From the NCBI RefSeq assembly GCF_001180165.1, contig NZ_CVSQ01000017.1, positions 1 to 64,000 of the forward strand: a stretch of 64,000 nt of DNA, in the 5' to 3' direction. Both the position numbers and the translations under genes were made by a program. Under the pieces are notes generated by a model, which ran no database searches, was not told the origin of the DNA, and worked only from the letters and a program-made list of their open reading frames with translations. Shown one piece after another: positions 1 through 64,000 of this stretch. This stretch comes from Candidatus Pelagibacter communis (GTDB lineage Bacteria; Pseudomonadota; Alphaproteobacteria; Pelagibacterales; Pelagibacteraceae). Position 1 is the stretch's first letter. Each line of letters starts with the position of its first letter.

Positions 1-897
1 AAAGAAAACACTGGTGCTATTGTTCATGCAACTAGCATTCCATACACAGCTCGATCACATTTTGAAGGTCAAAACTTAATGGAGTCAGGAGGAAAAGTTC
101 CTTACCAAGAAAAAACAGGTTGGCTTGGAAGAGCAATGAAAATAGCTAACCATAAAGGAGAGGGTTTAGCTTTATCTTTACCTATGCCGTTGTTATTAAG
201 AGGGGTACCTAAAAACAATAATTATTATCCTTCTGATGGACGTCTTCCAAGAGAAGAAACGCTTGAATTATTAAGATCAATTTACGCAGATAGTTCGGAA
301 GAGGAACTGTTAGATATGATGAATTTTGTTAAGAAAAGAAAAAATGAGCAAATGATGGGTATGACGTCGAGTTACGGAAAAAGAAAAAATGGCAACTTAG
401 CAATGAAAGCTGCTGAGTATTTAAAAAAACCCGATGGTCCAAGAGTTGCAGTATTTGAAGTAAATGGATTTGATACTCATGCTGCTCAAGGTGGAATTAA
501 CGGTACTCACACCAAATGCCTACTTGAAATGGATGAAATAATTGAAAATCTTAAGGTTTATTTAAAAGAAGCTTATAAAGATACTTTGATATTAACAGTT
601 ACAGAGTTTGGAAGAACAATCGCTCAAAATGGAGGAAATGGAACAGAACATGGTTACGGTACTGCTCTATTTATGGCCGGTGGTTTATTAAAGAAAAGCC
701 AAGTGTATTCTGATTGGCCAGGATTAAAAAGAAAAGAGCTTTATCAAGGAAGAGATTTAAATGCTACGATTGATGCACGATCTGTTTATGCCTCTGCCAT
801 GTCTACTGTATTTGATTTAGATTTTAATAGAATTCAAAAAGAAGTTTTCTTTGGAGACAAATTACAAAATTTATCTGACAAGCTTTTTAAAGCTTAA
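1..897 (+). CDS. DUF1501 family protein, C-terminal part (5' end outside window)
   Basis: The reading frame is open from base 1, so the first ATG at 79 is internal and this is the C-terminal part of a larger protein. It resembles the DUF1501 family, distant relatives of sulfatase/alkaline-phosphatase folds that are often exported. Visible segments are a VFEVNGFDTHAAQGG stretch and a VTEFGRTIAQNGGNGTEHGYG stretch; the latter, with conserved E, R and H residues, is the family's signature C-terminal metal-site-like motif, followed by the typical GR-D-LNAT-DARSVYA ending. DUF1501 genes usually follow a DUF1800 gene, which may lie just upstream. The biochemical role is not established. A weak hairpin follows the stop codon. 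Confidence 0.85.
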   Translation, partial: KENTGAIVHATSIPYTARSHFEGQNLMESGGKVPYQEKTGWLGRAMKIANHKGEGLALSLPMPLLLRGVPKNNNYYPSDGRLPREETLELLRSIYADSSEEELLDMMNFVKKRKNEQMMGMTSSYGKRKNGNLAMKAAEYLKKPDGPRVAVFEVNGFDTHAAQGGINGTHTKCLLEMDEIIENLKVYLKEAYKDTLILTVTEFGRTIAQNGGNGTEHGYGTALFMAGGLLKKSQVYSDWPGLKRKELYQGRDLNATIDARSVYASAMSTVFDLDFNRIQKEVFFGDKLQNLSDKLFKA

Positions 898-921
898 AGT
901 CTGGTTTTGCTGACTTTTAAA
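896..921 (+). terminator. Weak hairpin after the DUF1501 gene
   Basis: AAAGTC at 896-901 pairs with GACTTT at 912-917 across a 10-base loop and is followed by a short T/A stretch. It sits immediately after the stop codon and before the GTG start of the next gene. The stem is short and AT-rich, so termination activity is only a possibility. Confidence 0.3.
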
Positions 922-963
922 TCAAGGGACAACAAAGTTAACGGTTAAAATAAAGGCATCAGA

Positions 964-2349
964 GTGAAAAAAATATTACTAATCATTACTTTAAGCTTAT
1001 TAACTTCAAGCAATCTATTTGCTTCAGAGTGGTTCAATCAAATGAAATTCAATAAATGGCTTTTGGAAAATGGTCACTCTCAATATTTAAAAAATGGAGG
1101 TGAACCGGTTGATTATTGTGCAACATTAAAAAAAAATAGTGCTAGCTGGTTACATGAGGAATGTGGAAATTATCCTGAAGGAAAAATGATAACGATGAAC
1201 AATTTAGATATTAAAATTAAAAACAAAGCGTTATCAGGTACCAATATTGCTTATCATTCAAACCCAAACAGAGATACCTTGATTTACTATTTATGGAAAT
1301 ACTCATATAGAGATAGAGGTGGACATTTAAAAGAGTTTAAACCCACAAATAGTTCATACGATTTTAAATTCAACTTAATTGAAGATGAATTTGTAAAAAA
1401 GCAAATGAAAACTAAAGGCATCCTTAGTTATTTATATTATCAAGACGGTGAAGTATTAATTGACGAACTTTCTCCCAAAGAAAGATTAGGAGAGTTTTTG
1501 AATAATGAAACAAAATTTTATTCAATGTCGATGGGTAAGTCAGTAACTTCTTATTTAGTAGGCCACGCCATATGTGAGGGTTATATTGATGGAGTTGATG
1601 CAAGAGTAAATGACTGGCCTATAATAAAAGATTCACTTTATCATGATCAAAAATTAATTAATTTTTTAAACATGAATACTGGTGATCAAAAATATATCGA
1701 TGAGTTTGAAGATGGTACTAGTAAATTAGGTGCATATGAAGATAGAGATATAGAGACAACTATGCGTTTATTCTTTAGAAATAAAAATGCAAAAAAATCT
1801 AAGGAAAGATACAATTACAACGGATTTGTCACTCAGTTAATTTTAAACTATATGAAATTTAAAATCGGTGAAGATTATGACAAATTTTATAGCAAAGTTT
1901 TCAATGATAAAATAAAGATCAAAAATAGCATTCGTTATGGCTATACTAGTCTTCAAGAACATTTTGGAAATGGACATCCCAACATAATGGCAACAAGATT
2001 TGACTATCTTAGAATAGCAAAAGCTATAATGGATGATTATCAGAATGGCACTTGTGTTGGAAAATATTTAAAAGAGATTTACGAAAGAAGAATACCAAAA
2101 GGAAGCAAAGAAAAAGAAGAGCCCTTATTTAATCGTACAAAATCGTACGGGGGTCAATTTCATATGGATTTTCCAGGATTAAAAGACCAAATTATATTTG
2201 GTATGGGTGGCTATGGTGGGAATATGATTTTAATTGATGTAGAAAATTCAAGAATACTAGTTGTTAATTCCCTTCATTATAATAATAAAAAATACAAATA
2301 TAATCACAAAAAACTACTGTACGATCCATTTAAAAAAGGAAAAGGTTAA
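964..2349 (+). CDS. Exported serine hydrolase (class C beta-lactamase-like), copy 1
   Basis: This looks like a periplasmic serine hydrolase of the beta-lactamase/6-aminohexanoate-dimer-hydrolase superfamily. A GTG start gives a clean signal peptide (residues 1-20, ending LFA). The SxxK catalytic motif is SMGK at 189-192; a YNYN segment near 283-286 lies where the second-motif tyrosine is expected; GMGGYGGN near the C terminus resembles the usual HGG/GGYGG third motif. The N-terminal 150 residues before the SxxK are longer than in the next gene. The stop codon abuts the ATG of the following paralogue, so the two form a tandem operon. The substrate (peptide, amide or ester) cannot be read from the sequence. 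Confidence 0.8.
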   Translation: MKKILLIITLSLLTSSNLFASEWFNQMKFNKWLLENGHSQYLKNGGEPVDYCATLKKNSASWLHEECGNYPEGKMITMNNLDIKIKNKALSGTNIAYHSNPNRDTLIYYLWKYSYRDRGGHLKEFKPTNSSYDFKFNLIEDEFVKKQMKTKGILSYLYYQDGEVLIDELSPKERLGEFLNNETKFYSMSMGKSVTSYLVGHAICEGYIDGVDARVNDWPIIKDSLYHDQKLINFLNMNTGDQKYIDEFEDGTSKLGAYEDRDIETTMRLFFRNKNAKKSKERYNYNGFVTQLILNYMKFKIGEDYDKFYSKVFNDKIKIKNSIRYGYTSLQEHFGNGHPNIMATRFDYLRIAKAIMDDYQNGTCVGKYLKEIYERRIPKGSKEKEEPLFNRTKSYGGQFHMDFPGLKDQIIFGMGGYGGNMILIDVENSRILVVNSLHYNNKKYKYNHKKLLYDPFKKGKG

Positions 2350-3492
2350 ATGAGAAAAATCTTAACAGTTATTTTTATATTAATATTTTCAACTTCTGCT
2401 TTTGCAAATAAAAATAAAAATACTTGGGATTACCCTCTAATAGATTATCGAGGATGGGTTATTAAAGGTTCAAAAGATCATTATAAATTTCAATCAGATT
2501 TAAAAGAAGATAAAGACGTTCTAAAAGAATTTAAAAAAAATAAAGACACAGGAATTATTAGCTATCTATTATTTGAGAATGATAAAATTGTTATTGATGT
2601 TGCTGATATTCCTAAAAAAATTAGTAGCGGAGAATACATAATTGATGGTTTGTTACCCTCACATTCAATGGGCAAAAGTTTAGTGTCTTATGTAACAGGT
2701 CACGCAATTTGTGAAGGCTATATTGACAGTGTTAATGTAAAATTAAATGATTGGCCTTTAATTAAAGATACTCTTTACGAGGATGCGGTACTGCTTGATC
2801 TTCTGAATATGAAAGGTGGAGATCAAAAATGGGTTGGAGAAAGAAGAAATATTGGTTCGGACAATAGGATCAAAGGTGAGAAGCCAGAAGAGAACGTGAA
2901 TGTTATTGGTCTAGTAAAAGTAAAGGATAAATATTTAAGAGGCACAGAAAAAAGTAAACTGATTTATAATTATAGCGCTTTAACTACCAATGTAATCATG
3001 AATTACGTAAAACATAAAGCAGGTGATAATTGGGATAAATTATTACACAATGTATTTAATGAGCACGTTAAAGTTAAAAATAATGTTCAATTTCAAAAAT
3101 CTAGAAGATATGGAGATTTTGTTTCTGCAAGATATTCCTTTTATGCGGATAGATATGATTACTTAAGAATTGCAAAAACAATGATGGAAGATTGGCATAA
3201 CGATACTTGTGTAGGCAAGTATTTAAAAACAATTTATAAAAATAGAATTAAAAAGAAAGACAACGTAAAACATTCAACCGATGTAGGTCTTTATACAAAA
3301 TCCTATGGTGGCCAAATTCATTTTGATCTTTTTGGAATAAAAAAAGAAAGAAAAATTTTAGGATTAAGCGGATTTGCAGGACAAAATATATTGATTGATT
3401 TAGATAATAAAAGAATAATAGTTATTAGTTCATTATTTAGAAATTATAATTGGAAAAAAATTGTTTATAAAAAAATCAAAAATAACAGTTAA
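2350..3492 (+). CDS. Exported serine hydrolase (class C beta-lactamase-like), copy 2
   Basis: This is a shorter paralogue of the preceding gene, starting on the very next base. Signal peptide residues 1-19 (ending AFA) precede the mature domain. SMGK at 106-109 is the SxxK motif, embedded in HSMGKSLVSYVTGHAICEGY, which is nearly the same block as in copy 1. A YNYSA segment replaces YNYNG, and GLSGFAGQN is the third motif. Shared blocks across the whole length (KLNDWPLIKDTLY, NDTCVGKYLK, KSYGGQ) indicate tandem duplication followed by divergence. The function is inferred from the fold family only. Confidence 0.8.
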   Translation: MRKILTVIFILIFSTSAFANKNKNTWDYPLIDYRGWVIKGSKDHYKFQSDLKEDKDVLKEFKKNKDTGIISYLLFENDKIVIDVADIPKKISSGEYIIDGLLPSHSMGKSLVSYVTGHAICEGYIDSVNVKLNDWPLIKDTLYEDAVLLDLLNMKGGDQKWVGERRNIGSDNRIKGEKPEENVNVIGLVKVKDKYLRGTEKSKLIYNYSALTTNVIMNYVKHKAGDNWDKLLHNVFNEHVKVKNNVQFQKSRRYGDFVSARYSFYADRYDYLRIAKTMMEDWHNDTCVGKYLKTIYKNRIKKKDNVKHSTDVGLYTKSYGGQIHFDLFGIKKERKILGLSGFAGQNILIDLDNKRIIVISSLFRNYNWKKIVYKKIKNNS

Positions 3493-3503
3493 TGAAAAAG
3501 ATT

Positions 3504-3725
3504 TTAGCAGCAACCGCAGCTTTTTTTAGCAGCTTTTGGTTGATCATCAGCTTTTGCAGCTTCTAATTCTTTTTGTTCTTCCTCAAGAGCTTTTTGTTTC
3601 TTTGAAATCTTATCTTCAAAGTAATCATATAGAGAGGCAAAACCTAATTTAGAGGCTCTTTTTTCCTCATAATCTCTTCGCCCTTTAAGGTTTTCAATTA
3701 TTTTGACTATTTCTTGGTTTTGCAT
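3504..3725 (-). CDS. Small coiled-coil protein with Cys-rich C terminus
   Basis: This 73-residue protein has a charged helical body with a predicted coiled coil at about 42-60 (KKQKALEEEQKELEAA) and ends in KKSCGCC. I do not recognise a named family. The terminal C-G-C-C could bind a metal ion or an Fe-S species, or form a redox pair. It lies 30 bases downstream of umuC on the same strand, so it may be the third gene of the umuDC operon. It converges with the serine hydrolase pair, with 11 bases between the two stop codons. Confidence 0.7.
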   Translation of the reverse strand: MQNQEIVKIIENLKGRRDYEEKRASKLGFASLYDYFEDKISKKQKALEEEQKELEAAKADDQPKAAKKSCGCC

Positions 3726-3755
3726 GCTTCTTTTTTATTAAAAAAACCAGATAAA

Positions 3756-5033
3756 TCAACCTCTAATAGTTGGCAAACTATAAAAGTCAGCAGTATCAAT
3801 TTTAGAGGAATATTGCCTTCTCATGTTCCACTTTTTATGAACCCCAGCACTAGCGACACTTAAAGTGGATCTTCCATATCGATGATTAGTATTATCAATG
3901 GATCTCATTAAGCTATTTATTTTTTCATCCTTTTCAGATGTAAATAAATTTGTTTTATCACTTGCATTTGACAATCCTGTTAGCATGACACCTGCTTTTT
4001 GATAACGGTAACCATTTTTAAATATACTTTCCAATATTGAAACTGCTGTCTTAACTGTTTCAATACTGTTGTTTGTTGCAATTGGAAAATCAACAGTTTT
4101 TGCATTTGAATAATAACCAAAGTTTCTTTGGAAAGGACTTGTTCTAACAAAAACTGTAATTGCTTTTGCAACTAAAGACTCTGATCTAATTTTTTCAGAG
4201 GCATTTAAACAATAATTTGCGACTGCTTCTTTTAATTCTTGAAATGTTTCAATTCTTTTTCCAAATGATCTTGAAACTACACAACTTTTTCTTTTGGTAG
4301 TAGTTGTTTCTAACCCAATACAAGAAATTCCTCTAAGCTCCATTGCAGTTCTTGAACTTAAAACATTAGAAGATTTTTTGATCCAGGTATTAGATTTATT
4401 TTTTAATTGCTTAGCATTATAAATTCCATGCTTTTGATAAAACTTAGTTAGTTGTCTACCAACACCCCAGACATCATTGATTTCAACTTTTTCTAAAATA
4501 GGATCTAAGTTTTCAATGCCGATTAAACTTGTCACTCCAGATTGTTTTTTCTTAGCAATATGATTTGCAACTTTGCTTAAAGTCTTTGTATTTGCAATTC
4601 CAATACTTGTTGGGATACCCGTCCATTGTAAAACTGTTTCTCTAATTTCTTTTCCAACTTTTTCAACTTCACTATCAGGAAAGTTTGATAAATCTAAAAA
4701 GGCTTCATCAATGGAGTAAACTTCTATTTCTGAATTAAATCTTTTAAGAGTTCGCATTACTCTTCTTGATAAATCTCCATATAAAGAATAGTTTGATGAG
4801 AAAACTTCAACTTTATTTTTAAGAATAATATCTTTTGCTTTAAAATAGGGTTCACCCATTTTAATTCCCAAAGCTTTTGCTTCATTTGATCTTGAGATGA
4901 TACAACCATCATTGTTAGACAAAACTACAACAGGTTTTCTTCTTATTTTAGGATTAAATAATCTTTCACATGATACATAAAAAGAATTACAATCAATTAA
5001 TGCTATTTTTTTAGTACGTTGAATGGATGACAT
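3756..5033 (-). CDS. umuC: DNA polymerase V catalytic subunit (Y family)
   Basis: This is an error-prone translesion polymerase that acts with processed UmuD'. The Y-family motif [18 protein letters not shown] lies at the N terminus and SIDEAFLDL carries the catalytic Asp-Glu pair. A helix-hairpin-helix-type region ([18 protein letters not shown]) and a little-finger domain follow. At 425 residues it matches the length of E. coli UmuC (about 422). I chose the ATG at 5033 over an upstream TTG at 5042 because [19 protein letters not shown] places the start normally. It overlaps the 3' end of umuD by 23 bases, which is typical of translational coupling. Confidence 0.93.
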
Positions 5034-5436
5034 AAGTAACAACCCCCCAAATAAAAATATCTTGTTCTTCGTTAATTAAAATTCTGTCAGAAAACTCTTT
5101 AGATCCAGAAGTTAAAAATTTTTTATCTCGTTCTTGAACTAAAGTTTTAACCACAAGTTCATCATGAACATTTGCAATCACTGTTGAAAAGTTTTTTGGT
5201 TTTAAACTTTTATCAACTACCAATAAGTCACCATCATTAATCCCAACATCGACCATTGATTTACCTTGAACTCTAATGATGAAAGTTGCTGGAACATTTC
5301 TTATTAAATGCATGTTCAGATCAATATCTTCTTCGATATAATCAGTAGCAGGGGAAGGAAAGCCAGCGCCTGCTTTATGTAGATAATAAGGGATTGTTAG
5401 TTTCATGTTCTTGTTTTGTTCTAATTTATAGACCAT
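5011..5436 (-). CDS. umuD: UmuD-like S24 self-cleaving protease subunit of Pol V
   Basis: This S24/LexA-type protease domain has no DNA-binding HTH. Numbering from the ATG at 5436 reproduces the E. coli UmuD layout: a scissile Ala24-Gly25 in [10 protein letters not shown], catalytic Ser60 in VQGKSM and Lys97 in LVVKTL. That correspondence supports this start over the internal Met11. The length of 141 residues fits the family (139 in E. coli). RecA-stimulated self-cleavage would give UmuD', the partner of UmuC. The upstream region carries an inverted repeat and phased direct repeats that probably control the operon. Confidence 0.92.
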
Positions 5437-5442
5437 TTATAC

Positions 5443-5464
5443 AATACACTCAAGAGGTTGTATT
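5443..5464 (-). promoter_or_regulatory. Inverted repeat just upstream of umuD
   Basis: AATACA at 5443-5448 and TGTATT at 5459-5464 form a perfect 6-base inverted repeat with a 10-base spacer, beginning 7 bases upstream of the umuD ATG. The position would suit an operator or a 5' leader hairpin. No binding protein is identifiable in the window. Confidence 0.35.
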
Positions 5465-5477
5465 TTGAGTCCGTAAT

Positions 5478-5513
5478 TGAATCAAAAGTGAATCAAAACG
5501 TGAACATCGAAAA
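5478..5513 (-). repeat. Helically phased short direct repeats upstream of umuD
   Basis: TGAATCAAAA occurs at 5478-5487 and again at 5489-5498. A third, degenerate copy (TGAACATCGAAAA) begins at 5501. The copies start 11 and 12 bases apart, about one helical turn, so bound proteins would sit on the same DNA face. The first two copies contain GAAT-N7-GAAT at 5479-5493, which resembles the alphaproteobacterial LexA site GAAC-N7-GAAC and the element upstream of recA. Confidence 0.4.
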
Positions 5514-5581
5514 CAACATTTGGTGGACATGTGGATAACTTTTACAATAAGTAGTCTTAAAGTGATTTATAAAGGAAAATT

Positions 5582-5776
5582 ATGATTTGTATTAAAGCCA
5601 ATATTCCAGAAGAGTTAAACGAAATAGATGATGAATTAAAAGCAGTTTACCATAGCAAAGACACTGTTTGTTTTTTCATATTAAAAACAAGAGAATTAAG
5701 AAATAAGTTTATAGAAGAAACCAAGGGAATGAACAAAAGTGAAAGAGAAAAAGTTTACGAGGAATATAATAAATAA
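5582..5776 (+). CDS. Hypothetical 64-residue protein
   Basis: This is a small acidic/basic soluble protein with no recognisable domain. It contains two cysteines (MICIKAN and TVCFFIL) and a strongly charged C-terminal helix (NKSEREKVYEEYNK). A good ribosome binding site (AAAGGAAAATT) precedes the ATG, which supports it as a real gene. It is divergent from umuD across a 145-base gap and precedes the VOC gene by 3 bases, so they are likely co-transcribed. The role is unknown. Confidence 0.6.
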   Translation: MICIKANIPEELNEIDDELKAVYHSKDTVCFFILKTRELRNKFIEETKGMNKSEREKVYEEYNK

Positions 5777-5779
5777 ATT

Positions 5780-6163
5780 ATGAATATTTTAGATTTTGTG
5801 ATGGTTGGTTCTGATGATCATGAAAAGTCAGGTGATTTTTATGATGCTGTCTTTGAACCTTTGAAATTAAAAAGAGTTTTGAAAACACAAAAATACCTTG
5901 GTTACGCTCATTCAAGTGATCCAGAGAAAGTCCAATTTTATGTAACACGTCCAGTAAATGGAAAAGATGCAACGTTTGGTAACGGAACCCAAGTAACTTT
6001 ATTAGCAGATAATAAAGAAGCAGTTGAAAAATTTTACGAAATTGCAATCTCAAAAGGAGCAACAGATGAGGGAGCTCCAGGAGTGAGAAAAGATGGAAAT
6101 TATTATGGATATATTCGTGATTTAGATGGAAATAAGATTGCAGCTAAAAGTATTTTAAAATAA
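5780..6163 (+). CDS. VOC (glyoxalase/bleomycin-resistance) superfamily protein
   Basis: This 127-residue protein has the paired beta-alpha-beta-beta-beta modules of the vicinal oxygen chelate superfamily. It starts MNILDFVMVGSDDHEKSGDFYDAVFEPL, where the usual N-terminal metal-ligand His is replaced by Met/Val, and ends YYGYIRDLDGNKIAA, a common VOC ending. The loss of canonical ligands suggests a binding role or altered metal chemistry. It lies in a short operon with a GFA-family protein 12 bases downstream. The substrate cannot be assigned. Confidence 0.75.
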   Translation: MNILDFVMVGSDDHEKSGDFYDAVFEPLKLKRVLKTQKYLGYAHSSDPEKVQFYVTRPVNGKDATFGNGTQVTLLADNKEAVEKFYEIAISKGATDEGAPGVRKDGNYYGYIRDLDGNKIAAKSILK

Positions 6164-6175
6164 AAAAGGAGTTAT

Positions 6176-6541
6176 ATGAAACTAAATTGTCATTGTGGAG
6201 CTGTAGAGGCAGAAATTAAAGCTACAGTTAATGAATTAGCAAAAATTGTAAGATGCAATTGTTCTATTTGTAAAAGAAAAAATGCAACAATGGGGATGGT
6301 TAAAAACGAAGATTTTAAAGTTACTAAAGGACAAGATAAATTAAAACTTTATCAGTATCATACTAAAGTTGCTAACCATTACTTTTGTACTGAATGTGGA
6401 ATTTACACTCATCATAATCCAAGAAGTGCACCAGCTATGACTGGATTTAATTTAGGTTGTGTGGATGAAGTTAAAGTAGAGGATTTAAAAGAAGTAGCTT
6501 ACTTTGATGGTCTTAACCATCCAATGGATCAAGAAAAATAA
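6176..6541 (+). CDS. GFA / CENP-V family zinc protein
   Basis: This protein belongs to the glutathione-dependent formaldehyde-activating (GFA) fold, which holds two zinc ions. The zinc-binding cysteines are visible as CHCGAVEAEI at the N terminus, VRCNCSICKRKNA in the middle and YFCTECGIYTHH toward the C terminus. A clear AAGGAG ribosome binding site precedes the ATG. Proteins of this fold may aid S-hydroxymethylglutathione formation, but many have unknown roles. Formaldehyde handling would suit the C1-oxidising genes elsewhere in the window, though that link is inference. Confidence 0.82.
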   Translation: MKLNCHCGAVEAEIKATVNELAKIVRCNCSICKRKNATMGMVKNEDFKVTKGQDKLKLYQYHTKVANHYFCTECGIYTHHNPRSAPAMTGFNLGCVDEVKVEDLKEVAYFDGLNHPMDQEK

Positions 6542-6548
6542 AAGTTCA

Positions 6549-7478
6549 ATGAAATTATCTGAAGAGTGTTTTAAGAAAGTTAAAAAGGATTGTTTTAAAT
6601 TTATTAAATCACAAGAAACTCCAACTGAAAAGTTTGGCAATAAAGAGGGGATGATAAAGAATTTTTTAATCCCAATATGTTTTTGGATTGCAAAAAAAGC
6701 AGATAACACAAAACCTTACTTTGTTGGTTTAGCTGGAGGACAAGGAACAGGCAAAACAACTATTAGCTCCATAATAAAGATAATATTAGAAAAGTATTTT
6801 AAATTAAAAGTATTCAAGATCTCTATTGATGATTTTTATAAAACTAGAAAAGAAAGAATAGCTTTATCAAAAAAAGTACACCCAATGTTACTTACTAGAG
6901 GAGTTCCTGGAACTCATGATATCAATATGATGTTGGATTTCTTTAAAAAATCAAAAAGTAAAAAATTCAATAAATTAAAATTACCAAATTTTAATAAAGC
7001 AATTGATGACAGATTTCCTAAAACCAAATGGAACAAAATCAATAAAAGACCAGAAGTAATTATTTTTGAAGGATGGTGTGTTGGTGCAAGAGCGGAAGCT
7101 CACAAGACATTAAAAAAATCTATTAATTCTATGGAAAAGGCAAAGGATCGCAAACTGGTTTGGAGAAAATATGTTAATCAACAACTAAAAACTAAATATA
7201 AAAAGCTATATTCTCAGTTAAATTGCATGATTTACTTAAAAGCAAAAAACTTTAGTTTATTACAAAAGTGGAGATTAAAGCAGGAACATAAACTATGGTT
7301 AAAAACAAAGAAAAAGGGTGGTCATAAAATAATGAGTAAAGGAGATGTTATTAATTTTATGCAAACCTACCAAAGAATAACTCAAAACATGTTCAAAAAT
7401 ATGCCTAAATACGCCTCTATAATTTTAAATTTAAACAGTAACCATCAAATTAAAACTGCTGTATATAAATCGAAATGA
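6549..7478 (+). CDS. D-glycerate 3-kinase-like P-loop kinase
   Basis: This is a P-loop kinase of the plant/fungal glycerate kinase (GLYK) and YggC type, which would make 3-phosphoglycerate from glycerate and ATP. The Walker A GGQGTGKT lies at residues 63-70; ISIDDFYKTR and the family hallmark RGVPGTHD follow, then VIIFEGWCVGAR. I chose the ATG at 6549, 7 bases after the previous stop, because the upstream in-frame ATG at 6504 lies inside the GFA gene and adds an unrelated leader. Its stop overlaps the tolC start (ATGA). A glycerate kinase would link glyoxylate/glycine metabolism to glycolysis. Confidence 0.85.
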   Translation: MKLSEECFKKVKKDCFKFIKSQETPTEKFGNKEGMIKNFLIPICFWIAKKADNTKPYFVGLAGGQGTGKTTISSIIKIILEKYFKLKVFKISIDDFYKTRKERIALSKKVHPMLLTRGVPGTHDINMMLDFFKKSKSKKFNKLKLPNFNKAIDDRFPKTKWNKINKRPEVIIFEGWCVGARAEAHKTLKKSINSMEKAKDRKLVWRKYVNQQLKTKYKKLYSQLNCMIYLKAKNFSLLQKWRLKQEHKLWLKTKKKGGHKIMSKGDVINFMQTYQRITQNMFKNMPKYASIILNLNSNHQIKTAVYKSK

Positions 7479-8767
7479 AAAAAATATTTATAATAGTAAT
7501 TACATCAATATTATATTTTAGTAATGCTTTCGCAGTTACGCTTCTTGATGCATTAAATCAAACTTATAAAAATAATATTCAATTAAATGCTGAGAGAGAA
7601 AATATTAAAGCATCAGAAGAGGATGTAAATATTGCAAAGGCTGACTACAAACCTTCATTAACATTAAGTGGAACAAAAAGTATTGAAGATACAAATAAAC
7701 TTACCAATCAAAGTGGAGGTGATGCAAGTATAACTGATGTAGACCCGTTCACTACTTCAATTAAATTAGAACAAACATTGTTAGATTTTGGTAGGGGCTT
7801 AACTCTTGAAAAAAATATTACTGCTTTAGATTTAGCAAAAGCTCAATTAGTTAAAAAAGAACAAGATATTTTGCATAAAGCAATCGATGCTTTCACAAAT
7901 TTAATTTTAGCTAGAGAAACTTTAAATATAAATGAAAAAAATTTAAATCTTTTAATTAGACAAGTTGAAAATGATCAAATTAGAAGAGACAGAGGTCAAA
8001 TTACAAACACTGACTTAGCTCAATCCGAGTCATCACTTGCAGGTGCTCAAGCTCAATTTGCAAAATCAAAAAGTGATTTATTAATTAGTAAACTAAATTA
8101 TGAGAATATAATTGGTAAAATTAGTGATCCAAACCAATTACAGAAAAATTCAACAGCAATAGTCAATATTCCAAAATCTTTAAACGAGGCAATTGGTATT
8201 TCAAAACAAAATAATCCGGATATTCAAATAGCAAAATTTGATTTAGCTAAAGCTGAAAAAGAATTAGCAATTTCAGAGTCAGACTTAAAACCAACTGCTT
8301 CTTTATCTTTAGAAAGATCTTATACTGATGATCTAAGTTCTACATATGATGAAAGAGAAAAAGATGTATTAAAGGCAACAGTTAATTGGCCTTTTTATTC
8401 AGGTGGAAAAAAAAGATCAACTATTTCTAAAAATTCAAACTTAACTACCAGAAAAAGATTACTGTTAGATGATGCTGTTAGAACAAATGAAACAAATGTA
8501 GCAAGTGCTTGGTCTAGTTTAGAGTCTTCAGAAAGTTTTTTAAATTCAGTTAGGGTTCAAGTTAATGCAGCTGAAATAGCTAATGAAGGAATAGCTGCAG
8601 AATACGAAAGAGGCTCGAGAACAACTTTAGATGTTATCCAATCAAATGCTTTATTACTTTCCGCTCAGATTTCTTTAGCAAATTCTGAGAAAAATTATCT
8701 CATGGCTCAATACAATCTGCTTAAGTCAGTAGGTTTGCTTAATAGCCAATATCTAAAACTTAAGTAA
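7475..8767 (+). CDS. tolC: TolC-family outer membrane efflux protein
   Basis: This is the outer-membrane channel for tripartite efflux or type I secretion. A signal peptide (residues 1-20, ending NAFA) precedes two internally similar halves with long helices rich in Ala, Asn, Gln and Leu. The first half shows LLDALNQTYKNN and the second LNEAIGISKQNNPDIQIAKFDLAKAEKEL, typical of the OEP repeat. At 430 residues it is normal for alphaproteobacterial TolC. It is translationally coupled to the upstream kinase by an ATGA overlap. No inner-membrane partner is adjacent; the RND protein at 61.8 kb is of the MMPL type and not an obvious partner. Confidence 0.9.
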   Translation: MKKIFIIVITSILYFSNAFAVTLLDALNQTYKNNIQLNAERENIKASEEDVNIAKADYKPSLTLSGTKSIEDTNKLTNQSGGDASITDVDPFTTSIKLEQTLLDFGRGLTLEKNITALDLAKAQLVKKEQDILHKAIDAFTNLILARETLNINEKNLNLLIRQVENDQIRRDRGQITNTDLAQSESSLAGAQAQFAKSKSDLLISKLNYENIIGKISDPNQLQKNSTAIVNIPKSLNEAIGISKQNNPDIQIAKFDLAKAEKELAISESDLKPTASLSLERSYTDDLSSTYDEREKDVLKATVNWPFYSGGKKRSTISKNSNLTTRKRLLLDDAVRTNETNVASAWSSLESSESFLNSVRVQVNAAEIANEGIAAEYERGSRTTLDVIQSNALLLSAQISLANSEKNYLMAQYNLLKSVGLLNSQYLKLK

Positions 8768-8771
8768 TTAT

Positions 8772-8800
8772 TTGATTTTTAAGGCTAAAAAATAAATATA
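8772..8800 (+). promoter_or_regulatory. Candidate recA promoter
   Basis: TTGATT at 8772-8777 and AATATA at 8795-8800 are spaced by 17 bases in the 107-base gap before recA. They match sigma-70 -35 and -10 elements reasonably, but AT-rich DNA produces such matches by chance. Confidence 0.35.
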
Positions 8801-8810
8801 TTGCTAATGA

Positions 8811-8825
8811 GAACAAAATGTGTAC
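8811..8825 (+). promoter_or_regulatory. Candidate SOS box (GAAC-N7-GTAC) before recA
   Basis: GAAC at 8811-8814 and GTAC at 8822-8825 are separated by 7 bases. This differs by one base from the alphaproteobacterial LexA consensus GAAC-N7-GAAC and lies about 50 bases before recA, just after a possible promoter. It agrees at 10 of 15 positions with the GAAT-N7-GAAT element before umuD (5479-5493). No lexA gene is in the window. Confidence 0.45.
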
Positions 8826-8874
8826 ATTTATTTCATGATTCGAGTGTTAAAAAATTTAAAAAAAGAGGCAAAAA

Positions 8875-10029
8875 ATGACGAAAAATAACCTAAAAGTAGT
8901 TAAATCTACTAAAGATCAAGAAATGGATGTTAAAGAAAAGAACAAAGCGTTAGACGCTGCTATAGCTCAAATTACAGATAATTTTGGAAAAGGCTCTGTA
9001 ATGAAGCTTGGTGAAAAGAGAGCAATGGATATCGAGTCTGTTTCAACAGGTTCTTTAAGTCTTGATTTAGCTTTAGGTATAGGTGGATTACCAAAAGGAA
9101 GAATTATTGAAGTTTATGGACCAGAGTCATCTGGAAAAACAACATTAGCGTTACAAGTTGTTGCTGAAGCTCAAAAATCTGGCGGAATTTGCGCATTCGT
9201 TGATGCAGAACATGCATTAGACCCAGTTTATGCAAAAAAATTAGGTGTAAATACTGAAGAACTTTTAATTTCACAGCCAGATACCGGTGAACAAGCATTA
9301 GAAATCGCTGATACACTAGTAAAATCGGGCTCTATTTCAGTAATCGTTATCGACTCTGTTGCAGCTTTAACTCCAAAAGCTGAAATTGACGGTGAAATGG
9401 GAGATCATCATGTTGGTCTACAATCAAGATTAATGAGTCAGGCTTTAAGAAAATTAACAAGTTCAATTTCAAATACGAACACAATGATGATTTTCATCAA
9501 CCAAATCAGAATGAAAATTGGAGTTATGTTTGGAAGTCCAGAGACAACATCAGGTGGTAATGCACTTAAGTTTTACTCATCTGTAAGAATGGATATTAGA
9601 AGAATTGGTGCCATCAAAGATAAAGATGAAATTATTGGTAACTCTACAAGAGTGAAGGTAGTTAAGAATAAAGTAGCACCTCCATTTAAGGTTGTCGAAT
9701 TTGACTTGATGTATGGAAGAGGAATTAGCAAGATGGGTGAATTAGTCGATCTTGGTTCTAAAGCAGATATAATTGAAAAATCAGGTGCATGGTATGCTTA
9801 CAAAGGTGAGAAGATTGGTCAAGGTAGAGAAAATGCTAAGACTTATTTAGCTCAAAATCCTAAAGTTGCTGCAGAAATTGAAATGGCAATTAGAGAAAAA
9901 GCAGGTGTGATTTCTAAGAAAATAGAAGGAAATCCAATAGATCCTGAAAAATTGGAAAAAGAAAAGAAAGTAGCTGAAAAAGAAGAAGCTGAAAAAGCAG
10001 AAGCTACTCCTCCTTCTAAAAAGAATTAA
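8875..10029 (+). CDS. recA: Recombinase RecA
   Basis: RecA forms filaments on single-stranded DNA, drives strand exchange and triggers self-cleavage of LexA/UmuD-type proteins. Walker A GPESSGKT is at residues 82-89; the [13 protein letters not shown] and [19 protein letters not shown] blocks, loop 1, and [27 protein letters not shown] are all intact. The C terminus is a Lys/Glu-rich acidic tail typical of the family. The length of 384 residues is slightly above the E. coli protein because of N- and C-terminal extensions. An AGAGG ribosome binding site precedes the ATG. It appears monocistronic: its own promoter region lies upstream and a strong terminator follows. Confidence 0.99.
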
Positions 10030-10047
10030 TAGGTCATCTTTATTAAT

Positions 10048-10076
10048 AAAAGGCGCTTAATTTAAGCGCCTTTTTT
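10048..10076 (+). terminator. Rho-independent terminator after recA
   Basis: A 13-base perfect inverted repeat (AAAAGGCGCTTAA at 10048-10060 and its complement at 10062-10074) contains a GGCGC core and is followed by further Ts to about 10076. It is the clearest intrinsic terminator in the window and isolates recA from alaS. The stem is almost symmetrical and could also act on the opposite strand, though no gene there needs it. Confidence 0.92.
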
Positions 10077-10122
10077 CCCTTCGGTATCTAGACATAGAAT
10101 AAAAAAGCTGTATTTTAAAAAT

Positions 10123-12789
10123 ATGGCAGACAAAACACTCAATGAAATAAGAAATACTTTTCTAAAGTATTTTGAAAAGAACGATCACAAGATAGTAGAA
10201 TCTAGTAATTTAGTTCCAAATAATGATCCTACATTGATGTTTGCCAATTCTGGAATGGTTCAGTTTAAGAATGTATTTACTGGATTAGAAAAAAGAGATT
10301 ATGTGAGAGCAACTACATCACAAAAATGTGTAAGGGCAGGTGGTAAGCATAACGATTTAGAAAATGTTGGTTACACACCAAGACACCATACATTTTTTGA
10401 AATGTTAGGAAATTTTTCTTTTGGTGATTACTTTAAAGAACAAGCAATTCACTATGCTTGGAACTTAATTACAAAAGATTTTGGAATAGATAAAGACAGA
10501 CTTTATGTAACTGTATTTCATGAAGATGATGAGGCCTTTAATTTTTGGAAGAAAATAGCGGGTTTTAGTGATGATAGAATTATAAGAATTGCTACATCAG
10601 ATAATTTTTGGTCAATGGGAGAGACAGGTCCTTGTGGCCCATGCTCTGAAATATTCTTTGATCATGGTGATCATTTACCTGGAGGATTACCCGGAAGTAA
10701 AGATGAGGATGGAGAAAGGTTTATAGAGATTTGGAACTTGGTCTTTATGCAATTTGAACAAGTTACAAAAGATAAGAGAATAAATCTCCCAAAACCATCT
10801 GTCGATACTGGTATGGGTTTAGAGAGAATTGCAGCCTTACTACAAGGTACTCATGATAATTATGAAACAGATCATTTCAAAAAAATAATCAACTCTGCCT
10901 CAGAAATTGTAAAAGTTAAATCAGATAAATCTAATCTTTCAAGTTTTAGAGTTATAGCTGATCACTTGAGAGCTAGTTCATTTTTAATTGCTGAAGGTGT
11001 TTTGCCCTCAAATGAGGGAAGAGGATATGTTCTTCGAAGAATAATGAGAAGAGGGATGAGACATTCTCATTTACTTGGATCAAAGGAACCAGTTTTTTTT
11101 AACTTGTTTGATACTCTTAAAAATGAAATGTCAGGAAACTATCCAGAATTAGTTAGAGCTGAGTCTTTAATTAAAGAAACTTTAAAAATGGAAGAAGAAA
11201 AATTCTTAGTTCTATTAGACAGAGGAATAAAAATTTTAAATGATGAAATATCTAAAATAGACAAAGTGTTGCCAGGTGAAGTAGCTTTTAAATTATACGA
11301 TACCTATGGTTTCCCGTTAGATCTTACCGAAGATATTTTAAGAAATAAATCAATGTCAATTGATACTGAAAAGTTTCAATCTTTAATGAAGGAAAGTAGA
11401 GAACTTGCTAAGAAAAATTGGAAAGGTTCTGGAGATGCGGCGGTTGAAGATATTTGGTTTGGAATAAAAGATAAATTAGAAGCAACTGAATTTTTAGGAT
11501 ACGAAACTAATCAAGCTGAAGGTGTCGTTTTATCTCTTTTAAAAGACAATAAAGAAGTAGATCAGTTAAAAGAAAATGATGAAGGAATGATTATAGTAAA
11601 TCAAACCCCTTTCTATGGTGAGTCTGGCGGACAAGTTGGTGATACTGGTGAAATAGTATCAAATGATTTTAAATTTGAAGTAACCGATGTTCAAAAAAAA
11701 TTAGGAGATTTATTTGTCCATTACGGAAAGGTTAAGAGTGGATCTATAAAAATACAGGAAAGTGTAGAGTTAAAAATTGATGTGGAAAGAAGAGATAATA
11801 CTCGTGCGTATCACTCAGCTACCCATCTATTACACGAGTCCTTGAGAAGAGTTCTTGGCACGCATGTTACTCAAAAAGGATCTTTGGTAGAGCCTAGTAG
11901 ATTAAGATTTGATTTCAGTCACATGAAACCTATTTTGAATGAAGAAATTGATAAAATAGAGGAATTTGTAAACAAAATGGTATCTAAAAAATCTGAGGTT
12001 AAAACTAGATTAATGACACCTGATGAGGCAGTTGAAAATGGTGCTTTAGCATTATTTGGTGAAAAATATGGAGATGAAGTAAGAGTTCTTTCGATGGGAG
12101 ATGAGGACGGTAAGTATTTTTCTACTGAATTATGTGGTGGAACACACGTTAAAAACACTGGTGATATTGGTAAATTTAAGATTGTCAGCCAGTCCTCAAT
12201 TGCTGCAGGGGTTAGAAGAATTGAGGCTTTGAGAGATAAACAATTAGAGGAATATTTAAAAAATAAAGAAAAATTATCAAACCTATCTGCAGAAAAAGAT
12301 GAGGAAACAATTAAAGAATTAAGTCAGCAAATTATTAAATTGGGAGGAAAACCAAGTCTAGAAGAAATTGACCAGAAAACTTTAATAAAAAATTTAACTA
12401 AACAATTAGAAACTATCTCAGTAAATGCAATTTTAAAGGACAAATCTAAAAATATTATTAAAGATGAAGAAATTAATGGAGTTAAGTTAAGACTCCAAAA
12501 AATAGATGGATTGCCTCCAAAAGAATTAAGAAAACTTGTAGATAAAGGTAAAAAAGATTTAGGTGAAGGTATTGTGGTTGTATTTGCAAATAAAGATGAC
12601 AAGGTTGGATTAGCTGTTGGCGTAACTGACAATTTAACTAACAAGTTTGATGCAGTTCAATTTGTTAAAGTTGGATCTGAAATAATTGGTGGTAAAGGCG
12701 GTGGTGGAAGAAAAGACTTTGCTCAAGCTGGTGGCCAAGATCAATCAAAAATTGAAGAAGCTTTTAAAAAGCTTAAGAGTTTAGTTTAA
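10123..12789 (+). CDS. alaS: Alanyl-tRNA synthetase
   Basis: This enzyme charges tRNA-Ala. It is full length (888 residues) with the class II catalytic core ([44 protein letters not shown]), the editing domain with zinc-binding HSATHLLH and [13 protein letters not shown], and the C-terminal DHHA1 domain with [16 protein letters not shown]. Placement directly after recA is common in alphaproteobacteria. Its last 9 bases overlap the 3' end of the convergent icd gene, and no hairpin separates the two. Confidence 0.99.
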
Positions 12790-13995
12790 TTTTTTTTTTA
12801 AATTACCATCAATTTCATCTAAAAATTGATTTGTAGTTAAGAATTTACTATTTGGACCAACAAGAATTGCCAAATCTTTTGTCATTGATCCACTTTCTAC
12901 ACACTCGATACAAACTTTTTCTAAAGTTTGTGCAAATTTAATTAGTTCTTCATTACCATCTAATTTACCTCTGTGAGCTAATCCTCTAGTCCAAGCAAAA
13001 ATTGATGCGATCGGGTTTGTTGAAGTTTCTTTTCCTTGTTGATGCATTCTATAATGTCTAGTTACTGTTCCGTGAGCAGCCTCTGCTTCCATTACTTTTC
13101 CATCTGGAGTTAATAATGTACTTGTCATTAATCCCAAAGAACCATAACCTTGTGCCATAGTATCTGATTGCACATCTCCATCATAATTTTTACAAGCCCA
13201 AATATATTTTCCACTCCACTTCATTGCACATGCAACCATGTCGTCAATTAACCTATGTTCGTAAGTTAAATTATTTTTTTCAAATTCGCTTTTATATTCT
13301 TTGTCGAAAATTTCTTGGAAAATATCTTTAAATCTTCCATCATATTGTTTTAGAATTGTATTTTTAGTAGACATATAAACAGGCCATTTTTTAATTAACC
13401 CATAACTGAAACAAGATCTTGCAAAGTCTTCAATAGACTTATCTAAATTGTACATTGATAAAGCCACACCAGGACCTGTAAAATTAAATACTTCATATTT
13501 AATTTCATCTTTTCCATCTTCAGATGTCCACTTCACTTCCATTTTTCCTTTTCCAGGAACTTTAAAATCAGTTGCTCTATATTGGTCACCAAATGCATGT
13601 CTTCCAATAATCACTGGATCAGTCCAAGAAGGGACTAGTTTTGGGATATTTTTGCAAATAATTGGTTCCCTAAATACTGTTCCTCCAATTATATTTCTTA
13701 TCGTTCCGTTAGGAGATCTCCACATTTTTTTTAAATCAAATTCTTCTACTCTTGCTTCATCAGGAGTAATAGTTGCACACTTTATTCCAACACCAATTTT
13801 TTTGATTGCATTCGCAGAGTCTATTGTGATTTGATCATCAGTATTATCTCTGCTTTTCATGCCTAAATCGTAATATTCAATACCAAGATCTAAATATGGG
13901 AGGATTAATTTATTTTTGATGAACTCCCATATAATACGAGTCATTTCATCGCCATCCAGCTCTACAACTGGGTTTTTTACCTTGATTTTGCTCAT
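12781..13995 (-). CDS. icd: NADP-dependent isocitrate dehydrogenase
   Basis: This TCA-cycle enzyme converts isocitrate to 2-oxoglutarate and CO2 with NADP. The 404-residue protein is of the homodimeric type shared by alphaproteobacteria and eukaryotes, not the E. coli type: [19 protein letters not shown] at the start, [22 protein letters not shown] for substrate binding, and [21 protein letters not shown] and [12 protein letters not shown] near the cofactor and metal sites. It converges with alaS, overlapping by 9 bases, and is divergent from psd over a 76-base AT-rich gap that must hold both promoters. Confidence 0.98.
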
Positions 13996-14071
13996 TAAAT
14001 AAAAATTATCTTATTAATTGAATTTGATCGTTTTATATACATATTAATCGAAAATTAGCAAATAGAAGAAT

Positions 14072-14719
14072 ATGTTTAGTAAGATATTTCCAAAGATTCA
14101 CACAGAAGGATACAAGTTTATAGTCATAGCTGTATTCATAACTATCATTTTTCTAATTATTAATAATTTTTTAGGATTAATAGGAATTTTACTAAGTGTC
14201 TGGGTCTATTATTTTTTTAGAGATCCAGAGAGAACAATTATAGGAGACGATAGTTATCTTGTAAGTCCTGCAGATGGAGAGGTGATTAAAGTTGAAGAGG
14301 TAGACGGTCCTAAAGAACTTGGACTAGAAAATAAAAAATTTAAAAAAATAAGTATTTTTATGAACGTCTTTGATTGTCATGTAAACAGAACACCGTGCTC
14401 AGGTATTGTTGAGGATATTTTATATAAACCAGGTAAATTTTTAAATGCATCTTTAGATAAAGCAAGTGAAGACAATGAGAGGAATTATTATAAAATTAAA
14501 GATAAACATGGGAATGATATTGTAGTCGTTCAAATTGCAGGATTAGTTGCAAGAAGAATAGTTTGCGAAACAAATAAAAATCAGGAATTAAATCAAGGTG
14601 ATAGAATTGGGATGATTAGATTTGGTAGTAGAGCAGACGTTTATTATGAAAATTATGAACCACTAGTAAAAGTTGGTCAAACAGCAATTTCTGGAGAAAC
14701 ACTGCTGGCTAAAAATTAA
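14072..14719 (+). CDS. psd: Phosphatidylserine decarboxylase (short, pyruvoyl type)
   Basis: This enzyme makes phosphatidylethanolamine from phosphatidylserine at the inner membrane. The 215-residue protein is of the short type. A membrane segment lies at about 16-48, SPADGEVIKVEEV and FMNVFDCHVNRTPCSG are conserved active-site blocks, and the self-cleavage site is Gly185-Ser186 in RFGSRADVYY, with Ser becoming the pyruvoyl group. It is followed after 3 bases by pssA, which supplies its substrate, so the pair forms a phosphatidylethanolamine operon. Confidence 0.96.
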   Translation: MFSKIFPKIHTEGYKFIVIAVFITIIFLIINNFLGLIGILLSVWVYYFFRDPERTIIGDDSYLVSPADGEVIKVEEVDGPKELGLENKKFKKISIFMNVFDCHVNRTPCSGIVEDILYKPGKFLNASLDKASEDNERNYYKIKDKHGNDIVVVQIAGLVARRIVCETNKNQELNQGDRIGMIRFGSRADVYYENYEPLVKVGQTAISGETLLAKN

Positions 14720-14722
14720 CTT

Positions 14723-15532
14723 ATGGAACAACCAAAAAACAATTTAAAAATTGTTACAGATAAAAAAACTAACGCAAGAGTGATTTTGCCTAACATGCTA
14801 ACTCTTATTGGAGTTTGTATAGGTCTATCATCAATAAGATTTGCATTAGATGGAAAATTTGAATTTGCGATTATAGCAATTATGTTTGCCGCTCTTATTG
14901 ATGGATTAGATGGAAGAATAGCAAGACTAATTAAAGGGACATCAAAAGTTGGTAAGGAGTTAGACTCTCTTACAGATATGATAAGTTTTGGAGTAGCTCC
15001 AGCATTTATTATGTATTTCTGGAAACTAAATACATTAGGAAGATTTGGTTGGTTGCTATGTTTAATATATGTAATTTGTGTTGCATTACGTTTAGCTCGT
15101 TTCAACGTAAACACAGGTCAAGCACCTTCTTGGAGAGATAATTTTTTTGAAGGAGTTCCATCACCTGCAGGAGGTATTTTAGTTTTAAGTCCATTGATAT
15201 TTAGTCTTACAAGCTTTGAATTTATAAAGATAAATTATGATGTTGTCGTTCCAGTTTTTTTTATTGCAACATCTCTGTTATTGATCAGTAAATTTCCAAG
15301 TTATTCATTTAAAAAAATTGTAATTCAAAGAAAGGCAACTATTTTTCTATTATTTGGAATAGTTTTATTTTTTGGATTACTTTTAATATATCCATTTAAC
15401 GTTATATCTATTAGTGCAATTATATACTTAGGTATGCTTCCATTTAGTTTTTTTCATTATCAAAAATTAAAAAAACAAAACGAAGATCAGAATTATAAAG
15501 ATGAAGATGATGATCTTGAAGATATTTTGTGA
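14723..15532 (+). CDS. pssA: CDP-diacylglycerol-serine O-phosphatidyltransferase
   Basis: This integral membrane enzyme makes phosphatidylserine from CDP-diacylglycerol and serine. The CDP-alcohol phosphatidyltransferase signature is visible as DGLDGRIARLIKGTS followed by GKELDSLTD, which supplies the conserved Asp residues. Several membrane helices follow (ILVLSPLIFSLTSF, VVVPVFFIATSLLLI, IFLLFGIVLFFGLLLIYPF), and the tail is acidic. It lies between psd and a glycosyltransferase-like gene, whose ATG overlaps its stop codon. Its product is consumed by the neighbouring Psd. Confidence 0.96.
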   Translation: MEQPKNNLKIVTDKKTNARVILPNMLTLIGVCIGLSSIRFALDGKFEFAIIAIMFAALIDGLDGRIARLIKGTSKVGKELDSLTDMISFGVAPAFIMYFWKLNTLGRFGWLLCLIYVICVALRLARFNVNTGQAPSWRDNFFEGVPSPAGGILVLSPLIFSLTSFEFIKINYDVVVPVFFIATSLLLISKFPSYSFKKIVIQRKATIFLLFGIVLFFGLLLIYPFNVISISAIIYLGMLPFSFFHYQKLKKQNEDQNYKDEDDDLEDIL

Positions 15533-16443
15533 TGAAAAAAAGTGTTATTGTATCATTAGCTGATTCAAATTATTTCCCTTTATTAAATGAGTTAATAGAC
15601 TCTATAAAAAGATTTAAAGAGAGCTCTGAAGTTGCAATATGTATTTTGGATGCTGGTTTATCAGAGGATCAAAAGACTGAATTATCATCAAAAGTAGATG
15701 AAATAAAATCAGCAGAGTGGGATATAAAAGTTCCAGATAGCAAAATCAAAGGGCGCGAATGGTTAAAGAGCCAAGTATCTCGGGCTTTTTTACCAAAATA
15801 TTTTCCGAGCTTTGAAAAATATTTATGGATTGATTGTGATGCTTGGGTCAATGATTGGCAATCTGTTGAGCTTTATTTTAAAGCGTGTGAGAATGGCAAA
15901 TTAGGAATTACACAAACTATTGGACCAGGTTACAAGATTACTTCTAGAGTAAATTGGGTTTTTGGAAAACTAGCAATTATTAAATCTCAAAATTTTAAAC
16001 ACGCAATAAAATCTAATATTGATTTAGAAAAAGCTAGAAAGTTAGCTTTTGCTCCTCATATCAATATTGGTGTTTTTTCTTTAGAAAAAAATTCAACGTG
16101 TTGGAATTCATGGCAGGAAAACTTAAAGCAAACACTTAAAGGTGGAGAAATATTTGGCTCTGAACAATTAGCGATGAATATGTCTGTTTATGTTGATAAT
16201 GTCGAAACTGAATTTCTTCCTTTAAACTGCAATTGGATCACTAGTAACCTTTTGCCAAAGTTTGATGAGGATAAAGATACATGGGTAGAGCCTTATTTAC
16301 CTAATTATAAAATTGGAATTATGCATTTAGCTGCTGGTATATGGAAAGATAAAGAAGATATGAGACTTAACAAGAGTATTAAGATAGATATTCAAACTCT
16401 TACAGGTAAAATTTTAAATAAAAGTTTAAGATTTAATAATTAA
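15532..16443 (+). CDS. Glycosyltransferase-like protein (GT-A fold, DxD motif)
   Basis: The protein begins MKKSVIVSLADSNYFPLLNELIDSIK, like the nucleotide-sugar-binding start of GT8-type enzymes. YLWIDCDAWVND contains a DCD metal-binding motif, and FAPHINIGVFSLEK and FGSEQLAMNMSVY resemble later GT8 blocks. I chose the ATG at 15532, which overlaps the pssA stop; a GTG one codon earlier is also possible. Its position in a phospholipid operon suggests envelope glycan or glycolipid synthesis, but donor and acceptor cannot be inferred. Confidence 0.7.
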   Translation: MKKSVIVSLADSNYFPLLNELIDSIKRFKESSEVAICILDAGLSEDQKTELSSKVDEIKSAEWDIKVPDSKIKGREWLKSQVSRAFLPKYFPSFEKYLWIDCDAWVNDWQSVELYFKACENGKLGITQTIGPGYKITSRVNWVFGKLAIIKSQNFKHAIKSNIDLEKARKLAFAPHINIGVFSLEKNSTCWNSWQENLKQTLKGGEIFGSEQLAMNMSVYVDNVETEFLPLNCNWITSNLLPKFDEDKDTWVEPYLPNYKIGIMHLAAGIWKDKEDMRLNKSIKIDIQTLTGKILNKSLRFNN

Positions 16444-17055
16444 TTGAAAAAAAATAAAATATCCAAGAACTGGGTTAATAAGCAGCGTAGGGATATCTAT
16501 GTAAGACAATCCAAAGTCGATGGGTATCGTGCTAGATCAGCTTACAAATTAATTGAAATTGACGAAAAATTTAAAATTTTTAAGGGTGGATTGTCAGTAA
16601 TTGATATTGGTGCAGCTCCAGGAAGCTGGTCACAATATGTTCTCAAAGCAGCTAAAAGTGGAAAATTGATATCTATAGATTTAAAAAAAATGGAACCCAT
16701 AGGTAATAGTGTTCAAATCCAAGGAGATTTTACTGAAGAAAAAACTCAAGACGAAATTAAAAAAAATATAAACGGCAAAGTTGATGTCGTAATGTCTGAT
16801 ATGGCCGTAGATACAACTGGGATTAAAAATATAGATTCAATACAAACTGGAGAACTGTGTAAAGAGGCAATGTTTTTTGCAAAAGATTTAATGAAAGAAA
16901 ATGGATATTTTATTTCAAAAATTTTTATGGGAGGAACATTTAACGAAATCGTCGCAGAGGGAAAAAAATATTTTAAAGAAGTTAAGGTTTTTAAACCAAA
17001 ATCTAGCAGAAAAGATTCCAAAGAAAGTTTTATAATTTGTAGAAAAATCCGATAG
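16444..17055 (+). CDS. rlmE: 23S rRNA (uridine-2'-O)-methyltransferase RlmE (FtsJ)
   Basis: RlmE methylates the ribose of U2552 in 23S rRNA using SAM. The N terminus shows WVNKQRRDIYVRQSKVDGYRARSAYKL, the standard FtsJ opening; VIDIGAAPGSWSQYVLK is the SAM site; VMSDMAVDTTG and YFISKIFMGG carry later catalytic residues. At 203 residues it matches the family. The only sensible start is a TTG at 16444, directly after the previous stop codon (TAA TTG), indicating coupled translation and possibly low expression. Confidence 0.95.
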   Translation: MKKNKISKNWVNKQRRDIYVRQSKVDGYRARSAYKLIEIDEKFKIFKGGLSVIDIGAAPGSWSQYVLKAAKSGKLISIDLKKMEPIGNSVQIQGDFTEEKTQDEIKKNINGKVDVVMSDMAVDTTGIKNIDSIQTGELCKEAMFFAKDLMKENGYFISKIFMGGTFNEIVAEGKKYFKEVKVFKPKSSRKDSKESFIICRKIR

Positions 17056-17092
17056 AGACTTTTAATTTAAAAGGAATCGTATATAAAAGATT

Positions 17093-18169
17093 ATGGTTCC
17101 CATAAAAGAAGCACTTACCTTTGACGATGTTACATTAGCTCCAAAGTATTCAGAAATATTACCTTCTGATGCAGACACTAGTGTATCTTTAACAAAGCAT
17201 TTGAAACTTAAAATTCCACTTTTATCATCTGCAATGGATACTGTCACAGAGAGCAGAATGGCAATAGCTATAGCTAAGGCTGGTGGTATTGGAGTAATTC
17301 ACAGAAACCTTGAAATTAAAACACAATTATCAGAGATAAAAAAAGTAAAAAAACAAAAACTAATTGTTGGAGCAGCTGTAGGTGCAGCACCGAATGAATT
17401 TATTAGAGCTAAAGAAATAATTAAAGAAGGTGTAGATTTAATCGTTGTAGACACAGCACATGGCCATACAAAGAAAGTTGCTGAAATAATCAAATATATA
17501 AAAAAAATAAAAACTAACAAAATTGCTTTGTGTGCAGGAAATATTGCAACACCAGAAGCTGCAAAATTCCTAATAAAATTAGGAGTAGATATAATTAAAA
17601 TTGGTATAGGGCCAGGTTCTATTTGTACAACAAGACTGGTTGCTGGTATAGGAGTTCCTCAATTAAGCGCAATTTTAGCTGTAAGAAGTGGTTTAAAAAA
17701 TAAAAATGTTAAAATAATTTCAGATGGGGGAATAAAATATTCAGGTGATTTAGCAAAAGCTTTTGCTGCAGGAGCTGATGCTGTAATGATAGGTTCGTTA
17801 TTTGCAGGTACAAACGAAACCCCAGGAAAATTAATAAAAAAAAATGGACAGCTTTTCAAAAGCTTTAGAGGCATGGGGTCTGTTGGAGCTATGAATAAAG
17901 GTTCAGCCGATAGATACTTTCAAAAAAAACAAAAAGACTCCTCAAAATATGTGCCTGAAGGTGTTGAAGGTTTCGTAAAATATAAAGGAGATGTTGGGAG
18001 TATTATTTATAAATTAATTGGTGGATTGAAATCTTCTATGGGCTATCTTGGATCAAAAACAATCATTAAATTAAGAAATAAACCACAATTTGTGAAAATT
18101 ACAAAAGCTGGATTTTATGAAAGTATGGTTCATAATGTAGATGTGGTAAAAAACGATAGTAAATATTAA
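17093..18169 (+). CDS. guaB: IMP dehydrogenase lacking CBS domains
   Basis: This enzyme oxidises IMP to XMP with NAD, the committed step to GMP. At 358 residues it lacks the roughly 120-residue CBS (Bateman) pair found in most IMPDHs: the barrel runs from [20 protein letters not shown] directly to [11 protein letters not shown] (about 70-100). Catalytic Cys178 lies in GPGSICTTR and the flap Arg274-Tyr275 in SADRYFQ, followed by [14 protein letters not shown]. That RY pair separates IMPDH from GMP reductase. Bateman-mediated nucleotide feedback would be absent. It is followed by a TPR gene (ATG overlapping the stop) and then guaA. Confidence 0.95.
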
Positions 18170-18609
18170 TGAATAAATTTTTAAAATTATTAGGATTAAT
18201 ACTTTTAACAGCTTCTTTTAACAGCACGTCTTTTAGTAAAGAAAATTTTTTTAATGAAGCTTTAGAATTGTTTAAAAAAGAAAAATATGAAGATGCGCGT
18301 TTTCTATTTGAGAGAAATATTGTTTTTAATCCAAAAGATGCAAACTCATATTTATATTTAGCAAAAATTTACAACCAAGAAGAAAATCAAAGAAAAGAAG
18401 AATACAATTTAGAAACGACACTTTTAATTGAGCCTGATAACGAAGAAGCTTTATTAATGTTAATGAAAATTGCTTTAGAAAAATCTAATTATGAAAAAGT
18501 CAAAGATCTTTCAGATAAGTTTGTAAAAGTTTGTAAAAATTTATGTGATGAAAACAAAGATATTCAAGAGTCATTAAAAAATATAGAACCTGAAAATAAT
18601 GAGTCTTGA
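18169..18609 (+). CDS. Exported TPR-repeat protein between guaB and guaA
   Basis: This 146-residue protein has a signal-like N terminus (residues 1-23) followed by about three tetratricopeptide-like helical hairpins ([39 protein letters not shown] and similar). It is likely periplasmic or membrane-associated and involved in protein interactions. Its start overlaps the guaB stop and its end overlaps the guaA start by 11 bases, so the three are one transcript. I see no functional reason for a TPR protein within a purine operon. Confidence 0.75.
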
Positions 18610-20161
18610 TCAAAATCTTAACAAAATCTTAATAATAGATTTTGGTTCTCAATTTACCCAATTAATTGCAAGAAGAGTAAGAGAATTTGGCGTGTTTTCA
18701 GAAATAGTTAGTCACAAAAAAATAAAACTAAAAGACATAAATCACAGTGTTAAAGGAATAGTATTATCTGGCGGTCCATTAAATGTTTATCAAATAAATA
18801 AATATTCATTTGATAAAAAAATTTTACAACTTGATATACCAGTTCTTGGAATATGTTTTGGGCATCAAATTTTATCAAAACTTAATGGTGGAAGAGTAAA
18901 ACAATCTAAACATAGAGAATTTGGTTTAGCTAATGTCTATAAAAAGAATAACAGTCTTTTAACAACTAATTTTTTTGGAAACAAAAAATCTAAACAAGTT
19001 TGGATGAGTCATGCTGATCAAGTTTCAAAACTTCCTAAGAGTTTTAAAGTTGTAGCATCAAGTACTAATTCAAAATTTGCAATTGTTGAAAATAAAATTA
19101 AAAAATATTATGGAGTACAATTTCATCCTGAAGTAACGCATACTGAGAATGGAAAGAAGTTAATAAGTAATTTCATTTTTTTAATTTGTAAAATTAAAAG
19201 AAATTGGTCTTCTAGGGATCAAAAAAATCAGCTTATTAAAGATGTTAGAAAACAAGTTGGAAATAACAAAGTTATTTGTGCTTTATCAGGAGGTGTAGAT
19301 AGCAGTGTAGTTGCTCAATTACTGAATAAAGCTATTGGTAAAAAACTTTATTGTATTTTTGTAAACACAGGCCTTTTAAGAAAAAATGAAGAAGTACAGG
19401 TAGTTCAAACTTTTAAGAAGCGTTTAAAAATGAATTTAATTTATGTAAATGCTGAAAAGGAATTCTTAAAAAAATTAAAAAATGTTTCTGACCCAGAAAA
19501 AAAAAGAAAAATAATTGGTAATTTATTTATCAAAATATTTGAGCGATACGCTAAGAAAATTAAAAATGTTAAATTTTTAGCTCAGGGCACTCTTTATCCA
19601 GACTTGATTGAAAGTAAATCAGTTACTGGTAGTCAAACTTCTAAAATTAAATCACATCATAATGTTGGTGGCTTACCAAAAAAAATGAATTTAAAATTAG
19701 TAGAACCACTAAAATTCTTATTTAAGGATGAGGTAAGAAAATTAGGATTAGAGTTAAATTTAAGTAAAGAAATTATTTCAAGACATCCTTTTCCTGGACC
19801 AGGCTTAGCAATTCGAATGCCAGGTATTATAACTAATGAAAAAATTAAAATTTTAAAAGAAGCTGATTATTATTTTATTCAAGCTTTAAAAGATCACGGT
19901 CTTTATCATAAGATCTGGCAAGCTTATGCAGCATTGCTGCCAGTTAAAACTGTAGGTGTTATGGGAGATAATCGAACCTATGAATATTTATGTTTATTAA
20001 GAGCAATTACATCTGAAGATGGTATGACAGCTGATTATTATGAATTTAAAAAATCCTTTATGCAAACTATTTCAAATAAAATAGTTAACAGTATAAGAGG
20101 TATAAATAGGGTAGTGTATGACGTTACTTCAAAACCACCAAGCACTATTGAATTAGAGTAG
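18599..20161 (+). CDS. guaA: GMP synthase (glutamine-hydrolysing)
   Basis: GuaA converts XMP to GMP using glutamine and ATP. The N-terminal class I glutamine amidotransferase has the nucleophile Cys86 in GICFGHQ and the His/Glu of [11 protein letters not shown]. The ATP-pyrophosphatase loop [11 protein letters not shown] and the C-terminal dimerisation domain ending [10 protein letters not shown] are intact. At 520 residues the length is typical. Together with the upstream guaB it completes the branch from IMP to GMP. Confidence 0.98.
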
Positions 20162-20183
20162 TTTTTAATTATAAATTAATATT

Positions 20184-20603
20184 ATGAAATATTTACACAC
20201 AATGATTAGAGTTAAAGACGTGGATGAGTCTTTAAGATTTTTCTGCGAAGGGCTTGGTTTAAAAGAAACTAGAAGAATGGAAAATGAAAAAGGAAGATTT
20301 ACATTAATTTTTCTTGCAGCACCAAATGATGAAAAAGCAGAAATAGAATTAACATATAATTGGGATGGTGATGAGCTTGGAGAAGGTTCAAGAAATTTTG
20401 GTCATCTTGCCTATAGAGTAGATAATATTTATGAAACATGCCAAAGATTAATGGATATGGGCTACACGATTAATAGACCGCCAAGAGATGGCCATATGGC
20501 TTTTGTTAGATCACCAGACAAAATTTCAATTGAAATACTTCAAGAAGGAAATTTAGAACCCAAAGAGCCTTGGGCCTCAATGGAGAATACTGGTACCTGG
20601 TAA
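20184..20603 (+). CDS. gloA: Lactoylglutathione lyase (glyoxalase I)
   Basis: This metal-dependent VOC enzyme isomerises the hemithioacetal of methylglyoxal and glutathione to S-lactoylglutathione. All four expected metal ligands are visible: His in LHTMIRV, Glu in IELTYNW, His in GHLAYRV and Glu in ISIEILQ. The 139-residue length fits the bacterial form. The glutathione synthesis genes later in the window (gshA, gshB) would supply its cofactor. It starts 22 bases after guaA and precedes an MGMT-like gene. Confidence 0.9.
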   Translation: MKYLHTMIRVKDVDESLRFFCEGLGLKETRRMENEKGRFTLIFLAAPNDEKAEIELTYNWDGDELGEGSRNFGHLAYRVDNIYETCQRLMDMGYTINRPPRDGHMAFVRSPDKISIEILQEGNLEPKEPWASMENTGTW

Positions 20604-20613
20604 TATTTTTCTA

Positions 20614-21015
20614 ATGTGGATTGCTAAGTTTAACAAACCATACAAGGAAAAAATTAAAAAATTAACTTTTAATTTTGCAGATATTAAGAAAGGTGAAACG
20701 ATGCTAGTTTCATCCCCAAGTTCAATAGCAAAATATATTCACAAAATTCCCAAAGGTAAAAAAAAGACAGTTATTGAAATGAGAGAAGCTTTAGCTAAAA
20801 AAGCCAAAGCTAACAAAACGTGCCCAGTATCTACAGGAATTTTTTTAAGAATTGCTATAGAGGCATCATTAGAGGAACAAATTAAAAAAAAAACTAAAAA
20901 ACCAAAACTTCCTTTTTGGAGAATTATTGACGAAAAATCTCCTATTGCAAACAAACTATCTATATCTAAAAAGCTTCTGAAAGCTTATAAGAACCAAGAA
21001 TTTATAAATGAGTAA
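20614..21015 (+). CDS. MGMT/alkyltransferase-like family protein without active-site Cys
   Basis: This 133-residue protein resembles the DNA-binding domain of O6-methylguanine-DNA methyltransferases. IPKGKKKTVIEMREAL matches the helix-turn-helix entry and TCPVSTGIFLRIAIEAS the recognition region. The active-site motif PCHR is replaced by PFWRII, so it cannot accept a methyl group by the standard mechanism. This resembles alkyltransferase-like (ATL) proteins, which bind alkylated bases and hand them to excision repair, although the exact subfamily differs. Its stop overlaps the panB start by 8 bases. Confidence 0.7.
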   Translation: MWIAKFNKPYKEKIKKLTFNFADIKKGETMLVSSPSSIAKYIHKIPKGKKKTVIEMREALAKKAKANKTCPVSTGIFLRIAIEASLEEQIKKKTKKPKLPFWRIIDEKSPIANKLSISKKLLKAYKNQEFINE

Positions 21016-21778
21016 AATTAAAAAATTTATTGCAAAAAAAAACAAGTCAAAAATAGTTAGTCTAACTGCCTATTCAAAAAATATTGCTTCCATATTGGAT
21101 AATTATTGTGATTTAATTTTAGTAGGAGATTCTCTTGGTTCGGTTTTATACAATTATAAATCCACAAGAGAAGTAACTTTGAACACTATGATTGAACATT
21201 CTAAAAGTGTCAGAATGGGTATAAAAAAAAGTTTAATGATTGTTGATATGCCACATAACACCTATCGAACTCCTAAAGAAGCAGTAAAAAATGCAAAGCA
21301 AATAATGAAAAAAACAAAATGTGATGGTGTAAAATTAGAAGGTGGAAAAAAAATTTATGAAACAATCAAATCTTTAGTTAAAAACAAAATTCCAGTTATG
21401 GGTCATTTAGGTTTGCTTCCCCAGTCAGATAAAACTTTCAAATTTAAAGGAAAAAAAAAGTTAGAGAGAAACAACATTATAAGAGATTCGCAATTATTAG
21501 AAAAAGCTGGAGTATTTTCAATTGTTTTAGAATGTGTTGAAACTTCTTTAGCAAAGCTTGTTACTCAAAATTTAAAGATACCAACAATAGGTATTGGAGC
21601 TTCTAAATATTGCGATGGACAAATATTAGTTTTTGATGATTTAATTGGCCTAAATCCAATGAGTTATAAGTTCGTAAAAAAATATGCAAATATTAGAAAA
21701 GATATTTCTAAAGCTGTTTTTAGTTATTCAAAAGAAGTTAGAAAAATTAAATTTCCTAATAAAAAAAATTCTTTTTAA
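21008..21778 (+). CDS. panB: 3-methyl-2-oxobutanoate hydroxymethyltransferase
   Basis: PanB makes ketopantoate from 2-oxoisovalerate and methylene-tetrahydrofolate, the first pantothenate step. The TIM-barrel motifs are visible: LTAYSKNIASILD, LVGDSLGSVLY (metal-binding Asp), MIVDMPHNTY, KLEGG, PVMGHLGLLPQS and IGIGASKYCDGQILVFDDLIG. At 256 residues it is slightly shorter than average. No panC is adjacent. It converges with the TerC-family gene, whose stop lies on the next base. Confidence 0.95.
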   Translation: MSKIKKFIAKKNKSKIVSLTAYSKNIASILDNYCDLILVGDSLGSVLYNYKSTREVTLNTMIEHSKSVRMGIKKSLMIVDMPHNTYRTPKEAVKNAKQIMKKTKCDGVKLEGGKKIYETIKSLVKNKIPVMGHLGLLPQSDKTFKFKGKKKLERNNIIRDSQLLEKAGVFSIVLECVETSLAKLVTQNLKIPTIGIGASKYCDGQILVFDDLIGLNPMSYKFVKKYANIRKDISKAVFSYSKEVRKIKFPNKKNSF

Positions 21779-22390
21779 TTAAAAGTATTTTTTAAATTCT
21801 TCATTAATATTTAATATTTCAAGATCAACCAATCCACCAATTACTAATTGTAAACCAACGATTAAGATAAATATTAAACCAACATAAGCTATCCAAATAT
21901 GTCTTTGTATATAATTAGCCATATATGTTGCTAATGCACCAGTAAGAACTACTGATAAAACAAGTCCAAAAATCATAAATCCAAAATAACCTTTTGCTGC
22001 AGCTACAACACCAATAACGTTATCGAAACTAATCATGATATCTGCAAACAAAACTTTTCCAATACTATTTATGAAAGAAGGCTCTTTACTTTTTTTTGTG
22101 GTAGGCTTTACTTTTTTAATGTCTAATAAATCTTTTCTTAAATCATTAACAATCCAAATTAATAATAAACCACCTAAAATTTTTATAAAATAAAATTCAA
22201 ATAAAAAAGTCGCAAAAATTGCAAAAAATATTTTAAAAACAAAGGCCCCAATTACACCCCAAAGAATTATTTGTTTTCTATTTTTTGGAACAAAATTTGA
22301 AGCAATTGATCCAACAATTACAGCATTGTCTGCTGTTAATATAATCGTGATAAAAATTATATTTGTTAAAATTATGAGTTCTTCAATCAA
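21779..22390 (-). CDS. TerC/YjbE-family integral membrane protein
   Basis: This 203-residue membrane protein belongs to the TerC superfamily, linked to metal-ion (for example manganese) export. The first helix contains LTADNAVIVGS, matching the family motif with a membrane-embedded Asp-Asn pair; FADIMISFDNVIGV is the internal repeat of that motif. About seven membrane helices are visible. It follows a TPR gene on the same strand with a 5-base gap. The transported ion is an inference from the family. Confidence 0.85.
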   Translation of the reverse strand: MIEELIILTNIIFITIILTADNAVIVGSIASNFVPKNRKQIILWGVIGAFVFKIFFAIFATFLFEFYFIKILGGLLLIWIVNDLRKDLLDIKKVKPTTKKSKEPSFINSIGKVLFADIMISFDNVIGVVAAAKGYFGFMIFGLVLSVVLTGALATYMANYIQRHIWIAYVGLIFILIVGLQLVIGGLVDLEILNINEEFKKYF

Positions 22391-22395
22391 GATTT

Positions 22396-22881
22396 TTAAT
22401 ATTTAGATTTCTTTGTGCCTTCTATAATTTCTTTTAATTCATTATACTCTTCACAATTACAACTTTCTAATACTTTTAATCTTTCTTTCGCTAAATCTAA
22501 TCTATTTGTAACAACGTATAATTCACCTAAATATTCATTTATACCCACGTGATTTGGATTAATTTCTAAACCTAAAAGATAATACTTTTCACCATTTTCA
22601 AAATCTCCAAGTTTTCTAGTTGTAAAACCCAGATAGTTTAAAGTATCTGCTTGTAGTGGTTTTTTTTTATTTGATTTGATTAACAAGGCTTGAGCTTTTT
22701 CATATCTTTTATTGGCTTTTTCTATTTTTCCTTTTTTTTCATATTTCTTAGCTGCCTTAATTAAAGTTACAGCTTTACTGTATTCAGATTTTACTTTCGT
22801 AGTGCTGTCTGATCCTGCGGAATATGAATTTGTTGATAGTAAAACTAAAAACAAAAGTAAATAAAAAGTTTTTTTGATCAT
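22396..22881 (-). CDS. Exported TPR-repeat protein
   Basis: This 161-residue protein has a signal peptide (residues 1-21, ending SYSA) and TPR-like repeats (NKRYEKAQALLIKSNKKKPLQADTLNYLGFTTRKLGDFENGEKYYLLGLEINP). It is probably periplasmic. Its start overlaps the pxpA stop codon (ATGA arrangement) and TerC follows, so the order pxpA-TPR-terC looks operonic. The partner is unknown. Confidence 0.78.
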   Translation of the reverse strand: MIKKTFYLLLFLVLLSTNSYSAGSDSTTKVKSEYSKAVTLIKAAKKYEKKGKIEKANKRYEKAQALLIKSNKKKPLQADTLNYLGFTTRKLGDFENGEKYYLLGLEINPNHVGINEYLGELYVVTNRLDLAKERLKVLESCNCEEYNELKEIIEGTKKSKY

Positions 22882-23651
22882 ATAAATTTTTTCATTTGGT
22901 TAAGTGGTTTTAATTGAAGCCCATTTTCTATTAAATTTTCTCTAATTGATTTTGCAGTAGACAATGAACTTTCATTATCTCCATGTATGCACACCGAGTC
23001 TATTTCACAAGGTATCTGCTTTCCACTGTGACAATTAAGTGACTGATTTTTAACCATATTTAATACATGTTTTTTAGCCTCTTCTGGATCAGTAATAAGA
23101 GCGTGTGGTTTTTTTCTAGAAACCAAATTACCATCATCTTCATAATTTCGATCAGCAAAAATTTCACAAGCTATAAGCATGTTTAGTTTTTTGGCCGCTT
23201 CTTCCATTTTAGATCCTGTAGGAACTAAATAAATTAAATCTTTACTTATCTCGTTTATAGCTTTTGCTAAAGTAGTAGCTAAATCTATATCCTCACAAGC
23301 CATATTATTTAAAGCACCGTGTGGTTTTATGTGAGTAACATTCTCTCCATGATCTTGAGCAATTTTTTGAAGAATTTCATATTGATCAATAATCAATTGT
23401 CTTACATCATTAGGTGAAAGATTCATTCTTTGCCTTCCAAAATTTTCAGGGTCATTAAATGACGGATGCGCTCCAATACTAACACCATTTTTTTTTGAAA
23501 TTTGAACTACTTGATTCATCGACTCATCATCACCTGCATGATAACCACATGCGACATTTGCAGAATTAACTATTTCTAGTAAATCTGGATCATACTTATT
23601 TGAATGATGTTTTGATTTTTCACCTAAATCGCAATTTATATTAATTTCCAT
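22878..23651 (-). CDS. pxpA: 5-oxoprolinase subunit A (LamB/YcsF family)
   Basis: PxpA opens the 5-oxoproline ring with ATP together with PxpB and PxpC, giving glutamate. It starts MEININCDLGE, the family's characteristic opening, and continues with VNSANVACGYHAGD, SIGAHPSFND, HIKPHGALNN and FADRNYEDDGNLVSR. The ATG at 23651 is preferred over 23675 because the family normally begins directly before the I-N-CDLGE motif. It is divergent from pxpB, with only 27 bases between the two starts, so the three subunits are split across two transcripts. Confidence 0.93.
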   Translation of the reverse strand: MEININCDLGEKSKHHSNKYDPDLLEIVNSANVACGYHAGDDESMNQVVQISKKNGVSIGAHPSFNDPENFGRQRMNLSPNDVRQLIIDQYEILQKIAQDHGENVTHIKPHGALNNMACEDIDLATTLAKAINEISKDLIYLVPTGSKMEEAAKKLNMLIACEIFADRNYEDDGNLVSRKKPHALITDPEEAKKHVLNMVKNQSLNCHSGKQIPCEIDSVCIHGDNESSLSTAKSIRENLIENGLQLKPLNQMKKFI

Positions 23652-23678
23652 AGTCTCTAATGTTAAGTATAACATGAC

Positions 23679-24353
23679 ATGATAAAAAATATATCAAATC
23701 TTGGTGACGCAGCTTTGTACTGTGATTTTGGTAATGAAGTAAATAAATCAATTAATTCACAAGTTATAAAATATTTTAAAACTATTAAAGAAAAAAAATT
23801 TGAAGGGATAAATAATTTAACACCTTCTTATAATAAATTAATTATTTCGTATGATCTAAAAAAAACAAATTTTAAAGAAGTAAAAAATTATGTTGAAAAC
23901 ATTAATGCTCAAGACTCAAAAGATATAAATTCTAAAAAATTAGAAATACCAGTTTGCTGTCATGAAAATTTTTCAATGGACATTAAAAGATTGGAAGAGA
24001 TATTAAAATTAAGTAGAGAAAAAATTTTAGAGAATTTTTTAAATAAGGAATATTTTTGTTATATGACCGGGTTCATTGCTGGTATGCCTTTTCTTGGTGA
24101 CTTAGATGAGAATATGAGAGCTCAACGTTTGGAAACTCCAAGAGTAAAAGTACCTAAAGGATCTGTTGCATTAACTGAGCAATTTGCAAACATTTATACA
24201 TTTGAAAGCCCAGGTGGATGGAATATTTTAGGAAATACCCCTTTGGATGTTTTTGATAGTTCAAAAGAAGATAAACCAAATCTAATTAACCCAGGAGATA
24301 CAGTAATTTTCAAGGAAATTTCTTTAGATCAGTATAAAAATTATAATGAGTAG
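23679..24353 (+). CDS. pxpB: 5-oxoprolinase subunit B (KipI-like)
   Basis: This 224-residue protein has the allophanate hydrolase subunit 1 (cyclophilin-like) domain. PVCCHENFSMDIKRLEE, YFCYMTGFIAGMPFLGDLD, TPRVKVPKGSVAL and SPGGWNILGNTPL are the usual conserved blocks. It pairs with PxpC, whose start overlaps its stop by 8 bases. It forms the ATP-dependent 5-oxoprolinase complex with PxpA encoded divergently. Confidence 0.92.
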   Translation: MIKNISNLGDAALYCDFGNEVNKSINSQVIKYFKTIKEKKFEGINNLTPSYNKLIISYDLKKTNFKEVKNYVENINAQDSKDINSKKLEIPVCCHENFSMDIKRLEEILKLSREKILENFLNKEYFCYMTGFIAGMPFLGDLDENMRAQRLETPRVKVPKGSVALTEQFANIYTFESPGGWNILGNTPLDVFDSSKEDKPNLINPGDTVIFKEISLDQYKNYNE

Positions 24354-25290
24354 CAATTATTTAGAAATAATTAGACCTGGTATTAATACTACCTTTCAAG
24401 ATAAAGGTAGGGATCATCTTTATCATATTGGTATTCCATTTAGTGGTGCTATGGATAATAGAAATTATCTTATAGCCAATAAACTTGTTAATAATAATTT
24501 AGATTCTGCATTGATAGAGTTTGCATATCAGGGTCCTCACATAAAGTATTCAGGAGAAAAAATTAACCTTGCTGTCACTGGAGATGTAATTTTTTCAATT
24601 AAAAAAAAAGATACAGAAATTGAGGGGAATTGTTACGAAAGCTATCAAATTGAAAATGGAGATGAGATAAATATCATATCTACAAATAAATCAGTTTATG
24701 GATATTTAGCATTAGGTGGAGAGTTTGATTTAAAATTTCAATGGAATAGTTGTTCTATAAATACGAAAGCAAATATTGGATCTAATGATGGAAAAAAATT
24801 AGATGTAGGGCAAAGAATTAATTTAAAAAAAATAAATTCAAATAAGGATATTAAAAAAACTAATTACATTAATACCAAAATAGAAAACATAAGGGTGATC
24901 AAAGGCACTAATTTTGATTACTTTTCTGAAGAAGGTAAAAAAATATTTTATGAAAAGGAATTCACAGTATCGAAACTTTCAGACAGAATGGGTATGAGGT
25001 TAGAGGGACCTAAAATTGATAATATAGTGAATACCAACATAAAATCAGAGGGTTTGATTAAAGGTGTAATCCAAGTACCGGCAGACGGAAATCCAATTAT
25101 AATGCTTTCAGATCATGGTACTATTGGTGGTTATCCAAAAATTGGAGTTGTGGCTAGTGTCGATTATGACCGATTAGTACAGATGTCTCCTGGTTCAAAA
25201 ATAAAATTTAAAGAGATTAATTTATCTGATGCAGAGACTTTATTTAAGTTATATGAAATGGAAACTCAAAATTTACTATCACAAATTTAA
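24346..25290 (+). CDS. pxpC: 5-oxoprolinase subunit C (KipA-like)
   Basis: This 314-residue protein has the allophanate hydrolase subunit 2 domain. It opens with LEIIRPGINTTFQDKGRDHLYHIGIPFSGAMD and carries GYLALGGEFD, SDRMGMRLEG and VQVPADGNPIIMLSDHGTIGGYPKIG-type blocks of the family. The stop codon overlaps the start of the downstream DMT transporter by one base, which suggests that the transporter handles a related solute. Confidence 0.92.
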   Translation: MSSNYLEIIRPGINTTFQDKGRDHLYHIGIPFSGAMDNRNYLIANKLVNNNLDSALIEFAYQGPHIKYSGEKINLAVTGDVIFSIKKKDTEIEGNCYESYQIENGDEINIISTNKSVYGYLALGGEFDLKFQWNSCSINTKANIGSNDGKKLDVGQRINLKKINSNKDIKKTNYINTKIENIRVIKGTNFDYFSEEGKKIFYEKEFTVSKLSDRMGMRLEGPKIDNIVNTNIKSEGLIKGVIQVPADGNPIIMLSDHGTIGGYPKIGVVASVDYDRLVQMSPGSKIKFKEINLSDAETLFKLYEMETQNLLSQI

Positions 25291-26162
25291 TGAATTTTTT
25301 ATCAAAAATACCAGGTCCTTTTTTAGTTTTTTTAGGAGCTTGTGCGTTAAGTTTTGGAGGTTTAATTGTTAAGTCTTTCGATGGATCTACACTTTGGCAA
25401 ATATTATTTTGGAGATCACTTTTCTTTATTGGAGTAATTACAATTTTTTTAATTTTTACTTACAGAGGAAAAATTTTCAGTGCTCTTTATAAATCTGGAA
25501 TTCCAGGTTTATTTGGAGGTATAATTTTATCTATTGGATTTGCTAGCTATGTATTTGCTATGTATGAAACAACAGTAGCTAATGCAAACTTTATAATTCA
25601 AACTCAAGCTTTGTTTTTAGCAATTTTTGGTTATGTATTTTTAAAGGAAAAAATTTCTAAAATTACATTAACTTGCATTATTACAGCAGTAGTTGGCATC
25701 ATTTTAATGTTAGGAAGTTCACTAACACCAGGTCAAATGACTGGAAACCTAGTTGCATTTATCATGCCGATATCATTTGCAATCTTAATTTTAATTGTCA
25801 GAAAATATCCAAAAGTCGACATGATACCTTTACAATTGGTTGCTGGAATTTTTGCAACACTAATAGGTTTGTTTATGTCACCGAGTATTTTAGTTTCAAC
25901 AAATGATATTTTTTTAGGTTTTATTGCAGGATTTTTTCAAGTTGGACTTGGATTTATACTTATAACAATTGGAGCAAGATCAACTCCTTCAGTATTTGTT
26001 GGAATTATTATGTTAACAGAAGCTGTTCTAGGACCTTTGTGGGCATGGATGTTTGCAAACGAAAACCCGCCACTTACTGTACTTTTTGGGGGAGCCGTAG
26101 TTATAACAGCAGTAGTTATACAGTTTTTGTCTCCATTACTTGTTAAAAAACTAGCTAAATAA
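25290..26162 (+). CDS. EamA/DMT-family transporter downstream of pxpBC
   Basis: This 290-residue protein has ten predicted membrane helices in two EamA repeats (LSFGGLIVKSFDGSTLWQILFWRSLFF and the second half LTEAVLGPLWAWMFANENPP). Two close relatives are in the window (46363 and 56100). It overlaps the pxpC stop codon by one base. Substrates of this family include amino acids and small metabolites; 5-oxoproline or another amide is conceivable here but unproven. The following gap holds the gcv promoter and riboswitch. Confidence 0.88.
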   Translation: MNFLSKIPGPFLVFLGACALSFGGLIVKSFDGSTLWQILFWRSLFFIGVITIFLIFTYRGKIFSALYKSGIPGLFGGIILSIGFASYVFAMYETTVANANFIIQTQALFLAIFGYVFLKEKISKITLTCIITAVVGIILMLGSSLTPGQMTGNLVAFIMPISFAILILIVRKYPKVDMIPLQLVAGIFATLIGLFMSPSILVSTNDIFLGFIAGFFQVGLGFILITIGARSTPSVFVGIIMLTEAVLGPLWAWMFANENPPLTVLFGGAVVITAVVIQFLSPLLVKKLAK

Positions 26163-26164
26163 AT

Positions 26165-26194
26165 TTCACATAAACATTTTAAATGTGTTATAAA
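26165..26194 (+). promoter_or_regulatory. Candidate promoter of the gcv operon
   Basis: TTCACA at 26165-26170 and TATAAA at 26189-26194 are spaced by 18 bases and each differ by one base from the sigma-70 consensus. Transcription would then begin close to 26201, exactly where the first riboswitch aptamer starts. A palindrome, ACATTT-T-AAATGT at 26174-26186, lies in the spacer and could bind a regulator. Confidence 0.55.
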
Positions 26195-26200
26195 TTTATA

Positions 26201-26340
26201 TACGGGAGAGACTACTTTTGTAGCGCCGAAGGAGCAACCACCCCGGAAACTCTCAGGCAAAAGGACCGTACATATTAACTCTGGAAAGAGAATTATTCTC
26301 GCCGAAGGAGCAAATCTCTCAGGCACCAAGACAGAGGGGG
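26201..26340 (+). promoter_or_regulatory. Tandem glycine riboswitch
   Basis: Two glycine aptamers lie in series before gcvT. Aptamer 1 spans 26201-26270, with P1 formed by TACGG and CCGTA; aptamer 2 spans about 26279-26336, with P1 CTCTG and CAGAG. Both contain the conserved core GCCGAAGGAGCAA (26225-26237 and 26301-26313) and a CTCTCAGGCA block. The linker is about 8 bases. No T-run terminator follows; only 19 bases separate the second aptamer from the gcvT ATG, so control by exposure of the ribosome binding site seems more likely than transcription termination. Glycine cleavage operons controlled this way are normally switched on by glycine. Confidence 0.97.
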
Positions 26341-26355
26341 CAAAAAAGAGTTAAT

Positions 26356-27459
26356 ATGGAAATAAAAAAAACATCACTTAATAAACTTCATCAAAGTAAT
26401 AACGCTAAGTTTGTTGAATTTGCTGGCTATGAAATGCCTATTCAGTATAGCAAAGGTATTATTGAAGAGCATAAATTCACAAGATCACATTCTGGAATAT
26501 TTGATGTATCTCATATGGGTCAGCTATTCATATATGGTAATGAAAGTTTAACAGAAGAATTAGAAAAAATTTTTCCATTAGATTTAAAAAATTTAAAACA
26601 AAACTGCTCTAAGTATAGTTTTTTAATGAATGAAGATGCTGGAATTTATGATGATTTAATCATTACTAAAATTGAGGAAGGATATTTAATTATCTTAAAT
26701 GCTGCATGCAAAGATAAAGATTTTGAGATTTTATCTAATTTACTAGATTCGAAATTTAAAATGAATTTAGATAACACTAGATCTTTGATAGCAATTCAAG
26801 GACCCAAGTCTGTTGAAATTTTAAATTCAATTGTAAATGGGGTTGATCAACTAAATTTTATGACAGGAAATTGGTTCGATTCTGATAATCAAAAATTATT
26901 TGTCACAAGATCAGGTTATACAGGGGAAGATGGATTTGAAATTTCAATTTCTAACGATAAAGCTGAAAAATTCGTTGAAAATTTAATAAAAAAGGGAGCA
27001 CAACTTATAGGACTTGGGGCAAGAGATACCTTGAGATTAGAAGCTGGATTATGTTTATATGGTCACGAATTAGATATTAATAAAACACCAGTTGAGGCAA
27101 ACCTTAGATGGGCAATCTCAAAATCTAGACTATCAAATGGAGGTTTTATTGGATCGAAAAAAATTATGAACCAAATGCAAGATGGAGCAAGCCAAATAAG
27201 AGTAGGGATTAAGCCCGAAGGTAGATTGATTGCTAGAGAAAAAACTAAAATATTTGATGATACAGATACACAAATCGGTGAGATAACTAGTGGCACATTT
27301 GGACCAAGTGTAAATGGTCCTATAGCGATGGGTTATGTTAATAAAGAGTTTTCAAAAGTTGATACTAAAATTTTGCTTGAGGTAAGAGGGAAAAAACATC
27401 CAGCAAATGTTTGCGCATTACCATTTTATAAAAAAAATTATGTGAAAGGAGTAAATTAA
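26356..27459 (+). CDS. gcvT: Glycine cleavage system T protein (aminomethyltransferase)
   Basis: GcvT transfers the methylene group from the H-protein-bound intermediate to tetrahydrofolate and releases ammonia. Family blocks include [41 protein letters not shown] and [20 protein letters not shown]. The 367-residue length is standard. It is the first gene after the glycine riboswitch. The gcvH ribosome binding site (AAGGAG) lies within the last codons of this gene. Confidence 0.98.
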
Positions 27460-27839
27460 TGAGTGAAGTAAAATTTTCAAAAGAACATGAGTGGATTACT
27501 TTAGAGGGAGATGTAGCCACAATAGGAATTACAAAACATGCAACAGAAATGCTTGGAGACATCGTTTTTGCAGAACTTCCTGAAAAAGGATCTAATGTTG
27601 AAAAAGATGGTACTGCAGGAGTGGTAGAGTCCACGAAAGCTGCTAGTGATGTTTATACTCCAGTTAGTGGTGAAGTAGTAGATACTAATCAAGCTATTGT
27701 AGATGATCCTTCTAAAATTAATGAAGATCCAGAGGGTTCAGCATGGTTTTTTAAACTTAAAATGAAAGATCAATCCGAAATGGACAGTCTTATGAACAAA
27801 GAAGAATACGATAAATTTGCAAAGGAGAGTGCTAGCTAA
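27459..27839 (+). CDS. gcvH: Glycine cleavage system H protein
   Basis: This is the lipoyl carrier protein that shuttles the aminomethyl group between P, T and L proteins. The lipoylated lysine is Lys60 in [17 protein letters not shown], and the protein starts [13 protein letters not shown] as is usual. At 126 residues it is full length. It overlaps the gcvT stop by one base and the gcvP start by one base, giving fully coupled translation. Confidence 0.99.
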
Positions 27840-30709
27840 TGTTACATAATTCTCAAAAAGATTTTTTAAAAAGGCACATTGGACCTTCAGATGAAGATCA
27901 AAATAAAATGCTTAAGGAACTTAATTACAAATCACTTGATGATTTAATCAAAAGTACAGTTCCAGAAAAAATCCAATTGAAAGATGAATTAAATATTGGT
28001 GAGTCTAATTCAGAATATGAAGCATTAAGAAAATTAAAAGCAATTTCAAAAAAAAATCAAATTTACTCTAACTTTATAGGAATGGGTTATTATGGAACTT
28101 ACACACCATACGTAATTCTAAGAAATATTTTAGAAAATCCAGGTTGGTATACTTCTTATACACCTTATCAACCCGAGGTAGCTCAAGGAAGATTAGAAAT
28201 GCTGCTTAATTTCCAACAAATGATAGTTGATTTTACAGGAATGGATATTGCAAATGCGTCTTTATTAGATGAAGGAACAGCAGCTGCAGAAGCAATGGGA
28301 TTAAGTCATAGATTAAATAAAAAAGATAGTAATTTAGTTTTTGTCTCAGAAAATTGTCACCCACAAACAATCGATGTAATTCAAACAAGAGCAGAACCAA
28401 TGGGATTAAAAGTATTTGTTGGTAATGAAGATGAAGTATTAGACCAATTAAAGGAAGATTTAGTTTGTGGTATATTACAATATCCGGGAACTTTAGGAGA
28501 TATAAAAGATCCTAGTGAAGCAATAAGTAAAATTCATAAAAAAAATGGTAAAGCAATATTAGCTTGTGATTTATTAGCACTTGCTAAATTAAAAACACCA
28601 AGAGAACTAGGAGCAGATATTGCTGTCGGAAGTTCTCAAAGATTTGGAATTCCAATGGGTTACGGTGGACCTCATGCAGCCTTCTTTGCAACTAAAGATG
28701 AATATAAAAGATCTATGCCTGGAAGAATTGTAGGGGTTTCTGTTGATAGACATGGAAACAAAGCTTACAGATTATCATTACAAACTAGGGAACAGCATAT
28801 AAGAAGAGATAAAGCTACAAGTAATATTTGTACTGCCCAAGCTTTGTTAGCAATTGTTTCAGCTGCATATGCCATTTACCACGGACCAGATGGAATAAAA
28901 ACTATTGCTGAGAGAGTTTCTCAATTAGCTAAAAATTTTGCAGATAAATTGAAACAATCTGGATATGAAATTTATTCAGATCATTTCTTTGATACTGTTA
29001 CAATTGTAACAAAGGATAAAACTGATCAAATTTATAAAAATGCCTTGGATCAAAAGGTAAACATTAGAAGAGTAAATTCTGAAATGTTGGCAGTTTCTTT
29101 TGATGAAAAGAAAAATGTTTATAGAGTAAATCAATTGTTGAAAATTTTTAATGCAGCTGAGTCGATTAAAAAAGAAGACCCAACAGTAAGTTTACCTAAT
29201 TTGCCAAAAAACTTATTAAGAACTTCAAAATATTTAGAACATCCTGTTTTTAATTCATACCACTCAGAAACTGAGATGCTCAGATATTTAAAAAAGTTAG
29301 AAGATAAAGATATAGCTTTAAATAGAACTATGATTGCACTTGGTTCATGTACTATGAAATTAAATGCTACTGCAGAAATGATACCTATTTCGTGGAGAGA
29401 ATTAGCTGAACCTCATCCGTTCGTGCCTATAGAGCAGATGGAAGGATATAGAGATTTATTCACTGATCTTAAAAATTGGCTGAGATCAATTACAGGATTT
29501 TCTGGTGTTTCGCTTCAACCAAATGCAGGTGCTCAAGGGGAATATGCAGGATTAATGGTTATTAGAAAATATCATTTAGATAGAGGCGAAGAAAATAGAA
29601 ACATATGTTTAATACCTAGCTCAGCACATGGAACTAATCCTGCTAGCGCACAAATGGTAGGAATGAAAGTTGTCGTTGTTGATTGTGATAAAGAAGGAAA
29701 TGTTGATTTTGAGGATTTAAAGAAAAAAGCAGAAATACATTCTGAAAATCTTGGAGCATTAATGGTCACTTATCCGTCTACTCACGGAGTATTTGAGGAA
29801 AAAATTACAGATATATGTGAGTTAATTCATAAACACGGTGGTCAAGTTTATATGGATGGTGCAAATTTAAATGCGCTTGTTGGTATAGCAAGACCTGGAA
29901 ATTTTGGTCCAGATGTTTGTCATATAAATTTACACAAAACATTCTGTATTCCACATGGTGGTGGAGGACCAGGAATGGGACCAATTGCATGTAAAAGACA
30001 TTTACAAGTTTATTTACCTAATCATCCGGTTGTTAAAGACTGTGGACCTGCTACAGGAATAGGAGCAGTTTCAGCAGCACCTTGGGGAAGCTCAAGTATT
30101 TTATCAATTTCTTGGATGTATATCAAAATGATGGGCTCTGAAGGTTTGAAATTAGCTACTCAAGTTGCAATATTAAATGCAAATTATATAGCTCATAGAC
30201 TTAAAGATCATTACCCAATTCTTTATAAAGGTTCAAACGGAAATGTAGCTCATGAATGTATAATTGATATTCGATCCATTAAAACTGAAACAGGGATCAC
30301 AGAAGAAGATATAGCTAAAAGGTTGATTGATTATGGTTTTCATGCACCAACAATGTCATGGCCAGTAGCAGGTACAATGATGATTGAACCAACTGAAAGT
30401 GAAAGCTTGTCCGAACTAGATAGATTTTGTGATACTTTGATTAGCATTAAATCAGAAATAGATATGATAAAATCAGGAAAATTTGATAAAGTTGATAATC
30501 CAATTAAAAATGCACCTCATACGGATATTGAATTAGCTTCAGATGAATGGAGTCATAAATATTCAAGACAGCAAGCTGCATATCCAGCAAAATTCTTAAA
30601 AGCAAATAAATTTTGGCCTCCGGTTGCGAGAGTTGATAACGTATACGGAGATAAAAATATTTTTTGTACTTGTCCAAGTATGGATGAGTTTAAAGAAGAT
30701 GCAGCATAA
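27839..30709 (+). CDS. gcvP: Glycine dehydrogenase (decarboxylating), single-chain P protein
   Basis: This PLP enzyme decarboxylates glycine and loads H protein. The 956-residue form joins the two halves that many bacteria split into gcvPA and gcvPB. The N-terminal half has FIGMGYYGTYTPYVILRNILENPGWYTSYTPYQPE; the C-terminal half has LGSCTMKLNATAEM and the PLP lysine block NLHKTFCIPHGGGGPGMGP. No gcvL (dihydrolipoamide dehydrogenase) is nearby; the one from 2-oxoacid dehydrogenases would serve. Only 6 bases separate its stop from the next gene on the same strand. Confidence 0.99.
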   Translation: MLHNSQKDFLKRHIGPSDEDQNKMLKELNYKSLDDLIKSTVPEKIQLKDELNIGESNSEYEALRKLKAISKKNQIYSNFIGMGYYGTYTPYVILRNILENPGWYTSYTPYQPEVAQGRLEMLLNFQQMIVDFTGMDIANASLLDEGTAAAEAMGLSHRLNKKDSNLVFVSENCHPQTIDVIQTRAEPMGLKVFVGNEDEVLDQLKEDLVCGILQYPGTLGDIKDPSEAISKIHKKNGKAILACDLLALAKLKTPRELGADIAVGSSQRFGIPMGYGGPHAAFFATKDEYKRSMPGRIVGVSVDRHGNKAYRLSLQTREQHIRRDKATSNICTAQALLAIVSAAYAIYHGPDGIKTIAERVSQLAKNFADKLKQSGYEIYSDHFFDTVTIVTKDKTDQIYKNALDQKVNIRRVNSEMLAVSFDEKKNVYRVNQLLKIFNAAESIKKEDPTVSLPNLPKNLLRTSKYLEHPVFNSYHSETEMLRYLKKLEDKDIALNRTMIALGSCTMKLNATAEMIPISWRELAEPHPFVPIEQMEGYRDLFTDLKNWLRSITGFSGVSLQPNAGAQGEYAGLMVIRKYHLDRGEENRNICLIPSSAHGTNPASAQMVGMKVVVVDCDKEGNVDFEDLKKKAEIHSENLGALMVTYPSTHGVFEEKITDICELIHKHGGQVYMDGANLNALVGIARPGNFGPDVCHINLHKTFCIPHGGGGPGMGPIACKRHLQVYLPNHPVVKDCGPATGIGAVSAAPWGSSSILSISWMYIKMMGSEGLKLATQVAILNANYIAHRLKDHYPILYKGSNGNVAHECIIDIRSIKTETGITEEDIAKRLIDYGFHAPTMSWPVAGTMMIEPTESESLSELDRFCDTLISIKSEIDMIKSGKFDKVDNPIKNAPHTDIELASDEWSHKYSRQQAAYPAKFLKANKFWPPVARVDNVYGDKNIFCTCPSMDEFKEDAA

Positions 30710-30715
30710 TAATTA

Positions 30716-31954
30716 ATGAAAATTGCTGTTGTTGGCTCAGGTATTTCCGGATTAAGTGCCGCTTATTATTTATCTAAAAAACATCATGTAGATCTTTTCG
30801 AGCGAGAAGATCATTTTGGTGGACACTCACATACAATAGATATTTTTTTTGATGAAAAAAAAGTTTCTGTAGATATTGGTTTTATTGTTTTTAATTTTCA
30901 GACATATCCAAATTTAATTAATTTTTTTAAAGAAAATGATATTCAAATTGAAAAAAGCAATATGTCTTTTTCAGTTTCAGTAGATAATACAAACTTTGAA
31001 TATTGTGGAAAAGGGTTGAGTGGAATTTTCTCTAATAAATCAAATTTGTTTAACATAGAGTTCCTAAAAATGTTTTTTGATATAATTAAATTTTATAAAA
31101 AAAGTGATCAAGTAAATGTATCCAATGATAAAATTACTTTAGGTGAATATTTAAAAATTAATAAATTATCAAAAACATTTGTTGATTATCATATAATACC
31201 AATGGTATCTGCAATTTGGTCTATGCCTCCTTATGAAGCTAGCAAGATGCCAATTAGTTTCTTTCTTAGATTTTTTCAAAATCATGGTTTGTTTAAATTG
31301 AAAAATAGACCGCAGTGGTACACAGTAACCAACAGAAGCAGAACTTATGTAAGTAAAATACTTTCTCAAATAAGTGGTGAACACTACAAAAATTACAAAG
31401 TTACAAGAGTTAAAAGAAAATCATCAGGATTAGATTTATATTATGGTGGAGAAAGCGAATTTTTCGATTACGACAAAGTAGTTTTAGCGACACATGCTGA
31501 TGAAGCATTAAAGTTAATTGAAAATCCAACTGAGGATGAGATAAATATTCTTTCGAATTTTAGTTACAAAGAAAATATAGCTTACATACATACAGATCAG
31601 CAGGTTATGCCAAAAAATAAAAAAGCTTGGTCTTCTTGGAATTCATCAATAGATGACAAGAATTTAGAGAAAAATTCAATAACCTATTGGTTAAATTTAT
31701 TACAAAATTTAAAGTGTAATGAAAATATTTTCTTAACACTAAATCCTTACTTCAATATTGATGAGAAAAAAATATTGAGGAAAGTAAAATTTACACATCC
31801 ATATTACGATCAAAAAGCATTAGATGCTCAATCAGAGCTTATTAAAATACAAAATCAAAAAGATTTACTTTTTTGTGGCAGTTATTTTGGTTACGGATTT
31901 CATGAAGATGGAATAAAATCATCTATTGAAATGCTGAAAAACCTTAATGACTAG
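30716..31954 (+). CDS. FAD/NAD(P)-binding flavin oxidoreductase (Cfa-associated)
   Basis: This 412-residue flavoprotein has an N-terminal dinucleotide-binding motif, AVVGSGISGLSAAYYLSKKHHVDLFE, and an amine-oxidase-type fold. It ends with DLLFCGSYFGYGFHEDGIKSS, typical of the amine oxidase-like proteins that sit next to DUF1365 and Cfa genes. In related proteobacterial clusters such flavoproteins are associated with modification of membrane fatty acids, possibly desaturation of methylated acyl chains; that role is inference here. It follows gcvP by 6 bases with no terminator and overlaps the DUF1365 gene by 8 bases. Confidence 0.83.
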   Translation: MKIAVVGSGISGLSAAYYLSKKHHVDLFEREDHFGGHSHTIDIFFDEKKVSVDIGFIVFNFQTYPNLINFFKENDIQIEKSNMSFSVSVDNTNFEYCGKGLSGIFSNKSNLFNIEFLKMFFDIIKFYKKSDQVNVSNDKITLGEYLKINKLSKTFVDYHIIPMVSAIWSMPPYEASKMPISFFLRFFQNHGLFKLKNRPQWYTVTNRSRTYVSKILSQISGEHYKNYKVTRVKRKSSGLDLYYGGESEFFDYDKVVLATHADEALKLIENPTEDEINILSNFSYKENIAYIHTDQQVMPKNKKAWSSWNSSIDDKNLEKNSITYWLNLLQNLKCNENIFLTLNPYFNIDEKKILRKVKFTHPYYDQKALDAQSELIKIQNQKDLLFCGSYFGYGFHEDGIKSSIEMLKNLND

Positions 31955-32711
31955 TTCTTGTATATATAATGGAAATGTAATCCATAAGAGATTTAAACCA
32001 AAAGAACATTTTTTTAAGTATAAAGTATTTTCATTATTTATAGATCTATCAGAGCTAAATGAGCTTAATGATAAATTAAAATTTTTTTCATTAAATAAAT
32101 TTAATCTTATTAGTTTTTATGAGAAAGATCATGGTGATCGTGACGGGTCATCTCTTTTTGAATGGGTAAAAAAAAATTTAATTAATAACGAAATCAATAC
32201 AGAGAACATTAAAGTTAAACTTTTATGCTATCCAAGAATATTTGGTTATGTTTTTAATCCACTAAGTATTTTTTTTGTATATGATAGAAATGATAATTTA
32301 ATTTCTATTTTATATGAAGTTAAGAATACATTTGGTGAGCAACACACATATGTTTTTAAAGTAGAGGGACAAAATAAATTAATTCAAAATAATTGCTCAA
32401 AGAAATTTCATGTTTCACCATTTATTGAAATGAATTGTAATTATTTTTTTAGAATATTAAATCCAGAGCAGAAGTTGTCAGTTGTAATTGATCAATATGA
32501 TCAAGAAGGAAAAATTCTTTTCGCATCTCAAGATGGTGAAAGATCTGATTTGACAACTAAAAACTTAATGAATTCTTATCTTAAACACCCTTTAATGACG
32601 TTTAAAATTATCTCTGCGATACATTTTGAAGCGTTTAAATTGTGGATTAAAGGAATTAAATTTATAAAGAAAAAATTTAAAATTAAAAACAATATAACAG
32701 TAGAGAATTAA
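31947..32711 (+). CDS. DUF1365 family protein
   Basis: This 254-residue protein is a DUF1365 member, recognisable by IYNGNVIHKRFKPKEHFFKYKVFSLFIDL at the start, CYPRIFGYVFNPLSIFFVYD in the middle, and KKFHVSPFIEMNCNYFFRI. No biochemical activity is established for the family, but it nearly always occurs between a flavin amine-oxidase homologue and a cyclopropane-fatty-acid synthase, as it does here. Its start overlaps the flavoprotein and its stop overlaps the Cfa start. Confidence 0.88.
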   Translation: MTSSCIYNGNVIHKRFKPKEHFFKYKVFSLFIDLSELNELNDKLKFFSLNKFNLISFYEKDHGDRDGSSLFEWVKKNLINNEINTENIKVKLLCYPRIFGYVFNPLSIFFVYDRNDNLISILYEVKNTFGEQHTYVFKVEGQNKLIQNNCSKKFHVSPFIEMNCNYFFRILNPEQKLSVVIDQYDQEGKILFASQDGERSDLTTKNLMNSYLKHPLMTFKIISAIHFEAFKLWIKGIKFIKKKFKIKNNITVEN

Positions 32712-33889
32712 TGTTTTTAAATAACGCTGCAGATAAATTAGTTTTTAAATTTCTTAATAAAATAAGTTATGGTTATCTAGAGCTTACTACATATGATGGA
32801 AAAGTTTTAAAGTTTGGAAATCCAAATGAAAAATTGCATGCACATATTTTAATCAAAAAACGAGATTTTAATTTTAATTTAATCAGAGGCGGTAGTATTG
32901 GATTTGCTGAGAGCTACATGAGAGGTGAATTTGAAACTAATAATTTATCAAATTTAATTGAATTAACTGCAAGAAATATAGAAGTTATATATAAATTCTC
33001 AGGTCTTTTAGATTTTCCTATAATTAATTTTGTAAAAAATAAAATAATCAAAAATACAAAAAGTAGAAGCAAAGAAAATATTGCTAAACATTATGATCTA
33101 GGTAATGATTTTTTTTCTCTTTGGTTAGATGATACACTTACTTACTCTAGTGCTATTTTTGATGATAAATCGAAAAATCTTTCTGATGCTCAAAATAATA
33201 AATATCAAAAATTAATTGATCTAATAAAACCAAATAATGGTGACAAAGTTTTAGAAATAGGATGTGGTTGGGGAGGTTTTGCTGAGTACTTAGGTAAAAA
33301 ATACGATGTAAAACTAGATTGTATTACAATATCAAAAAAACAATTTGAATATGCAAAAGAAAGAATTTTTAATTGTGGTTTAAACGAAAAAGTAAATATT
33401 GAAATAAAGGATTACAGAGATCTTAAAGGCAAATATAATTCAATTGCCTCTATAGAGATGATTGAGGCAGTTGGTCAAAATTATTTAGAGGGGTATTTTA
33501 AAACTATTAAAACCAACTTATCTGATGGCGGTAAAGCAGCTATTCAAGCAATTACTATCGATGATAGGTTGTTTGATAGATATAAAAACAAACAAGATTT
33601 TATTCAAAAATATATTTTTCCAGGTGGTTTTTTGCCAAATAAAAATAGTATTAATCGATATGTTTCTGACAACGGTTTAACTGTTAATTCATATATTTCT
33701 TATGCTGACCATTATGCAAATACATTGGCTATATGGAGAAATGAGTTTTTAAAAAAATGGGATTTAATAAAAAATCAAGGTTTTGACCTAACATTTAAAA
33801 GAATGTGGGAGTTTTATCTTTCTTATTGTGAGGCTGGATTTAAGTCAAAAAATATTGATCTGATACAATTTTCAATGCAAAACAAATAA
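32711..33889 (+). CDS. cfa: Cyclopropane-fatty-acyl-phospholipid synthase family methyltransferase
   Basis: This SAM-dependent methyltransferase acts on unsaturated acyl chains of phospholipids. RSKENIAKHYDLGNDFFSLWLDDTLTYSSAIF is the family's signature region, VLEIGCGWGGFAEYLG the SAM site, and SIEMIEAVGQNYLEGYF and TITIDDRLFDRYK active-site blocks. At 392 residues it matches typical Cfa enzymes. The product could be cyclopropane or a methylated or furan fatty acid: related enzymes make different products and the sequence alone does not decide. It is fourth to last in the run of + strand genes that starts at the glycine riboswitch. Confidence 0.93.
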   Translation: MFLNNAADKLVFKFLNKISYGYLELTTYDGKVLKFGNPNEKLHAHILIKKRDFNFNLIRGGSIGFAESYMRGEFETNNLSNLIELTARNIEVIYKFSGLLDFPIINFVKNKIIKNTKSRSKENIAKHYDLGNDFFSLWLDDTLTYSSAIFDDKSKNLSDAQNNKYQKLIDLIKPNNGDKVLEIGCGWGGFAEYLGKKYDVKLDCITISKKQFEYAKERIFNCGLNEKVNIEIKDYRDLKGKYNSIASIEMIEAVGQNYLEGYFKTIKTNLSDGGKAAIQAITIDDRLFDRYKNKQDFIQKYIFPGGFLPNKNSINRYVSDNGLTVNSYISYADHYANTLAIWRNEFLKKWDLIKNQGFDLTFKRMWEFYLSYCEAGFKSKNIDLIQFSMQNK

Positions 33890-33906
33890 AAATAATGGAG
33901 ATATTT

Positions 33907-34455
33907 ATGCGACATATAAAAATAATTAAGTCAATTTCATTGATAATTTCATTATTCTTAATTACAAGTTGCTCAAATAATAGCGCCATGAAACCAGAAG
34001 ACTTTAAAAACAAAGAACCAAGATTAATTATTGAGGAATACTTATCTGGCAATGTTAAGGCTTGGGGTGTCCTACAAAATAGATCAGGAAAAGTTACAAG
34101 ACAATTTTCTGCAAATTTAAATGGAACCTGGGATGGAAAGCAATTAATTCTTAAAGAAAAGTTTAATTGGGACGATGGAGAAGTTCAAGACAGAGAATGG
34201 AAAATAAACAAAATTGACAAGCATAATTATGAAGGAACAGCAGGAGATGTTGTAGGTAAAGCAATAGGATACTCTTATGGTCCAGCGTTTAAATTTGAAT
34301 ATGTTTTGTTAGTTCCAGTTAAAGGTAAAGAATTAAAAATAACTTTCGATGATTGGATTTTTAAACAAGATGATAGAGTTGCAATTAATAGAGCAACAAT
34401 GACTAAATTTGGTTTTAAAGTAGCTGAATTAACAGTTGTATTTGTAAAAGATTAA
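33907..34455 (+). CDS. DUF3833 lipoprotein
   Basis: This 182-residue protein has a lipoprotein signal peptide ending LITSC (Cys22). I chose the ATG at 33907 because GGAG at 33897-33900 sits 6 bases before it; the in-frame ATG at 33895 overlaps that ribosome binding site. DUF3833 blocks NLNGTWDGKQLILKEKFNWDDGE and REWKINKIDKHNYEGTAGDVVGKA are clear. The family is commonly found in the flavoprotein-DUF1365-Cfa cluster, and a lipid-linked envelope role is a reasonable guess. Its stop abuts the convergent SDR gene. Confidence 0.87.
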   Translation: MRHIKIIKSISLIISLFLITSCSNNSAMKPEDFKNKEPRLIIEEYLSGNVKAWGVLQNRSGKVTRQFSANLNGTWDGKQLILKEKFNWDDGEVQDREWKINKIDKHNYEGTAGDVVGKAIGYSYGPAFKFEYVLLVPVKGKELKITFDDWIFKQDDRVAINRATMTKFGFKVAELTVVFVKD

Positions 34456-35214
34456 CTATTTTTTTTGGTATTTCGTTAGTTTTCCAACTAATCCAAAATA
34501 AATTTTACTCGGTAAAAAACTCAATAGTTTTAATGTAATTGTAAGTGATTTTGGAAAATGTATTTCAAATATATTTTTGTTAACTAAACCTTCATAAATT
34601 TGATCTGCAGCATACTCAGGAGTTTTTAAAAAAGGCATTTTAAAATCATTTTTATCTGTCATTGGTGTTTTAATAAATCCAGGAGATACTAAACAAACAC
34701 GTACATTGTACCTTTTAAAATCAAAGTACAAACTTTCAGCTAAGTTATTTAATGCAGATTTAGATGGTCCATATCCAGTTGAATTAGGTAAACCTCTATA
34801 TCCTGCAATTGACGAAACAATAGTAATTATACCGTTTTTTTTATCTCTAAAGTATTGTTCAACTGCTTTGATACTATTCACAGTTCCAAAAAAATTTACT
34901 TTAAAGACATCTTCCATTTGTTCGACATCTATATCTTTTTCTTTTTTGGGATCCCATGTTCCAGTTGAAAAAAAACAAATATCTATATTTTCATATTTGT
35001 TTTTAATTTCATTAAATACTTCTTTGCATTTTTCCTTATCTGTTACATCTAAAGGAAAACTTGAAATATTTTCATAAGAATTTGAAAGCTCATTTAGTAA
35101 TTCAGCTCTTCTTGCAGATATAGCAACATTCCATCCCTTACTTGCAAATTTAATTGCTAAAGCTTTTCCAATACCAGTACTACCGCCAGTAATCCAAATA
35201 GTTTTTTTACTCAT
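34456..35214 (-). CDS. Short-chain dehydrogenase/reductase
   Basis: This classical SDR of 252 residues has TGGSTGIGKALAIKFASKG for NAD(P) binding, VSSIAGYRG with the catalytic Ser, and YGPSKSALNNLAES with the Tyr-xxx-Lys pair. SDRs of this kind often accompany Cfa/DUF1365 clusters. It is divergent from the TspO gene with a gap of only a few bases. The substrate is unknown. Confidence 0.87.
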   Translation of the reverse strand: MSKKTIWITGGSTGIGKALAIKFASKGWNVAISARRAELLNELSNSYENISSFPLDVTDKEKCKEVFNEIKNKYENIDICFFSTGTWDPKKEKDIDVEQMEDVFKVNFFGTVNSIKAVEQYFRDKKNGIITIVSSIAGYRGLPNSTGYGPSKSALNNLAESLYFDFKRYNVRVCLVSPGFIKTPMTDKNDFKMPFLKTPEYAADQIYEGLVNKNIFEIHFPKSLTITLKLLSFLPSKIYFGLVGKLTKYQKK

Positions 35215-35222
35215 TTTTTGTT

Positions 35223-35705
35223 ATGTATATATCTAACATGTTTAAAAATAAATTTTTAACATTTATATTGTTTCTTGCTATTACATTCTCTGCTTCATTG
35301 ATTGGTGGTTTAGTTACCATTACATTTAAAGAGCCATGGTACTCATTACTAAATAAACCATCATTTAATCCACCGGATTGGATATTCGGACCTGTTTGGA
35401 CGACATTGTATACATTGATGACAGTTGCAATATGGCTTTACTGGCATACAAAAAATAGAAATATGAATACTGTTTATATTTATTTTATCCATTTAGTGTT
35501 CAATACAACTTGGAGTGTAGTTTTTTTTGTTTTTCACAATATGGTTCTAGCACTTTTGGTATTAATCATACTAATAGCATTGATAATTAATCTTATTTTA
35601 AGGTTTAAACGCGTCAAGATGTTGAGTGCCTACCTAATGATTCCATATTTACTTTGGTGCAGCTTTGCACTAATTCTGAATACAAGCTTAATTTTATTAA
35701 ACTAG
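35223..35705 (+). CDS. tspO: TspO/MBR family tryptophan-rich membrane protein
   Basis: This small five-helix membrane protein of the TspO family is associated with tetrapyrrole/porphyrin binding and oxidative or light response in alphaproteobacteria. PWYSLLNKPSFNPPDWIFGPVWTTLYTLMTVAIWLYW is the hallmark block. The first ATG (35223) lies 8 bases from the divergent SDR start; the ATG at 35238 (MFKNKFLTFIL) is an equally plausible start. It is 2 bases upstream of a flavoenzyme gene. Confidence 0.9.
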   Translation: MYISNMFKNKFLTFILFLAITFSASLIGGLVTITFKEPWYSLLNKPSFNPPDWIFGPVWTTLYTLMTVAIWLYWHTKNRNMNTVYIYFIHLVFNTTWSVVFFVFHNMVLALLVLIILIALIINLILRFKRVKMLSAYLMIPYLLWCSFALILNTSLILLN

Positions 35706-35707
35706 AT

Positions 35708-36811
35708 ATGGATGATGTTGTAGTAATTGGTGGAGGAATAATAGGGGCTGCAACTGCTTATTTTTTATCCAAAGAAGGTAGAAAAGTAAAAGTTATCGAA
35801 AGAGATCCTACTTATAAAACTGCCTCATTCCCATTATCTCTAGGTGGTTTTAGAAGACAATTTTTTCAAAAAGAAAATATTTTATTAGGAAAATTTGCAA
35901 GAGAATTTATTTTCCAAATACCAGAATTATTGAAAACAGAAAAAAATCCTAATCCAACAGCTAGTATGGTAACCAATGGATATCTATTAATGTTTGGTTC
36001 TGAACACGCTGAAGAACAATATAGAGCATTAGAAAATCATAAAGAATGTGACGCTGGAACAAAAAATATTAAAGGGTCAGAATTATCTAAGGTTTTTCCT
36101 TATGTGAATAGTGAAGGGATAGAGACAGCAACTTATACGGATAATCAAAGTGAAGGATGGATTGATCCATTTATGTTTCACAGCGCTCTTAAAAGTAAAG
36201 CAATAGAGCTTGGAGCAGAATTTATTAAGGGTGAAGTTAAAAGTATTTCTGAAATAAATGCTAAAACAATTGTTTCTGCGGCTGGTTGTTGGACTAAAGA
36301 ATTGTTAGAAGATATTCCTGTTGTTCCTCAAAAGCACACTGTGTTTAGAGTAAAATGTCCAACATATATAAAAGAGATGCCTCTGAGTGGAGACTTAACA
36401 ACTGGTGTTTATTGGAGACCAGAAGGAGGAGAATATTTAGCAGGGTCACCTATTTCTGTATTTGATGCAGATGATTTGGAACCAGCTTGGAATGATTTTG
36501 AGGAATTAGTTTGGCCAGCTCTTGCTAAGAGAATACCTGCCTTTGAAGAATTAAAGTTAACTGGTGGATGGGCAGGTTACTATGATTGTAACAGATTAGA
36601 TAATAATGCAGTTGTTGGTAAGCATCCTAAATATGATAATGTTTACATGGCTTCTGGATTTACAGGCCGGGGATTAATGCAGGCACCAGGTATCGGTAGA
36701 GCCTTAACCGAATTAATCACAACAGGATCATACCAAACAATTGATATAAGTGATTTTGCAGTTGAGAGAGTTTTGGGTAAAACCGCTAGGCCAGAGCCCT
36801 ACGTTCTATAA
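35708..36811 (+). CDS. FAD-dependent oxidoreductase (DadA/sarcosine oxidase-like)
   Basis: This 367-residue flavoenzyme belongs to the glycine/D-amino-acid oxidase superfamily. DDVVVIGGGIIGAATAYFLSKEG binds FAD at the N terminus, FPLSLGGFRRQFFQKEN resembles the flavin-attachment region of sarcosine/dimethylglycine dehydrogenase-like enzymes, and NVYMASGFTGRGLMQAPGIGRALTELI is the C-terminal FAD block. I placed the start at the ATG at 35708, since the longer frame from a TTG at 35654 runs inside tspO. A role in demethylating an N-methylated amine such as sarcosine would suit the creatinase and gcv genes, but this is inference. Confidence 0.85.
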   Translation: MDDVVVIGGGIIGAATAYFLSKEGRKVKVIERDPTYKTASFPLSLGGFRRQFFQKENILLGKFAREFIFQIPELLKTEKNPNPTASMVTNGYLLMFGSEHAEEQYRALENHKECDAGTKNIKGSELSKVFPYVNSEGIETATYTDNQSEGWIDPFMFHSALKSKAIELGAEFIKGEVKSISEINAKTIVSAAGCWTKELLEDIPVVPQKHTVFRVKCPTYIKEMPLSGDLTTGVYWRPEGGEYLAGSPISVFDADDLEPAWNDFEELVWPALAKRIPAFEELKLTGGWAGYYDCNRLDNNAVVGKHPKYDNVYMASGFTGRGLMQAPGIGRALTELITTGSYQTIDISDFAVERVLGKTARPEPYVL

Positions 36812-36812
36812 A

Positions 36813-38258
36813 TTAAGTACCACAAAAAGTTTGATATTTTTCGTTACTCGATGGAGCAGGTGCTTGATATTCTTCAATATTATTTTGATTGTCATAAGGA
36901 TTTTTTAAAATAGCTAATAACTTTTTCATTTTATCTAAACTTCCTTTGTCTGCTTCATCTAAAGCTTCCTCTACTTTATGATTTCTAGGTATTACAATTG
37001 GATTATTTGATTTCATAAGTTTGCTTTGTTTTTCCTTAGTTGAATTATTTAACTCAGATCTTTTTTTCCATTCATTTTTCCAATCGATAAAATCATTATT
37101 TTTATAAATTTCATCAGAATTGATATCCATTAGATTACAAAAAGTATTTGTGTAATCTGCTTTATTTTTTTCCATCCAATTAAACAAATCATTAATTAAT
37201 TTTTTATCATTTTTATCCTCACCAAATAGACCAAGTTTATCTCTCATCATATTTAACCATTTTTCTTCATAAATATTTTGAAAATTATCTATTAAATCTG
37301 TTGCTAATTTAATTGCAGTATCTTCATTTTTATCAATTAGAGGGATTAAACATTCTGCAAATCTTGCTAAATTCCACTTTGTAATTGGTGGTTGATTAGA
37401 AAAGGCATATCTTCCAAATTTATCGATTGAGCTAAATACAGTTTTTGGATCATAATGATCCATAAATGCACAAGGACCATAATCTATTGTTTCACCTGAA
37501 ATTGCCATGTTATCAGTATTCATAACCCCATGAATAAATCCAACTCTCATCCAATTGATTACTAGCTGGCATTGTTTTTCCATTACAAGATTTAACAAGT
37601 CTAATGCTTTTGAATTTGATGTTTTAATTTCTGGATAATGTCTGTTTATTGTGTAATCGACTAAAGTATTTAAATTTTCAATATTTTGAGTTGCAGCTAT
37701 ATATTGAAATGTTCCAACCCGAAGATGACTTGATGCAACTCTTGTTAATATGGCCCCTTGTAAAAGATTTTCTCTTACAACTTTTTCTCCTGTTTTGACT
37801 ACAGCAAGGCTTCTAGTAGTTGGAATATTTAATGAATGTATCGCTTCACTGATAACATATTCTCTAAGCATAGGTCCTAGTGCTGCTCTTCCGTCACCAC
37901 CTCTAGAAAAAGAAGTTCTTCCTGAACCTTTAAACTGAATGTCAAAACGATTGTCATGGTTTACTAAATGCTCACCCAATAAAACTGCTCTACCATCTCC
38001 TAACATCGTAAAGTGTCCAAACTGATGACCTGCATATGCTTGCGCAATGGTATTAGTTTCTTCTGGTATAGAGTTTCCAGAAAATATTTCTGCTAATTTT
38101 TTTTTGTCTATTTTTGAAAAATCTAAATTTAAAGTAGATGCTAGTTCATCATTTAAAATTACTAATTCAGGATCATGAACAGGAGTTGGTTTAATATTTT
38201 CTTTAAAAGTATTTGATAACTTTGAATAGGTATTATCAAAATGCCAACCAATGGTCAT
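36813..38258 (-). CDS. selO: SelO family protein adenylyltransferase (pseudokinase)
   Basis: SelO (YdiU/UPF0061) transfers AMP to protein hydroxyl side chains. The characteristic blocks AYAGHQFGHFTMLGDGRAVLLGE, GRTSFSRGGDGRAALGPMLREYVISEA, TRVASSHLRVGTFQY and FIHGVMNTDNMAISGETIDYGPCAFMD are present. The 481-residue length matches bacterial SelO. A cysteine (Cys479) sits three residues from the C terminus in TFCGT, the position of selenocysteine in eukaryotic SelO. It converges with the flavoenzyme gene (1-base gap) and follows the formate dehydrogenase genes. Confidence 0.94.
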   Translation of the reverse strand: MTIGWHFDNTYSKLSNTFKENIKPTPVHDPELVILNDELASTLNLDFSKIDKKKLAEIFSGNSIPEETNTIAQAYAGHQFGHFTMLGDGRAVLLGEHLVNHDNRFDIQFKGSGRTSFSRGGDGRAALGPMLREYVISEAIHSLNIPTTRSLAVVKTGEKVVRENLLQGAILTRVASSHLRVGTFQYIAATQNIENLNTLVDYTINRHYPEIKTSNSKALDLLNLVMEKQCQLVINWMRVGFIHGVMNTDNMAISGETIDYGPCAFMDHYDPKTVFSSIDKFGRYAFSNQPPITKWNLARFAECLIPLIDKNEDTAIKLATDLIDNFQNIYEEKWLNMMRDKLGLFGEDKNDKKLINDLFNWMEKNKADYTNTFCNLMDINSDEIYKNNDFIDWKNEWKKRSELNNSTKEKQSKLMKSNNPIVIPRNHKVEEALDEADKGSLDKMKKLLAILKNPYDNQNNIEEYQAPAPSSNEKYQTFCGT

Positions 38259-38263
38259 TTTAA

Positions 38264-41032
38264 TTAACTAACTTCAGCTTGATTTTCTTTTGGTTTAACT
38301 TCTGTTTTAAATTGATTAGAGATTTTTTGTACTTCAACAGAAGATACTTTGTATTCAGCACACATTGTTTCTTCATCTTTACCATGACCTGTTACCATAT
38401 TAACCATATGCTCTGGGAAATGGAACGTAGTAAACACAATTCCTTCTTTAACTTTATCTGTAACCTCAACTTTAAGAGCAACCTCACCTCTACCTGAATA
38501 AAGTCTTCCAATATCACCAGTATTTAGATCTCTATGAGCTGCATCTTTAGGATGAATTAACAAAACATCTTCATCAACAATATTTATATTTTTTGTTCTT
38601 CTAGTCATTGTTGCAGCGTTGTAATGTTGTAAAACTCTGCTTGTTGTTAAAATCAAAGGATAGTCTTTTCGATTAGCTTCTATTTCTGATGATTCTTTCC
38701 AATCAAAGTTTTTTAGTCGACCTTTACCTAGTTTAAATGTTTCTGTATGTAAAATTTTTGTATCAGTTCCATCTTCTTGAACTGGCCATTGTAATCCAAA
38801 TTTTCCAAGTCTTTCTCTAGTAACTCCCTTAAAGAATGGAACGATATCAGCAATTTCTGCTAGAACTTGATCTGCATCATAAGTCGGCTGATCAAATCCT
38901 AATTTCTGCATCATCTCAGTTACAATTAATCCGTCAGGTTTAGTGCCTGGTAGAGGAGGTACAGCTCTGTTCACCCTTTGAATTCTTCTCTCAGTATTTG
39001 TAAAAGTTCCATCCTTTTCCAAGAAAGTTGTACCTGGCAGAACAACAGTTGCTAATTTTGCTGTTTCACTCATAAAAATTTCTTGAACCACTAAAAGCTC
39101 TAATGAGTTCATAGCTTCAATTACATGTGCACTGTTAGGATCTGTTTGAACAATATCTTCTCCAATGATCCATAAACCTTTTAATTCCTTGTTTATTGCA
39201 GCTTCAAACATCTGAGGAATTTTTAATCCTGGCTTAGTTGGGTGAGTTACTCCATATTTTTCTGTGTAGAATTCTTGATGTTTTTCATCAGCTACAGGAA
39301 AATATCCAGCACCTTGGTGTGGTTGACATCCCATATCTGCTGCACCTTGAACATTGTTTTGACCTCTTAAAGGATTAACTCCGACACCTTTTCGTCCAAT
39401 GTTTCCAGTAATCATTGCTAGATCTGCAATTAACATTACAGTTTTAGATCCTTGTTCGTGTTCAGTAACTCCTAAACCATGGAACTCCATTGAATTTCTT
39501 GCAGTAGCATATGCAATTGCTGCTTCTTTAACTAATTGTTTATCTACACCAGCTACTTTTGCTAAATGATCGACATCTTGTCTTTCAATTTCTTTTAAGA
39601 AATTATCAAAACCTTCAGTTCTATCTCTAACAAAATCTGCATTATACAGTTTTGATTTAATAATAAAGTGCAACATCATATTTAGAACTGCAACGTTAGT
39701 TCCTGGTCTTAGTTTAATATGATAATCAGCAAGTTTTGCAAGTTCAGTTGTAACTGGATCAAGTACAATTAATTTTTTACCTTTCATGACTTGCTGTTTT
39801 ATTTTTGCTCCTGTTACAGGATGAGCGTTAGTTGGATTAGCTCCAATTACCAAAAATAAATCTGCATGATAAATATCTTCTGTAGAGTTAGTTGCTGCCC
39901 CAGTCCCAAAAGTTTGTTGCATTCCCCAAGCTGTTGGTGAATGACAAATTCTTGCACAACAATCTACACTGTTAGTTCCTACAGCCGCTCTAATCATTTT
40001 TTGAAAAACATAATTTTCTTCATTCGTACATCTTGCAGAAGAAATTCCAGCAAAAGCATCTGAACCATTATCTTTTGTGATTCTGTTCATTTCTTTTTTA
40101 ATAAAATCATAAGCTTCATCCCATGAAGCTTCTTCAAACTTTCCATTTCTTTTAATTAAAGGTGTTTTTAATCTGTCTGGATGATCATAAAAACTAAATG
40201 CATATCTTCCTTTAATGCATGTATGACCAGCGTTTACCTCTGTTTGCTTTGGAGTATCTATTGCAACAACTTTATCATCTTTTATTGATGCTTCTAAATT
40301 ACATCCAACACCACAGTATGAACAAGTTGTTCTAACTTTTTTATCTACAGCTGCAGATTTAGATTGAAAAACATCTGAAATAGCATCTGTTGGACATGTA
40401 TGTGCACATGCTCCACAAGATACACATGAACTATCTCCAAACATCATATCATTATCAGTTGTTATTCTAGATTCAAAACCTCTTCCGCTCATTGTTAGTA
40501 CAAATGAACCTTGAATTTCATCACAAGCTCTGACACATCTTCCACAATTAATACAGTTGTCTAAGTTCATTCTCATGTAATCATGAGAAGTATCTCTTGG
40601 AATTCCTTTATGTTGCTTAGGACTATTATATCTGTGATCAGCAACTCCCAGATCGTTTGCTACTGTTTGTAATTCACAATTATTGTTTACCTCACAAGTA
40701 TCACATTCCATTGGATGGTCAGTTAAAACTAATTCAACAATATTTTTTCTTAGACTTGTTAAAGCTTCATTTGAAGTAAAGATATGTTGGTTTTCAGCAA
40801 CTGGAGTATGACAAGATGCAACCACTCTTGTTGGACCATCTTTTTCTAAAGCAACTTCTACAGAGCAAACTCTGCAAGCACCATAAGGAGCTAGGTTTGG
40901 ATCATCACATAAAGTAGGTACTTTTTTTTCACCTACATAGCTTTTTACAAATTTTAAAATAGATGTGTGTTTAGGACCAATTTCGTATGGTTTTCCATCA
41001 ATATAAGCAATTTTTCTTTTTTCTGAGCTCAT
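38264..41032 (-). CDS. fdhF: NAD-linked formate dehydrogenase, molybdenum catalytic subunit
   Basis: This 922-residue subunit oxidises formate to CO2. It begins with a 2Fe-2S ferredoxin domain (CDDPNLAPYGACRVC) and an NADH-dehydrogenase-G-type His/Cys segment (HPMECDTCEVNNNCELQ), followed by two 4Fe-4S motifs (NCINCGRCVRAC and SCVSCGACAHTC). The Mo-bis-PGD domain opens with TTCSYCGVGCNLEA. Cys363 in CCARICHSP is the molybdenum ligand, so this is a cysteine enzyme rather than a selenocysteine one. It resembles the FdsA type of soluble NAD-dependent enzymes. Its start overlaps the stop of the diaphorase subunit. Confidence 0.95.
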   Translation of the reverse strand: MSSEKRKIAYIDGKPYEIGPKHTSILKFVKSYVGEKKVPTLCDDPNLAPYGACRVCSVEVALEKDGPTRVVASCHTPVAENQHIFTSNEALTSLRKNIVELVLTDHPMECDTCEVNNNCELQTVANDLGVADHRYNSPKQHKGIPRDTSHDYMRMNLDNCINCGRCVRACDEIQGSFVLTMSGRGFESRITTDNDMMFGDSSCVSCGACAHTCPTDAISDVFQSKSAAVDKKVRTTCSYCGVGCNLEASIKDDKVVAIDTPKQTEVNAGHTCIKGRYAFSFYDHPDRLKTPLIKRNGKFEEASWDEAYDFIKKEMNRITKDNGSDAFAGISSARCTNEENYVFQKMIRAAVGTNSVDCCARICHSPTAWGMQQTFGTGAATNSTEDIYHADLFLVIGANPTNAHPVTGAKIKQQVMKGKKLIVLDPVTTELAKLADYHIKLRPGTNVAVLNMMLHFIIKSKLYNADFVRDRTEGFDNFLKEIERQDVDHLAKVAGVDKQLVKEAAIAYATARNSMEFHGLGVTEHEQGSKTVMLIADLAMITGNIGRKGVGVNPLRGQNNVQGAADMGCQPHQGAGYFPVADEKHQEFYTEKYGVTHPTKPGLKIPQMFEAAINKELKGLWIIGEDIVQTDPNSAHVIEAMNSLELLVVQEIFMSETAKLATVVLPGTTFLEKDGTFTNTERRIQRVNRAVPPLPGTKPDGLIVTEMMQKLGFDQPTYDADQVLAEIADIVPFFKGVTRERLGKFGLQWPVQEDGTDTKILHTETFKLGKGRLKNFDWKESSEIEANRKDYPLILTTSRVLQHYNAATMTRRTKNINIVDEDVLLIHPKDAAHRDLNTGDIGRLYSGRGEVALKVEVTDKVKEGIVFTTFHFPEHMVNMVTGHGKDEETMCAEYKVSSVEVQKISNQFKTEVKPKENQAEVS

Positions 41033-42687
41033 TAATTATCTTTCACCATATCATTTTTCATTTCATCACCAAAGTATTTTAGAATGTTCTGAATTGGAGT
41101 TGGGATTGCTCCACAAAGTGCACATAGGCATCCTTTTTGCATAGTAACCAACAATTCTTCAAGTAATTTTAAAGGAATTTTAGCTGTTTTCTTCTTAGCT
41201 TGATCAAACATCTCCTTACCTCTGTAAGATCCAAGTCTTCCTGGGAAACATTTCCCGCACGATTCTTCTGCTGAGAATTCAAACAAGTGATGGATGTATT
41301 CAACCATTGGAAAATCTTTTGGAATACTGACTACACTTGCGTGACCTAACATAAAACCTTTTGCTGTAAATTCTTGAAAATCTAAATTTAAATTTTCTAT
41401 TTCATTTAAAGGAACAACCCCACCTAATGGACCTCCTATTTGAAATGCTTTAACAGGTTCTTTGTATCCACCACCAATTTCATTAAATATTTTTTTCATT
41501 GGCGTACCCATATCAATTTCATAAACACCTGGGTTGTTAAAAAAACTATCTAAACAAACTAATTTTGTTCCAGCTGATTTTTTATTTCCAACTGAAGAAA
41601 ATTTTTCTGATCCATTTAATAAAATTCCAGTTGCAGCAGCCAATGTTTCAACATTATTAACTACCGTTGGTTTTTTATATAAGCCTTCTGTTACAGGAAA
41701 TGGAGGTCTTACATCAACTTCTGCTCTTCTTCCTTCAATAGATGCAATCAATGCAGTTTCTTCTCCACAAATATAAGCACCTTGACCAATACAAATTCCA
41801 AGATCAAAAGAAAAATCGGTTCCTAAAATATTTTCACCAAGTAAATTTAATTTTTTAAGTTCATTGATGCAGCCATTAATTGCTTCAATAGATTTAGGAT
41901 ATTCACCTCTAATGTATAAAACTCCTTCATTACTTCCTATCACATAACCACAAATAACCATTCCAAAAATAACTTTTAAAGGTTGGTCCTCTAACAAGTA
42001 TCTATCTGAGAAAGCACCAGAGTCGCCCTCATCTGCATTACAAATAACATATTTTTTATCTCCTTTTGCTTTGCTACAGAAATCCCATTTCATTCCTGTT
42101 GGAAAACCTGCACCACCTCTTCCTGTTAAATTTGAATCTAATAATGATTTTATTATTTCTTTTTTATCTGTTTTTATAAATTTACTTAATTGCTCTTTGA
42201 ATTGATCTGTTGATGATAATTTGTCATCCATTAAAAAACTTGTTGTAGCAAAACTTTTTGAGAAAAATTTTTCTTGCTTAATTTCCTCACCTTTAATTAT
42301 TTGGTCAATTTTTTCTATATCTTTACCAGCATAATTTTCTCCATCATAATGGAAAGCATGGTTTTCATAACAATGACCTAAGCAGAACATTTCTCCAACT
42401 TTGTCATCACCTAGTTTTTCTTTTAATTTATCTTTTAATTTGTCTTGAGTACCTGCGCACATGCATGCACTACCGTTACAAACAAAAGCTTTCTTTTCTC
42501 TATGAGAGGGTCTTAAAAACTCATAAAAGGATTCTGCACCATGAAGAGTTGAAACACCTAGGTTATGTTTTTTGGCAATTTCTTTAATATCTTGTGGATT
42601 ATCGCTTAAGGTATTTTCTGAGATTTGCTTAAATAGGTTGTCTTTTAAGCCTATTCTGCCTGATAAATTACTTATATTTTTTGACAC
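41032..42687 (-). CDS. Formate dehydrogenase diaphorase subunit, NuoE-like and NuoF-like domains fused
   Basis: This 551-residue protein joins two modules usually encoded separately as fdsG and fdsB. Residues 1-130 are NuoE/thioredoxin-like with 2Fe-2S ligands Cys70, Cys75, Cys102 and Cys106. Residues 140-551 are NuoF-like: GRGGAGFPTGMKW (FMN/NADH), CNADEGDSGAF, IRGEYP, GAYICGEETALI. The usual 4Fe-4S CxxCxxC reads SCGKCFPGR, so the third ligand position is Gly483; downstream, GCLCALCG supplies three cysteines (520, 522, 525) where one is normal. It passes electrons from the catalytic subunit to NAD. It overlaps that subunit's start by one base. Confidence 0.92.
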   Translation of the reverse strand: MSKNISNLSGRIGLKDNLFKQISENTLSDNPQDIKEIAKKHNLGVSTLHGAESFYEFLRPSHREKKAFVCNGSACMCAGTQDKLKDKLKEKLGDDKVGEMFCLGHCYENHAFHYDGENYAGKDIEKIDQIIKGEEIKQEKFFSKSFATTSFLMDDKLSSTDQFKEQLSKFIKTDKKEIIKSLLDSNLTGRGGAGFPTGMKWDFCSKAKGDKKYVICNADEGDSGAFSDRYLLEDQPLKVIFGMVICGYVIGSNEGVLYIRGEYPKSIEAINGCINELKKLNLLGENILGTDFSFDLGICIGQGAYICGEETALIASIEGRRAEVDVRPPFPVTEGLYKKPTVVNNVETLAAATGILLNGSEKFSSVGNKKSAGTKLVCLDSFFNNPGVYEIDMGTPMKKIFNEIGGGYKEPVKAFQIGGPLGGVVPLNEIENLNLDFQEFTAKGFMLGHASVVSIPKDFPMVEYIHHLFEFSAEESCGKCFPGRLGSYRGKEMFDQAKKKTAKIPLKLLEELLVTMQKGCLCALCGAIPTPIQNILKYFGDEMKNDMVKDN

Positions 42688-42705
42688 AAATACCCTTTTA
42701 TTAAT

Positions 42706-43545
42706 TTAGCCCACAATAACTTTTTTGTTATTTGTGTAAATATTAAAACTGTCTCTCTTTACGAAACCAACAAGGGTAATGTCAAATTTATTCGCTAAAT
42801 CGATAGCAAGACTAGTTGGCGCACCAACTCCTATCATTATACCTATATCCGTCATCAAAACCTTTTGAACCAATTCAAAATTTAGTCTGCCTGAGCATGT
42901 TATAAATTGGGTTTTCGGATCAATTTGATTGTTCTTTAATGCACAACCAATAAGTTTATCTAGAGCATTATGTCTTCCCACATCCTCTCTGACAGCAACT
43001 AATTCTCCATTGCTATTAAAAAGACCACTTGCATGAATTCCACCTGTTTTACTGAATTCTGATTGGCCTTCTCTCAATATATCTGGTGATTTAACAATTA
43101 CCTCTTTTTTGATTTTGGGTTCTGATGAATTTGTTTTATTTTTTTTAATTATTTCTAGAGCATCAAGTGAAGATTTTCCACATACACCACATGAGGAATT
43201 AGTTAAAAAGTCTCTTTTTATTTTTGAAATATTTATATTTTTAGAATTATTTAAAGTTGCTAATATTTTATTTTGAATATTATATTGACCAACTTTATCT
43301 CCATAACTTTCTATTGAGTCAATATCACCAATATTTGTTATAATTTGTTCATTATATAAAAATCCTCTTACAAGATCTTCATCATCACCTGGAGTTCTCA
43401 TTGTTATAGATAAACTTTGATTTATCCATTTATCAGATTCTTTATATTTCAATGAAATCTCCAATGGTTCTTCAATTGAAATTAAGTCATCTATATTTTC
43501 AAACTTATTAGATGAATATTTTAAAACTTTGTATTTGGAATTCAT
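42706..43545 (-). CDS. fdhD: Formate dehydrogenase accessory sulfurtransferase FdhD
   Basis: FdhD transfers sulfur from a cysteine desulfurase to the molybdenum cofactor, an essential step for active formate dehydrogenase. The functional CxxC loop is TNSSCGVCGKSSLDAL; SITMRTPGDDEDLVRGFLYNEQII and FSKTGGIHASGLF and AVREDVGRHNALDKLIG are conserved. The 279-residue length is typical. It is 18 bases upstream of the fused diaphorase gene on the same strand, consistent with a dedicated maturation gene. Confidence 0.95.
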   Translation of the reverse strand: MNSKYKVLKYSSNKFENIDDLISIEEPLEISLKYKESDKWINQSLSITMRTPGDDEDLVRGFLYNEQIITNIGDIDSIESYGDKVGQYNIQNKILATLNNSKNINISKIKRDFLTNSSCGVCGKSSLDALEIIKKNKTNSSEPKIKKEVIVKSPDILREGQSEFSKTGGIHASGLFNSNGELVAVREDVGRHNALDKLIGCALKNNQIDPKTQFITCSGRLNFELVQKVLMTDIGIMIGVGAPTSLAIDLANKFDITLVGFVKRDSFNIYTNNKKVIVG

Positions 43546-43549
43546 AAAA

Positions 43550-44026
43550 CTATTTTAATGGATAGTTATTTTTTAATAAATATTTGTTAATTATTATTGC
43601 TAATAACAATATAATTATGCTACCAAAAAATATTGGATTAATTAAATAATCATAAGAGGCACTTCCAATAATAACTATAATTGGATTTCCACCAGCAGGT
43701 GGATGAACAATATTAAATACAATCATTAAAAAAACTCCAGCTCCAACAGCAATTGCAATATTGATATAAATAGGGAGCGGAATAAAGTTTACAAAAATAA
43801 CTCCTACTAAAGCAGTTACCAAATGTCCAAAAAAAACATTTTTTGGTTGTGCAAATGGGCTTTCAGGAAAACCAAATAGTAAAACCATTGAAGAACCAAA
43901 AGAGGCTGCAATAAAATATCCAAGTGTACTTTTATAAGTAAGGACTGTTAGCACACCAATTGTAAATGCAGAAAAAAAACCTGCAATTAATGCTTTTTGC
44001 AATAAGGGTTTTGTAATTTTGATCAT
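43550..44026 (-). CDS. HPP family integral membrane protein
   Basis: This 158-residue membrane protein shows the HPP motif in FNIVHPPAGGNPIIV and four or so helices (IAGFFSAFTIGVLTVLTY and IIILLLAIIINKYLL). Some HPP-family members transport nitrite, so an anion role such as formate is imaginable given the location between fdhD and the Fe-S scaffold gene, but the sequence does not show it. It is within a few bases of both neighbours on the same strand. Confidence 0.85.
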   Translation of the reverse strand: MIKITKPLLQKALIAGFFSAFTIGVLTVLTYKSTLGYFIAASFGSSMVLLFGFPESPFAQPKNVFFGHLVTALVGVIFVNFIPLPIYINIAIAVGAGVFLMIVFNIVHPPAGGNPIIVIIGSASYDYLINPIFFGSIIILLLAIIINKYLLKNNYPLK

Positions 44027-44425
44027 TTATATTTTTAATGCTTTCGCAATAGTTCTTAAAGGTAAAAGCAAACATTCTTTCCTTGAAAGATTTTTTTTAT
44101 CTAAAATTTCTTTAAAGTCTTTCCAATGTTTTTCTATACTTACTTTTGCATCCTCAAAAAGTTGCTCACCAACTTTTATAAATTTTTTAATATCATCAAC
44201 TTTTTTTTCCTTAATTTTTCTGGACAATAGACTGACTGATGCCTGACAATAAACACATGATTTACACTGATAACCCATATCTTTTACAACATCTTCTTTG
44301 ACAATTAAGCTTATTTCCATTTCATCACCACATAATGGATTTTTGTGTTTTGACTTATGAGTATAGTTTTCAACAACTTTATTGTTTTCAGTATGGGCCG
44401 CTATTTCTAAAATTCTTAAATCCAT
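44027..44425 (-). CDS. IscU/SufU-like Fe-S cluster scaffold or sulfur acceptor
   Basis: This 132-residue protein belongs to the NifU N-terminal/IscU superfamily. The expected ligands are Cys32 in NPLCGDEM, Cys57 in the CKSCVYCQASVSLLS block (with extra cysteines 54 and 60), and the C-terminal Cys in RKECLLLPLRT, in the SufU-like arrangement. It could insert or repair Fe-S clusters in the formate dehydrogenase, whose two subunits carry many. It is the first gene of the minus-strand fdh operon and is divergent from mobA over a 42-base gap. Confidence 0.85.
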   Translation of the reverse strand: MDLRILEIAAHTENNKVVENYTHKSKHKNPLCGDEMEISLIVKEDVVKDMGYQCKSCVYCQASVSLLSRKIKEKKVDDIKKFIKVGEQLFEDAKVSIEKHWKDFKEILDKKNLSRKECLLLPLRTIAKALKI

Positions 44426-44467
44426 TTAATTTCTTTAATTCAACTTTGAATGTTTTATATTTTATAG

Positions 44468-45076
44468 ATGGATCATAACAATATTTTAGGTACTGTGCTA
44501 GCTGGCGGTAAGTCACAAAGGTTTGGAGAAGATAAATCCCAAGTAAAGTTAGCTGGTAAATTGTTAATTGATCACATGTTGACTGAAATAATTGATGAAT
44601 TTAAGGAACTCTTAATAGTATCAAATAATAAAATTAATTTTCATAATTCAGAAAAAATTTCAATAATCGAAGATTTTGAAAAAGGTCTTGGTCCGTTAGG
44701 TGGAGTTTTATCAGCTATGAAATGGATAAAAGAAAATCAAAAAGACTACAAATGGATAGCAACTTTCCCTGTAGATACACCTTTTTTTAAGAGACAAATA
44801 CTTAAAGATTTTATTCAAAATATTAATTTCAATGAAAGTGATTTATTTTTTATAAAGTCAAATAACACACGACATAATATATTTGGCTTATGGTCGATTA
44901 ATTTACTAGATAAATTAGAGAAGGATTTAAACAATGGAGAAAGAAAAGTAGAGTTGTGGGCTAATAATACTGGGGTAAAAATAATTAATATGGAGTTTTC
45001 AAATAATGATCCTTTCTTTAATATAAATACAAAAGAAGATTTAGAAAAAGCTGAAGAAATACTCAAAAATGATTAG
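44468..45076 (+). CDS. mobA: Molybdenum cofactor guanylyltransferase
   Basis: MobA attaches GMP to molybdopterin to form the bis-MGD cofactor required by formate dehydrogenase. LAGGKSQRFGEDKSQVKLAGK is the nucleotide-binding start and GPLGGVLSAMKWI and ATFPVDTPFF are conserved; FNINTKEDLEKAE closes the protein as usual. The 202-residue length fits. It overlaps moeA by 8 bases and is divergent from the fdh operon, consistent with joint regulation. Confidence 0.93.
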   Translation: MDHNNILGTVLAGGKSQRFGEDKSQVKLAGKLLIDHMLTEIIDEFKELLIVSNNKINFHNSEKISIIEDFEKGLGPLGGVLSAMKWIKENQKDYKWIATFPVDTPFFKRQILKDFIQNINFNESDLFFIKSNNTRHNIFGLWSINLLDKLEKDLNNGERKVELWANNTGVKIINMEFSNNDPFFNINTKEDLEKAEEILKND

Positions 45077-46313
45077 TTACGAAAAATCAAAAACAATTTT
45101 AAAAAAAGCCAAAATTAAAATTAAAGACGAAACTATAAAGAGTATAAATTCTCTAAATAGAGTAGTTTCCACCAATATTTATTCTAAAATAAATTATCCA
45201 GCAGGGAATAATGCTGCATTTGATGGTTATGCAATTAATTCAAAAGATACTAATGAATTAAAAAAAAAATTCCCAAAAAAATTTAAAATTATTGGTTCAA
45301 TTGCTGCAGGAATGAAACCATTTAAAAAAAAGATAAAAAAATTTGATACCGCAGAAATAATGACTGGAGGAATTATACCAAAGGGTTTTGATACAATTAT
45401 TCCTATAGAACAAATAATTTTTGCGCCCAATAAAAAATATATTTTAATTGATCAAAAAATAAAAAAATTTAATCACGTTAGGTTTGCAGGTTCAGATTAT
45501 AGAAAAGGAGAGGTTGTAATAAAAAAAAATACAATTGTTCAACCAAATCATATTTTAGCTTTTAAAAGTTTAGGCATTAAACAAATTAAAGTAAAAAAAA
45601 AAATTAATATATTATTTTTTTCAACTGGAAACGAAATATCAAACAAAGACAATATTCCAAATTGGATGGTAAGAAATTCTAACACACATTATATTAAAAA
45701 CTTAAATCAAAATTTTTTATTTAATTTTAAAAGTGGAAGTATATTAAGAGATAATCATCAAAATATTTTTAAACAAAAAATAAATAAATTAATTAAATCT
45801 AAAGATGATATTATTATTACCTCAGGTGCAGTGTCTGCAGGCAAGTTTGATTTTATACCTGATGTTGTTAAAAAATTTAAGTTATCAAGCTATTTTAAAA
45901 GTGCTGAAATAAGGCCCGGCAAACCAATAATGTTTGCAAAAATCAAAGGAAAAGAAAAGGCAATATTTGGACTCCCTGGAAATCCAATTTCCTCTGCTGC
46001 ATGTTTTAGATTTTTTGTAATTCCATATATTTTAAATGCTTTAGGATTATCAGAAGAAAAATCAATTAAAGCTATTTTGACAAATGGATTTGTTAAAAAA
46101 AAGAATTTCACAAGATTTGTAAAGAGCCAATTAAGCACAACTAAAAATGGAAAAATAAATGTTGAAATTTTAAAAGGTCAAGAGTCTTTTAGAATTAAAT
46201 CATTTGCAAAATCAAATATTTGGGTTTTGTTGCCAGCAGGTAAATCAAAATTTAAAAAAGGAGATATCGTTGATTGCTTTTTCCCCAACCTTTCAAATCA
46301 AAATTTAGTTTAG
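45069..46313 (+). CDS. moeA: Molybdopterin molybdenumtransferase
   Basis: MoeA inserts molybdate into adenylated molybdopterin. The protein shows NAAFDGYAIN (the NxAxDG motif), EIMTGGIIPKGFDTIIPIEQ, FSTGNEI, ITSGAVSAGKFDFI and GLPGNPISS, in the family's order. At 414 residues it is typical. It is translationally coupled to mobA. Expression with the divergent formate dehydrogenase genes makes a compact molybdoenzyme island. Lysine and isoleucine content is very high, reflecting local AT richness. Confidence 0.93.
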   Translation: MISYEKSKTILKKAKIKIKDETIKSINSLNRVVSTNIYSKINYPAGNNAAFDGYAINSKDTNELKKKFPKKFKIIGSIAAGMKPFKKKIKKFDTAEIMTGGIIPKGFDTIIPIEQIIFAPNKKYILIDQKIKKFNHVRFAGSDYRKGEVVIKKNTIVQPNHILAFKSLGIKQIKVKKKINILFFSTGNEISNKDNIPNWMVRNSNTHYIKNLNQNFLFNFKSGSILRDNHQNIFKQKINKLIKSKDDIIITSGAVSAGKFDFIPDVVKKFKLSSYFKSAEIRPGKPIMFAKIKGKEKAIFGLPGNPISSAACFRFFVIPYILNALGLSEEKSIKAILTNGFVKKKNFTRFVKSQLSTTKNGKINVEILKGQESFRIKSFAKSNIWVLLPAGKSKFKKGDIVDCFFPNLSNQNLV

Positions 46314-46362
46314 AAACGTATTTTTGTTGTAGAAAATTCTATTTACAATTAGATTTCTCAAT

Positions 46363-47268
46363 ATGTTAGAGTTAAGAAATCCAAGAATAGCCATACCCGT
46401 TGTACTTTTTGCCGGTCTGTTGTGGTCGTTTGGTCCATTAGTGGTTCGATACATGGATAATCCGCAATTGGCACCTTGGCAGTATATTTTTGGCAGAGGT
46501 TTAACAATTTTCATCCTTTTAAATCTTTATTTATTTTTTGAGGAAGGAAAAAATTTTTACAAAAACTATTATAAAATAGGTTTATCTGGAGTAATCGGTG
46601 GATCTGGATTGGGGATCGCTATGATTACATTTATTTATTCAATTACAAATACTAGTGCTGCTGTTACCTTGCTTTGTTTAGCAGCAATGCCTTTTTTTAC
46701 AGCATTATTGGCATTTTTATTTTTACAAGAAAAAATTTCTCTTAATGTTTGGATATCGATAATAATTGCAACAGTTGGTATCATTATTATGGCATTTGGA
46801 AATACTGGTGAAAAATCATTAATTGGTTTTGTATTTGGTTTAACTTCCTCAATTGGTTTCTCAGTTTTTTCTGTAACTCTTAGATGGAGAAAAGAAACAC
46901 CAAAATTCACAACGGTAGCTTTTGCAGGTTTCTTTTGTTTTGTATTTGCAACAATTATGATTTTATCCAAAGACTTAGTTTTCTTTTCATCTAGCTATAA
47001 CGGAGCTTTATTTTCTTTGCATGGGACACTAGTTTGTTTTGGTTTAATTTTATATTCAATTGGATCTAAAGCGATACCAGCAGCAGAATTGACACTTTTA
47101 TCTTTAACTGAAGTTGTAGGTGGAATTTTTTGGGTTTGGTTGCCATTATTTGGCATTAATGAAGTACCATCCACAAATACAATAATCGGTGGTTTTTTTC
47201 TTTTTGTATCTATATTTTATTACAGTTTAATAATGAGATGGAACAAAAGATATATAGCATTAAATTAA
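46363..47268 (+). CDS. EamA/DMT-family transporter upstream of creatinase
   Basis: This 301-residue membrane protein has ten helices in two EamA repeats (VLFAGLLWSFGPLVVRYMDNPQLAPWQYIFGRGL, then LTLLSLTEVVGGIFWVWLPLFGINEVPS). It starts 49 bases after moeA and ends one base before the creatinase ATG, making it the first gene of a likely four-gene operon. It is a candidate carrier for creatine, guanidinoacetate or a product such as urea or sarcosine; this is inferred only from position. Confidence 0.87.
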   Translation: MLELRNPRIAIPVVLFAGLLWSFGPLVVRYMDNPQLAPWQYIFGRGLTIFILLNLYLFFEEGKNFYKNYYKIGLSGVIGGSGLGIAMITFIYSITNTSAAVTLLCLAAMPFFTALLAFLFLQEKISLNVWISIIIATVGIIIMAFGNTGEKSLIGFVFGLTSSIGFSVFSVTLRWRKETPKFTTVAFAGFFCFVFATIMILSKDLVFFSSSYNGALFSLHGTLVCFGLILYSIGSKAIPAAELTLLSLTEVVGGIFWVWLPLFGINEVPSTNTIIGGFFLFVSIFYYSLIMRWNKRYIALN

Positions 47269-47269
47269 T

Positions 47270-48487
47270 ATGGAACGACCAGATTTTTTCGAACTTAAAA
47301 ATGGTGAAAAAGTAAAATTACCATTTACAGATAAAGAATATAACGATCGAGTAAGTAAACTTAGATCAGTGATGTACCAAAATGGTCTTGATATGGTTAT
47401 CTTAACCTCAATGCATAACGTTGCATATTACACAGGTTTTATTTATTGCTCTTTTGGTAGACCATACGGATGTGTCATTACACAAAATAAAATCTCAACA
47501 ATTTCAGCTAACATTGATGCAAGTCAACCATGGCGTAGATCTCATTGTGATAACGTTATTTATACTGATTGGAAAAGAGATAATTTTTTAAGAGCTATTG
47601 TCTCAATTATTGGAAGGGATGAACCTCCAAAAAATATTGGAATTGAAAATGATCATCTCACTTTAGACATGCGAGAAAAAATAGGGTCTATTTTTACTTT
47701 CTCTATGTTTAGCGATGTTTCAAAAGATCTAATGAAACTTAGAATGATTAAATCAAACGAAGAAATTGAGATCATTAGAAATGGTGCAAGAATTGCAGAC
47801 ATTGGTGGTGAAGAAATAGTTAAAAATATAAGAGAGGATAATACGGAGATCGAAGTAGCAATAGCAGCAAGAGATAGAATGGAAAGAGAGATTGTTAAAA
47901 GTTATCCGGGTGCAGAGTACATGGACACTTGGGTATGGTTTCAATCGGGTATCAATACAGATGGAGCTCACAATCCAAAGACTAATAGAAAATTAGTTAA
48001 AGGAGATATTTTATCTTTAAATACTTTTCCAATGATTTCAGGCTACTACACTGCACTAGAGCGAACTTTGTTTTTAGATCATGCTGATGACGCATCTCTT
48101 AAAGCTTGGGAGGCAAATGTTAAAGTTCATAAACGTGGATTAGAATTGATTAAACCAGGTGTTAAATGTTCAGATATTTGTCATGAGCTTAATGAACTTT
48201 TTGCTGAGCTTGGTTACCTTCAGTATAGAACTTTTGGCTACGGACATTCATTTGGTATGCTTTCACACTTTTATGGAAGAGAAGCTGGTTTAGAATTAAG
48301 AGAAGACATTGATACTGTTCTTGAGGAAAATATGGTCGTGTCGATGGAGCCAATGATCATGATCCCAGAAGGTAATCCTGGCGCAGGTGGATATAGAGAA
48401 CACGATATTTTGGTGATTGGTAAAGATGGAGCAGAGAATATTACAAAATTTCCTTTCGGCCCTGAGCATAATATTATAAAAAACTAA
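47270..48487 (+). CDS. Creatinase (creatine amidinohydrolase)
   Basis: This 405-residue pita-bread-fold enzyme (M24 family) closely resembles Pseudomonas creatinase over its whole length, including CSFGRPYG, ANIDASQPWRR, YTDWKRDN, WFQSGINTDGAHNP and FGYGHSFG. The catalytic residues of Pseudomonas creatinase (His232, Glu262, Glu358) correspond to His234, Glu264 and Glu360 here. The metal ligands of M24 peptidases are not conserved, which argues against a peptidase. The expected reaction is creatine plus water to sarcosine plus urea; guanidinoacetate is an alternative substrate to test. It lies 5 bases before the amidinotransferase gene. Confidence 0.92.
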   Translation: MERPDFFELKNGEKVKLPFTDKEYNDRVSKLRSVMYQNGLDMVILTSMHNVAYYTGFIYCSFGRPYGCVITQNKISTISANIDASQPWRRSHCDNVIYTDWKRDNFLRAIVSIIGRDEPPKNIGIENDHLTLDMREKIGSIFTFSMFSDVSKDLMKLRMIKSNEEIEIIRNGARIADIGGEEIVKNIREDNTEIEVAIAARDRMEREIVKSYPGAEYMDTWVWFQSGINTDGAHNPKTNRKLVKGDILSLNTFPMISGYYTALERTLFLDHADDASLKAWEANVKVHKRGLELIKPGVKCSDICHELNELFAELGYLQYRTFGYGHSFGMLSHFYGREAGLELREDIDTVLEENMVVSMEPMIMIPEGNPGAGGYREHDILVIGKDGAENITKFPFGPEHNIIKN

Positions 48488-48492
48488 TCTTT

Positions 48493-49608
48493 ATGAGCGA
48501 GAGTAAAACTATTGTTAATAGTTGGAATGAGTGGGATCCGTTAAAACACGTAATTGTTGGAAGAGCGGATGGTACTTGTATACCAGCACCAGAGCCTGCA
48601 TTAGATGCAAAAGTTCCAGAAGACAGTGATATGCGAGGTCAGTTTGGACCAAGAACAAAAGATACTGTCGATAAAGCAAATGAATTATTAGATAACTTTT
48701 CAAACATGCTTCAAAAAAGAGGCATTAAAGTTGATCGACCAACACCAATAGATTTTAATCAAAAAACATCCACACCAGATTGGGAAGCAGAAACTATGTT
48801 TGGCTGTATGCCTCCAAGAGATGTTTTGTTAACAGTGGGTAAGGAGATCTTAGAGGCTACAATGAGTTATCGTTGTCGTTGGTTTGAATATTTATGTTAC
48901 CGACCATTACTTAAAGATTATTACAACCAAGATCCTAATATGAGGCATGAGTCTGCTCCAAAGCCAAGACTAACGGATGCAGATTATAGAAAAGATTATT
49001 TATCAGATAAAATAGGTGTTCAAAAAAGATTAGAGTGGACTGAAAAAAAATATTTTGTAACCACTGAGGAAGAGCCATTATTTGATGCAGCAGATGTATT
49101 GAGATTTGGAAAAGATTTAGTTGTCCAACATGGATTTACAACTAATTTGAAAGGAATTGATTGGCTAAAGAGACATTATAAAGATCACAGAGTCCACGCT
49201 GTAAATTTCCCAGGAGATCCATATCCTATTCACATTGATGCAACCTTTACCCCAATTAAAGAAGGTTTAATTATCAACAATCCTCAAAGAAGACTTCCTA
49301 AGGAACAAAGAAAATTATTTGAAGACAATGGTTGGGAAATCGTAGACAGTGCACAACCAGCACATAACGAACCACCTCCATTATGCTATTCATCAACTTG
49401 GCTATCAATGAATGTTTTAGTTTTGGATCCTAAAACTGTTTGTGTAGAGAAAAGTGAAATATATCAAGCAGAGCAATTAGATAAATTAGGAATGGAAGTT
49501 ATACCAGTAGAACTTAGAGATGCCTACGCTTTTGGCGGAGGTTTACATTGTTGTACTGCAGATGTTTACCGAGAAGGCGAACTTAAAGATTACTTTCCAA
49601 AACAATAA
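48493..49608 (+). CDS. Glycine (arginine) amidinotransferase, AGAT-like
   Basis: This 371-residue enzyme belongs to the amidinotransferase family and resembles vertebrate AGAT throughout: SWNEWDPLKHVIVGRADGTC, MPPRDVLLTVGKEI, FDAADVLRFGKDL, YPIHIDATF, WLSMNVLVLD and GGGLHCCTADVYR. Catalytic Asp198, His247 and Cys353 match human Asp254, His303 and Cys407. The usual reaction transfers an amidino group from arginine to glycine, giving guanidinoacetate and ornithine, and is reversible. Other acceptors (for example GABA or hydroxylamine-type amines) are used by some relatives. It sits between creatinase and threonine aldolase. Confidence 0.9.
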   Translation: MSESKTIVNSWNEWDPLKHVIVGRADGTCIPAPEPALDAKVPEDSDMRGQFGPRTKDTVDKANELLDNFSNMLQKRGIKVDRPTPIDFNQKTSTPDWEAETMFGCMPPRDVLLTVGKEILEATMSYRCRWFEYLCYRPLLKDYYNQDPNMRHESAPKPRLTDADYRKDYLSDKIGVQKRLEWTEKKYFVTTEEEPLFDAADVLRFGKDLVVQHGFTTNLKGIDWLKRHYKDHRVHAVNFPGDPYPIHIDATFTPIKEGLIINNPQRRLPKEQRKLFEDNGWEIVDSAQPAHNEPPPLCYSSTWLSMNVLVLDPKTVCVEKSEIYQAEQLDKLGMEVIPVELRDAYAFGGGLHCCTADVYREGELKDYFPKQ

Positions 49609-49610
49609 TT

Positions 49611-50660
49611 ATGGCAAAAATTAAAATAAAAAGAGAGCGAGTAAAATTCGCTTCTGATAATGTTGCTGGTGCCTGTCCCGAGGTATTAGATGCAATTTTA
49701 AAAGCCAATGAAGGAGATAGCACTCCTTATGGGAATGACCCAATATCTACAGAATTACAAGATAAGTTTTCAGAAATTTTTGAAAAAGAAGTAATTGTTT
49801 TTCCTACTGCCTCAGGTACTGCAGCTAATGCTTTAGCATTATCGACAATGACACCTTCTTATGGAAATATTTATTGTCATAAGATGTCTCATATAAACAC
49901 CGATGAATGTGGTGCACCTGAATTTTATACAGGAGGAGGAAAGTTGGTTCCTTTAAATGGAATAATGGGAAAAATAACAGCAGAGGAGTTGGATCAATCG
50001 ATAGGTGGAAAAGGAATTGTTCATCATACACAACCTTCATCAGTCAGTATCACTCAAGTCTGTGAAACAGGTGAAGTTTATCAATTACATGAAATTAAAA
50101 AAATTGCAGAAGTTACCCATAAGCATAATCTAAATTTACATATGGATGGTGCTAGATTTGCTAATGCATTGGTTTCTTTAGATGTAACTCCTGCTGAAAT
50201 GACATGGAAATCTGGGGTTGATGTATTGTCATTTGGAGCAACTAAAAATGGATGTTTAGCAGCTGAAGCAATTATATTTTTTAAGAAAGAATTAGTAGGG
50301 GACATTGCTTTTTTAATGAAACGAGCAGGGCACTTATTATCTAAAATGCGTTTTGTCTCTGCACAACTCGATGCATATATATCAAATGATGTTTGGTTGA
50401 GAAATGCAAAGCACGCTAATGCAATGGGAAAAAAATTAAGTGATGGATTAAGTAAACATAATGATATTGAAATTGCTTATCCAACAGAAGCAAATGAAGT
50501 GTTTGCAAAATTTCCAAGAGAAAAAATAGAACATCTAAATTCTCAAGGTTACAAAATGAACGAAGAAGAATTGGATGGAAAAGCGGTAAGATTAGTTGCT
50601 GCTTGGAATACTAAAGATAGCGATGTTGATGAATTGTTAAATACAATTAAAGCTAACTAG
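49611..50660 (+). CDS. ltaE: Low-specificity L-threonine aldolase family PLP enzyme
   Basis: This PLP enzyme would cleave threonine to glycine and acetaldehyde (or act on related beta-hydroxy amino acids). SDNVAGACPEVLDAI begins the fold; HMDGARFANAL contains the PLP-contacting Asp179; Lys212 in SFGATKNGC is the Schiff-base lysine; RFVSAQLDAYI follows. At 349 residues it is typical of the aldolase/beta-eliminating lyase family. Its start is 2 bases after the amidinotransferase stop, so glycine production is transcriptionally linked with glycine-using AGAT. Its stop overlaps a convergent small gene by 8 bases. Confidence 0.88.
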   Translation: MAKIKIKRERVKFASDNVAGACPEVLDAILKANEGDSTPYGNDPISTELQDKFSEIFEKEVIVFPTASGTAANALALSTMTPSYGNIYCHKMSHINTDECGAPEFYTGGGKLVPLNGIMGKITAEELDQSIGGKGIVHHTQPSSVSITQVCETGEVYQLHEIKKIAEVTHKHNLNLHMDGARFANALVSLDVTPAEMTWKSGVDVLSFGATKNGCLAAEAIIFFKKELVGDIAFLMKRAGHLLSKMRFVSAQLDAYISNDVWLRNAKHANAMGKKLSDGLSKHNDIEIAYPTEANEVFAKFPREKIEHLNSQGYKMNEEELDGKAVRLVAAWNTKDSDVDELLNTIKAN

Positions 50661-50880
50661 GATTTTCTTTTAAAAACTCAATATATTTTATTACCTCGTC
50701 GAACTGTTCATCAGGAATATCTTTATAGCTTGCATTGAATTTGCTTTTTACACAAATAGCAACATGAGCATAAGGGTTTCTTCCTTTAGGGTGATTTGGG
50801 TGGTCAGGTAATTGTCCCACCAAATAATCGCCAGCATCCTGAATAATTTTCCAGAGTTTGCTTGCGTTTTCTTTGTTCAT
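50653..50880 (-). CDS. Small hypothetical protein with ORF6C-like C terminus
   Basis: This 75-residue protein is not a family I can name. Its C-terminal half, FNASYKDIPDEQFDEVIKYIEFL, resembles the short motif at the end of phage antirepressor-like ORF6C proteins, where F-x-SYKDIP-F-E-A-I patterns occur. The first half (LPDHPNHPKGRNPYAHVA) is unlike those. It converges with threonine aldolase with an 8-base overlap and is 11 bases downstream of another hypothetical gene on its own strand. Confidence 0.65.
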   Translation of the reverse strand: MNKENASKLWKIIQDAGDYLVGQLPDHPNHPKGRNPYAHVAICVKSKFNASYKDIPDEQFDEVIKYIEFLKENPS

Positions 50881-50891
50881 ACAGTTTAGTT

Positions 50892-51359
50892 TTATCTAAA
50901 AAATAAACTTTTTCTAATATCTATAATTTCTCTGATCTGTTTGTCTTTACTGGCATTCCAAGAAACAAATAAAGTACATAATTGATATAAGGCAAATATC
51001 TCATTTTTTTGATTTTGAGACAAATCACTATCTGCCTCTACATAGTTTTCAAAATAAGAAATATTATTTCTTGCACAGTTTAGATAATATTTACATGCAT
51101 CAGTTACTGTAGCAGTTGACCACCAGTTTGAATCTTTGAAAAGATTAGATATTTCTTGATAGAAAGAACTTGTTTCAGAAATATTTAAATCCTTTTGAAC
51201 ATTTTCTGAAAATTGATCTAATTCAAATTGGATTAAAGCTAATATCTTTTTTTCGCTACTTCTCTTTACAAGTAGTTCAATGACATTTTTATATGACATT
51301 GATTGGATTTTATTCCAATTATCAAAAAAATCGTTTGGTGCTTTATTTAAATCTCCCAT
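50892..51359 (-). CDS. Hypothetical alpha-helical protein
   Basis: This 155-residue protein appears almost entirely helical and acidic, with aromatic-rich segments (FFDNWNKIQSM, NWWSTATVTDACKYYLNCARNNISYFENYVEAD). There is no signal peptide, membrane segment or motif I recognise. It starts 2 bases after the stop of the downstream-located Gfo/Idh/MocA gene on the same strand, so it is likely the last but one gene of the PhyH-dehydrogenase operon. Confidence 0.65.
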   Translation of the reverse strand: MGDLNKAPNDFFDNWNKIQSMSYKNVIELLVKRSSEKKILALIQFELDQFSENVQKDLNISETSSFYQEISNLFKDSNWWSTATVTDACKYYLNCARNNISYFENYVEADSDLSQNQKNEIFALYQLCTLFVSWNASKDKQIREIIDIRKSLFFR

Positions 51360-51361
51360 GT

Positions 51362-52441
51362 TTAATTATTTAAAGGTAACCAAGAACTATATAAAGGATT
51401 ATCTTTATTGATTGGAAGTTTAATGTTCTTATTTTGTCTAGAAGAATCATACACAGCAGTTACAAATTCTAGAGATTTTCTAGCATCTGATAAAGTTACT
51501 TCATCACTATGAGATCCATCTAATTTATTTGCAATTTCATCAAACATACCTGCATACCAGGATTTTGGTTCTTTTACTTTTGATAGAACTTCATCTATTT
51601 GAGCTTGAGTTATAGGAGCTCTTGGTAAAAAGTCCCATTTATCATCAGCTGGACTATATGGTTTATCTGGTGATGCACCAGACTCAGCTGTTAACCCTTT
51701 AAAACAAAATCGAAGTCTACTCGTATCATTTGCTGCACCCAATGTAATTGAACTTGTAACTAATGTGCCGTTTTCCATTTCAATAGATAGGGCAGCACAA
51801 TCCTCAACCTCAATATTATTTACTCTAGTTGTTAATTTTGCAAAAACATTTGAAACTGGTCCCAAGATCATACTCACTAAATCATGAATATGGATTGAAT
51901 GACTTAATATTGCACCACCTTGTTCACCTTCCCAAGTTCCTCTCCAAGGTTTTGAATAATAATCTTTACCTCTGTTCCAATGAGTTTCTAAAGAAGCAAC
52001 CAAAGGATTTCCTGCTAAACCAGATTTGATTAATGCTTTTAATTTTGAAAACCCTAGACCATATCGATATTGAAATACTGGGAAAATAATCTTACCTGTT
52101 TCTTTACTGATCTTTTCTAACTCATCTACTTCTTTAAGACTTGAAACTAATGGTTTTTCACAAATCACATGCTTTCCAGCTTCCATAGCTTTTTTACAAG
52201 CAGAAAAATGTAAATGTGGTGGGAGACAAATATCAATAATATCAATTTCTTTAACTTTTAATACATCATCAAAATTTAGAGAAACTTTTGTCTCAGTAAT
52301 TGATTGTAATATTTTATCAATAGCCTCCCTAGTTAAACCACATAATGTGTGAACATTAAATCTCTCTGATACTTTTTGAAAATCTTCAAAATGTTTTGCT
52401 CCTATGTTGGTTCCAATTATTGCTACTTGATATTTTTTCAT
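51362..52441 (-). CDS. Gfo/Idh/MocA family oxidoreductase 1
   Basis: This 359-residue NAD(P)-dependent dehydrogenase has a Rossmann start (VAIIGTNIGAKHFEDFQKV) and the family's catalytic EKP in HVICEKPLVSSLKEVDEL. The C-terminal alpha-beta domain includes ETHWNRGKDYYSKPWRGTWEGEQGGAILSHSIHIHDLVSMILG, with the conserved G-G-x-L-x-x-x-x-x-H-x-x-D pattern. Substrates of the family are sugars, polyols and related compounds. It overlaps the second dehydrogenase by 4 bases (ATGA). Confidence 0.9.
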   Translation of the reverse strand: MKKYQVAIIGTNIGAKHFEDFQKVSERFNVHTLCGLTREAIDKILQSITETKVSLNFDDVLKVKEIDIIDICLPPHLHFSACKKAMEAGKHVICEKPLVSSLKEVDELEKISKETGKIIFPVFQYRYGLGFSKLKALIKSGLAGNPLVASLETHWNRGKDYYSKPWRGTWEGEQGGAILSHSIHIHDLVSMILGPVSNVFAKLTTRVNNIEVEDCAALSIEMENGTLVTSSITLGAANDTSRLRFCFKGLTAESGASPDKPYSPADDKWDFLPRAPITQAQIDEVLSKVKEPKSWYAGMFDEIANKLDGSHSDEVTLSDARKSLEFVTAVYDSSRQNKNIKLPINKDNPLYSSWLPLNN

Positions 52442-53448
52442 TTTTTTTCAGCTTGCTCTTGAGCTTTAATAGCAAGTTCCATCGAAAGATAAGTAAGATC
52501 TTGTGGACATACAGTTTCTGTTCTGTTTAAAACATCATTAATTAAATTTCTAAAGTAGGGTAGCTTAACATTAGAACAATCAATATGTTTCACTTCATCA
52601 TTATTTGCTAAAAATAAATGATTACCTTTTTCTGATTTTGCTAAGTCTGTATATTTTCTTATTTCAATAAAACCTTTGTCTCCAAGGATTAACAATCTTC
52701 CATCTCCCCAGGTTGGAAGGGCATCTGGAGTAAACCAATCTAGACGAATATAGCCATGCCCACCATTACCAGTAAGGTTCACTTCACCAAAATCTTGAAA
52801 ACCAGGCATATCTTTCTTTGTCGTATTTTCTACTAATGCATGGTTTATTTTTGCCTGATTTGAGTTTGTGAAAACTAAAAATTGATGAATTTGATGAGAA
52901 CCAATATCGGTAATAATTCCTCCATAACTTTGACGATTATAAAACCAATCAGGTCTTTCATAGTTACCTTGTCTATGGGGACCTGTACCAATCGTTTGTT
53001 TTACTTTTCCTATTTTTCCCTCATTGACTAATTCTTCAGCTTTAGCAACTGCAGCAACGTGAAATCTTTCAGAAAAATTTACAGACCAGATCTTTCCAGT
53101 TTCTTTAACAGTATTTTTCAAATTATTTAATTGATCCAAGGTAGTACAGCCTGGTTTATCTACCATAACATCTTTCCCAGCTTTTAATGCATCTATTGAA
53201 TGACCAGCTCTATCTGCAGGGATCGAAGATATTAAAATCATATCAATAGATGAGTCTTTTAATATTTCCTCTTTATTTTCTTTTCTTTTAATATTTGGAT
53301 ATTTTTTATTAAATTCTTGAAGAGTTAAAGGATCTCCATCTGTCCAAAAATAATTACAGCTACAACCTTCTTTGATCATTTCATCTAGCATATCGAAAAT
53401 ATGACCATGATCTATTCCAATTACTCCAAGGTTAAGTGCTTTTTTCAT
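52438..53448 (-). CDS. Gfo/Idh/MocA family oxidoreductase 2
   Basis: This 336-residue dehydrogenase is related to the preceding one but clearly diverged. LGVIGIDHGHIFDMLDEM replaces the standard glycine-rich loop, MVDKPGC stands where EKP is usual, and PDWFYNRQSYGGIITDIGSHQIHQFLVF is the substrate-domain signature. The two dehydrogenases, encoded back to back, might catalyse sequential oxidations of one sugar-like substrate. It follows the PhyH gene with 3 bases between. Confidence 0.9.
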   Translation of the reverse strand: MKKALNLGVIGIDHGHIFDMLDEMIKEGCSCNYFWTDGDPLTLQEFNKKYPNIKRKENKEEILKDSSIDMILISSIPADRAGHSIDALKAGKDVMVDKPGCTTLDQLNNLKNTVKETGKIWSVNFSERFHVAAVAKAEELVNEGKIGKVKQTIGTGPHRQGNYERPDWFYNRQSYGGIITDIGSHQIHQFLVFTNSNQAKINHALVENTTKKDMPGFQDFGEVNLTGNGGHGYIRLDWFTPDALPTWGDGRLLILGDKGFIEIRKYTDLAKSEKGNHLFLANNDEVKHIDCSNVKLPYFRNLINDVLNRTETVCPQDLTYLSMELAIKAQEQAEKK

Positions 53449-53451
53449 AAA

Positions 53452-54276
53452 CTAATAAGATCCTTTTTGTTTTGCACCTTTATAAAAAATTTCTTGCAAG
53501 TAATCATTTTCTTTTTTTCGAAGTAAAATACTTTCCTCACTCATTAAAGCATTAGTTCTATTTATTACTTCATGATGATGATATTTATCCTCTCCTCTTG
53601 CAATTTGGACGCTATTTTTACCCAAGGTTTGTTTTACGTTTGTCCCTATATAACTTTGGATAACAAATCCTATTCTTCTATCATTACTCTTATTTATTCC
53701 TGAGCCGTGCACTACTCTTGGGTGATGCAAAGACATTTGACCAGCTTTTAGTTCTATAGATTTAACTTCTTCTTCAGGTACATTTTCTACTGTTTGTCCC
53801 CTGGTAAGTAAATTTCCTTCATTAAATTTCTCATTGTGATCTTTAATATTCAAATGTGATTTAGGCCACATTTTCATACATCCATTATTTTCATTCGAAT
53901 CTGTTAATGCCACCCATGCTGTAACCCAATTGTGTGGTTCTAATCCTATGTACTTTGCATCTTGGTGATAGCTTACAAAACCTTGCTCGTTAGGGTTTTT
54001 AATAAATAAAGTAGTACTGCAAACTAAGATGTTTTTTCCAATAATACTTTCTACTGCATCTAAAATTTTTGAATTATGAACAATCGAATCAAGTTTTGGT
54101 GAAATTAAATGAACATTATATCTTCCCGATTTATCTATTTCATTTGGTAATTTTTTTTCAATTAATTCGATTTCTTCTCTTGCCTCTAAGGCTTCACGAC
54201 TAGACAAAACTTCAATTGGGGATATGTAACCTTGATCTTCATACTGTTTAAGTTGATTTGATGATAGATAAGTCAT
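53452..54276 (-). CDS. Phytanoyl-CoA dioxygenase (PhyH) family protein
   Basis: This is an Fe(II)/2-oxoglutarate-dependent oxygenase of 274 residues. The iron ligands are probably His104 and Asp106 in SYHQDAKYIG and His190 in HHPRVVHGSG, with Arg201 for 2-oxoglutarate binding in NDRRIGF. Family members hydroxylate very different small molecules. It is the first gene of the minus-strand operon that continues into two dehydrogenases, suggesting hydroxylation followed by oxidation. It is divergent from the MOSC gene over 47 bases. Confidence 0.88.
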   Translation of the reverse strand: MTYLSSNQLKQYEDQGYISPIEVLSSREALEAREEIELIEKKLPNEIDKSGRYNVHLISPKLDSIVHNSKILDAVESIIGKNILVCSTTLFIKNPNEQGFVSYHQDAKYIGLEPHNWVTAWVALTDSNENNGCMKMWPKSHLNIKDHNEKFNEGNLLTRGQTVENVPEEEVKSIELKAGQMSLHHPRVVHGSGINKSNDRRIGFVIQSYIGTNVKQTLGKNSVQIARGEDKYHHHEVINRTNALMSEESILLRKKENDYLQEIFYKGAKQKGSY

Positions 54277-54323
54277 ATTATTTTAAAAAGATTATATGAG
54301 CTCAACTATTTCTTCAATAATTT

Positions 54324-54770
54324 ATGGCCGAAGTATTTAAATTAGGAATTACTGCTAACAACAATCAACCAATCAAGGAAGTAAATTCAATTGAGGTTTT
54401 AGCAAATAAAGGAATAGTAGGTGATCGACATTTTCATGATTTTAATGATCCTTACAATCAATTATCTTTAATAGAGGCGGAGAATATTGATGAATATAAT
54501 ATTAAATTTGGGCTCGATATACCTTACATCAATTTTAGACGGAACGTTGTTACAAAAGGGATTCAGTTAAACGATTTAATTGGGAAAAAATTGAAAGTAG
54601 GAAACGTTGAATTAGAGGGAATTGAATTATGTAGACCGTGTCGACATTTGACTGAAATGCTTGATCAAAAAAATATTCTTAAAGAATTTATGAGAAAAGG
54701 AGGCCTTAGATGCCAAATTCTTTCATCTTCCAAAATTAATGTCGGTGATAAAATAGAAATAATTAATTAA
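54324..54770 (+). CDS. MOSC-domain protein
   Basis: This 148-residue single-domain MOSC protein has the motifs GIVGDRHFHD, NFRRNVV and the cysteine-containing LCRPCRHLTEML, where the conserved Cys is thought to carry a persulfide or contact a molybdenum cofactor. MOSC proteins relate to molybdenum cofactor sulfurase C-terminal domains. The formate dehydrogenase genes are 8 kb away, so any link is speculative. It overlaps the convergent MFS gene by 8 bases. Confidence 0.87.
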   Translation: MAEVFKLGITANNNQPIKEVNSIEVLANKGIVGDRHFHDFNDPYNQLSLIEAENIDEYNIKFGLDIPYINFRRNVVTKGIQLNDLIGKKLKVGNVELEGIELCRPCRHLTEMLDQKNILKEFMRKGGLRCQILSSSKINVGDKIEIIN

Positions 54771-56070
54771 GTTTTGCAGTTTCATTAACTGGATTTTCAT
54801 CAAGTGTTGCAGGTGTATCGGGGTCTAGTTCTAGTCCAGCAGGCGTAATAGTTGCTGGAACAGGTGTAAAAGTAGAATCTGGATTATCTACAGTTTCTCT
54901 AATTCTCATTCTGTATAAACCGAATGCACCAATTAAAGCGTGAGCTAAAATTAAAAAAACAAAAAATCCATTTAATCCAAACCATTCCATAAATAATGAA
55001 CATAAAATTGGACCACTGATAGCTCCAACACCAAATATTAATTGTAATCCACCTCCAGCTGCAACAAATTTTGATTTAGGAACAAAATCATTTGTATGTG
55101 CAAGATTAAGTGAAAATAAAGGTAAACATAAACTTGAATATAGTCCTACTGCAATGAAGAATACTATTTTTTTAAATGCAAGTTCATCCATGTAGTAAAT
55201 ATTTTGGATAGGATCATTTGAAGTTAAAATTGATAGTAATGCTAAAGCAGAACTTCCGAAAGTAGTAACAACGATTACTCTTCTTCTATCGTATTGATCT
55301 GAAAAATATCCAATGGGTCCTTGGCCAAGTACACCAGCAATTGTTGCTATAAATAATAAAATTGAAGTTTCAAATAGAGTAAATTTAGCAAGTGTTGCAT
55401 AAACAGATATTAAAGAAAAAAATGCAGCGTGAATAACTCCAGTAAAAAAAGAACTAAACGTTCCAAGAGGAGATATTTCATACAATTCTTTAATACTTAT
55501 TGTTTCTATTTTTTTAAACTTAGGAGCTGGTCTTTTGGTTAATAAAATTGGAACAAGTGCTAAAGATAAAAGAATAGATACCAAAATAAAAGGCTCATAT
55601 GCTTTTGGCTCACTTAAGTTAAGAAGCAACATTCCTACTGCTAGTCCAAAATAAATTACCATCATGTAAGCAGATAATAATTGACCTCTATTTTTATTAG
55701 TTGCTCTATCATTCAACCAACTTTCTGTTACGACATAACAACTAACCAAACTAATACCAGTTATAAATCTGCTGATAGTCCACATAAATGGATTTACATA
55801 AACTACTGCAAGCAGCGCACTAAGTGATGCAAGTGATGCAAAAGCTGCAAAAACTCTAATGTGACCTACTTTAGATACAAAGTTTGGAGTGGTTTTAGAG
55901 CCAATAAAGTAACCAATGTAATAACCTGACATAAATATACCAGTTGTAAAAACACTAAAGTCCTCAAGCACAGAACGAATACCCATGATTTGCATTTGCA
56001 ATCCATGAGCTATCATCATGGTTCCAATACCTATAAATAGAGCCCAAGACTTTTTTACTTCTTTTTGCAT
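54763..56070 (-). CDS. Major facilitator superfamily transporter
   Basis: This 435-residue transporter has twelve predicted membrane helices and the cytoplasmic loop signature GYFSDQYDRRRVIV between helices 8 and 9, with SKVGHIRVFAAFA after helix 2. It resembles YcaD-type small-solute exporters/importers. A hydrophilic, proline- and threonine-rich tail of about 45 residues follows the last helix. It is the last gene of the minus-strand run that begins with the RND protein. The substrate is unknown. Confidence 0.88.
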   Translation of the reverse strand: MQKEVKKSWALFIGIGTMMIAHGLQMQIMGIRSVLEDFSVFTTGIFMSGYYIGYFIGSKTTPNFVSKVGHIRVFAAFASLASLSALLAVVYVNPFMWTISRFITGISLVSCYVVTESWLNDRATNKNRGQLLSAYMMVIYFGLAVGMLLLNLSEPKAYEPFILVSILLSLALVPILLTKRPAPKFKKIETISIKELYEISPLGTFSSFFTGVIHAAFFSLISVYATLAKFTLFETSILLFIATIAGVLGQGPIGYFSDQYDRRRVIVVTTFGSSALALLSILTSNDPIQNIYYMDELAFKKIVFFIAVGLYSSLCLPLFSLNLAHTNDFVPKSKFVAAGGGLQLIFGVGAISGPILCSLFMEWFGLNGFFVFLILAHALIGAFGLYRMRIRETVDNPDSTFTPVPATITPAGLELDPDTPATLDENPVNETAKLN

Positions 56071-56099
56071 ATTTAGTTTTTAAGTTTAATAATTTCTGG

Positions 56100-56975
56100 C
56101 TACGTAGTTTTGGTTTGTGTTTTTTTTATGGCCAGTAAAGAATGAATTGCTATCGTAATAATGATAACGATACCTCCATAGATAGTCTCGTTAGAGGGCT
56201 GTTCTTTAATAACCATCCAAACCCATATCGGTCCAAGAATAGTCTCTAATAAGAAAAATAGATTAACTTCAGCTGCAGTTATAAATCTTGGTGCTATGGT
56301 GACTAAAACAAATGGTATGGCTACACACATTACACACATTAAGGGTATATAAAAAAGATCGTTTCCTACTAATGCAAAGTCTTTAACGAAGAAAAAGGCA
56401 AATATAGCAACGCAAGATTTTCCAATTACAGCAGCAGGTACTAAATCGGTAGATTTTGCATATCTTGCAATGTTTGCGTTACAGGCTAATCCAAAAGAAG
56501 TGATTAAACCAAACATATCTCCATAAAAATTGCCAAGACTTAAAGAGTCGTAAAAAATATAAACACAAGCAATGAAGGTAATTATTATAGCAACCCAAGT
56601 TTTATTATCTGGTTTTTCTTTTAAGAAAATAGCTCCTAAGATTGCTGATAACATTGGTGCAAGAGCTACCATCAATAAAGTGTTTGCTACATTAGTATTT
56701 TGAATTGAAATAATAAAAGTAATATTACAAATAGAAAAACTAATTACATAAAAAATCCCTGGGTAACCAATTTTAAACAAAGCTTTTAAGAAATTATTTT
56801 TATAAAATAAAAGAAGACCAACTAAAACTACTAAAAATGGTATTGCCCCTCGGTAAAAAAGCATTCCCCAAGTATCAATATTTGATAATCTAATTAGTAA
56901 AGAATCTGGAGTTATAAACATAACTCCTATAAAAGCCATCAATGAACCTTTTTGTTGATCGGTTAAATTGTTCAC
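56100..56975 (-). CDS. EamA/DMT-family transporter next to gshB
   Basis: This 291-residue protein has ten helices in two EamA repeats (MAFIGVMFITPDSLLIRLSNIDTWGMLFYRGA and LLETILGPIWVWMVIKEQPSNETIYGG). Its start overlaps the gshB stop by 4 bases, so it is co-translated with the glutathione genes. Thiol or amino acid export is one possibility, but the sequence does not reveal the substrate. It is the third DMT gene in the window. Confidence 0.87.
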   Translation of the reverse strand: MNNLTDQQKGSLMAFIGVMFITPDSLLIRLSNIDTWGMLFYRGAIPFLVVLVGLLLFYKNNFLKALFKIGYPGIFYVISFSICNITFIISIQNTNVANTLLMVALAPMLSAILGAIFLKEKPDNKTWVAIIITFIACVYIFYDSLSLGNFYGDMFGLITSFGLACNANIARYAKSTDLVPAAVIGKSCVAIFAFFFVKDFALVGNDLFYIPLMCVMCVAIPFVLVTIAPRFITAAEVNLFFLLETILGPIWVWMVIKEQPSNETIYGGIVIIITIAIHSLLAIKKTQTKTT

Positions 56976-57898
56976 GCTTTAAGCTCTTTCCAAAAAGTTT
57001 TAGCTAAATTTCTTCCTGATAGATCATAAAGTGTTTTAAGTCCAGTTGGAGAGGTAACATTAATATCTCCATTGAGTTTTTGATCTATAAAATCAATTCC
57101 TGCAAAAAAAATATTTTCTTTTTTTAAATCTTTTGCAATTAGTTTTGAAATTTTAATTTCTTTACTTGTTAATTTTATATTAGTGGGTTTTGCTCCTTTA
57201 CTCATATTGCTTAAAATAGAACCTTTTTTTGGAACTCTTGAAATTGCACCGCATACTTTCCCATTAATAATAAAAACCCTTTTATCTCCGTTACTTATTT
57301 TAGGAAGAAATTTTTGGCACATTATATGATCATGTTTTTTTATAAATTTATTAATTAATTTTGAATTAAATTTAGTAAGTAAATGAATATCATTTCCACT
57401 GAAACTATGGATGGGCTTTAAAATAACTTTTTTGTTTTTTTGGAAAAATTTTTTAATTTCATCCATATTTTGAGTAAAAATAGTAGCTGGCATGTATTTT
57501 TGATATTTAGATGAATACAATTTTTCAGAAATATTCCTTACTGAAGTAGGGTTGTTAATTATTTTAACTTTAGTCTTAATTGTATCTAAAATGTAAGTTG
57601 TTGAAATATACTCAAGATTAAAAGGTGGATCTTGGCGAATAAGAATAAATTTACATTTTGTTAAGTCTAGATTTTGTTTTTTTGTAATTTTATAGAATTT
57701 TTTATTGCTATAGTTAAATTTAATAAAAAAACCCTTAGCTGTAACTTTTGAATTAACAACTGATAAGTCTTTTGGATCGTAATAGAAAATTTTATATTTT
57801 TTGTTCTGAATTTCGTTAGCTAAAAAAACACTTGTATCCGTTAAAGGATTTAGTTTAGAAGGATGATTTCCTTGAACAGCAACAATTTTATTTATCAT
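56972..57898 (-). CDS. gshB: Glutathione synthetase (ATP-grasp)
   Basis: GshB joins gamma-glutamylcysteine with glycine using ATP. The protein (308 residues) shows FILIRQDPPFNLEYISTTYILD and INNPTSVRNISEKLYSSKY, matching the substrate-binding region of bacterial GshB, and KVILKPIHSFSGNDIHLL and VFIINGKVCGAISRVPKKGS for ATP binding. It overlaps gshA by 11 bases, so the two steps of glutathione synthesis are coupled. Confidence 0.92.
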   Translation of the reverse strand: MINKIVAVQGNHPSKLNPLTDTSVFLANEIQNKKYKIFYYDPKDLSVVNSKVTAKGFFIKFNYSNKKFYKITKKQNLDLTKCKFILIRQDPPFNLEYISTTYILDTIKTKVKIINNPTSVRNISEKLYSSKYQKYMPATIFTQNMDEIKKFFQKNKKVILKPIHSFSGNDIHLLTKFNSKLINKFIKKHDHIMCQKFLPKISNGDKRVFIINGKVCGAISRVPKKGSILSNMSKGAKPTNIKLTSKEIKISKLIAKDLKKENIFFAGIDFIDQKLNGDINVTSPTGLKTLYDLSGRNLAKTFWKELKA

Positions 57899-59183
57899 AC
57901 AATTCGTCTAAATTTTCGTTTTTTGAAAATTTACTAATCATATGATCTGCGTTTGTTGTCTTATTATCAATTACTTTTTGTAGATGGTTTAGGAATACAG
58001 TCTCGTTATTCCCTTTTTTACTTAAAACATCTCTATTCTCTAAACCTTTTCTTGAAAGATCTAAAAGTGTAGATGACCAATAAAGAAGATCTTTACCCAT
58101 TAATTGAGTGTTAAATCCCTTTAGTGGCGCCTCTAGATAAGCGTTAATTATTTTATCGATCTCCCATGTTGAAATTAGTTCATAAACTTCATCTAAATTT
58201 CCATAAAGCATGCCTATATTGAAAGCTGGTCCTGCACATAAACAATCCCAACCACAGGTATCCATTGATCTTAATTCAATATATTTCTTAACTCTGTTTT
58301 CTGTAAATATTGTGCTTAAGTGAGTTGTTAAGTCTGCTTCAGTTGGAAGTCTATTTCCAATTTTTTGGATTTTTCTTTCCATAAAATCTTTAAAAATATA
58401 TTTCCTTCCTGAAATATACTGATCTTTATGTTGTATAAATAATATAGGAAAATTAATTACAAAATCTGCATATTTTTCAAAATTCATATTTTCAAAAAAT
58501 AATTTAGGCAATCCACCTCTGGAAGTACTTTGCCATACTTTAGATCTATAAGATAAATAGTTGCTATTTTTTTTCTCCACAATTGAGGAATTCGCAAATA
58601 AAGCAATGGCAATAGGTACTATTGAGTTTGCTACTCTGAACTTTTTAACAAAATCTTCTTCTGAGCTATAATCTATATTTAATTGTGTACCACATGTTCG
58701 ATACATCATGTCCAAACTAAGTTCGCCACCTAGAGGCATATCCTTAGTCATCAGTTCATATCGTTGTTTAGGATTGTTTGGGATTTCACTTAATTTAGAT
58801 ATTGGATCGAATCCTGCACTAACAATTTTAATATCTAATTTTTTTGTAACTTGTTTTAATTCAAATAAATAGTCTTGTGACTCTGCACAAGCTTCGTGCA
58901 TATGATTTAATTTATCTCCTGATAATTCTATCTGATTACCTGGTTCAAGAGTTATATTTTTTCCACCTTTATTAAGAGCAATGATATTTTCTTTTTCAAA
59001 AACTGGATTCCAGCCAAATTCAAGCAGGGCTGTAAACATTTCTTTTATTTTTGAATAATCAATTCTTTTATTGTTCGAATTATTAAATAAAAACTTTTCA
59101 TGCTCGATCCCAATTTTGAAATTTTTGGACTCTTTAATACCTGATTTAAAATAATTTATAATTTTTTCTTTTGAATCAATCAT
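57888..59183 (-). CDS. gshA: Glutamate-cysteine ligase (plant/alphaproteobacterial type)
   Basis: GshA makes gamma-glutamylcysteine. The 431-residue protein begins with the family's FKIGIEHEKFLFN and has ITLEPGNQIELSGDKLNHMHEACAE, MYRTCGTQLNIDYSSEEDFVKKFRVA, RSKVWQSTSRGGLP and YIELRSMDTCG, as in the GCS2 branch shared by plants and alphaproteobacteria, not E. coli GshA. It is downstream of the HD-domain gene and directly upstream of gshB. Confidence 0.94.
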   Translation of the reverse strand: MIDSKEKIINYFKSGIKESKNFKIGIEHEKFLFNNSNNKRIDYSKIKEMFTALLEFGWNPVFEKENIIALNKGGKNITLEPGNQIELSGDKLNHMHEACAESQDYLFELKQVTKKLDIKIVSAGFDPISKLSEIPNNPKQRYELMTKDMPLGGELSLDMMYRTCGTQLNIDYSSEEDFVKKFRVANSIVPIAIALFANSSIVEKKNSNYLSYRSKVWQSTSRGGLPKLFFENMNFEKYADFVINFPILFIQHKDQYISGRKYIFKDFMERKIQKIGNRLPTEADLTTHLSTIFTENRVKKYIELRSMDTCGWDCLCAGPAFNIGMLYGNLDEVYELISTWEIDKIINAYLEAPLKGFNTQLMGKDLLYWSSTLLDLSRKGLENRDVLSKKGNNETVFLNHLQKVIDNKTTNADHMISKFSKNENLDELYDK

Positions 59184-59212
59184 GCGCTGTAAGTAGTGAT
59201 TTATATCTAAAT

Positions 59213-59770
59213 TTAAAGATAATAATAAGGCTCTTTTGCGAATATTTTTTTAACTAATGGCTTAAAATCTTCCAAAGTCATACTTTTGTAATTAGGGTCA
59301 AAAGAGCATTGGTCATATTTTTCACAAAAATCTATCGTGTCTTGATAATACTTGTGGTCTTTAAATATATCTCTTGCATTTCTATCACCCCCTAAATGAT
59401 GAGCGCTGTAGTAAGTTTGAAAAAGACCATGGTGTAGAATAATCCAATAAGTTCTTTCTGAAACATAAGGTCTTAGTATAGATGCAGCATATTGAGAATG
59501 ATTCATTGGCGCTAAATCGTCTCCAATATCATGTAATAAAGTTGCAACAACCATTTCATCACTTTCTTTATTTTTAAAAGCTCTTGTTGCTGCTTGTAAG
59601 GAGTGTTCTAGTCTAGTGATTTTGTAACCTTCTAAAGTTGTAGTTTGTTTAGATAAATAATTTAAAACTCTCTCAGCTGTTTGTCTTTCAAAGTTTTTCT
59701 CAAATTTTTCAAGAAGCTCATAATCTTCCTTAGTTCCATTTTTCATTTCAGTAAAATTTACTGTTTTCAT
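59213..59770 (-). CDS. HD-domain protein, probable PhnZ-like di-iron oxygenase family
   Basis: This 185-residue protein has the HD fold in the arrangement of PhnZ and its relatives. The six candidate metal ligands are all present and correctly ordered: His56 (RLEHSLQ), His80-Asp81 (LLHDIG), His91 (NHSQYAA), His113 or His114 (ILHHGL) and Asp153 (KYDQCSF). PhnZ's Tyr/Glu pair ten and seven residues before the first His is not conserved at that spacing; here a Glu is at -9 and a Tyr at -7. It may oxidise a phosphonate or other small substrate, or may be a phosphohydrolase. It lies between purF and gshA. Confidence 0.75.
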   Translation of the reverse strand: MKTVNFTEMKNGTKEDYELLEKFEKNFERQTAERVLNYLSKQTTTLEGYKITRLEHSLQAATRAFKNKESDEMVVATLLHDIGDDLAPMNHSQYAASILRPYVSERTYWIILHHGLFQTYYSAHHLGGDRNARDIFKDHKYYQDTIDFCEKYDQCSFDPNYKSMTLEDFKPLVKKIFAKEPYYYL

Positions 59771-59773
59771 AAC

Positions 59774-61255
59774 TTAATTGTTTGATCCAGTACTTAGTAA
59801 AGATAACTGAGTTATTTTATTATCTCCTAATTCATCCACTAATTTAACAGGGTATTCACCTGTGAAATAATGATCTGTTAATTGTGGATATGTTTCATTT
59901 CTTTTTTCAAAACCAATTGCTTTATACAAACCCTCAATTGACAAAAATCTCAAAGTTTTAGCTCCAATATATTCGCAAATTTCATCATTTGTTTTATTTG
60001 CTGCTAACAATTCCTTTTTTGTAGGTGTGTCTACACCATAGAAATCTGGGTATCTTATTTCAGGGCACGCAATTTTAACATGAACTTCTTTTGCACCAGC
60101 GTCGTAAAGCATTTTAACTATTTTATAAGATGTGGTTCCCCGGACAAGTGAGTCATCAATTAGAATTATTTTTTTATTTTTAATTGTTGTTTGATTAGCA
60201 TTTAATTTTAATTTGACACCCAAACTCCTAATTTTTTGGCTTGGTTCTATGAAAGTTCTTCCAACATAATGATTTCTAATTAAACCATGTTCAAAGTTCA
60301 TTTTCAATTCTTGAGCAAAACCCATAGCAGCAGCATTTCCAGAGTCTGGGACTGGAACAACTATATCAGCATCAGTATCATTTTCTTTTGCAAGTTCTCT
60401 ACCGATGTTTTTTCTATGCTCATATGCTGTTTTTCCTCCTATTAAACTGTCTGGTCTTGAAAAATAAATATATTCAAATACGCAAGGTCTAACTTTTTTA
60501 GCAGGGAAGGGCTTAATACTTTTCAGTTTGTTATTTTCAATTAAAACTATCTCTCCATTTTCAACTTCCCTAACAAATTTAGCACCAATAATGTCAAATG
60601 CACAAGTTTCAGATGCTAAGACATAACTATTGCCAAGCTTACCAATTACTAGCGGTCTAATCCCGTAAGGATCTCTAACTCCAATTAAAGAGTTTTGAGT
60701 TAACATCACTAATGCATAGCCACCTTGAATTTGAAAAATTGCATCAATTACTTTATCAATTGTTTTTGGTCTCTTTGATTTAGCAATTAATTGAACAATC
60801 GTTTCAGTATCTGAGGTAGTGTAAAATATAGCTCCATCTTCAACTAATTTATTTCTTAAAGCAATTGAATTAGTAAGATTTCCATTATGTGCAACTCCAA
60901 TTCCACCAGCATTGGTATCAGCAAAAAAGGGCTGAATGTTTCTTAATATATTGTTACCAGTTGTACTATATCTGTTATGGCCAATTGCATAATTTCCCTT
61001 AAGATTATTAAGTACCTTTTCTTTGTTGAAATTATCTCCAACTAAGCCAAATCTTTTTTCAGAATAATATTTTGCTCCATCAAAAGTAACTATTCCACAA
61101 CCTTCTTGACCTCTATGTTGAAGAGCATGTAATCCAAGTGCTGTTAGAGCTGAAGCATCTTTTGCATTGCTAATACCAAAAACTCCACATTCTTCCTTTA
61201 GTCTTGGATTATAGCTCTGTAATTTTTTCTTTAGAATCTTGATATGTTTTTTCAT
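59774..61255 (-). CDS. purF: Amidophosphoribosyltransferase
   Basis: PurF converts PRPP and glutamine to phosphoribosylamine, the first step of purine synthesis. After a 22-residue leader the catalytic Cys23 begins CGVFGISN, so the leader is presumably removed as a propeptide, and HALQHRGQEGCGIVTF follows. The PRPP-binding loop KIILIDDSLVRGTTSYKIV and the C-terminal domain are intact. The Ntn-hydrolase N terminus requires this processing. The start overlaps the cvpA gene by 47 bases, an unusually long overlap; the order cvpA-purF is widespread. Confidence 0.96.
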   Translation of the reverse strand: MKKHIKILKKKLQSYNPRLKEECGVFGISNAKDASALTALGLHALQHRGQEGCGIVTFDGAKYYSEKRFGLVGDNFNKEKVLNNLKGNYAIGHNRYSTTGNNILRNIQPFFADTNAGGIGVAHNGNLTNSIALRNKLVEDGAIFYTTSDTETIVQLIAKSKRPKTIDKVIDAIFQIQGGYALVMLTQNSLIGVRDPYGIRPLVIGKLGNSYVLASETCAFDIIGAKFVREVENGEIVLIENNKLKSIKPFPAKKVRPCVFEYIYFSRPDSLIGGKTAYEHRKNIGRELAKENDTDADIVVPVPDSGNAAAMGFAQELKMNFEHGLIRNHYVGRTFIEPSQKIRSLGVKLKLNANQTTIKNKKIILIDDSLVRGTTSYKIVKMLYDAGAKEVHVKIACPEIRYPDFYGVDTPTKKELLAANKTNDEICEYIGAKTLRFLSIEGLYKAIGFEKRNETYPQLTDHYFTGEYPVKLVDELGDNKITQLSLLSTGSNN

Positions 61256-61754
61256 TAGGAAATTCTTTTATCAGATAACTACTACCTTTTTCTAAATATG
61301 GAAAGACGTATGATTTGTCAAAATTTATTGGCCATTTATCATAATTATAAACAATATGAACACCTGAAAAGATACATACAGAAATAATGTAAGCTCTTAT
61401 AAAACCAAAAAAGAATCCAAATGTCGTATCTAAGCCACCGATTCCCGTATATCTGACTGCTTTACTGATTCCTTTATTAATTAACAAAACCAAAAAGATA
61501 ACGACCACAAATATTATTATTCCTAGACCAACATCAAGCACATACTCATTATCAATTATGTCTTTTACATAGGGTTTAATTTTTGGAAATAGAATTAATG
61601 TAATTATGTATGCCAGCAACCATTTAGCTATGGAGAGAATACTTAAAATGAAGCCCTTTTTGTAACAATTTATCAAAGAAAGAATTGTTAAAATTAAATA
61701 AATTAAATCAATTATTGATATTGCTTTATAAAAATCTTGTATGATTTCTAACAT
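61209..61754 (-). CDS. cvpA: CvpA family membrane protein
   Basis: This 181-residue integral membrane protein has about four helices and the CvpA opening (IDLIYLILTILSLINCYKKGFILSILSIAKWLLAYIITLILFP). It is commonly found upstream of purF, as here, and is named for colicin V production in E. coli; its real role is unclear. Its 3' end overlaps purF by 47 bases, and its ATG overlaps the stop of the RND protein by one base. Confidence 0.9.
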   Translation of the reverse strand: MLEIIQDFYKAISIIDLIYLILTILSLINCYKKGFILSILSIAKWLLAYIITLILFPKIKPYVKDIIDNEYVLDVGLGIIIFVVVIFLVLLINKGISKAVRYTGIGGLDTTFGFFFGFIRAYIISVCIFSGVHIVYNYDKWPINFDKSYVFPYLEKGSSYLIKEFPNEKTYQDSKEKITEL

Positions 61755-64000
61755 TAAGATGATTTGCCAAAAGGTTTAATAATTAAAATTAATGCAGGAA
61801 GTAGTGTTAATACCGATATCATAGCTAATAACATAGCAAGTCCTGTAAACACACCAAAATAAATTGTTGGGATAAACTTTGATAACACCAAAATTGAAAA
61901 ACCAAAAACAATCGTAATTGAAGTGTTTAGTATAGCAACACCAACCGTTGAATGACACGTTTTTAATGTTTTGTTGTAATCCTTTATTTTATTAAACTCC
62001 TCTTTAAATCTGTAAATATAGTGAATACTGTTATCTACTGCGATACCTATTGTAATTGCTGCAATAGTTATAGTCATCATATCTAACGGTATTCCTAACA
62101 ATCCAATTATTCCTAGTATAAAAAAAGCTGCAATAAAATTTGGAACAACACCAATTAATGACAGTTTTATATTTCTAAATAAGATTATGAACATTGAAAA
62201 TATTCCAATCATAACTAATCCCAATGTTAAAATTTGAGATTTAAATAAGCTTTGTAATAAATTGTTAAATAATATTAATACACCTGCTAATTTATAATCT
62301 TTTTCCTCTAAACCAAATTTGTCTTTTAGATCAAAATTAATTTTGTTAATTAAATCATTTCTTCTTAAATTTTCCTGCGAGTCTATTATTCTTAAACTAA
62401 TTCTAGCCTCATTATCTTTAATTGAAAGATAGGGGTCAATGATTTCAGTTTTAATACTTTCAGGAATTTTAGAGTAAAGCACTCCCATTTCTAAAGTACC
62501 TAAAGGCTTATTATTATTTAATTGAGTAGCAACCTCAATAATAGATGAAAAAGATAGAACTTTTCCAATTTCAGGTAAACTATCTAAGTAATTATGAACA
62601 GATGTAATTAGATCAATTTTATCTTTGGTAAACCAATATTTTTCATCATTAGCATCTTCTTCATCACCCCAATCGTCAAATTCATCGTCTTCCCCAGATT
62701 TTTTTACCTTTTCTTTCTTTGGAAACTTTATAATAACCTCTAAAGGAGTGGTTCCACCCAGCTCCTCATCTATAAGCTTCATACCCCTGTAAATTTCAGT
62801 ATTCTTATCAAAGTAATTTATAAAACTATTTTCAACTTCAAGCTTGCTTATGCCAACAATACTGAAAATTATAACTATTCCAGTTACCAAGAAAATTGAG
62901 TTTTTATTATTAAGAGAAATTATACTAAGTAAATTTGTAATTTTTGATTTCTGTTCTTTTTTAACAGTAATATTGTTTGTAGGTGCAAAGTTTAAAAGGG
63001 TAGGTAGTAGAGTAAATGTGATGATAAATGATGTAATTAGCCCAAAGGTCATCATCCAACCAAAATCAATAATAGGTTTTATTTCACTAAAAATTAAAGA
63101 TAAGAAAGCAAAAATTGTTGTTAGAACAGTATAAAGAATTGGCCAAAACATTTTTGAAGTGGTTAAAGAAATGATTTCAAAATTATTTTTTGATGGGAAA
63201 TCTTTTTTAAGTTGAAGAAACCTTGTGCTCATATGAATATTCATTGCCATTGTTAAAATTAACATAAGTGCAATAAAATTTGATGAGATAACTGTAACTT
63301 TCCATCCTAGCAATCCAAGCAATCCCATCATTATTATCACAGAAAAAAGACAACTGCTTATAGGAACCACAATCCAAAGAAGATTTCTAAAAACAACCCA
63401 TAAAGTAGCAATTATAAATAACAGAACTCCTAAACCAAAAACTATTATATCGCTTTTGATAAAAGTCATCATATCATCAGCAATCATTGGTATTCCTCCA
63501 AGATAAATCTTTCCAACATCCTCATAACTTTGAATAACTTGTCTAATTTCTAAAATATTCTGATGATTTTGTTTTTTGATTTGATCTTTTATTAGTTCAA
63601 CTTCTTCTTTTGATTTATTTTCTATCTCTTCTAATTTTTGAGACTGCTTAATGTTAACAATAATCCCACTAGTTTTACCATCTTCACTGATGACAAAATT
63701 TCTAAAAACAGGACTATTCAAAATCTCTTTAAAACCTCGATTTCTATCAACATCTTCATCTTTTAATGTTTTGAAGCTATCTAGTCTTTCTTGAAGGGGT
63801 GCATCAGAATTATTTAAAAGTGGAATATCTAATAAAGTAATTACACTATGAACCCAGTCAAGACTTTGAATTTTATATTTTAAACTTAATAAATTATTAA
63901 TTGATGAATCAGTTACCATTCCCTCATTTGGTGTATAGGTAAGAATTAAAAACTCTTTAGATCCATATCTTTCTGAAACTTCTTTCAAGTATGCTAAATC
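61754..64000 (-). CDS. RND/MMPL-family exporter, C-terminal part (5' end outside window)
   Basis: The frame stays open to the window edge at 64000 (a TTG at 63988 is internal), so the N terminus is missing. About 748 residues show two RND halves with clusters of membrane helices (IVFGLGVLLFIIATLWVVF, and SLIGVVPNFIAAFFILGIIGLLGIPLDMMTITIAAITIGIAVDNSIHYIYRFKEEF near the C terminus). The last block is typical of the exporter-type SSD/MMPL proteins. An acidic loop (EDDEFDDWGDEEDANDE) lies between. Lipid or hydrophobic compound export is the usual role. It is the first gene in this minus-strand run. Confidence 0.88.
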   Translation of the reverse strand, partial: DLAYLKEVSERYGSKEFLILTYTPNEGMVTDSSINNLLSLKYKIQSLDWVHSVITLLDIPLLNNSDAPLQERLDSFKTLKDEDVDRNRGFKEILNSPVFRNFVISEDGKTSGIIVNIKQSQKLEEIENKSKEEVELIKDQIKKQNHQNILEIRQVIQSYEDVGKIYLGGIPMIADDMMTFIKSDIIVFGLGVLLFIIATLWVVFRNLLWIVVPISSCLFSVIIMMGLLGLLGWKVTVISSNFIALMLILTMAMNIHMSTRFLQLKKDFPSKNNFEIISLTTSKMFWPILYTVLTTIFAFLSLIFSEIKPIIDFGWMMTFGLITSFIITFTLLPTLLNFAPTNNITVKKEQKSKITNLLSIISLNNKNSIFLVTGIVIIFSIVGISKLEVENSFINYFDKNTEIYRGMKLIDEELGGTTPLEVIIKFPKKEKVKKSGEDDEFDDWGDEEDANDEKYWFTKDKIDLITSVHNYLDSLPEIGKVLSFSSIIEVATQLNNNKPLGTLEMGVLYSKIPESIKTEIIDPYLSIKDNEARISLRIIDSQENLRRNDLINKINFDLKDKFGLEEKDYKLAGVLILFNNLLQSLFKSQILTLGLVMIGIFSMFIILFRNIKLSLIGVVPNFIAAFFILGIIGLLGIPLDMMTITIAAITIGIAVDNSIHYIYRFKEEFNKIKDYNKTLKTCHSTVGVAILNTSITIVFGFSILVLSKFIPTIYFGVFTGLAMLLAMISVLTLLPALILIIKPFGKSS

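Follow-up and report, generated by a model that had tools for sequence, protein, structure and literature searches.

Why should a SAR11 bacterium keep a creatinase beside a relative of the enzyme that begins creatine synthesis in animals? No bacterial group is commoner in surface seawater than SAR11, and the window, the 64,000-nucleotide stretch of SAR11 DNA analysed here, carries the two genes in a tight tandem run on the forward strand. An EamA/DMT-family membrane transporter (301 aa; 46363..47268; PF00892, 65.9 bits against a cut-off of 28.2) is followed by a creatinase (creatine amidinohydrolase, M24 fold; 405 aa; 47270..48487; E 1.2e-161 to 1chm and 5.9e-160 to 7yto), an AGAT-family amidinotransferase (371 aa; 48493..49608; E 5.4e-87 to human AGAT, 1jdx) and a low-specificity threonine-type aldolase (349 aa; 49611..50660; PF01212, 199 bits; E 2.5e-107 to 1v72). 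The gaps are 1, 5 and 2 bases, and the order of open reading frames places no methyltransferase between creatinase and AGAT; both points agree with the original prediction. Sequence matches settle the folds of the four proteins. Our preferred answer, offered tentatively, is that the locus may be a guanidino-compound salvage module that supplies the glycine pool of a cell with a need for this amino acid.

By full-length similarity and by its residues, the window enzyme is a creatinase (EC 3.5.3.3), and creatine hydrolysis is its predicted activity. It shares 59.5% identity with Pseudomonas putida creatinase (1chm) over 398 aligned residues and scores 541 bits to it; the top non-creatinase reaches only 91 bits, which sets the protein far above other M24 enzymes. 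It conserves Phe62, Arg64, His234, Glu264, His326, Arg337, Glu360 and His378, including the predicted intact catalytic residues His234, Glu264 and Glu360. We take the roles (catalytic His, Glu and Glu; substrate-binding Phe, Arg, Arg and His) to be those described for 1chm. All 33 creatinases aligned share these catalytic and substrate-binding residues, and the ten pocket and catalytic positions compared do not vary among these 33 proteins, AGAT-adjacent or not, two solved enzymes included. None of the seven columns that passed our filter is altered in all AGAT-adjacent creatinases; the changes instead track the SAR11 lineage. The solved enzymes, 1chm and 7yto (Alcaligenes), are about 60% identical to the window protein and have the same catalytic and core pocket residues. 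They differ from the SAR11 creatinases near the site, where the latter (7 of the 33 sequences) carry Lys237 and Phe334 in window numbering, and the window creatinase further differs in having AGAT as its operon partner.

AGAT is 42.8% identical to human AGAT (GATM, EC 2.1.4.1) over 353 residues and is homologous along its full length. Column comparison confirms the expected catalytic Asp198, His247 and Cys353, and the positions aligned with human Arg322 and Ser355 are conserved as well. "Vertebrate-like", as the enzyme had been described, is a loose term: the homology to human AGAT stands, but the marine proteins form a clade of their own (100/100), whose placement beside human AGAT is weak (82/99, with long branches). 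The "300-flap", or substrate lid (residues 242-246; 49216..49230, forward strand), reads D-P-Y-P-I in the window; of 12 f2 loci, six have this lid and six have DPFPT, and a relative, L109, has DPFPS. The characterised flaps reported in PMC4887976 are DPNPM in human AGAT, DIFPS in CyrA and DMHPM in AmtA. Neither glycine-user lid (DPNPM or DIFPS) was found in the window AGAT. Because its lid is unlike all three characterised lids compared, glycine and guanidinoacetate are not assured as its substrates. Like the cyanobacterial enzymes CyrA and AoaA, which take glycine (PMC3684758 and PMC4887976), the window AGAT is bacterial and carries, in human numbering, an aromatic residue at 300 and one of small or medium size at 302. 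CyrA, however, belongs to toxin biosynthesis, whereas several neighbours of window-type AGAT look catabolic. One plasmid-encoded protein, whose gene neighbours polyketide synthases, has the lid of CyrA and is 43% identical. Named plasmid records also hold closer homologues, from Photobacterium (57% identity) and Streptomyces (54%), with no creatinase, EamA of the window type or aldolase near either. Phage homologues are distant, at 29% or less.

Alternatively, AGAT could use another amine (taurine, beta-alanine, GABA, lysine, sarcosine or some other), and its guanidino product or donor would then not be guanidinoacetate. We consider this unlikely. The distinctive lid is consistent with it, as is the wide variation of AGAT neighbours across lineages; human GATM was tested with GABA, beta-alanine and taurine, with guanidinobutyrate, guanidinopropionate and taurocyamine as products, according to PMC9772407. 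However, the lid type is closest to that of glycine-using CyrA, L109 has exactly the F-P-S of CyrA, and some AGAT neighbours are related to glycine or sarcosine.

How AGAT and creatinase are distributed bears on whether the two work together. Our sample comprised 61 genomes of the SAR11 order (the window's own and 60 relatives), many of them incomplete. AGAT was matched in 50 of the 61, including 17 of the 18 with a completeness of 90% or more, while a creatinase of at least 80% identity was found in only 13; the 37 AGAT genomes without such a creatinase include many incomplete ones. These counts indicate a separate role for AGAT. It is not universal in the relatives, as two complete genomes of the sister genus g5 (G152 and G415) lack it at E 1e-40. 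EamA lies directly upstream of AGAT, or of the creatinase-AGAT pair, in 24 of the 26 own-genus loci fetched. EamA-AGAT is thus a stable unit in this genus to which creatinase and aldolase are optional additions, which argues that AGAT is independent of creatinase. Among the best 80 matching named loci, creatinase stands upstream of AGAT in 50 (in two with one gene between), more than chance would give, and EamA abuts AGAT without creatinase in 27. Sorted by companions, these 80 comprise 24 loci with creatinase and aldolase, 21 with creatinase only, 17 with aldolase only, 9 with neither and 9 at contig edges or otherwise arranged; in two of the last, a 571-aa protein, TPR-like by eye, separates creatinase from AGAT. 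Threonine aldolase was rejected as an obligate partner, since all four creatinase/aldolase combinations exist.

The predicted functional link between creatinase and AGAT is nevertheless supported. In f104, another alphaproteobacterial family, nine of the 14 genomes with AGAT have creatinase next to it, and in our tree the AGAT-adjacent creatinases fall into three separate supported clades with three gene orders, one each. Both results argue that the pairing is not accidental. Across a sample of the whole class, creatinase also co-occurs with AGAT above expectation (8 of 11 AGAT genomes versus 37 of 375 others). Outside the own genus and f104, creatinase was near no AGAT locus examined, including seven of f23 and two of f76.

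Neighbours in other lineages are mixed. In genus g468 of f104, an agmatinase-family ureohydrolase lies next to the creatinase-AGAT pair, as does a PotABCD-like ABC importer. Some AGAT neighbours appear to touch glycine, betaine or sarcosine: L045 has a BHMT-like homocysteine-methyltransferase, a DAO+GCV_T protein and a Rieske protein (best model GbcA, below its cut-off), and L094 has MTTB and GCV_T proteins. Such neighbours suit glycine as a substrate of AGAT equally well as a product. A methyltransferase beside AGAT in L045 (genome G004) was rejected as guanidinoacetate methyltransferase (GAMT), its best solved match being METTL27. Off the glycine theme are ectoine-like, DegT aminotransferase and mre genes; f2 AGAT genes sit among cell-shape genes. 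Neighbours in f23 (Roseobacter-like, a guess) are mostly unrelated or unidentified, with the exceptions of an EamA-family gene in L103 and an agmatinase-family ureohydrolase in L104; the latter type also adjoins AGAT in L242. Ad hoc ORF calls in GC-rich loci are unreliable.

Regulatory sequence was also surveyed. Promoter- and terminator-like sites at the operon were in no excess over shuffles. In Rfam scans, neither a glycine nor a guanidine riboswitch turned up at the operon (whole window, operon rescanned at E up to 5), at 17 other AGAT loci or at the creatinase-only locus L035. This absence counts against the salvage reading favoured below, and riboswitch control of the AGAT operon was rejected after these scans of the window and 18 further loci. 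The sole glycine riboswitch found lies 20 kb off, ahead of an apparent glycine-cleavage operon.

In the glycine-feeding salvage that we favour, creatinase would hydrolyse imported creatine to sarcosine and urea, and sarcosine would be demethylated to glycine. The FAO_M domain of sarcosine and dimethylglycine dehydrogenases is present in 32 of 34 genomes, with two copies in G000. AGAT, whose reaction is reversible (PMC3684758), would most likely run in the salvage direction, from guanidinoacetate and ornithine to glycine and arginine, and would retain the guanidino nitrogen as arginine rather than lose it as urea. The aldolase, where present, would yield glycine from threonine, and EamA probably transports one substrate or product. 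Cultured Ca. Pelagibacter ubique cannot grow without a glycine source, and glycine betaine relieves the glycine auxotrophy of SAR11, according to PMC12478193. Nitrogen-conserving transamidination would pay in G012, G255 and G341, three SAR11 genomes that carry creatinase, are complete or nearly so, and yielded no urease. This argument holds only in part, because urease is present in the creatinase-bearing f104 genomes G421 and G347 and in G022. We found no published demonstration of guanidinoacetate as a seawater nutrient. AGAT running backwards on guanidino compounds, the second option of the original prediction, fits better than its first, an arginase bypass; the direction itself is one that we infer.

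A broader proposal is possible, though doubtful: SAR11 AGAT may be a widespread, non-toxin enzyme of primary metabolism that works in reverse in a urea-free salvage of guanidinoacetate-type compounds, with creatinase recruited alongside it several times. The whole amidino group of seawater guanidino compounds would pass to arginine and glycine would be freed; recruiting creatinase would add creatine to the salvage range.

AGAT might instead run forward, making guanidinoacetate, or a guanidino acid akin to it, for export by EamA or for use as a solute or precursor, with creatinase a separate, inserted nutrient gene. EamA is the constant own-genus partner, and L040 and L103 likewise have an EamA-family gene next to AGAT; many EamA-superfamily members export metabolites. 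Prokaryotic amidinotransferases were, moreover, known solely from antibiotic or toxin biosynthesis according to a 2007 survey (PMC2242806). Yet this route would consume glycine in a cell auxotrophic for it, and the creatinase pairing, together with the ureohydrolase and importer-type ABC system of g468, looks catabolic. A human GAMT query matched none of 34 genomes, a search that had no positive-control genome and could miss a distant GAMT. Forward synthesis is improbable in our view. The arginase bypass is decidedly unlikely. In it, AGAT would convert arginine and glycine into guanidinoacetate and ornithine, and creatinase would cleave guanidinoacetate to glycine and urea (net, arginine to ornithine and urea). 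In its favour, it would recycle glycine, the adjacency recurs, AGAT adjoins agmatinase-family ureohydrolases in L104 and L242, and the two ureohydrolases found in G000 (66% complete) both pass the agmatinase cut-off and stay well short of the arginase one. Against it, the compared pocket residues of creatinases beside AGAT match those of solved creatinases, AGAT often occurs without a close creatinase, no urease was found in the three SAR11 genomes above, and the human guanidino-acid ureohydrolase rejects guanidinoacetate (PMC9772407).

Glycine-feeding salvage has partial parallels. Human GATM and guanidino-acid hydrolase (AGMAT/GDAH) likewise combine an amidinotransferase that can make guanidino acids with a hydrolase that cleaves them; GDAH, however, is a ureohydrolase that rejects creatine as well as guanidinoacetate (PMC9772407), whereas the hydrolase at the window locus is an M24 creatinase. 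Human AGAT serves creatine synthesis, and the window AGAT has the opposite partner, creatinase, with no GAMT detected. A Red Sea survey for SAR11 (PMC3686209) and a paper on AEGEAN169 (PMC11366302) report genes annotated as creatinase and infer routes from creatine to glycine from marine genomes. "Creatinase" there may cover other M24 proteins, and the word "amidinotransferase" is absent from both papers.

The pairing of creatinase with AGAT, in many SAR11 members and in a second family, points to an undescribed recovery of glycine and nitrogen from creatine-like compounds. If so, guanidino compounds such as creatine and guanidinoacetate would join the food sources of SAR11. Cultured strains could be asked whether these compounds replace glycine and whether their nitrogen enters arginine. 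Bacterial AGAT, seen as a toxin and antibiotic enzyme in the 2007 survey (PMC2242806), would gain a role in primary metabolism, and an enzyme known in bacteria from the making of such products would serve to recycle the guanidino nitrogen of surface seawater.

The four plus-strand genes lie as the original prediction described them: an EamA transporter (46363-47268), a creatinase (47270-48487), an AGAT-family amidinotransferase (48493-49608) and a threonine-type aldolase (49611-50660), separated by gaps of 1, 5 and 2 bases. The catalytic residues it assigned to creatinase and AGAT (L-arginine:glycine amidinotransferase) proved correct when residue columns were compared, and the AGAT catalytic set is complete. 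Over aligned residues, the creatinase is 59.5% identical to Pseudomonas putida creatinase, and the AGAT is 42.8% identical to human AGAT. The window belongs to contig C17 of an 805-kb genome that is 66% complete. An Rfam match to the SAR11_0636 sRNA family within the window, together with the fact that the best 80 named loci are all Pelagibacteraceae or Pelagibacter records, places it in SAR11. Past the aldolase, the minus strand (50892-54276) encodes an unknown protein, two MocA-type oxidoreductases and a PhyH oxygenase, content that differs among relatives. A glycine riboswitch (RF00504, 26193-26278; 70.5 bits) lies 20 kb from the operon, immediately ahead of genes that by eye are gcvT-, gcvH- and gcvP-like (26356-30709).

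Our survey of 61 genomes (the window's own and 60 relatives) recovered AGAT in 50, comprising 29 of 37 in the window's own genus and 21 of 24 in a second family, f2; it is present in 17 of the 18 genomes with at least 90% completeness and at most 5% contamination. Two complete genomes of sister genus g5 (G152 and G415) have no AGAT match at E 1e-40. Creatinase at 80% identity or more occurs in 13 of the 61, with weaker matches of 20-30% identity counted as other M24 enzymes. Genes were called in 40 fetched stretches, among them 26 own-genus AGAT loci (25 genomes) and 12 from f2. In the own genus, EamA stands immediately 5' of AGAT or of creatinase-AGAT in 24 of 26 loci, creatinase sits between EamA and AGAT in 10, and the aldolase is present in 7. 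EamA, this creatinase and the aldolase are all missing from the immediate vicinity of AGAT in the 12 f2 loci, where it lies between an FAD monooxygenase and a RodA-type gene, with mreB, mreC and PBP2 further out on the RodA side. Creatinase is upstream of AGAT in 50 of the best 80 named loci, two of these (L159 and L167) with an intervening gene that by eye encodes a 571-aa TPR-like protein. On a 99-gene AGAT tree, creatinase presence changes six times (5-8 in bootstrap trees), and well-supported branches require at least three changes. Given these tree changes and the optional creatinase across loci, AGAT evidently functions without creatinase, whose gains or losses take place at a single fixed position.

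The two genes nonetheless keep company. Across 386 evenly sampled genomes of Alphaproteobacteria, AGAT was found in 11 (E ≤1e-40) and creatinase in 45 (E ≤1e-80). Of the 11 AGAT genomes, 8 have creatinase, compared with 37 of the 375 without AGAT (Fisher p 2e-6). Each of the three own-genus genomes carries both genes, and leaving them out gives 5 of 8 (p 6e-4); these p-values are inflated by kinship, as two same-genus pairs are among the five remaining co-occurrences. For one of the five, G121, the sole AGAT is a distant type (38% identity). The genes are side by side in four of the eight co-occurrence genomes, three of them own genus. Better evidence for pairing than these class-wide counts is adjacency in f104, an alphaproteobacterial family that we take to be possibly SAR116: AGAT (E ≤1e-80) occurs in 14 of 61 genomes, and in 9 of the 14 the 1.5 kb examined contains creatinase. 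Among AGAT loci examined from groups other than the own genus and f104, including seven from family f23 and two from f76, none has creatinase nearby; in G039, the one creatinase-bearing f2 genome, it lies away from AGAT. A tree of 33 creatinases, its outgroup rows being 17 of the best class-wide matches, divides the AGAT-adjacent proteins into three separate groups: SAR11 (100/100, including one non-adjacent f2 member) and the f104 genera g225 (99/97) and g468 (100/100). At least three changes in adjacency are needed to fit the supported branches, and losses could be among them. Gene order also differs, being divergent in g225 (seven genomes), convergent in g468 (two genomes) and tandem in SAR11, which argues that the pairing arose separately in the three groups. 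Recruitment of different creatinases to AGAT argues for a shared function.

Marine AGATs form one clade of 30 rows (100/100) in a tree with long branches at its base. Those of f104 and f23 group with the own SAR11 family (100/99), with the second SAR11 family outside, a pattern that suggests horizontal exchange. A divergent amidinotransferase-like protein (about 31%) from SAR11 genome G031 (contig C11; locus L051, ~6500-7700) sits on a very long branch. The substrate lid of the window's AGAT reads DPYPI, as in six of 12 f2 loci, the other six having DPFPT; human AGAT has DPNPM, CyrA DIFPS and AmtA DMHPM (PMC4887976, PMC3684758). At human position 300 the SAR11 lid is aromatic, as that of CyrA is, and glycine is a substrate of CyrA (PMC4887976, PMC3684758), which favors a small acceptor. 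That AGAT instead acts on another amine, as the departure from the human lid might allow, seems unlikely.

AGAT also occurs in other settings. Betaine/sarcosine-type genes lie near it at L045 and L094. The L045 cluster (G004:C4, 3436-11513) holds homocysteine-methyltransferase, DAO+GCV_T, GbcA-like Rieske, METTL27-like methyltransferase and DddP-like M24 genes, all named models falling below their cut-offs. An ectoine-hydrolase-like M24 gene adjoins AGAT at one of the 12 f2 loci (G045, L048 6668-8949). In family f135 (G212, L097 6283-13839), the genes after AGAT are Amdase, PALP, ornithine-cyclodeaminase-like, PALP and M20, a set that resembles eutABCE of ectoine use, together with an M24 match. 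A DegT-family aminotransferase accompanies AGAT in six of eight g225 loci, and a ureohydrolase and an aldehyde dehydrogenase lie near it at L104. The g468 loci L241 (by clustering) and L242 (by domain scan) bring together AGAT, creatinase, an agmatinase-family ureohydrolase, a PotABCD-like ABC importer, a PhyH oxygenase and diaminopropionate ammonia-lyase, a rich guanidino-type cluster. A second AGAT, 75% identical (G025:C22, L040 509-8879), precedes another EamA-family gene and, further downstream, a 2OG-Fe(II) oxygenase, a luciferase-like monooxygenase, a TPP enzyme and an AA_synth protein, in what appears to be a different AGAT operon.

Creatine use has been inferred for SAR11 (PMC3686209) and AEGEAN169 (PMC11366302), and the available text of neither paper contains the word 'amidinotransferase'; in the open-licence literature we found no paper pairing that word with 'SAR11'. 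Up to 2007, the only functions demonstrated for amidinotransferases of prokaryotes lay in making antibiotics or toxins (PMC2242806, in part), and marine viruses are described with genes for guanidinoacetate N-methyltransferase (GAMT) (PMC11360552, in part). A role for the SAR11 AGAT in synthesis or export is improbable in our estimate. A human GAMT query, run without a positive-control genome, matched none of 34 genomes. A sarcosine/dimethylglycine dehydrogenase domain is present in 32 of the 34.

We compared 13 pocket or catalytic positions across 33 creatinases, two of which have solved structures. No variation occurs at ten of the positions, including Phe62, Arg64, His232, Glu262, His324, Arg335, Glu358 and His376 (P. 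putida numbering). Trp88 varies in one protein, and Val235Lys and Tyr332Phe are common to seven SAR11 creatinases, including that of L035, which lacks an adjacent AGAT; no filtered alignment column differs across all AGAT-adjacent creatinases. Leaving aside the two SAR11 changes, the compared positions give no sign of retuning to guanidinoacetate, and the arginase bypass put forward in the original prediction, in which creatinase would accept that compound, is doubtful, even with neither ureohydrolase of the window's genome at the arginase cut-off.

The ureohydrolase family occurs in 49 of 56 genomes tested; those of the window's genome and one of G022 were classified. Both of the former exceed the agmatinase cut-off. 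One matches 3-guanidinopropionase and guanidinobutyrase best and adjoins an aldehyde dehydrogenase, with polyamine-type permeases a few genes on (both by eye); the other is downstream of 1,9-bis(guanidino)-5-aza-nonane synthase. An apparent polyamine operon on contig C60 of this genome (L121 4780-7993) comprises a LysA-like decarboxylase, that synthase (which passes its cut-off) and an agmatinase that starts with TTG. The G022 ureohydrolase (L122; G022:C1:40451-41308) is of a third type and reaches none of the curated cut-offs; its neighbours, judged by eye, are a pair of EamA-like genes and an oxygenase of the 2OG-Fe type. Full-strength urease alpha is present in six of 56 genomes (G006, G022, G041, G042, G347 and G421), of which G022, G347 and G421 also have creatinase; no urease was found in G012, G255 or G341, complete or near-complete creatinase-bearing SAR11.

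We tentatively read the operon as a guanidino-compound salvage module, a possibility that falls somewhat short of an even chance. SAR11 requires glycine, for which glycine betaine substitutes (PMC12478193, in part), and amidinotransferases are reversible (PMC3684758, in part). The salvage reading draws on that need, on reversibility, on three routes to glycine and on nitrogen saving, and it is least secure on which way AGAT runs. Creatine converted through sarcosine, guanidinoacetate and ornithine converted by AGAT to glycine and arginine, and threonine cleaved to glycine would each feed the glycine pool, and in urease-free cells transamidination would keep two nitrogens that hydrolysis would lose.
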